Shown here in pieces: positions 1-32,691 of a stretch of DNA of 32,691 nucleotides; within the stretch, counting starts at the first letter, position 1, and the number at the start of each line of letters is the position of its first letter. This DNA is from Candidatus Kerfeldbacteria bacterium RIFCSPHIGHO2_12_FULL_48_17 (lineage in GTDB: Bacteria > Patescibacteriota > Patescibacteriia > HO2-48-17): positions 1 through 32,691 of the forward strand of contig MHKD01000003.1 of the NCBI GenBank assembly GCA_001818775.1, read 5' to 3'. The translations under genes and the position numbers were made by a program. Below the pieces are notes generated by a model. The model searched no databases. It was not told where the DNA came from and saw only the letters and a program-made list of their open reading frames with translations.

Positions 1-84
1 ATTTTAGCACAAAAATGACTGTTTGAGGAGTGGATAAACCACTCGTTGTAAAGGACAAAGATACCCTATTTATTCTTTATTGTT

Positions 85-282
85 CTACAGCCTCATACTG
101 ACTTTTTTAGGATTTTCAAAAAATTTAAAATCATCGGGTGAGTCAGGTTTTCGAGACGCATGAACAACATTCTCAACGCGTCCAGGATCACCCGTAATCA
201 AACAGTACGGTGCGAGTTCGCCGGCTCGATTGCCAATGTGAAAAGTTCGGCCATCATCAGTAATGGCTTGATCTGCTTTCAT
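85..282 (-). pseudogene. Truncated nucleoside phosphorylase (PNP/UDP-like) N-terminal fragment, 65 aa
   Basis: Motif APYCLITGDPGRVENV matches the N-terminal GDPxRV motif of the nucleoside phosphorylase family. A TAG stop occurs after about 65 aa, whereas full-length members are about 240-280 aa. An SD-like AGGAGG lies upstream of the ATG. Confidence 0.5.
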
Positions 283-322
283 CTGAATTTCCTCCTAGCC
301 TTTGGGTTTATAATCGAAAAAA

Positions 323-826
323 TCAAGCTCTAAAAGAAAGTTTGATATACGATTCTGCAAGCCCGATATTTTCAGGGCAATACACACTCCCTTTTAAAAC
401 ATCACGAAAAAACTCGAGCGACTTAACATCATGCCCCAGCAAGATGACAGGTTTCCCTTCTTTAATAGCAAAAGCCACCTCACTCGCCGTTCCTGGACAC
501 ATGCCAATCGCAATCATGACATCACACGTCTGCGCTATGATAGTGTTTCGGGCCTCCGCAAGGTTGGTTTGAATACATATAGTGAGGTATCCTGAGGGTT
601 GATGTGTTTCGGAAGGTAACCGATAGGGTAATATACCAATAATCTCACCCTTACAATCATGCGCGCCATGAGAAGAACTTTGCATAACCCCATGTCGCAC
701 ACCACCATTAACGAGAACCCAATTATTTTCAGCTATCATAAATCCTATATCATAGGCAAGCTTGCACTGCTCCTCAGTTGCAGTCCGCCCTGGCCCAACC
801 ACAGCAACAATTTTTTTCCTTTCCAT
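323..826 (-). CDS. TIGR00725 / LOG-like Rossmann (SLOG) family protein
   Basis: 167 aa; VVGPGR..., NGGVRHGVMQSSSHGAHDCKGEIIGILP and PGTASEVAFAIKEGKPVILLG are typical of TIGR00725/putative lysine decarboxylase-like proteins. AGGAGG SD upstream. Confidence 0.75.
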   Translation of the reverse strand: MERKKIVAVVGPGRTATEEQCKLAYDIGFMIAENNWVLVNGGVRHGVMQSSSHGAHDCKGEIIGILPYRLPSETHQPSGYLTICIQTNLAEARNTIIAQTCDVMIAIGMCPGTASEVAFAIKEGKPVILLGHDVKSLEFFRDVLKGSVYCPENIGLAESYIKLSFRA

Positions 827-1064
827 ACCTTGGCCCTCCTTTGGCCATATATTTTCAATGAGCAGGCGCCATCAGGCCGCCTTTCTGACACCACGAACAA
901 CACAATCTGTACGACACTTTTACCATATCCACCCACCAATATCAAATTCCCGACCAAACCGGCCACCAACAACTACGACACGCCGTAGTGCACCTCATTT
1001 CAACAAAACCGCCAAACTTGGTATACTGTAAGTAATAAGCTTATTCGTTAACAAAAAGAAAAAT

Positions 1065-1412
1065 ATGGAATACTTTCTCGGACCCCTTAAGAAGTACGCC
1101 GTGTTCGGCGGCCGTGCCAGCCGCAAGGAATACTGGATGTTCGTCCTGATGAATATTATTGCGTATGTCATTCTCATGGTCATTGATAATATTATAAGTG
1201 ATGGCTTTGGGATTCTTTCTTGGATCTATTCCCTGGCTGTCCTTGTGCCGAGTCTCGCCGTAGCCGTACGAAGGCTTCATGACACCAACCGCAGTGGTGG
1301 CTGGATCTTCATCAGCCTTGTGCCGATTGTCGGTCCGATCGTTTTGATCGTCTTCCTGGCGCAAGCCGGTCAAGTCGACAAAAATCAGTTCGGCCCCAAA
1401 CCGCTCCAATAA
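1065..1412 (+). CDS. DUF805 family membrane protein
   Basis: 115 aa; GRASRKEYWMFVLMN...VRRLHDTNRSGGW is the DUF805 signature; several hydrophobic segments. Confidence 0.85.
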   Translation: MEYFLGPLKKYAVFGGRASRKEYWMFVLMNIIAYVILMVIDNIISDGFGILSWIYSLAVLVPSLAVAVRRLHDTNRSGGWIFISLVPIVGPIVLIVFLAQAGQVDKNQFGPKPLQ

Positions 1413-1427
1413 CAAAATTGCAAAAAA

Positions 1428-1458
1428 AGTCGCTCGGTATTGCCAGGGCGGCTTTTTC
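1428..1458 (+). terminator. Intrinsic terminator after DUF805 gene
   Basis: AGTCGCTC/GGGCGGCT stem (two G-U pairs) followed by TTTTT. Confidence 0.65.
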
Positions 1459-1461
1459 CTT

Positions 1462-1623
1462 AGAGCCTGTCTAATATCTCTCTTTCGTAGCGAAAAATTA
1501 AAATTTCGAGCGAAAGAAATAAAGATTGAGGAGGAATAGTGACTACTATGCTGACGAAATCTGAATTTCTTGCAGCCGAAATTTCCATTTTGCAGCCGAA
1601 TATGGAGATTTTAGACAGGCTCT
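1462..1623. mobile_element. MITE-like element with about 19-bp terminal inverted repeats
   Basis: Left AGAGCCTGTCTAATATCTC (1462-1480) and right GAGATTTTAGACAGGCTCT (1605-1623) are inverted repeats with one mismatch. No ORF inside; internal inverted repeat TCTTTCG/CGAAAGA. Confidence 0.65.
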
Positions 1624-1637
1624 GATACAGTAAAATC

Positions 1638-2117
1638 ATGACATCACATCAATCATCCCAACCACGCAAAGGCGTTGATTACACCGGTATCACCGTAGTG
1701 TATTTGTGTCACGACGGTCAGGGAAATTTTTTGCTCAGCAAACGGTCGGCCAAATGCCGCGACGAACAGGGCACCTGGGATCCAGGCGGTGGTGGTCTGG
1801 AATTACATGACACCATAGTAAACACCCTGAGAAAAGAAATCAGGGAAGAATATGGCACACCGGTTTTGGAATATGAATTCCTGGGTTACCGTGATGTACA
1901 TCGTCAACTCGCGGATGGAACCAAAACCCACTGGCTGGCCATGGATTTTGCCGCACTCGTCGATCGCGCGCAGGTCAAAAACGGCGAACCGCACAAGTTC
2001 GACGCGGTGGAATGGTTTACCTGGGAGACACTGCCCACGCCGATGCATTCGCAGTGGCCGGAATTTATAAAACGCTTCGGCAAACGGTTAAAAAAAATTG
2101 TCAGCAACGAAAAATAA
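1638..2117 (+). CDS. NUDIX hydrolase (degenerate Nudix box)
   Basis: 159 aa; GGLELHDTIVNTLRKEIREEYG fits Gx5Ex7REUxEExGU with D for the first E and K for R. Confidence 0.8.
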   Translation: MTSHQSSQPRKGVDYTGITVVYLCHDGQGNFLLSKRSAKCRDEQGTWDPGGGGLELHDTIVNTLRKEIREEYGTPVLEYEFLGYRDVHRQLADGTKTHWLAMDFAALVDRAQVKNGEPHKFDAVEWFTWETLPTPMHSQWPEFIKRFGKRLKKIVSNEK

Positions 2118-2126
2118 TATACTACT

Positions 2127-2570
2127 ATGCCCGCCATCCCCAAAGCATATTACCGAACCAGTATCAAAGCCCTGGTCCTCGACAAGAATAAAAAATTTCT
2201 CCTTTGCCTGGAAGATAATGGCAAATGGGAACTGCCCGGCGGTGGTCTTGATTTTGGGGAAAAACCCCATGACGGACTGCGCAGGGAAATAAAAGAGGAA
2301 ATGGGAATTGAAGTCACCGACATCGCTGAAAGACCGGCCTATTTTGTCACCGCAAAAATATCAGAAAAATATGGTTGGAAAGCCAACGTCATCTATGAAA
2401 CTCAACTCAAAAATCTGAAATTCACGCCCTCGGACGAATGCCTGGAAATCCGATTTTTCAGCGCCGAAGAAGCTGCCAAAGAAAATTTGTACCCTATCGT
2501 CAAAGAATTCATCAAAGTCTACAAACCGGAAAATCGTCAAAAACTGCGCGCGCGCCGCCCCAAACATTGA
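2127..2570 (+). CDS. NUDIX hydrolase
   Basis: 147 aa; canonical Nudix box GGLDFGEKPHDGLRREIKEEMGI. Confidence 0.9.
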   Translation: MPAIPKAYYRTSIKALVLDKNKKFLLCLEDNGKWELPGGGLDFGEKPHDGLRREIKEEMGIEVTDIAERPAYFVTAKISEKYGWKANVIYETQLKNLKFTPSDECLEIRFFSAEEAAKENLYPIVKEFIKVYKPENRQKLRARRPKH

Positions 2571-2621
2571 CAAAAAACTCAAAATAAGGCAGAATAAATT
2601 ACTTTATCAACGGCGGCCCCA

Positions 2622-2724
2622 GGTACAGCTTTATGTACCGGCCGCGACTCGAAACCTGAATTGCGTCATAGGACCTGCCCGGCAGGCCCCAGCCAGTGAC
2701 CCACCTCAAGGACCTCGGGTCACT
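2622..2724 (+). promoter_or_regulatory. Structured leader upstream of DEAD-box helicase
   Basis: Three local hairpins: GGTAC/GTACC (2622-2639), CCTGCC/GGCAGG (2674-2686), and a perfect 8-bp AGTGACCC/GGGTCACT (2695-2702/2717-2724) ending 14 nt before the ATG at 2738. Confidence 0.45.
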
Positions 2725-2737
2725 TTATATTTTCCCT

Positions 2738-4066
2738 ATGAATACGCATAACAGACCCCGCCCGCAGCCTCAACCGGTCACGATCGGCCAATTTCAGGAT
2801 CTGGGCATCGCGCCCAAACTCCTCAGCATCATCGCCAACAAAGGCTTCGCCACCCCCACCGCCATTCAGCACCAGGTGATTCCCACGGCCCTCGAAGGCA
2901 AAGACGTCGTCGGCATTGCCCAAACCGGCACCGGCAAAACCCTGGCTTTTGGTATCCCCATGATCCAGCGCCTGGCCACCCACAAAGGTCAGGGACTGAT
3001 TATCGTTCCCACCCGTGAACTCGCCCTCCAAGTCGCGGAAGCCCTACAAAATATCGGCACACCCATCGGCCTGCGCAGCGTGGTCCTGATTGGCGGCGCC
3101 CCCATCGATCCGCAATCGCGAAAACTCCGTAATAACCCACATATCATTGTCGCCACACCGGGCCGACTCATGGATCACATGAAGCAGGGCAATTATTCTT
3201 TGTCACGCGTCAGCATTCTGGTACTCGACGAAGCTGATCGCATGTTTGATATTGGTTTTCAAAAAGAAATTATCCGCATTTTGACACAGGCGCCGCGCGA
3301 TCGCCAAACGATGCTGTTTTCCGCGACTATGCCGGAAGCCATCGCTAAGTTGGCCGCCAAACACATGCAGATGCCGTTCCGTATTGAAGTCGCGCCCCAA
3401 GGTACGGCCGCAAAAAACGTCGAGCAGGAAGTTTTCATCATCAATAAACCGGCCAAGTTGCAACTGTTGGAAAAACTGCTCGGCGACATTCACGGATCCA
3501 TCCTGATTTTTTCCCGCACCAAACATGGCGCCAAAAAAATCACGCGCGCCATTGCCACTATGGGCCACACGGCCGCCGAAATTCATTCCAACCGTTCACT
3601 GAGTCAACGCCGCGCCGCGCTCGAAGGTTTCAAAATGGGAAAATATCGCGTTCTGGTTGCAACGGACATCGCTGCCCGCGGTATTGATGTGGAAAATATT
3701 TCAGCTGTCATTAACTTCGATCTCCCCGACAACGCCGAAGATTATGTCCACCGCATTGGTCGTACCGGCCGGGCCGGACGCAATGGCCGAGCCATTTCTT
3801 TTGCCACACCGCAGGAAAGGGCCGACATTCGCCAGATTCAAAGACTGATTCGCAAAACTTTACCCGTGGTTGCTGTACCCGAGCTGCCGGAAGCCCGACC
3901 GGAAATCGTGATTGAACGACAAGGTGGCTGGCGCGGTGGAAACCGCAATCGCGGCGGGGGCGGAGGTGGACATGGCGGACCCAACAGCCGCAACCGCGGC
4001 GGTAACCGGGGTTTTGGCGGCAATCGCCACAGCCGACCTTCCCGCAACAACAAAAAATTTCGCTAA
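2738..4066 (+). CDS. DEAD-box ATP-dependent RNA helicase, RhlE-like, with Gly/Arg/Asn-rich C-terminal tail
   Basis: AQTGTGKT, VLDEADRMF, SAT, HRIGRTGRAG; tail GGWRGGNRNRGGGGGGHGG.... The ATG at 2738 is preferred over the upstream GTG at 2696, which lies in the leader hairpin. Confidence 0.93.
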   Translation: MNTHNRPRPQPQPVTIGQFQDLGIAPKLLSIIANKGFATPTAIQHQVIPTALEGKDVVGIAQTGTGKTLAFGIPMIQRLATHKGQGLIIVPTRELALQVAEALQNIGTPIGLRSVVLIGGAPIDPQSRKLRNNPHIIVATPGRLMDHMKQGNYSLSRVSILVLDEADRMFDIGFQKEIIRILTQAPRDRQTMLFSATMPEAIAKLAAKHMQMPFRIEVAPQGTAAKNVEQEVFIINKPAKLQLLEKLLGDIHGSILIFSRTKHGAKKITRAIATMGHTAAEIHSNRSLSQRRAALEGFKMGKYRVLVATDIAARGIDVENISAVINFDLPDNAEDYVHRIGRTGRAGRNGRAISFATPQERADIRQIQRLIRKTLPVVAVPELPEARPEIVIERQGGWRGGNRNRGGGGGGHGGPNSRNRGGNRGFGGNRHSRPSRNNKKFR

Positions 4067-4145
4067 ACGAAAAACCTGGATTGAAAATTCATAGGGTTCT
4101 GTCATAATAGCTATATAAAAATAGCCTTTAATTTTAGCTACAAAT

Positions 4146-5207
4146 ATGAAAAAAATCCTCTTTGGACTCATCGGCGGCACACTTCTCCTCGCCGGCTGCG
4201 CGCAAACCACAACCTCAGAAACGAACAGTAACACGACCACAACCAACACGGTCAGCATCGCTGAAACACCGGAAAATGCCATCGATCAGGTACAATTCCA
4301 ACTCGTTGCCCCAAGCCATGACGACATGAGTGGTGACCTCAGTCGCTATCTCATCCCCGTTGAAAAAAACCTGGAAACTCCCGTCTACACCACCGAAGAT
4401 GAAATCAAGCAGGCCCTCACGGCACTATTTGCCGTCAAAACATTCACCTATGGTGAATCCGGTTTGGAAAACAGCGTCTATGCTTCGACACTGGCCGCCG
4501 CCACCGTCACTACCGCCAGCGGCAAAACAACTGTGGCACTCGAAGGCCAGGTCATTGGCACCGGCGCTGTCGCTGACGCTTTCCTGAAACTGCAAATCAC
4601 TGAGACGATCGAACAGTACGTCAGTGACTACACCATAACCCTCAACGGTTCGGAAAAAGACTGGAGCTGCGCACTTGATGCCAAGGGAGACTGCGCCACC
4701 GGTGAAAGCACCGGCGCCAACACCGACATAGATAGAACGGCCAATTGGAAAACGTATGATAACGCAAAATATGCGTACGCGTTAAAGTATCCGGCTGACT
4801 GGTATGAACTGGCAAATCTTGAAGACACTGATCAAAATCAATATTTCTCCAACAAACAAGGCATAGGTGCGCCGCTGGAAATGGGCACTGATGGTATCTG
4901 GCTCAGCGTAGAAACGGACGACAATACGACAAACGTGAGTCTGAGTGACTGGGCAAAAACCCACGCCGAATCACAAGCACAAATTTCAGACGTCAAAAAT
5001 ACCAGAGTGGATGGTCTTGATGCCATCGGGCAAGTCGAAGATTTCACTGAAGCAAAAGATACCGAAGGTGGTTATGTTCTGGCGACTTATGTCATGAAAG
5101 GTACAAAAGTCTATACGATTAAAATACTTGCCAACACTCCGGAAACGGCAAACCAGCATGAGAAAGAATATGACCTTGTTGTGCAAAATTTTAACATCGC
5201 TCAATAA
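4146..5207 (+). CDS. Putative lipoprotein; N-terminal GerMN-like region and C-terminal PsbP-like region
   Basis: MKKILFGLIGGTLLLAGCAQ lipobox (LAGC); Thr/Asn-rich linker; YAYALKYPADWYE resembles PsbP-like domains. Domain names inferred by eye. Confidence 0.65.
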   Translation: MKKILFGLIGGTLLLAGCAQTTTSETNSNTTTTNTVSIAETPENAIDQVQFQLVAPSHDDMSGDLSRYLIPVEKNLETPVYTTEDEIKQALTALFAVKTFTYGESGLENSVYASTLAAATVTTASGKTTVALEGQVIGTGAVADAFLKLQITETIEQYVSDYTITLNGSEKDWSCALDAKGDCATGESTGANTDIDRTANWKTYDNAKYAYALKYPADWYELANLEDTDQNQYFSNKQGIGAPLEMGTDGIWLSVETDDNTTNVSLSDWAKTHAESQAQISDVKNTRVDGLDAIGQVEDFTEAKDTEGGYVLATYVMKGTKVYTIKILANTPETANQHEKEYDLVVQNFNIAQ

Positions 5208-5257
5208 AAAAAACACACAACCGAGCATAATCTCGTCACGGTTGAAACATAATACCT

Positions 5258-6421
5258 ATGAGCATCCTGAAATTAAGCTACCGCTTTCTGAGGGCGATCG
5301 TCATAGGTATTTTTATTTTCGGAGCCGGCGCCACCGCAATCGTTATTATCACCGGCCACAGCGATCTCCTTGCGCCGCTGTTATGGCCGCTCAACCAACA
5401 GGAAGAAACCACACTCGATGTCAGCGCCCTTCCCACTCACACGGCCGCCCCCATCGATCAATTCCCGCAACAACTCGATAATCTCGTTATTGTGGCTCAC
5501 TATGACGATGAGTGTATAGCCGTATGCAACTTCCTCCGCGCCGAACACCAGGGAGGCAAAACCATCGGCGTCGTTGTCGTGACATTTTCACAGGGCCAGG
5601 AAGCGACACAAAAAAACTGGTACGGCATAAAACGTCGCTTCAACCGATATCAGTGGCGCTTTATCAACTTCCTTCACCTCAAACCGGCCGACCGAACAGA
5701 CTATGGACTGACTCGGGAAGCCGAAACCGACCGTGTCCTCGACGCACTCAATATTCCTAAAAAAGCCAGACACTATATGCGCTATCCTGATCTAGGAACA
5801 GAAAAACTCCTCGAAAACCCGCAAAACTTTATCGCCGGAGATTATAATGACCCCCTTGCGCAAAGGGTGGAAAAGTACCGCGGCGAAGATCTCAAACAGG
5901 AACTCGCCAGCATCATCAAACACTCCCATCCCAAACGCATACTGACCCACCTGGAAATTGACAGCCATTCCGACCACCGCGCCGTAGGCAAACTCGTCAG
6001 TGAAATTCTGATTGAAAACGCCACCACAGCCGGCACCGCAGATACAACCGCCGAAACCACTGCAACCACCCCGGAAGAATGGCAATTTCTCATACACTGG
6101 AGTCATAAAGACGCGCCCTGGGTTCCGGAAAAATACCCAACAGAAAGCGCGTGGCTCACAACAGAACCCACTGATTTTTTCAATATCCCGGATGGAAGCG
6201 CCGATGGGTTTGATCCAACACCCATAAATGTTCCCACCATCGCACAACCCCAAAAACTAAAAACAGCCCTGCTCAGCCTCTACACAACCCAAACAAAATT
6301 TGAACCGGAAGTCCTGTCACTATTCACCAAAAAGAACGAGCTTTTCTGGGATATAAAAAACAAAAAAATATACAATTATGTCTATGGCGGCGAATCAAAA
6401 CCGAAAAAAATGGCTAATTAA
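5258..6421 (+). CDS. Membrane-anchored PIG-L (LmbE) family deacetylase
   Basis: N-terminal hydrophobic segment, then VIVAHYDDECIAVCNFLRA (AHPDDE-like) and HLEIDSHSDHRAVGK (HxDH-like zinc motif). Confidence 0.82.
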   Translation: MSILKLSYRFLRAIVIGIFIFGAGATAIVIITGHSDLLAPLLWPLNQQEETTLDVSALPTHTAAPIDQFPQQLDNLVIVAHYDDECIAVCNFLRAEHQGGKTIGVVVVTFSQGQEATQKNWYGIKRRFNRYQWRFINFLHLKPADRTDYGLTREAETDRVLDALNIPKKARHYMRYPDLGTEKLLENPQNFIAGDYNDPLAQRVEKYRGEDLKQELASIIKHSHPKRILTHLEIDSHSDHRAVGKLVSEILIENATTAGTADTTAETTATTPEEWQFLIHWSHKDAPWVPEKYPTESAWLTTEPTDFFNIPDGSADGFDPTPINVPTIAQPQKLKTALLSLYTTQTKFEPEVLSLFTKKNELFWDIKNKKIYNYVYGGESKPKKMAN

Positions 6422-6471
6422 AGGCAAAAAAATAACCAACCTTTTCACAACTCACCGGCGATCCAAAATAC

Positions 6472-6500
6472 TTGGCAAATCAGTAAAAGTATGCTATAGT
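6472..6500 (+). promoter_or_regulatory. Sigma70-type promoter for RRM gene
   Basis: TTGGCA (6472-6477), 17-nt spacer, TATAGT (6495-6500), with an extended -10 TG. Implies a 5'UTR of about 105 nt. Confidence 0.6.
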
Positions 6501-6611
6501 AATGCCGAGAACTCCCGTTTTTATGTCGGTACGAAACTGTGCGTGGTTTGTTTCCTTGACATAGTAAACTAAGGTTCGAGCAATTTAGCAATTTTTACGT
6601 CTATAAGATCT

Positions 6612-6875
6612 ATGTCAAAGAAACTTTTCGTCGGAAACCTTGATTGGAACGCCACTGAAGACGACCTCCGCACTCTCTTCGCACCAATCGGTGAAATCGA
6701 AGAAGCAGTCATCATCAAGGACAGAATGTCCGGCCGCTCAAAAGGCTTCGCCTTCGTCACCTATGTGAACGATGCCGATGGCGACACCGCCATTCAGCAA
6801 TTGAATGGTCAGGAAATGAATCAAAGAAAAATCGTAGTCAACGAAGCTCGCCCTCAAAAGCGCGACCGCTTCTAA
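6612..6875 (+). CDS. RRM-domain RNA-binding protein
   Basis: 87 aa; KLFVGNLDWNATEDDL (RNP2) and KGFAFVTYVN (RNP1). Confidence 0.92.
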   Translation: MSKKLFVGNLDWNATEDDLRTLFAPIGEIEEAVIIKDRMSGRSKGFAFVTYVNDADGDTAIQQLNGQEMNQRKIVVNEARPQKRDRF

Positions 6876-6884
6876 CAACAATAA

Positions 6885-6912
6885 ACGGGGTTACGCACGA
6901 CCCTGTTTTTGT
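6885..6912 (+). terminator. Intrinsic terminator after RRM gene
   Basis: ACGGGGT-TACGCACG-ACCCTGT followed by TTTTT. Confidence 0.7.
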
Positions 6913-6987
6913 TTTGAGTAAAATTAGGGTATGATAAAGTATTCACAAATTTTGGAGGCATAAAGTTTACCATTAAAACGCAAACAT

Positions 6988-9900
6988 ATGCGCTCACCCA
7001 TCAACCCCCAGGCCGCCGGCCTTAATAAGGCCATAACAGCGGCTCATCCTGCGGCCCTGCATTTCCTCTCGGACAGGGGCAAAAGAATATTTTTCCCAAA
7101 AGAAGGCATTGTCGCCCAAACCGCCGAAGCCAGGGGAAAGAGCATCAACGCCACCATTGGCACGGCTGCTCATGACAACGACGCGCCCATGGGACTCAAA
7201 AGCCTGTTGGAAAATATTAACATCAATCCAAAAAACATTTTGCCGTATGCTCCAAGTCAGGGTTTACTTGAGCTCCGTACGGCATGGAAAAAATCCATCT
7301 ACGAAAAAAACCCCTCGCTGCAAACTCTGATCAGTACGCCACTCGTCACTTGCGGTCTCACCCATGCACTCAGTATGGTGGGTTATATATTTTGCGATGA
7401 AGGCGACACGATTGTTTCGCCCGATCTGTTCTGGGGAAACTATAAACTCATCTTCAATGAAGCTTATGGCACACACATCGAAACATTTCCCATGTTCACG
7501 GCCGAAGGAACACGTTTCAACACCACCGCCTTGGTCGCCAAACTCAACACCGACCCCGACGGGAAAAAAATCGTCCTCCTGAATTTCCCCAACAATCCCA
7601 CCGGCTACACGCCAACAAGCGCCGAAGCAAAAAAAATCGTACGTACCTGCACTGAAGCCGCCCAAACCGGACAAAAAATCGTCGCAATCATTGACGACGC
7701 CTACTTTGGCCTGGTGTACGAAGACGGCATCTTCAAAGAATCGCTGTTCGCGCTGCTCGCCGCCGCCCACGAAAATATTCTGGCGATCAAAATAGACGGC
7801 GCATCCAAAGAAGATTACGCGTGGGGTCTGCGCGTGGGCATGATCACGTACGGCATAAAAAATGGCAATGACGCCCTCTACCAAGCACTCGAAGCGAAAA
7901 CCACCGGCGCTATCCGCGGCACTATTTCCAATGTCTCACACCTATCACAATCGCTGCTGCTTACAGCCTTCGCCAACCCGGCATACAGCGCGGAAAAACG
8001 CGCCAACTTCGACATCCTCAAACAACGTTTCGCCACCACAAAACGCATTCTCAGCAATACACTCTATCAGGAAATGTTCACTCCACTGCCGTACAACTCC
8101 GGTTACTTCATGTGCGTTCGCCTCAAAAACGGTCTACAGGCCGAGCCAGTGCGCCAACTCCTCCTCAAAAAATACGACACCGGCGTGATTGCCCTCGGCA
8201 ACATGATCCGTATCGCCTTTGCCGCCGTGCCCAACCAAAAAATTCCGGTGCTGTTTGACGCCATCTACCTGGCATGTGTTGAGCTGACTGTCGAAAAACC
8301 GGCGCTCAACCCTACGGCGCCGGCCGCACCCGAACCAACCCAAAACCTCTGGCCAGCGCAAGACTTCACCTTTAACCACAAAACCATGAACACAAAATCT
8401 GTTCACAGCAAAAAACCAACGCTCGAAAAGCACGCGCTCGAAGCCTACGGCCTCACCAACATTCAAAACATCCATTACAACCTGTCCTTCGACGAACTGC
8501 GCGCCCACGAAACCGCACCCGACCTGGAGGGTTTGGAAAAAACATACGAAACCGACACGGGCGCGCTGAATGTCGACACCGGTATTTACACCGGCCGCTC
8601 ACCCGAAGACAAATACATCGTCAAAGAACCCGCCACCGCCAACGACGTCTGGTGGAAAGCACCCGGCAACAAATCCGACAACAGACCCATCACCCCGGCC
8701 ATCTGGGAACACCTCAAAAAGATCGCGCTCCGGCAGCTCTCCGGCAAAGATCTCTACGTTGTTGATGGTTACTGCGGCGCCAACCCCGACACCCGCCTCA
8801 AAGTTCGCTTTATCATGGAAGTCGCCTGGCAGGCACATTTTGTCACCAATATGTTTATTCGCCCCACGCCTGATGAGCTGCGCGACTTTACGCCGGATTT
8901 TGTCAGCTTTAATGCGGCACGGGCGACTAATCCACAGTGGCGCGAACAAGGCCTGCACAGCGATATATTTGTCGCCTTCCACCTCAGCGAAAAAATGTCG
9001 CTCATTGGCGGCACCTGGTACGGCGGCGAAATGAAAAAGGGCATGTTCTCAGTCATGAACTTTTACCTGCCATTAAAAGGTATTGCTTCCATGCACTCTT
9101 CGGCCAATATGGACGCCCACGGCAACACCGCGCTGTTTTTTGGCCTCTCCGGCACCGGCAAAACAACCTTGTCGGCCGACGGCAAACGCCGACTGATCGG
9201 TGACGACGAACACGGCTGGGACGACAACGGCATTTTTAACTATGAAGGCGGCTGCTACGCCAAAATGATTCATCTGCGCAAAGGAAAAGAACCGGATATT
9301 TACAGCGCCATTAAAAAAGATGCTCTCCTGGAAAATGTTGTGATTGATCCGCACACCAAAGCGATTGATTTTGACAGCGCCGGTAAAACCGAAAACACCC
9401 GCGCCGCGTTTCCAATTTACCACATCAAGAATGCGGTGCAACCACTGTCCAAAGGCCCAAGTCCAAAAAAAGTTATTCTCCTCACAGCCGATGCCTTTGG
9501 CGTACTGCCGCCGGTGGCCAAACTCAGCTTTGAGCAGGCGCAGTATCATTACCTGAGCGGCTTCACCGCCAAACTGGCCGGCACCGAACGCGGTGTCACC
9601 GAGCCCAAACCCGCTTTCTCCGCCGCTTTTGGCGCTGCTTTTCTGACGTTGCATCCCATGCGCTATGCTCAGGCTCTCGCCAAGCACATGCGCCGCAATG
9701 ATTCCGAAGCCTACCTGGTGAACACCGGCTGGATCGGCGGGCCGTATGGCGTAGGTGAACGCATTGATATTCTGGTGAGCCGAAAAATTATTGATGCGAT
9801 TTTGGAAGATACGTTGGACGCCGGTGGATATGACACGTTGCCGATTTTCAATTTGGCGATTCCCCGGGCGGTAGCGGGGGTGGATAGGGCGCTGCTTGAT

Positions 9901-10038
9901 CCACGCAACAGCTACGCCAATGCTGAGGACTGGGCCAAACGGGCACGCGATTTGGCAGCAAAATTTATTAAAAACTTTGCGCAGTATACGGATTTTGCCG
10001 ATGCCAAGCCGCTGGTTGATGCCGGGCCAAAGGTATAA
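6988..10038 (+). CDS. Bifunctional fusion: PLP-dependent class I/II aminotransferase (about aa 1-430) and ATP-dependent phosphoenolpyruvate carboxykinase (about aa 467-1016)
   Basis: Aminotransferase: [110 protein letters not shown] Pro/Ala-rich linker joins them with no intervening stop. Confidence 0.88.
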
Positions 10039-10082
10039 AACGCTGCGGTCGTGCGGTCCAAAAAAAAATAACATAAAAACGC

Positions 10083-10112
10083 AAAAGCTCGCTGAAAAGC
10101 GGGCTTTTTATT
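10083..10112 (+). terminator. Intrinsic terminator after aminotransferase-PEPCK gene
   Basis: AAAAGCTCGCTGAAAAGCGGGCTTTTTATTT hairpin plus T tract. Confidence 0.75.
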
Positions 10113-10123
10113 TATTGGCGTGA

Positions 10124-10152
10124 TTGACAGAAATCCGACCGCATGATACAAG
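10124..10152 (+). promoter_or_regulatory. Putative sigma70-type promoter for alpha/beta hydrolase
   Basis: TTGACA (10124-10129), 17-nt spacer, TACAAG (10147-10152). Confidence 0.45.
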
Positions 10153-10251
10153 TCTGGCACATTTTTTTGTCATTTTACAATTTTTTTTGAGAGTAATAAA
10201 CGTACAACGCGGCTACCTCAGGCCGCAAAACTTAAGAGGGAGAAAATAAAT

Positions 10252-11157
10252 ATGGAAATTCAGAGAAAAACAACGTGTCAGGGAATTTCGCTGTTATACG
10301 CCGAGGCCAAAAATGGCTCACTCGATGCAACGCCAGTGTTACTGGTACATGGCGCGTGTGGGTCCGCACAACAAATGGCGGATCTCATGAGAGCAGTGGC
10401 GACTCAAGGTCACCCCACGTATGCCGTGGAGTTACAAAGACCGCACGATCCAAAATCAGACTTTCTTTCCTGGTTCACAACCACCACCACAAGCTATGCC
10501 GAAGACATAGCTGAAGCAACTATGTGGATTGAAGGTCAACATCTCCGGACCCCGGCGCTGGTCGGTCACTCGCAAGGGTGCTACGCTATCTGGCGATTCC
10601 TCGAACAATGCGGTGAAGATGAAATACCGCTGACGATCTGTATTGCCCCGCCGCCACTGAAAGGTGCATTGATTCCGGCTCTGAAGTACATCGCGCGTCA
10701 CCCACTTTGGTTCATTCTTGCCACACTGACGCAAAATCTGCTCTGGATCTTCGGCCGAAAAAAAATCGCCATGGAGGAACTGTTTCCTGCCGGACTCAGT
10801 CTTCAGGCTGCCGAACCGCTCTATAGCGAACTGAAGCCTGAACCCTACGGCGCCTTCCTTTCAATGCTGAAACCGCTTTCCGGTTCCACCATCGAAAAAA
10901 TTAAAGCCGCCAGTAAAAAAATAATATTCTTCATTGGACGAAGGGACAAAATTTTCAATGAAGAAACGCAGCAAGCCGATGCTCAAACCCTCCGCGCACC
11001 GGTACAATACTTCGACGCCACGCACGGCATGGTTTACACGCCATATGCCGAAGAAGTGGCCAAAAGTATTATCGAGAGACTGAAAATCGAGCACGCCAAG
11101 CTGGTGGGCTGGCCAGTCCTCGGAAACCAGCCACGATCCGCAACCTTCGGTCAATAA
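10252..11157 (+). CDS. Alpha/beta hydrolase
   Basis: LLVHGACGS oxyanion region, VGHSQGCY nucleophile elbow, GRRDKIF (Asp) and ATHGMVY (His). Confidence 0.85.
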   Translation: MEIQRKTTCQGISLLYAEAKNGSLDATPVLLVHGACGSAQQMADLMRAVATQGHPTYAVELQRPHDPKSDFLSWFTTTTTSYAEDIAEATMWIEGQHLRTPALVGHSQGCYAIWRFLEQCGEDEIPLTICIAPPPLKGALIPALKYIARHPLWFILATLTQNLLWIFGRKKIAMEELFPAGLSLQAAEPLYSELKPEPYGAFLSMLKPLSGSTIEKIKAASKKIIFFIGRRDKIFNEETQQADAQTLRAPVQYFDATHGMVYTPYAEEVAKSIIERLKIEHAKLVGWPVLGNQPRSATFGQ

Positions 11158-11187
11158 AACTCTACCCCGCCCCCGCACCTTCCCACC

Positions 11188-11236
11188 AAAAAAGCCAGCC
11201 GCTGCGCCTCTCGCAACGACTGGCCCTTCTTTTTTA
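11188..11236. terminator. Bidirectional intrinsic terminator between convergent genes
   Basis: AAAAAAGCCAGCCGCTGCG-CCTCT-CGCAACGACTGGCCCTTCTTTTTT; 11 of 13 bp paired, A tract on one side and T tract on the other. Confidence 0.75.
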
Positions 11237-11239
11237 TAT

Positions 11240-12565
11240 TTACTCAGCTTTCCGCCGACTCCGCAGCAATTTCCGCAACAACTCCCGCGCCACTTCCCGC
11301 TCGTTCCAGGGGATATACGTACCTCCCGGTCCACCCATTGTCACTTCCGAACCCTTGGCCGTCAGCACCACAATGTCATACTTGCGCGCCATCGCCAACG
11401 CCTGCCGTATCGCCTCCCGCCGCACGCGTTCCACAAACACATCACGCCCCGGCACCTTGCCCTCAGCAACCGCCCCAGCCGCCACCTGATCAATAATGCT
11501 TTGCGGATCTTCATCATACGGATCCTCGTTTGTCACAAACACAATATCACAATACTGCGCCGCCAGCCGACCCAATACCGGCCGGCGCGAAACATCACGC
11601 CCACCACCAGCTGAACCCGTCACCGTAATAATCCGGCTCGTCGAGCGGTGTTTCAGACGGTGCAACGCCTGATACAAAAACTCCACACTGCGCGGCTCAT
11701 ACGCATAATCCACAATCACCATAAAATTCTGACCTTCATCAATGCGCTCCATACGCCCCGGTACCGCCGGCACCTTGGTCAAAGCCCGCTCCATCTTCTC
11801 CAGCGAAAATCCCAGTGCGCGACCGACACCGAGCACCATCAGCATATTCAAAACATTCACTTCACCCAGCATTCCAATATGAAACGGCTTGCCGTGCACG
11901 CGCCAATCAGAACCCGTAATCGCCGACCGAATATCCGTGCCATAAACATCAGCCGACGCGCGGCGCGTGCTGACGGTATAAATATGGTCAGCCCGCTTGG
12001 CCATAAAATCCCCCGCATGCTCATCATCAATATTCACCACAAACGACTTGGCCACACCCGGTTTGCGGTACGTACCGGCCACCCGTTCAAACAACGCCAA
12101 CTTGGCCGCCTTGTAATTGGCAAAACCGCCGTGCCGCTCCACATGTTCCGGTGACAGATTCGTAAACACCATCACATCCACATCCACACCGCGCTGCCGG
12201 TGCTGCAAAACACCTTCTGACGTCATTTCAATCACGGCATATTTACACTTCGCCCGCACCATCTGCCGAAACAAACGCTGCAGCTTAAACCGACCCGGCA
12301 TCGTCATCTTCAAATCATTCATCCACTCCTTTTCCGCCACCTTGAACAGAATCGTTCCCGACAAGCCCACCCGTTCACCCATCGCTTCCAACATTTTTGC
12401 CAACACATAAGCCGTGGTGCTCTTGCCCTTGGTGCCCGTGATCCCAATCACGATCAAACGCCGCGTCGGAAACCGGTACACAAACACCGCCAAACCAGCC
12501 AGCAGCAAATGATACCAGCGCAGCACAAATCCGGGAATAATTTTCCGCAACCAACTTTTTATCAT
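11240..12565 (-). CDS. Mur ligase family protein (MurE-like) with N-terminal hydrophobic segment
   Basis: VIGITGTKGKSTTAYVLAKML P-loop; MVFTNLSPEHVERHGGFANYKAAK; PGRMERI; DYAYEPRSVE; TGSAGGGRD. No MurE N-terminal UDP-binding domain. Confidence 0.82.
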   Translation of the reverse strand: MIKSWLRKIIPGFVLRWYHLLLAGLAVFVYRFPTRRLIVIGITGTKGKSTTAYVLAKMLEAMGERVGLSGTILFKVAEKEWMNDLKMTMPGRFKLQRLFRQMVRAKCKYAVIEMTSEGVLQHRQRGVDVDVMVFTNLSPEHVERHGGFANYKAAKLALFERVAGTYRKPGVAKSFVVNIDDEHAGDFMAKRADHIYTVSTRRASADVYGTDIRSAITGSDWRVHGKPFHIGMLGEVNVLNMLMVLGVGRALGFSLEKMERALTKVPAVPGRMERIDEGQNFMVIVDYAYEPRSVEFLYQALHRLKHRSTSRIITVTGSAGGGRDVSRRPVLGRLAAQYCDIVFVTNEDPYDEDPQSIIDQVAAGAVAEGKVPGRDVFVERVRREAIRQALAMARKYDIVVLTAKGSEVTMGGPGGTYIPWNEREVARELLRKLLRSRRKAE

Positions 12566-12609
12566 AATTCACATAAACCCGATAACGTCCGAGTAACGTT
12601 ACAACAGGA

Positions 12610-12966
12610 CTAAAAATATTTAATGAGCCCACCACGTTCATCCAGCTCAATATAATGCTTGGCTTCACCACGTACATACGCTGAACACTGATTGATCTCA
12701 AAATTGTCCTGCTCAACGCGCGGACTGTGCGCAATATCCACCACCCACTGATCGGTCGGCGTCGCTCCCGGAAAAACACCGTTGGATAAGCACGGTCCGG
12801 CGGACAAATCATCACCGCGCGCCGCGGCTTCGGCATACAACTGCTTCCCTTTCTCCAAAGCCTGATCCGCCACCGTCGTCTGATCGCGGTCACGAAACAC
12901 AAAAAACAAAACCACAGCCACAACAATAACGGCAAAAAGAATTTCCCAGATAATATATTTTTTCAT
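12610..12966 (-). CDS. Hypothetical protein with single N-terminal TM segment
   Basis: 118 aa; MKKYIIWEILFAVIVVAVVLFFVFRDR anchor, soluble remainder. Confidence 0.6.
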   Translation of the reverse strand: MKKYIIWEILFAVIVVAVVLFFVFRDRDQTTVADQALEKGKQLYAEAAARGDDLSAGPCLSNGVFPGATPTDQWVVDIAHSPRVEQDNFEINQCSAYVRGEAKHYIELDERGGLIKYF

Positions 12967-12981
12967 ACTGGATCGTAAACC

Positions 12982-15957
12982 TTATAGATATCCATGGGCC
13001 ACATGGACGCCGCCGGTAAACGTTTCCGCAAAGGCATAGAATTCCTGCTCGATCACCCCTCCGTCAGATGAAAACACCCGCACTAAAGGCGATCCGGCCG
13101 AACCCACACCCGTCAAAATTTCATCAATACCATCCTGATCAACATCCACCCCGCTCAAAACGACCCCGCCGCGAAAAGCCGCATCATAGGCGAAAAAACC
13201 ACCTTCCAGCGCGTTACCAAATCGATCAAAGTAGCGTACCTGCGGGCCGCCCGCAACGCTCGGTGCCGTCACGATCTCATACTTACCATTCCCATCAATA
13301 TCGGCCGTTGCCACCTGCACCCCACCGCGAAACGTGTCAGCATAGGCAAAGAATCCGGGCGTGTAGAGCAACTGCCCCGTCGAGCTGAAAACCCGCACCT
13401 GGGGGCCGCCGCCCGGCCCGGTCCCGGTCACGATTTCATCAACACCATTGCCGTCAAGATCGCCCACCGCCGGAATCACGCCACCCCGGAAATTTTCACC
13501 GTACGCAAAAAATCCGGTCGTGAATTTCGGCGTACCAAACCGGTCGAAAACGCGAATCTGCGGGCCGCCACCCACACCCGTACCCGTCACGATCTCCGAT
13601 TTGCCGTCACCATCGAGATCACCACAGGAGACATACACCCCACCACGGAAATTTTCACCGTACGCAAAAAATCCGGGAGTAAACACCAGATTCCCCTCCT
13701 GATCAAACGTGCGCACCTGGGGGCCGCCGCCAACACCCGCTCCGGCAATGACTTCCGTATCACCGTCACCATCGAGATCGCATGAAGCCACATTCACACC
13801 ACCCCGAAAATTTTCACCGTAAGCGAAAAAACTGATCAATGGATCACCGGTTTCATCAAATATCCGCACCTGGGGGCCGCCGCCATTGCCGGCACCGACA
13901 ATAATCCGGTCGAGCTTGCTAAACTTCACCGCAACCGCCGACGTTTTGCTGCTTTGATTGCCAACATCGTCAACCTGCGTGACCTTATAATAATATTTCC
14001 GGCCATCGCGCACATTGACATCATCAAAAAATACATAATCATCAGGCACCGTTTCCCCGATTTTGACATACGTTCCGCTGGAATTTTTCCGGTAGACGTT
14101 AAAATGATCGGCATACGCATCAATGGTATCCGCATCCCAGGCAATACGCACATGATCATCCTCGGCTGTACTGGTGACTGTCCCGGGTTTGCCAACCTTA
14201 GTATCAAGCGCGTACGTAAAAGAAGCCACAGCTGCCGACACGGAATCATCATTGGCGCGGGTTTTAATGCGCAAATAATAAGTTTTATTGTTGCCACTCA
14301 AACCGCTTGTACTGAAATTACGCGTCGTTTGAAAACTGCCGCTGGTTTGCGGATTCGCATTTGAATTGGTGCCGAAATAGACATAATACCCCTGGACACC
14401 CGTCGTTGCCGAACCGGCGCTCCACGTAAAATACGGACTGGTTTCTTTGGTGCGGGCTCCATTGGCAATGCTGTGGCTCTTGGAACTGCCGGTATATGCC
14501 TTAAGATTACTCGGAGCCGAAACGCCGCCGGTGGCTTCAAGCAACGCCGCATACACATTCAAACGACCGGCTCCCATCGAAGTGCCCAAACCCACATCAT
14601 CGGCATTCCCTTCCAAAAAATCCTGAATCTCAGTACGGGTAAAATTGCTGTCAGTTTCAAGCAGCAACGCCGCAGCGCCGGCAACCACCGGTGAGGCCAT
14701 GGACGTACCGCTCTCATAACCATAATCATCCTCAAAACCGTAGGTTGGGTCATCCGTATACAACGTGCTGTAAATATTGTTTCCGGGCGCCGAAATATCA
14801 ACACAATCGGAACCATAATTCGAAAACCACGCCTGCGCGTCAGTTTCGTCCGTTGCCGCCACACCAATAACGCCGCTGTAACAGGCCGGATAAAACGGCG
14901 TGACATTCAAATCAGCAGTGTCATTACCCACCGCCGCCACCATAACCACACCGGCAGCCACCGCGTCAGCCACAGCGGCCGACATGGATTCATCATCACC
15001 CGAGGAACCAAAGCTCATATTCATCACATCAGCGCCATTGGCCGTGGCATAGTTAATGGCCTCAACAATGGCCGTCGTTGTTCCACTACCCTGATCATTC
15101 AGCGCCCGCAAAGGCATGATCTGACTGCTCCATGTCACACCCGCGCCACCTTCACTGTTATTACCCCGTGCGGCGGCAATACCGGCCACATGCGTACCAT
15201 GCGTGACACCGGCATCATCACCGCCATCAGGCGCCGGGTTGGCATCATTATCGGGATCAGGAGCGCCGAGGTCATTACTGTCGCCGACAAAATCCCAGCC
15301 ATTCCGATCATCGGCATAGCCATTGCCATCATCGTCGTCACTGTCACCGTCAGTTTCATCACTGTTCGTCCAAATCCGGCTGGCCAAATCCTGGTGATCA
15401 AGATCCACGCCGCTGTCAATAACGGCGAGTACCACCGTGCCATTGCCGGTCTCAATGTCCCAGGCTTCCGGCGAATCAATGTCCGCGTCGGTATTTTGGT
15501 TATGATGAGTTTGCAGAGAAAAATCCGTATCGTTGGGCGTCGTGGCCGTGGCATGATACACAACTTCGCGCTGTGCATGCTGGACCAGTGGGTGGGTCGC
15601 CAATTTTTGCACGGCTGTTGTTTCATTCACGCCGGGCCGCAGGTGAACAATATACAAATTATCACCAACCGGGGAACCCGGCGGAACAACTTTCTCCATG
15701 GAACGCGCACCGGCTTGCTGCACGGCAAACGTCTTGACACTTTCGGCATCAGCGGCAGAAATACCACCCTGCGACGGCTCTTTCAGTCCGACGACAACCT
15801 GACCGGGAACAAACGCTGCGGCGGCGACCGGCTGTTCTGACGCCGCGGCCGGAGTAACACCGACAAACTGCGGCGACAGCAGCAGGAGCGTCAAAATAAA
15901 AAAAACGGCGACAAACAGCGCCGGTAAAAAAAGAAAATGCCTGCGAAAAAACTTCAT
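12982..15957 (-). CDS. Secreted subtilisin-like (S8) serine protease with fibronectin III-like regions and six C-terminal FG-GAP/VCBS-like repeats
   Basis: AVIDSGVDLDHQDL, HGTHVAGIAA, GTSMASPVVAGAAALL catalytic motifs; I9-like propeptide; six repeats of about 52 aa with GGGPQVRxF...FFAYxxxFRGGV...DxDGDG. Confidence 0.92.
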   Translation of the reverse strand: MKFFRRHFLFLPALFVAVFFILTLLLLSPQFVGVTPAAASEQPVAAAAFVPGQVVVGLKEPSQGGISAADAESVKTFAVQQAGARSMEKVVPPGSPVGDNLYIVHLRPGVNETTAVQKLATHPLVQHAQREVVYHATATTPNDTDFSLQTHHNQNTDADIDSPEAWDIETGNGTVVLAVIDSGVDLDHQDLASRIWTNSDETDGDSDDDDGNGYADDRNGWDFVGDSNDLGAPDPDNDANPAPDGGDDAGVTHGTHVAGIAAARGNNSEGGAGVTWSSQIMPLRALNDQGSGTTTAIVEAINYATANGADVMNMSFGSSGDDESMSAAVADAVAAGVVMVAAVGNDTADLNVTPFYPACYSGVIGVAATDETDAQAWFSNYGSDCVDISAPGNNIYSTLYTDDPTYGFEDDYGYESGTSMASPVVAGAAALLLETDSNFTRTEIQDFLEGNADDVGLGTSMGAGRLNVYAALLEATGGVSAPSNLKAYTGSSKSHSIANGARTKETSPYFTWSAGSATTGVQGYYVYFGTNSNANPQTSGSFQTTRNFSTSGLSGNNKTYYLRIKTRANDDSVSAAVASFTYALDTKVGKPGTVTSTAEDDHVRIAWDADTIDAYADHFNVYRKNSSGTYVKIGETVPDDYVFFDDVNVRDGRKYYYKVTQVDDVGNQSSKTSAVAVKFSKLDRIIVGAGNGGGPQVRIFDETGDPLISFFAYGENFRGGVNVASCDLDGDGDTEVIAGAGVGGGPQVRTFDQEGNLVFTPGFFAYGENFRGGVYVSCGDLDGDGKSEIVTGTGVGGGPQIRVFDRFGTPKFTTGFFAYGENFRGGVIPAVGDLDGNGVDEIVTGTGPGGGPQVRVFSSTGQLLYTPGFFAYADTFRGGVQVATADIDGNGKYEIVTAPSVAGGPQVRYFDRFGNALEGGFFAYDAAFRGGVVLSGVDVDQDGIDEILTGVGSAGSPLVRVFSSDGGVIEQEFYAFAETFTGGVHVAHGYL
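13000..13915 (-). repeat. Six tandem repeats of about 156 bp coding FG-GAP-like blades
   Basis: DNA-level recurrence of CTGGGGGCCGCCGCC and CCACCNCGGAAATTTTCACCGTACGCAAAAAATCCGG. Confidence 0.75.
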
Positions 15958-16001
15958 ATGTTTTGATATTTAATATCGATTTTATAAAAAAAGGCACTTT
16001 T

Positions 16002-16007
16002 ATTATA
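16002..16007 (-). promoter_or_regulatory. Extended -10 element for protease gene
   Basis: Minus strand TGGTATAAT, about 45 nt upstream of the start at 15957; -35 weak. Confidence 0.45.
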
Positions 16008-16038
16008 CCACATCCATGAAATTTTTAGAAAAACCCGC

Positions 16039-16980
16039 TCAAAACTGACACTCAAGCGCCGTGCGAAGACCGCGTAAATTTCCTTCCATAAGCAAAAGGT
16101 AATCAGACCCGGCGGCAACTTCCTCTGCAGTAAGACCTTCAACGGGATTCAACACGGCCGTTTGCGCACCCGTTTCAGCAGCGAGGGTTTGCGCGAATTT
16201 CGGGCTGACAAGGGACTCAAAAAAGATGTACTGAATACGTTTGGCTTTGACGAGCTGGGTCAATTCGGCCAGTTTTTGGGCGGATGGATCCTCTTCCGGA
16301 GAAATTCCGGCAATGGGAATGATATTCAACGTGTAACGGGCGCCCAGATAAGAAAAAGCATCGTGCGCAACGACAACATCATTGCGTTTACAGGCTGATA
16401 AACCCGTTTCAAAGGAGCGATCAAGCGCGAACAGGGCGTCAATATACTTTTCCGCATTCGCTGCGTAGTCGGCGGCGTGATCAGGATCAGCGCTGATAAA
16501 CGCATCACGAATCACCTCCACTTCCCGGATCGCCAACTGCGGGTCGAGCCAAATATGGGGATCCGAGACGCCATCCTCAGACGTTTCTTCTTTACCCTCG
16601 CCACCCCGCAATAAAGTAAAAAACGACGCCATTTCCACGGCCGTGCCACCATATTGAATAACATCTGGAACAACTTTTTCTGCCCACGCATCAAAGCCGG
16701 CGCCATGATACAAAAACACATCAGCCTGCGTCATGGTAATAATATCCTGCGGCGTTGGTTCAAAATTGTGGGGCTCAGCACCAGCGGGAACGGGTTGGGT
16801 GACATGAACGTAATCACGACCCACCGCTTCGGCAAAATGGGCCAATGGATAAAACGTCGCCACAACCTGGATCTTGTCGGAAGAAGACGTGGCCGGGACG
16901 AATCGCGAAGAAAAACCATACCACACCAAACCGCCAACAATAACGGCGAGTAGGAGTATTATGAAAAAAATCCTTTTCAT
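16039..16980 (-). CDS. Zinc/manganese ABC transporter substrate-binding protein (ZnuA/TroA-like)
   Basis: FYPLAHFAEAVG, PHNFEPTPQDI, DPHIWLDP, VVAHDAFSYLGARY. The start ATG at 16980 is preferred because the track start at 16998 lies inside the promoter. Confidence 0.88.
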   Translation of the reverse strand: MKRIFFIILLLAVIVGGLVWYGFSSRFVPATSSSDKIQVVATFYPLAHFAEAVGRDYVHVTQPVPAGAEPHNFEPTPQDIITMTQADVFLYHGAGFDAWAEKVVPDVIQYGGTAVEMASFFTLLRGGEGKEETSEDGVSDPHIWLDPQLAIREVEVIRDAFISADPDHAADYAANAEKYIDALFALDRSFETGLSACKRNDVVVAHDAFSYLGARYTLNIIPIAGISPEEDPSAQKLAELTQLVKAKRIQYIFFESLVSPKFAQTLAAETGAQTAVLNPVEGLTAEEVAAGSDYLLLMEGNLRGLRTALECQF

Positions 16981-16986
16981 AGTCTG

Positions 16987-17015
16987 AGTATAACGCAACT
17001 CTGTTGCAAATGCAA
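16987..17015 (-). promoter_or_regulatory. znuA-like promoter with palindromic operator
   Basis: Minus strand TTGCAT-17-TATACT; the spacer contains GCAAC-AGA-GTTGC (16995-17007). Confidence 0.6.
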
Positions 17016-17025
17016 ATAAGAGGCG

Positions 17026-17448
17026 TTAAATTACTGATAACTCGGCCATAATTCCGCGGAAAAAAGCCGCGTCTTTGGGATGCGTAAGCAGCGCCGCCAC
17101 TTCACTTCTGTCCACCCAGCGCGCTTCCGGGTTGTCCGGATCATGGGACTGCAGCTGCTCCTGCTGCGTACGAAACAGAAAAAAATATATCGTTTTGCGG
17201 GTCGAAGTATCTTCCCCTTTGCCACCGAGCGCGATCGTAAAACGCTCATAGGGAGGAAACTCGCGCACCAACTGCAGATCCTTCAGGCCAGTTTCTTCAT
17301 ATATCTCCCGCCGCGCTGCCTGCAAAGGTGTTTCACCGGGATTGAGTCGCCCTTTGGGCAAAGACCATGAATCACTATTCTGATTGACGACCAAAATTTT
17401 TCCCTCGCCATTTATAATCACACCTCCACCGGAAATATTCCTTTTCAT
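17026..17448 (-). CDS. NUDIX hydrolase
   Basis: 140 aa; PKGRLNPGETPLQAARREIYEETGL. Confidence 0.9.
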   Translation of the reverse strand: MKRNISGGGVIINGEGKILVVNQNSDSWSLPKGRLNPGETPLQAARREIYEETGLKDLQLVREFPPYERFTIALGGKGEDTSTRKTIYFFLFRTQQEQLQSHDPDNPEARWVDRSEVAALLTHPKDAAFFRGIMAELSVI

Positions 17449-17450
17449 AT

Positions 17451-18008
17451 CTATTGAAAAAGTTTTTTACGAAATTCTGCCAGCGCCGCTGGATCATACA
17501 ACTGCATCCGCATAATATGCATCGCAATTTCCGGACCTAAAAACTCGCGCGATCCAACAATTTCCAAAAACCGTTCAAAATCCACTGACTCCAAACGAAT
17601 TTTTTCTCCCGGATCAAGATGCGGCTCACCAACCTGATGGCAACCGCGCGCCACAAACACGCGAATCTTAAAATCCACCGACGGCACCGGATCAAACACC
17701 GCCAATTCCACCCAATCATCCGACACCAAACCGGTTTCTTCCCTGAGTTCGCGCTGCGCACCGAGCAAAGGATCTTCACTCCCCTCACGCCGACCACCAA
17801 GCAAACCCACCCAGGGCCGAAAATGCGGCTGCTGCTCATGCGCCACCACAATTTTCCCCTCATACACCGGAATAACCGATAAGTTATCCGGTCGCTTCAG
17901 CATTTCAAATGTCGCCTCGCTGCCGTCAAACATTGTTTGCGGCCACTGGAAGACATCGTAGATAACGCCGCGAAACACACGCTTGGCTTGTGGAGGAATT
18001 TTACCCAT
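17451..18008 (-). CDS. NUDIX hydrolase, ADP-ribose pyrophosphatase-like
   Basis: GGRREGSEDPLLGAQRELREETGL; start MGKIPPQ at 18008 preferred. Confidence 0.82.
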   Translation of the reverse strand: MGKIPPQAKRVFRGVIYDVFQWPQTMFDGSEATFEMLKRPDNLSVIPVYEGKIVVAHEQQPHFRPWVGLLGGRREGSEDPLLGAQRELREETGLVSDDWVELAVFDPVPSVDFKIRVFVARGCHQVGEPHLDPGEKIRLESVDFERFLEIVGSREFLGPEIAMHIMRMQLYDPAALAEFRKKLFQ

Positions 18009-18052
18009 ATAGACTCTAGTTATTCTAGCGCATACGGTGCGGCCAAAGCAAT

Positions 18053-18090
18053 AAAAAAAGGTTGCCTCTCTACAACGATGTGAGGCAACC
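18053..18090 (-). terminator. Intrinsic terminator
   Basis: Minus strand GGTTGCCTC...GAGGCAACC (perfect 9-bp stem) followed by TTTTTTT. Confidence 0.75.
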
Positions 18091-18420
18091 GGGATCGAAA
18101 TTCGAAAGAGCTGAAGCAATCCGTCTCTGGTGTTAGGACCAGAGTCATTGGGTTATGCAGCCCATAGACCGACCGCGGCCGGATTACCCGCTCGGAAAAA
18201 ACATGGGATCCTCGCCATCTGCGTCATGGCGAAGTCATGGGAAGCTCGGCTACACCCGACTGGCGAAGCGAAGCGCAGAAAATCCACCGACGCGCATGCT
18301 ACGAATCGAACGTAGTCAGTGAGGACGCAACCCACTACCCTCCAAGGGACACACGCTCAACCCGCCACACGAACCATTTCCGTGAACGGGTTGTTGACCA
18401 TAATCGTGGTAAGTAAGATG
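18053..18420 (-). ncRNA. Candidate structured non-coding RNA of about 370 nt (unassigned), containing a 65-nt tRNA-like segment at 18292-18356
   Basis: Promoter and terminator bracket it; no credible conserved ORF. Hairpins: CAACCCG/CGGGTTG (18358-18364/18387-18393), T-arm CTACG-TTCGATT-CGTAG (18299-18315), CTCTGGT/ACCAGAG (about 18125-18144), TCGCCA/TGGCGA (about 18212-18232). Confidence 0.4.
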
Positions 18421-18425
18421 ATAAA

Positions 18426-18454
18426 ATACTACCTCTCGCGATGGGGGTTGTCAA
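18426..18454 (-). promoter_or_regulatory. Sigma70-type promoter
   Basis: Minus strand TTGACA (18449-18454), 17-nt spacer, TAGTAT (18426-18431). Confidence 0.6.
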
Positions 18455-18513
18455 TAACACGGACGTAAACACCCGGCGCGTAATGTCAACTTTCCACCAC
18501 CCCCAACACCACC

Positions 18514-19563
18514 CTATTCCCCAATTTTCACTTTCGATTTCTGCAAAAACTCCGCTGATTCCAGCAACTTTTCCATAACCTCCTCACGCCCTTCCATCTG
18601 CTTCAGCTTGGCCGACAACTCCAACTGCTTCTGCCACTCCACAAACCGCTCATGCTGAAAACGGATAACATCACGCTGCAAATGCGCCGCTTCCCGCCGC
18701 ACTTTATGGCCCTCAATATCGGCCTGTAACCGCTGCTCCTCGGCTTCCACATACAAATCCACATACGGCAATCGCGAAAGTGCGCGCCGCAAACTGGGAA
18801 AGTACTTTTTCAGCACACTGTACGCCCGCTTCACGCCCAAATACAACACCCCCGGTGAAGCTACCGACAACCGCTCCAAATCAAACACCTTATGATACCG
18901 CCCGGCAGCCAAAGAAACCAGCATCCGCTCCGACTTCGGCGCCTTTTCATATTCCGCAATCATCAACAACAACGAACACAACCGATTAGCATGATTGATA
19001 ATGCTGTACAATTGCGCATTCGTCAGACCCGACTGCTCGATGGAAAACCGCACGATCAGCTCGCGCATTTTCGTACGGCGATACTCGGTGAACAAATGCT
19101 TCACGCGCTCCGGATAGGGAAACAACGAAAAATATTTACCGGCCAGACGACTGTCAAACACACTCAAATCAGCTTCATAGGCCGCATCCAGGGCAAAACT
19201 CTCGGCATATTTCTTCCGCGCTCGCGGCACCAGGCCAGCCCCCATCTTTGTATGATACATAAACCCCAATTCGTATCCAAAAAAAAGTGCGCCCAGCAAC
19301 GTCAGCGTTTGGCGCTCAATAAGCGTAGCGCAGGCGTCCAAAGCCGGTCGCAAATTCGGCACATACATCGTGGCCGCCGCCGAGCGCGTAACTTCGGAAT
19401 ATTTCCAGGGACCAAGATTGTCGGAAACCGCCACCGTCACACGCATGTTTCCGCGCCGCTCGATTTCACGGATCAGCGTGGAATAGTAATGAGGATGCCA
19501 CTGCTTGGGCCAATCATGCGGCAGTGATTGTTGTTGCGACTGGGATGTTTTGCGAGCCTCCAT
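18514..19563 (-). CDS. Hypothetical protein
   Basis: 349-aa ORF 9 nt downstream of cfa in the same orientation; charged, coiled-coil-like C-terminus; family not recognised. Confidence 0.7.
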   Translation of the reverse strand: MEARKTSQSQQQSLPHDWPKQWHPHYYSTLIREIERRGNMRVTVAVSDNLGPWKYSEVTRSAAATMYVPNLRPALDACATLIERQTLTLLGALFFGYELGFMYHTKMGAGLVPRARKKYAESFALDAAYEADLSVFDSRLAGKYFSLFPYPERVKHLFTEYRRTKMRELIVRFSIEQSGLTNAQLYSIINHANRLCSLLLMIAEYEKAPKSERMLVSLAAGRYHKVFDLERLSVASPGVLYLGVKRAYSVLKKYFPSLRRALSRLPYVDLYVEAEEQRLQADIEGHKVRREAAHLQRDVIRFQHERFVEWQKQLELSAKLKQMEGREEVMEKLLESAEFLQKSKVKIGE

Positions 19564-19571
19564 AAAAATCG

Positions 19572-20684
19572 TTAGCGAATGGAATTATAACCGCCTTTGA
19601 CGCCACCCTTCGACATCACCACCTGCCACAACTGTATTTGTCTCGCTTGAAACAGACCGGCACAGGACAATAAATAATATTTCCACATCCGATAAAACCG
19701 ATCACCGTACTTCACCTGCAATTCAGGCCAGCCAGCATCAAAATTCTTGAACCACTCGCGCAAAGTCAAATAATAATGATACCCAAAATTATGCCAGTCC
19801 TCCATAACAAACAATCCCTCCATGGCACGCGCCAACTGCGCCACCGACGGCAGCATCGAATTCGGAAAAATATACTTCGCTATCCACGGATCAGTACGGT
19901 GAACCGATTTATTACCGCCGATCGTATGGAGCAGGAAAAAACCACCTTGTTTGAGATTGCGCCAGGCCGATTCCATAAACGTGCGGTAATTTTTGTAACC
20001 AACATGTTCAACCATACCCACCGACACCACATGATCAAACTGCTCATTGGTTTCGCGGTAATCCTGCAAACGAAATTCAATGGGCATTCCCGCATACCGC
20101 TTCCGGCCCCATTCGACCTGCTCTTTGGAAACCGTCGTGGCCACCACGCTGGCGCCATACTTCTCCGCGGCATAACCGGCAAAGCTGCCCCACCCGCCCC
20201 CGATATCGAGCACCCGGTCACCTTTCTTCAACCCGATCTTGCGGCACAACAAATCCAGCTTGGCCTCCTGGGCTTCTTCGAGCGTCTCCGCGTTCTTCCA
20301 GTAGCCGCAGGTGTACGCCATGCGCTTACCCAACATCCGTTCATAGAGATCATTGCCGACATCATAGTGTTTTTCGCCAATTTCAAACGCGCGCTTCGGG
20401 CTCTGCAGATTCATCAACCGCGCTTTCAGGGCATCTTTCACGAGATCAACGGTGCGCACCTTGGTATCCAAATGCGCCGACATAATTTTTCCAATCATAA
20501 CGTCGAGTTCAGCCACGTCCCACCAGCCGTCCATATACGATTCACCCAGACCGAGTGAACCATGCGCAAATACGCGCTGGTAAAAACGGTCATCTTTGAT
20601 CTGAATGTCCCAGGGCCGCGAGCCGTTGATCTGGACATCGGCCAGGGCCAATAAATCCTGGACGCGTTGTTTGAGGTCGCTCAT
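19572..20684 (-). CDS. cfa: Cyclopropane-fatty-acyl-phospholipid synthase
   Basis: 370 aa; SYMDGWWDV, HYDVGNDLYERML, YTCGYW, VLDIGGGWGSFAGYAAEKYG, HTIGG. Confidence 0.92.
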   Translation of the reverse strand: MSDLKQRVQDLLALADVQINGSRPWDIQIKDDRFYQRVFAHGSLGLGESYMDGWWDVAELDVMIGKIMSAHLDTKVRTVDLVKDALKARLMNLQSPKRAFEIGEKHYDVGNDLYERMLGKRMAYTCGYWKNAETLEEAQEAKLDLLCRKIGLKKGDRVLDIGGGWGSFAGYAAEKYGASVVATTVSKEQVEWGRKRYAGMPIEFRLQDYRETNEQFDHVVSVGMVEHVGYKNYRTFMESAWRNLKQGGFFLLHTIGGNKSVHRTDPWIAKYIFPNSMLPSVAQLARAMEGLFVMEDWHNFGYHYYLTLREWFKNFDAGWPELQVKYGDRFYRMWKYYLLSCAGLFQARQIQLWQVVMSKGGVKGGYNSIR

Positions 20685-20689
20685 AGAAT

Positions 20690-21328
20690 TTAATAATTAC
20701 GCCGCACGTAGCGGTCAAAATAAAAAGATAAACGCTCACGCGTTAAACTGGCAAAAATCGTCGCCAGCAAACCAATCGGATCCTTGAGGCCGGGCACAAT
20801 ATTGGCGCGGATTTCACTGCCGATCATGCCACCCCACGTAGCCTCATCGCGGAGATGATACAATTCGTGCTCTTTGACGAATTTTTTCACGCGCGGTGAT
20901 AAATCTTCACGGACATGGGCTGCGAGACCATCGGCATAGCCAAACATCGGCGCAGTAGATTCTTTTGTCACATAATGAACCGGATATTCCTGGCCCTTAC
21001 GCACAGCCACTTCACTGTGCACGATACTCTTTTGATATTGTTCGCGCCAGGCATCGGTATCTTTTTGTGATCCTTCATCTGCATCGAAGCCGACTCCCTC
21101 CGCCACAGCCTCAACTGGAGATTCAGGCGACGACTCATGCTCAGCAATATCTTCCTGTACTTGTTTCACCATTTCCATTTCAGCTGCCCGTTGTTCTTGC
21201 TTGTCTTGTTCAGTGAAGTGGGGCGCTTCCGGAATTGATTCTGGAGCATCAACCATCTCAGATTCAGACGGCTGCTGATCTGGGTTATGTTCAGGCGGCG
21301 TAGGTTGGATTTCATGGCGATTCTTCAT
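20690..21328 (-). CDS. Hypothetical protein with acidic/Pro-rich N-terminus and HExxH motif
   Basis: 212 aa; VKEHELYHLRDEATWGGMIGSEIRAN. Confidence 0.65.
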   Translation of the reverse strand: MKNRHEIQPTPPEHNPDQQPSESEMVDAPESIPEAPHFTEQDKQEQRAAEMEMVKQVQEDIAEHESSPESPVEAVAEGVGFDADEGSQKDTDAWREQYQKSIVHSEVAVRKGQEYPVHYVTKESTAPMFGYADGLAAHVREDLSPRVKKFVKEHELYHLRDEATWGGMIGSEIRANIVPGLKDPIGLLATIFASLTRERLSFYFDRYVRRNY

Positions 21329-21400
21329 AAAAGCATCATATCAGGCCGGTGGGCGGAGGACAAATAATGTAACAAAAATCGACCCTATTCGTAGACTCCC

Positions 21401-21429
21401 TTGACCAAAGACGGCATTTCCAGTAAAGT
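21401..21429 (+). promoter_or_regulatory. Putative sigma70-type promoter
   Basis: TTGACC (21401-21406), 17-nt spacer, TAAAGT (21424-21429). Confidence 0.4.
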
Positions 21430-21541
21430 CGGCGGTCAGTGCAAGTAAGCACCTGAACAATTTATTTGAACAGCCCGGTAAGGGCCAAAAACACAAAAAT
21501 GGGCACCTGATTCAGGGCGCCCCAGAAAAAGGAAAAAAAAC

Positions 21542-23287
21542 ATGAAAAACGTAGTATGTATCGCAATTATCGTTATAGCCGCCATCGGCATGTTTATGAT
21601 CTACCGCGAGGTAGATACAAAAATTGCAGTCATCAACAACACCCCCGAGCACGGACTGAACCCGGAGACAATCTGGGAACATGCCGGCCACACCAATGAA
21701 ATGCTCGACTTCATGAAAAAAAAGATCAATAATCGAGCTGACGAAATGTTTATTTCCAAAGTCCGGATAAGTACAAACTATGGACTAAAAAACATAGAAC
21801 CTATATCCGACTTTGGTGACGTAATGAACCCCTGGATTACGTTCTATCAAAATAAGGACAATAAAGTCAGCAACTTCCGGGCCAATAAAAAATTCTGGAT
21901 CCTCATCATACACCCCCCACAAGGTGAATATGACGGTCCCATCTGGGAGCTGGAAGATGACCAAAAGAAGGAACTGGATGAGCGCATGACTGAGATGCAT
22001 AATGAGCTGGCAAAGTGGACCATAACGCCAGAGGAAGCAAAAAAACTCGATTGGAAATATGGTCCAAGCGGTAGAAAAGCGGTGCAAAGCTTGAAATCAA
22101 AAATTGGAGTACTGAATGTCGTGAATATGATATGGCGATGGCACACTGACTTTTGTGATGTACATGCCGGCCAGATAGAAGCGTGGGGACCACTCATTTC
22201 ACCGCAAAGTGAGTGGATTATGGAGTATGTAAATTACTTCGTAGAGAAAAATCCAGAGGTACTAAGGGCCATGAAGTATAGAATCCTTATCCCTGGACTT
22301 TTAAAAACGCTGGCGCTAGTGGTAATCGCGGGAATTGCCTGGATACATTTCTTTTCAACAAGCATCTGGAAGGAAGTACAGGCATATAGTGCCGAGAAAA
22401 AAATAAATCCTTTCAGGGCTTACTTCTTGATCTGGAAGGATTATTGGTTCACCATCACTTTCTGGCCACCCAATGAGGAGGGGGTAATAAAAAAGGCCAT
22501 GAATGAAACCCTAACGCCTTTGATTAAAATGGCGCGGGTGGAAAAAATTGAAGAAGAGGCCAGGTACTTTTGGATGGAAAATCAGGAAAAGATCCAAAAA
22601 CATCCTTCTCGAAGTGGTCTTGAGGGGCTCTATAAAAAAGCCATGGATCAAGAGGCCGAGGTGGAAACCCGGACCGATGCACTCGCCTCTCTCAAAAATA
22701 CTTTGCTTAAGGAGACAAATGGCCACACGGCTGCTCCCTTGGCAAAACTGCCGAAAAAGGAGAAAAAAGGCGGTGGGGGCGGTTTTTCACTGCAACACAA
22801 ACCGCACGAAAAACCGAGTATCATTGGCAAAACTACCCGACCATTAATACTCATGCCCCAACCGGATGAAGAAGACATCGACGATGCTCAGCTCTTTAAT
22901 CCCGAAGAAAAAATATTTTTCTTGGGAGCCGGGTACACGATAAAACAAAATATAAAGGAAAGGCTACTGGGCATTGTAAAATTACAAGGCGCCGATTCAG
23001 AAAAATGCGCATTTTTTGACGCCGATCAAAGCCAGGACATGAAAGCCATCCAAAGACGGCAATGTCACTGGTATATCATACTGACGCAGGTTATGGGTCA
23101 CTCAAAAAGTGATGCCATAAAAGCGACTGCTGTGAAAAATGGAAAAAACATCGAAAATGTTATCGAGATCGACGACATTGGTGAAAAAAAATTTCGCAAA
23201 GAACTCGCCATTAAAATAAAAATCGCCCGGGCACAGATTGCGGGCAAGAAAGGAGGAAAGAAAAAATCAAATGGCAATGGGCATTAA
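21542..23287 (+). CDS. Membrane protein with C-terminal DUF2325-like domain
   Basis: 581 aa; N-terminal TM, second TM around LLKTLALVVIAGIAWIHFF; C-terminal IFFLGAGYTIKQNIKERL...RRQCHWYIILTQVMGHSKSDAIKATAVKNGKNIENV resembles DUF2325. Confidence 0.6.
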   Translation: MKNVVCIAIIVIAAIGMFMIYREVDTKIAVINNTPEHGLNPETIWEHAGHTNEMLDFMKKKINNRADEMFISKVRISTNYGLKNIEPISDFGDVMNPWITFYQNKDNKVSNFRANKKFWILIIHPPQGEYDGPIWELEDDQKKELDERMTEMHNELAKWTITPEEAKKLDWKYGPSGRKAVQSLKSKIGVLNVVNMIWRWHTDFCDVHAGQIEAWGPLISPQSEWIMEYVNYFVEKNPEVLRAMKYRILIPGLLKTLALVVIAGIAWIHFFSTSIWKEVQAYSAEKKINPFRAYFLIWKDYWFTITFWPPNEEGVIKKAMNETLTPLIKMARVEKIEEEARYFWMENQEKIQKHPSRSGLEGLYKKAMDQEAEVETRTDALASLKNTLLKETNGHTAAPLAKLPKKEKKGGGGGFSLQHKPHEKPSIIGKTTRPLILMPQPDEEDIDDAQLFNPEEKIFFLGAGYTIKQNIKERLLGIVKLQGADSEKCAFFDADQSQDMKAIQRRQCHWYIILTQVMGHSKSDAIKATAVKNGKNIENVIEIDDIGEKKFRKELAIKIKIARAQIAGKKGGKKKSNGNGH

Positions 23288-23318
23288 AAACCCAAACGCC
23301 AAATCAATCATTGTTCTT

Positions 23319-23363
23319 AACAAAAAAGCCCTCGATGAAGAATCTTCTCCATCCTGGGCTTTT
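23319..23363. terminator. Likely bidirectional terminator
   Basis: AAAAAGCCC-TC-GATGAAGAA-TC-TTCTCCATC-CT-GGGCTTTTT near-perfect stem. Confidence 0.7.
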
Positions 23364-23403
23364 TGAATTCGTAAAAATCGGCACGCGACTGCACGCGTCA
23401 CTA

Positions 23404-23553
23404 CTACACCCGCGAAAACACCACACCAAACAGCGGAAAACTATCCACCCAAACCAGCGTGAGCCGCACCACCACCAAAAAAACACCAACCACAAACAAA
23501 CTCCACAACACTACAAAGGAGAAAAAAAGAAATTTCAACCAAAAATCTTCCAT
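23404..23553 (-). CDS. Putative small membrane protein, 49 aa
   Basis: MEDFWLKFLFFSFVVLWSLFVVGVFLVVVRLTLVWVDSFPLFGVVFSRV; preceded by minus-strand TGCTATAAT (23585-23590) and ending before the terminator at 23319-23363. Confidence 0.35.
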   Translation of the reverse strand: MEDFWLKFLFFSFVVLWSLFVVGVFLVVVRLTLVWVDSFPLFGVVFSRV

Positions 23554-23603
23554 AAACGTAACTGATAGATACGTGAATATTAGTATTATAGCAAACTGGT
23601 AAT

Positions 23604-23639
23604 AAAAAAAAAAGTCCCCATCTCTCAGAGAGAGTGGGG
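23604..23639 (-). terminator. Intrinsic terminator for 23672-24709
   Basis: Minus strand CCCCA-CTCTC...GAGAG-TGGGG hairpin followed by a run of T. Confidence 0.7.
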
Positions 23640-23671
23640 AAAAGGAACGGAATAGGCAGGGTAAAAAAATT

Positions 23672-24709
23672 TCATTCAGAAATCTTGGCAAGTGAGTTGC
23701 CGAAATCGTCGACAACCGTCGCCCACATGTTGACCAGAGGCTTACCACCCTCCGCCTCGCGACGAAAGGCAAAGAGCGATGCATAGAGATCCGGCGTAGC
23801 ATCGCTGAGATCTGCTTCCGCCCGCTCCATGCCCTTATAGTGCAGTGTATTGAGACCCGAGTCTTCTTCCGTCTTATAACCCTCAAACCAGACTTTTTCC
23901 GCATCCAAATACTCTACATATTTAGCGCGAAAATCGGACTGAGAGGTTAATTTGATAGCCGTATACACAGCCGCAAAGTGCTGTATGTACGCCTTTCTGA
24001 CGTCAGGAGGCAACTGGGCAAAGTGACGGAGAACGCCCGCTTTCCGCATTTGATAGAAACTCCATAGGCTAGCCGGGTTTCTAAAATAATCCCGGGCCTC
24101 TCCCATAAGGTTCCGCTGAAACTTCTGCAGAGACTCCTGCAACGATTCAGGCAAGCCATAATATGCCCAGTACGGAAGAGAATACGCGGCATAAGTAGCC
24201 TTACCGTATTCTTCATCGCTACTGAATAGCGGTTTGAGGTAGGTTTCATATACCTGATGTCGAGCAGCAGCGCTCAAAGCCGCGGAATCGAATACTGCTA
24301 CTGCCGCCTTATCCAGAGTCAAAGGAAAAGCTTTTTTAAGCCAAACAGCCATGACTTCATCCGAGACGACCTCGTAGAAAGCCATGGTCGCCAACTGTTC
24401 AATCACCTGCCCTAACTGAACTTCAACCGCCGCAAAATACTTCTGCCGCTCTTCGCTACTCAGCGACCGCGGATGAGTTTCGCGCAAATCAAGAATCGTA
24501 ATATTAACCTGCGTCGGCTGGGATGGCTGGGATTGACCAGTTACCTGCTCAAAAAGGTTCATACCAAAGCGGGCAAGATCGTAGGGAAGAGAAAGCAGTG
24601 GTGAAAAAACAGCTCCCCACAATCCCGCTATTAAAAACAGACCTAAAACTGCCAAAATAATGCCAGAAAAAATCTTCTGCCATGGGGAAGGACCAAAATA
24701 ATGTGCCAT
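23672..24709 (-). CDS. Hypothetical membrane-anchored protein
   Basis: 345 aa with N-terminal TM (IFSGIILAVLGLFLIAGLWGAVF); family not recognised. Confidence 0.7.
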   Translation of the reverse strand: MAHYFGPSPWQKIFSGIILAVLGLFLIAGLWGAVFSPLLSLPYDLARFGMNLFEQVTGQSQPSQPTQVNITILDLRETHPRSLSSEERQKYFAAVEVQLGQVIEQLATMAFYEVVSDEVMAVWLKKAFPLTLDKAAVAVFDSAALSAAARHQVYETYLKPLFSSDEEYGKATYAAYSLPYWAYYGLPESLQESLQKFQRNLMGEARDYFRNPASLWSFYQMRKAGVLRHFAQLPPDVRKAYIQHFAAVYTAIKLTSQSDFRAKYVEYLDAEKVWFEGYKTEEDSGLNTLHYKGMERAEADLSDATPDLYASLFAFRREAEGGKPLVNMWATVVDDFGNSLAKISE

Positions 24710-24848
24710 ACAGCACCCCTTTCTAAATGCCTGAAAACTCAGGCGGTTGTTGTTGAATTATAAATGCGCAGAAACAAAAACAAGAATGCCAAAACACTAC
24801 TGTACATAGAGACTTTTGTCAAAGCCAGGCACTTATCCACACTCCATC

Positions 24849-24878
24849 TTGACTTTCGGTTATTCTTCGGTATATACT
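24849..24878 (+). promoter_or_regulatory. lexA promoter with direct-repeat candidate operator
   Basis: TTGACT (24849-24854), 18-nt spacer, TATACT (24873-24878); TTCGGT at 24855-24860 and 24866-24871 (period 11). Confidence 0.5.
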
Positions 24879-24905
24879 AAAGGCACCTAACCCTAAAACA
24901 CAACC

Positions 24906-25538
24906 ATGGCCAGAATTATGCCCCGCCGAAAAAAACAAATCCTTGAATTCATTAAAAACTACATTGACGAATACGGCTACGCCCCAACCCTCTCCGAAAT
25001 TGCCGAAAACTTCGAAGTTTCGTCTCTCTCCACCATTCACGAACACATCGAATACCTGGAAAAAAATGGCTTTCTGAAAAAAGACTTCAATAAAAAACGT
25101 GACATTAGTATTGTTGACCAGGAAACAGACGAAAAAGAAGAAATGTATAGTGCCGGAACATCAGCCAGTCTGCCGGTTGTCGGCCTGATTGCTGCCGGCG
25201 CTCCCATTGAAGCTATCGAAGATCAGGAAATGACGCTGAGCGTGCCGCACGAGCTGGTGAAACAGAAAAATTGTTACATTCTGAAGGTCAAAGGCGATTC
25301 CATGGTCGAAAGTCTGATTGCTGATGGTGATTATGTCATCGTGGAAAAACGCGATTTTGCGCGCGACGGTGACATCATTGTAGCCCTCCTCGAAGACGGC
25401 ACCGCGACGCTGAAAAAATTCTTCAAACATAAAAATTACATCCGCTTGCAGCCGGCCAACAAAAAATATAAACCCCTCATGGTGGAAAATGTTGTCGTCC
25501 AGGGTAAGGTCGTCGGCATCATTCGTAAATTCCAATAA
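24906..25538 (+). CDS. lexA: LexA repressor
   Basis: N-terminal winged HTH; AG cleavage site (LIAAGAPIEA), GDSMVES catalytic Ser, ATLKKFF catalytic Lys. Confidence 0.93.
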   Translation: MARIMPRRKKQILEFIKNYIDEYGYAPTLSEIAENFEVSSLSTIHEHIEYLEKNGFLKKDFNKKRDISIVDQETDEKEEMYSAGTSASLPVVGLIAAGAPIEAIEDQEMTLSVPHELVKQKNCYILKVKGDSMVESLIADGDYVIVEKRDFARDGDIIVALLEDGTATLKKFFKHKNYIRLQPANKKYKPLMVENVVVQGKVVGIIRKFQ

Positions 25539-25543
25539 ACATA

Positions 25544-25662
25544 GGACTTACGCGTTTGGCGCATTTCTGCGTTAGCGCTGCGGGGCTTGCTCGACGTACC
25601 TTTTGGTACGTCTCACTTCACTCCTCGCGCTTGCCTTGAACTGCACGCAAACACGTGAGTCC
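25544..25662. mobile_element. MITE-like fold-back element flanked by TA
   Basis: GGACTTACGCGTTTG...CAAACACGTGAGTCC inverted repeat (13 of 15); central perfect palindrome GACGTACC-TTTT-GGTACGTC (25593-25612); TA on both sides (25542-25543, 25663-25664). Confidence 0.65.
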
Positions 25663-25672
25663 TAAATACACT

Positions 25673-26863
25673 ATGAACACCTATTACTATCCGATACATA
25701 AAGAACCGCGCTTTATCTTTCATGTTGATCTCGATGCCTTCTTTGCTTCGGTCGAGAAGGTGCTGCATCCGGAATGGAAAAACAAAGCCGTCATCGTCGG
25801 TGGCGCTACCAACCGCGGCGTCGTTGCCTGCCCAAGTTACGAAGCCCGGGCCTTGGGTGTAAAAACCGCCATGCCGGCTTACAAAGCCCGGATGATTGCG
25901 CCACAGGCCATTTTCGTCCAGGGAAATTTCGCTAACTACCGCCGCTTCTCGGAAAAATTTTTCGATGTGTTGTTCGAATTTTCTGACAAACTCGAGCCGC
26001 GCAGTTTGGACGAAGCCTATATCGATGTTTCTCATCTGGCAAAAAATGTTCAGGAAGCGCATCAGCTCGCCAAAGATGTCCAGTTCATGATCCAAAAAAA
26101 GCTGGGGCTGAGCGCCAGTATTGGTGTAGCCAAAAACAAGGTCTGCGCCAAAGTCGCCTCTGACATGCGCAAACCCGGCGGCATCACCATCGTCACACCC
26201 GGCCAGGAAAAACTTTTTCTCTCTTCACTGCCAATCGAAAACCTCCCCGGCATCGGTTACCGGACCAAACAGGTGTTGAATGGGCTGAACATCTGGCGTA
26301 TTGGGCAGCTGGCCGGTTTTCCGGAAAAGGTACTCATTGATACCTTTGGCAAGAGCGGCCGTATGCTGCACGCCTTTGCCAATGGCATGGATTTCCGGGA
26401 AGTACAGGCGCCGCAGGAGAGTAAATCGGTATCACACAGCCGAACGTTATTTCGCGACACGCGCGATGTGACCATGCTCAAGAGTGAACTGTGGCAATTA
26501 CTGGAAAAGGTTTGCGCACGACTGCGTCAACAGCGGCGCACCAGCGACACGGTGACGGTTACGGTGCGATTTTCCGACTTTTCCACGTTTTCTAAACAGA
26601 AAAAAATTTACCACGCTTCGTATCTCGAAAAAGAACTGTGGAGCACCGCCGAACAGCTGCTGCACGACCTGCTCCAGGAGCGCCGACCGGTACGCCTCGT
26701 CGGAGTAGCCGCCAGCAACCTGCAAAAAATTTCCCCACAGACGAGCCTGTTTGATTATCCGTTCTCGAAAATAAAAAATATCCAGCTGGCCCTGGATAAA
26801 ATTCGTCGCAACTTTGGTTTTGAAGCCATTCAATCCGGCCGCGCGCTGCAGACACAGAAATAA
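25673..26863 (+). CDS. dinB: DNA polymerase IV (Y-family)
   Basis: FHVDLDAFFASVEKVLHPEWKNKAVIVGG, RSLDEAYIDVS, KLGLSASIGVAKNKVCAKVASD. ATG at 25673 preferred over the track GTG inside the element. Confidence 0.94.
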   Translation: MNTYYYPIHKEPRFIFHVDLDAFFASVEKVLHPEWKNKAVIVGGATNRGVVACPSYEARALGVKTAMPAYKARMIAPQAIFVQGNFANYRRFSEKFFDVLFEFSDKLEPRSLDEAYIDVSHLAKNVQEAHQLAKDVQFMIQKKLGLSASIGVAKNKVCAKVASDMRKPGGITIVTPGQEKLFLSSLPIENLPGIGYRTKQVLNGLNIWRIGQLAGFPEKVLIDTFGKSGRMLHAFANGMDFREVQAPQESKSVSHSRTLFRDTRDVTMLKSELWQLLEKVCARLRQQRRTSDTVTVTVRFSDFSTFSKQKKIYHASYLEKELWSTAEQLLHDLLQERRPVRLVGVAASNLQKISPQTSLFDYPFSKIKNIQLALDKIRRNFGFEAIQSGRALQTQK

Positions 26864-26899
26864 TTTGATAATAAAATTTTTATTCTTCAAAAAATCATT

Positions 26900-27298
26900 A
26901 TGATTACGAAAATAAACGCGACCGTGCTATTTGTAAAAAAATTCGACGAATGCGTAAAATTCTACAAAAATATTTTGGAACTGAAACCAAAAATGAGCGA
27001 TAAAGGTTTTCAATCTTTCGATGTCAAAGGTCAGGAGCTGGCCTTAATGGACTTAACGACAGCCGCTCAAATGATCAATGAAACCATCATTCAACCAACT
27101 CAGGTCGGTCCGCATCGGGTTCTGCTGGCGGCTTTTATGGAAGACACAGATAAAGCCTACAAAAATTTAAAAGCCAAAGGTGTTGAGTTTATAAAACCAC
27201 CCACGACACAACCCTGGGGACAGCGAACCGCTTACTTTCAGGATCCAGAAGGCAATATCTGGGAAATCTCACACTTTATTAAAAAAAACGATATATAG
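26900..27298 (+). CDS. VOC (glyoxalase/bleomycin resistance) family protein
   Basis: 132 aa; VLFVKKFDECVKFYKNILEL...YFQDPEGNIWEISHF. Confidence 0.85.
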   Translation: MITKINATVLFVKKFDECVKFYKNILELKPKMSDKGFQSFDVKGQELALMDLTTAAQMINETIIQPTQVGPHRVLLAAFMEDTDKAYKNLKAKGVEFIKPPTTQPWGQRTAYFQDPEGNIWEISHFIKKNDI

Positions 27299-27345
27299 CC
27301 TTTTGTGGCGCTCTAAAAAAAATAGTACACTCAAAAAAACCGCCT

Positions 27346-27510
27346 TTATTTGTCTATACATAAATCGTCACGCACATCCTGAACCATGGCATTAATATCC
27401 GCCATACTTGGTGCTTTTAACTTTTTCTTGGCAACTGCCTCCTGAAGGCGTTTCAAACTTTTCGGTTTTTTATGACGCCTCACGTTCAGCACAGAAATAA
27501 CTTTAGTCAT
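27346..27510 (-). CDS. Small basic protein, possibly antitoxin-like
   Basis: MTKVISVLNVRRHKKPKSLKRLQEAVAKKKLKAPSMADINAMVQDVRDDLCIDK; about 54 aa; no partner toxin seen. Confidence 0.4.
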   Translation of the reverse strand: MTKVISVLNVRRHKKPKSLKRLQEAVAKKKLKAPSMADINAMVQDVRDDLCIDK

Positions 27511-27538
27511 ACAATCTATAAATAACCGCGTAATATAT

Positions 27539-28363
27539 CTACAACAACGTACTCTGATGCGCAAATTCCTCGTTGGTCAGCTCAGCTTCCAGAATATGAC
27601 CCATATCAATGTTCTTTTCGGCATGCTCGGTATTACAAAATGCCTTGATTTGTGATCCGTGCACTTCGCGCGCTTCAATAACCGTATCCTTCACCTGCCG
27701 TTTGCTGTCACCCGCCGCAAATTCCCAATATTTCACCTTCAACTTACGGTGCTTACTTTGGGCTTCATAGACCAAGTCACGTATAGTCGGCTTTAACCCC
27801 CAGGGAATTTTCACCGACCGAATTTCACCCCCACCAGGGTACAGCAACTGCCCATGCCGCAACCCATATTCATACACTTCTTTGGTAATGCGCACATCGT
27901 CCATGCAGTATTTGGTCAGCGCTTCCCAATTCCCGGTCCGAAAATACTTTATGGCGTCTAACCCGCTGCCCGACTTCCCCTCACCCAACGTCGCCAAAGC
28001 CACATTATCCAGCTTGATGCGAAACCCGAGCGCCTTATAAATTTCCGCTAAAATATCCAACTGCGGCAATTTGCTGATATCACAGTGCTTGAAATACGCC
28101 TGCAGCACCGGATTATCAAAACTGATCGTATTAAAACCGATAATCATCGGCTTCTCGGCCAGCATAATTTTTTCCAAGGCCGGCAAGTCCTTTTCATAAA
28201 ACCCAAAATATTTTTTCTGTGAATAAGAATAGACGCCGGCGAATGAAATACCCAAAAGGTGATGGTTGCCGTGATGGCCGCCAACTTCATCAAATGTTTT
28301 TTTCGTTTCCAGATCGATGACAATCTTGCGATCACCGACCGTATCAGCCCTGTTTTCCGTCAT
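27539..28363 (-). CDS. RNase H-like / DnaQ-type (YprB-like) 3'-5' exonuclease domain protein
   Basis: VIDLETKKTFDEVGG, IIGFNTISFDNPVL, LDILAEI, YCMDDVRITKEVYEYG. Confidence 0.75.
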   Translation of the reverse strand: MTENRADTVGDRKIVIDLETKKTFDEVGGHHGNHHLLGISFAGVYSYSQKKYFGFYEKDLPALEKIMLAEKPMIIGFNTISFDNPVLQAYFKHCDISKLPQLDILAEIYKALGFRIKLDNVALATLGEGKSGSGLDAIKYFRTGNWEALTKYCMDDVRITKEVYEYGLRHGQLLYPGGGEIRSVKIPWGLKPTIRDLVYEAQSKHRKLKVKYWEFAAGDSKRQVKDTVIEAREVHGSQIKAFCNTEHAEKNIDMGHILEAELTNEEFAHQSTLL

Positions 28364-28423
28364 AAAAAATCTGTTTCATACGCACTATAAAACCATCACC
28401 TCTGCCCCATCGCCGCCCTCTCG

Positions 28424-29191
28424 CTACACTTCGACTGCCCTTTCTTCCTGTTTCATAAACTCTTCAGCTTTCTCTCGCGCCGGACAAATTTCCAAAAAGT
28501 CACAATTCTTACAAAACTTGTTCACCCGTGGCGCCAATGTCTGATCTTCCACGATGCGCTTCACCTTCAAACGCAGCTGTTCGGCGATGTAATCATAATC
28601 ATCATCCTTCGGCTCCACCGAATACCACTGAAACGACGGCAAAAACAAAAACGAAGCCTTACTCACGCGCTGTCCCGTATTTTTCGCGACAATCAGACTG
28701 TACAACAGCAATTGCGTCTCGTTGATATCCTCCTCATGAAACACCCCCGTTTTATAATCAATAACGTGAAGGCCATCATCAGTCTCATCCACTCTATCAA
28801 TACGCCCCAAAACTGACAAGCTCGTATCAATATCATAGCTGTAATAATCTTCGAGCATCTTGGGAGTAATGCGCACATCCATACGCTGATGATACAGCTT
28901 CAGCATACTGAGCGCCTTCAGCCCCCAGGCGCGCTCGGTTTCCCGGTCCATAAATCCCTGGCGGTTTTCGGCCCAGCGCTTGCGCAGCAACCCCTCCAAA
29001 ACCGGCAACGTCCGCCCATCCGGCTCAAATTTTTCATAGAAATCCTTGAGCGCGTTGTGGACATGCGCACCCATGGTCAGATACGGTTTGGCGGTTTTAT
29101 ACTCATCGGCAATTTTATCAACATAGGTAAATTTATACTGCTGCGGGCAGGTCTCATACATCTGCAGTTTGAAGGATGATGCTTTGAACAT
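28424..29191 (-). CDS. PD-(D/E)XK (RecB/Cas4-like) nuclease with probable Fe-S cluster cysteines
   Basis: SSFKLQMYETCPQQYKFTYVDK, GAHVHNALKDF, LSVLGRIDRVDETDDGLHVIDYKTG, ETQLLLYSLI, FCKNCDFLEICPAREK. Confidence 0.87.
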   Translation of the reverse strand: MFKASSFKLQMYETCPQQYKFTYVDKIADEYKTAKPYLTMGAHVHNALKDFYEKFEPDGRTLPVLEGLLRKRWAENRQGFMDRETERAWGLKALSMLKLYHQRMDVRITPKMLEDYYSYDIDTSLSVLGRIDRVDETDDGLHVIDYKTGVFHEEDINETQLLLYSLIVAKNTGQRVSKASFLFLPSFQWYSVEPKDDDYDYIAEQLRLKVKRIVEDQTLAPRVNKFCKNCDFLEICPAREKAEEFMKQEERAVEV

Positions 29192-29247
29192 AGTAGGTGT
29201 ATGGTAGCAGCCAAGCGGAATTTTCTCAAGAAATAATTGAAGATCCC

Positions 29248-29326
29248 TATAAAAGCGTGAAGTGCAAATTTTGTCGAACGCGTGTGACCTACACAGTGAG
29301 ACAAAATTTTGTACTTCACGCTTTAT
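29248..29326. repeat. Long fold-back (about 27-bp arms)
   Basis: TATAAAAGCGTGAAGTGCAAATTTTGTC (29248-29275) against GACAAAATTTTGTACTTCACGCTTTATA (29300-29327 region), near-perfect inverted repeat. Confidence 0.75.
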
Positions 29327-29330
29327 AAAA

Positions 29331-30149
29331 CTATTCCAAATAGTCCTCCTTTAACTTCTCGAGCGCCGCTTGATCCAGGACCCAATAATACAATTCTTTC
29401 CCGAATTCCGGTGTATAAACATAATCTCCGGCGCCGGCCAAAACTTCTTCGTGAATATCGGCGGTACTGAAATGAAATTTGTGTCCGAGGACAAACCCAT
29501 AACCAAAATGGCCAACGGCAAACTTCGACCAGCGAATGCGCGAAAGTGATTGCAGCTGAATGTAGGCGTAAATATTTTTGAAATCCGTATATGACTTCAC
29601 CTTACCGACCAGCGACAGCAAAATCTCACGCTGATCATCCGTGCGCGCAAAATCCCCACCCTCGCGGTAACGGTCACGCACCACGGCCAGCGCTTCTTCA
29701 CCGTTCAAATGCCCGCTGGAAATATCCACCCCGCCCAGCTTATCAACAATATTTTTAAACCCATCAAACGTAACTTCAAACGTGCCATCAACGTGCACAT
29801 CCAACAATTCCTCAACCACACTCGTCGTCAACGCCGTGTTGCCAAACAATTCACTGTCAGTGCGCTCACCAAAAGCATAAAAATGGGTAATCTTCTGCAT
29901 GCCGTACTCCGGCTGCTCAATCAACGAATCACGCGGAATCGTCACGACCGTAATCGGTTTTTTACCCGTTTTCGGCACGGAAATCAGCATCAAAACATCT
30001 GACCGCGCGCGTTCTTCTCCACGCTGATCAGAACCAATCACCAAAAAATTGTACCGCGCCGGTGCCGTCAAATACAAAACCGCCGCCAGGAGCAAGATGC
30101 CGCCCAGCCCAATGCCGCTGCCAAATAAAATCCACTTTATGATACGCAT
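29331..30149 (-). CDS. LytR-CpsA-Psr (LCP) family protein
   Basis: NFLVIGSDQRGEERARSDVLMLISVP, TVVTIPRDSLI, GFKNIVDKLGGVDI, LNGEEALAVVRDR, RTDDQREIL. Confidence 0.92.
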   Translation of the reverse strand: MRIIKWILFGSGIGLGGILLLAAVLYLTAPARYNFLVIGSDQRGEERARSDVLMLISVPKTGKKPITVVTIPRDSLIEQPEYGMQKITHFYAFGERTDSELFGNTALTTSVVEELLDVHVDGTFEVTFDGFKNIVDKLGGVDISSGHLNGEEALAVVRDRYREGGDFARTDDQREILLSLVGKVKSYTDFKNIYAYIQLQSLSRIRWSKFAVGHFGYGFVLGHKFHFSTADIHEEVLAGAGDYVYTPEFGKELYYWVLDQAALEKLKEDYLE

Positions 30150-30188
30150 ATATCGCGCCGAAATTGGCCAAATATACGAGCCGCAAAT

Positions 30189-30452
30189 CTAAAACCAACC
30201 GCTCTTCTCCTTCTTCATCTTAATCTCATACTCACCATTATGAACCCACAGCGTGAAATCCTTGTGCGGGCCGCCGTGACTGACCCGGAAAGTTGCGCCA
30301 TTGATACCATTGCGCTGAGCCCCCTGAAACAACTGCGCCCTTTCAGCAGCATCCAAACCGCGGATATAATCAATGGCCCATTCCTTCATCCAATGTTCAA
30401 ACTGAACATTATGACCATCGATAGTAAGACGTTCCATATCTTGTGCACCCAT
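30189..30452 (-). CDS. Hypothetical protein
   Basis: 87-aa intergenic ORF collinear with its neighbours; no recognised family. Confidence 0.45.
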   Translation of the reverse strand: MGAQDMERLTIDGHNVQFEHWMKEWAIDYIRGLDAAERAQLFQGAQRNGINGATFRVSHGGPHKDFTLWVHNGEYEIKMKKEKSGWF

Positions 30453-30510
30453 ACTATTATGTTAAAAAATTATTTATTTTCCTGCCCACCTGGGGCTCAA
30501 AAAATACCCA

Positions 30511-31227
30511 CTAAACCATCCCCCGCTCCTGCAAAAAATTTTCCATCACCGCAATATCCGCCGGTTTCCCAAAATCCAGATAATAATCTTCCAGCCGCCG
30601 CACCTTTACCTTACCATCCGCCGCCATCGCAGAGATAACATCCGTCAATTCATATTCCCCCCGCGCCGACGGTTGTACATTACGCGCATAATCAAACACC
30701 TCCGGTTCAAAACGGTACAAACCCGTATTGATGACATCGCCCAAAAATTCCCGTGGCTTTTCCACAATCCCCTGTAACCAATCACCCTTCATCTGCAAAA
30801 CACCATAATGTTCCGGATGCGCATGCTGGATCCCACCAACATAATTCAACCCTCCATCTGCCGCAAATTGTCGCAAATCCTTCGGCGAATAAAAATTATC
30901 ACCATACACCAGCGCAAACGGCTCACCCGCCATAGCCTCAGACACACATTCCAAGATACAGGCCGTACCGTACTTCTTTTCCCCGAGCATTGCGAACTGA
31001 TCCAAAACACGCGTACCGGGATAAAATTCATCAACAAACGTGCGGATCATCTCCGAAAAATAGCCGGCCACAATCGTGACATCATCAAAACCCGCCTCCC
31101 GAATATTCCGCATCAGATAATACAAAAAAGGTTTACCATGAACATGGATCAAATGCTTGGGCCTATCCTTCGTAAGTTCCCCCATGCGCGTACCTTTTCC
31201 GGCCGCGGCAATGACCATTTTTTTCAT
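30511..31227 (-). CDS. Sugar nucleotidyltransferase (NTP_transferase family)
   Basis: MVIAAAGKGTRMGELTKDRPKHLIHVHGKPFLYYL; ALVYGDNFY; VEKP. Confidence 0.88.
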   Translation of the reverse strand: MKKMVIAAAGKGTRMGELTKDRPKHLIHVHGKPFLYYLMRNIREAGFDDVTIVAGYFSEMIRTFVDEFYPGTRVLDQFAMLGEKKYGTACILECVSEAMAGEPFALVYGDNFYSPKDLRQFAADGGLNYVGGIQHAHPEHYGVLQMKGDWLQGIVEKPREFLGDVINTGLYRFEPEVFDYARNVQPSARGEYELTDVISAMAADGKVKVRRLEDYYLDFGKPADIAVMENFLQERGMV

Positions 31228-32246
31228 GCGCGAAGTCGTTTAATAAATAAAGCGCGAACTTTTTTCAGAGCACGGAACCAACGATATAGCCCACTGGCAT
31301 ACACGATCTCATAACGATACGGAAACGCATACTCGAAACCGCCGAAACCTGTTTTGAAACGTGTCACCCCGGCGAGCAAATGCTTGGGGTCATCAGCCGG
31401 CGCCACACCGCCAAAATCATAAAAACGGATACCCGCGGCCCGGGCTGCACTAAGCGCCTGCCACTGCAATACGTAGGAGGGCATAAAACTGGCATATTCA
31501 TGAAAGGAACCTCCATGCAGATAAACCGCGGTATTGCCATAAAACACACACAGGGCCGCTGCTGCCACCTGTCCCTCATACTCAGCTAAAAACAATCGTA
31601 CCATATTTCGCCGCGCAAACGTAGCCACCATGGTTTTGTAATAATCAAGTTCGTGTGAGCGGATACCGTGCGCTGCCGAAGTCGCGGAAGCGGTCTCAAA
31701 AAAGGATTCCACAGCGCCATCGCTGTGATCTTCACGAACGGTAATGTTTTTTTTCTGACCGAGTCGCAGATTGTAACGGGCCTTTTGTTTCATACCGGCC
31801 AAAAGCGCCGCCTCCCCCTGCGTCAGATCGAGCATACGCGTCAGCGGCGGCTGCACCCAGCGCGGTACCGTAAAATTTTTGACCGCAGAAGGCAAAGCTT
31901 CATTTGGTTCGCAGCGCAAAAACATAATTTTATGCTTGGACGCCTCAGCAGCCACCCAATCCAACCAACAGCGCCAGACTTTGGCCTGCATCGCGTCACG
32001 CACACCCTCTTTCAGCAACGGCCCACGCGGACAATACCAATACCCCCAACCCATAAACAACGCCTGGCGCAGCAACAGTGCACTCAAAAAAAGTTTATCA
32101 CCTTCAAATACGCCAACCCGCAACACTTCCACACCCTGCGCCTGATAAAATTCTCCCCACTCCCACGATTGCAAAAATTCACTGCGCTGAAAAGTGCGCA
32201 GATAACCATCAAGCTCATGTTTGTGCTCAAGCAGACGAACTTCCAT
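31224..32246 (-). CDS. FemAB-like peptidyltransferase / GNAT-type aminoacyltransferase
   Basis: FLQSWEWGEFYQAQG; GYWYCPRGPL; KQKARYNLRLGQKKNITV; LHGGSFHEYASFMPSYVLQWQAL; FYDFGGVAP. 4-nt overlap with the nucleotidyltransferase start. Confidence 0.88.
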   Translation of the reverse strand: MEVRLLEHKHELDGYLRTFQRSEFLQSWEWGEFYQAQGVEVLRVGVFEGDKLFLSALLLRQALFMGWGYWYCPRGPLLKEGVRDAMQAKVWRCWLDWVAAEASKHKIMFLRCEPNEALPSAVKNFTVPRWVQPPLTRMLDLTQGEAALLAGMKQKARYNLRLGQKKNITVREDHSDGAVESFFETASATSAAHGIRSHELDYYKTMVATFARRNMVRLFLAEYEGQVAAAALCVFYGNTAVYLHGGSFHEYASFMPSYVLQWQALSAARAAGIRFYDFGGVAPADDPKHLLAGVTRFKTGFGGFEYAFPYRYEIVYASGLYRWFRALKKVRALFIKRLRA

Positions 32247-32247
32247 A

Positions 32248-32691
32248 TTATTTTTTACCCAAAACCTTTAAAGCTGCGGCTATTTTCCCGGCAGTATCTT
32301 GCGTCGCCACACCAGCCACCACCAAACGCATCGCTTCCCGCGCTTCATCGGGCGAATACCCGAGTCCTAACAATGCTTCCAACGCTTCGCTATCAATCGA
32401 GCCAGCTGCGCCACCAGCACCGCCCAATCCACCAATATCCAAACCATCAAACGCATCTTTCAAACCCAACACCACTTTTTCCGCCGTTTTGCGCCCAACG
32501 CCGCCCATCTTATGCAGCATATCAGCATCCTGCCTGACGACGCTCTGCTGAATATCCTGCACACTCGCCTTATTCAAAATTCCCAACGCCGACTTGGGGC
32601 CAATGCCGCTCACACCGAGCAACAGTTCAAACATCGCCAGCGACGCCGGGTCAACAAATCCGTACAAACTCTGGCCATTCTCCGAAATCTG
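32248..32691 (-). CDS. ruvA: Holliday junction helicase subunit RuvA (partial; runs off window end)
   Basis: LLLGVSGIGPKSALGIL, MGGVGRKTAEKVVLGLK; C-terminal domain LEALLGLGYSPDEAREAM; frame open to the edge. Confidence 0.9.
   Translation of the reverse strand, partial: QISENGQSLYGFVDPASLAMFELLLGVSGIGPKSALGILNKASVQDIQQSVVRQDADMLHKMGGVGRKTAEKVVLGLKDAFDGLDIGGLGGAGGAAGSIDSEALEALLGLGYSPDEAREAMRLVVAGVATQDTAGKIAAALKVLGKK

Follow-up and report, generated by a model that had tools for sequence, protein, structure and literature searches.

The window analysed is a stretch of 32,691 nucleotides (contig MHKD01000003.1) from Candidatus Kerfeldbacteria bacterium RIFCSPHIGHO2_12_FULL_48_17, which has a small, reduced genome of 1.22 Mb (assembly 91 % complete). 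The region of interest is a 505-nt intergenic stretch on the minus strand, running from the stop of a gene for a 349-aa protein (18514) to the start of a NUDIX hydrolase gene (18008). The upstream gene (18514–19563, minus strand) forms an operon with a cyclopropane synthetase-like gene; its product has no Pfam match and was found neither in 143 other genomes of the class nor in viral contigs. The downstream NUDIX gene (17451–18008, minus strand) has its own -10-like sequence, TAGAAT, near its start, and homologues sharing 26–48 % identity were found in 29 other class genomes. Between the two genes lies a putative transcription unit (18053–18425, minus strand) of about 367–373 nt that has no coding signal. 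Its G+C content of 53.4 % is the highest among the ORF-poor intergenic stretches of this genome, with the neighbouring genes nearly as high.

The unit is flanked by two signals, both claimed in the original prediction and both present on reading the sequence. At the 5′ end is a sigma-70-type promoter-like site, TTGACA-17-TAGTAT (10/12; 18426–18454, minus strand; -35 at 18454–18449 and -10 at 18431–18426), which places a putative transcription start near 18419. The same layout (TTGACA-17-TATATT) is found just upstream of the RNase P RNA gene of this genome. At the 3′ end, an intrinsic terminator (18053–18090, minus strand) consists of a perfect 9-bp stem, GGTTGCCTC and GAGGCAACC, enclosing a 13-nt loop (18090–18060) and followed by a run of seven T (18059–18053). 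The consensus terminator scan has a loop limit of 8 nt and so does not list this hairpin, which a separate scan recovers. The ATG of the NUDIX gene lies 44 nt past the end of the T-run.

The frequency of such arrangements was counted by script over 1.0 Mb (82 %) of the 1.22-Mb genome. A bracket was defined as a promoter matching at 10 or more of 12 positions, located 150–600 nt upstream of a strict terminator, with noncoding DNA between them. Only 2 of the 39 strict terminators in the 1.0 Mb are part of a bracket, and the unit described here is one of the two. The other (contig C28, 3874–3994, minus strand, locus L111) is a short unit that includes a 27-codon ORF, MNHQSYWSTIIMFVLFLNGGASLVDTP, and folds strongly for its composition. 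The 1.0 Mb contains 355 promoter-like sites, and 14 of its terminators are preceded by at least 150 nt of noncoding DNA; from these numbers about one bracket is expected by chance and, hence, the bracket by itself is weak evidence. An exact -35 sequence with a 17-nt spacer is rarer, as TTGACA-17-TAnnnT occurs 62 times in the 1.0 Mb, counting both strands, corresponding to about 1–2 % per 450 nt of a single strand.

No convincing ORF had been claimed for the stretch between these signals, and our analysis agrees. The seven ORFs tested score between -0.06 and -0.30 bits per codon, whereas the neighbouring genes score +0.19 to +0.29. No ORF of the stretch matches Pfam, and a small protein was rejected on these grounds. 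One 14-codon ORF (MVNNPFTEMVRVAG and a stop; 18357–18401, minus strand), the translation of which would begin 19 nt past the putative transcription start, is possibly a leader peptide; no Shine-Dalgarno sequence was seen for it.

The RNA had also been described as able to fold into several strong hairpins, and these include a multibranch hairpin domain near the 3′ end (GAGC...GCTC, 18108–18193, minus strand), but the folding is not distinctive. The z score of the unit is -1.9 to -2.9, varying with the shuffles used, and in stability it ranks 62nd of the 165 ORF-poor intergenic stretches of the genome. This is a mid-rank position and, thus, the hairpins are no evidence for a structured RNA. On the same measure, the RNase P RNA of this genome scores -7.7 and its tmRNA -1.8. 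The most extreme score among the intergenic stretches tested (z about -14) belongs to C16:14060–14310 (locus L099), where both strands fold strongly, and this stretch is probably a long inverted repeat.

A cmscan search against all Rfam families, as the original prediction had proposed, returned no known family for the unit, T-box and riboswitch leaders included, and a literature search found nothing relevant to it. The unit resembles tmRNA (RF00023) and RNase P RNA (RF00010) in length only. Their hallmarks had been reported as lacking, and neither model matches in the window; the genuine copies are elsewhere in the genome (C13:11375–11778 and C41:3213–3639, respectively). The models for 6S RNA (RF00013) and the small SRP RNA (RF00169) also do not match the unit, and have no matches anywhere in this genome, though tmRNA and RNase P RNA are both present. 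Nor is the unit a group I intron, and ARAGORN in intron mode reports no tRNA bearing such an intron within it. Two such genes were found elsewhere in the genome, at C9:9526–9817 (plus strand) and C44 about 40249–40534 (minus strand). Each is interrupted by an intron of about 215 nt in which group I-like motifs occur; one is a tRNA-Phe(GAA) and the other, called Thr(TGT) by ARAGORN, is probably Asn(GTT).

The tRNA-like part of the unit is a segment at 18292–18356 (minus strand), GCGTGTG...CATGCGC, which includes the acceptor-like pairing GCGTGTG/CATGCGC of the original prediction and is called a tRNA-Arg(GCG) by ARAGORN (18359–18289). Within it is the T-arm-like hairpin CTACG-TTCGATT-CGTAG (18299–18315, minus strand), with a perfect 5-bp stem and a TTCRANY loop, and there is also a 7-nt loop containing GCG. 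Perfect T-arm motifs occur 34 times in the 1.0 Mb, nearly all in tRNAs, and that of the unit is among the few outside them. ARAGORN calls are likewise rare by chance: two were made in 12 Mb of shuffled genomic sequence, and 20,000 shuffled versions of the unit gave none. The tRNA-like arm noticed earlier is present as a motif, but it does not hold up as a meaningful tRNA feature. The Rfam tRNA model (RF00005) does not report the segment at E ≤10 in a search of the whole genome, whereas 39 real tRNAs score 47–78 bits. In the cloverleaf drawn by ARAGORN the D-stem is short and rich in wobble pairs, position 37 is a T (U) and the variable loop has 3 nt, in place of a canonical D-arm, a purine at position 37 and a variable loop of 4–5 nt. 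At -18.1 kcal/mol the cloverleaf is 4.8 kcal/mol worse than the best, alternative fold (-22.9 kcal/mol), and the tRNA-like arm is absent from the predicted minimum-energy fold. When compared to the real tRNAs of the genome, the best score of the segment is 27, against a mean of 25 for shuffled sequences and at least 48 for pairs of real tRNAs. The segment is therefore predicted not to be a tRNA.

A canonical tRNA-Arg(GCG) is unusual in bacteria. One is found in the closest relative, the same-family genome G001 (contig C6:80687–80760, locus L258), but the segment shares no similarity with it (score 20). No Arg(ACG) was found around the 30 best tRNA loci of G001 or among the tRNAs of the genome studied here, and in this 91 % complete assembly no ordinary arginine tRNA with either GCG or ACG was found, yet CGC and CGT are its commonest arginine codons. 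Other needed tRNAs are likewise missing or intron-split in this incomplete assembly, and we judge the anticodon agreement between the segment and the G001 tRNA to be accidental.

No homologue of the unit was identified by any approach. Searches at the DNA level of two overlapping sets of class genomes, of 57 and 381 members, yielded only short matches, with E values of 0.001–0.02 per genome and scattered along the unit, and no homologue was found in the 381 genomes. Within its own genome the unit matches only itself and is neither a repeat nor a paralogue. Single-sequence covariance models, applied to 95 genomes with stricter filters because more than 40 genomes were searched, also found none; the best foreign match of model R1 is a true tRNA-Pro, and model R2, based on the 3′ multibranch domain, has no foreign match. 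In these searches the class was sampled and not searched as a whole. No homologue was found in phages or plasmids, and the exact motifs were not found in viral contigs. Nothing resembling the unit is found upstream of the NUDIX homologues, several of which are themselves directly preceded by a -10-like site; it is thus no conserved leader. Scans based on the NUDIX gene yielded no near relative, the closest homologue found being 48 % identical. With no homologue found in any search, there is no sign of selection on the unit.

The reading we favour, though tentatively and at somewhat less than even odds, is that the unit is a free-standing, lineage-specific short transcript of an ordinary kind. 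From the consensus promoter, RNA polymerase would begin transcribing near 18419 and would halt at 18053, where the intrinsic terminator ends, releasing an RNA of about 367 nt that would be untranslated or barely translated and that would precede the NUDIX gene yet be separate from it. In favour of this are the perfect -35 sequence and 17-nt spacing, as for the RNase P RNA gene, the strong terminator, the scarcity of such brackets in the 1.0 Mb, the lack of a coding signal, the G+C content and the absence of a conserved leader. Against it are the lack of homologues, the mid-rank fold and the expectation of about one bracket by chance. Nearly as likely, if still doubtful in itself, is that there is no unit, in which case the hairpin would terminate the upstream operon after a long 3′ untranslated stretch, and chance would account for the promoter-like site. 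The chance expectation of about one bracket per genome and the unremarkable fold stability are consistent with this, as is the lack of a strong terminator directly after the 349-aa gene, where the consensus scan lists only a weak 6-pair hairpin (18475–18460). However, a perfect -35 sequence at a 17-nt spacing has only about a 1–2 % chance of occurring in the stretch, and 420 nt is long for a 3′ untranslated stretch in so compact a genome.

We consider it rather unlikely that the unit is an attenuation leader for the NUDIX gene, in which the terminator would be conditional and an upstream segment would hold its 5′ arm, allowing read-through, with the 14-codon ORF translated or not. Like attenuators and T-box leaders, the unit has promoter, leader, terminator and gene in order on one strand, with only 44 nt from the T-run to the NUDIX start, and when the transcript extends only as far as the 5′ arm of the terminator, this arm is predicted to pair with the upstream segment with a probability of about 0.7. 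Yet in the complete transcript the full terminator is predicted to outcompete this pairing completely. Moreover, the -10-like site near the start of the NUDIX gene, the lack of a similar leader in its homologues and the lack of a match to any known riboswitch or T-box all argue against such a leader. We consider it very improbable that the segment is a tRNA-Arg(GCG) that has diverged or decayed, or that it mimics one. The rare ARAGORN call with its GCG anticodon, the canonical tRNA in the closest relative and the apparent gap in decoding CGC and CGT speak for it, but the silence of the tRNA model, the defects at the D-arm, position 37 and the variable loop, and the lack of likeness to real tRNAs speak against it, and the gap is one of several in the assembly. 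A functional tRNA in the unit is unlikely, and the resemblance of the arm to a tRNA is most probably incidental. Also very improbable is a new structured RNA confined to one genus, with a 5′ domain that mimics tRNA-Arg(GCG) and senses or binds a tRNA-handling factor.

Returning to the short free-standing transcript, the unit shares with orphan bacterial intergenic small RNAs a promoter-like site, an intrinsic terminator, the lack of an ORF and restriction to a lineage. It differs from them in being long and in that its transcription is inferred. It would be transcribed, end at the terminator and act as a small RNA, and one may guess that it would act on targets by base pairing or by protein binding. 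Neither a short transcript of this type, nor a leader, nor an operon terminator with a chance promoter is new in kind, and nothing marks the unit as a new kind of RNA. If it is transcribed, the unit would be a further example of a lineage-specific small RNA from a bacterium with a reduced genome. The locus also illustrates that an arm that looks tRNA-like to the eye may not pass a covariance model.
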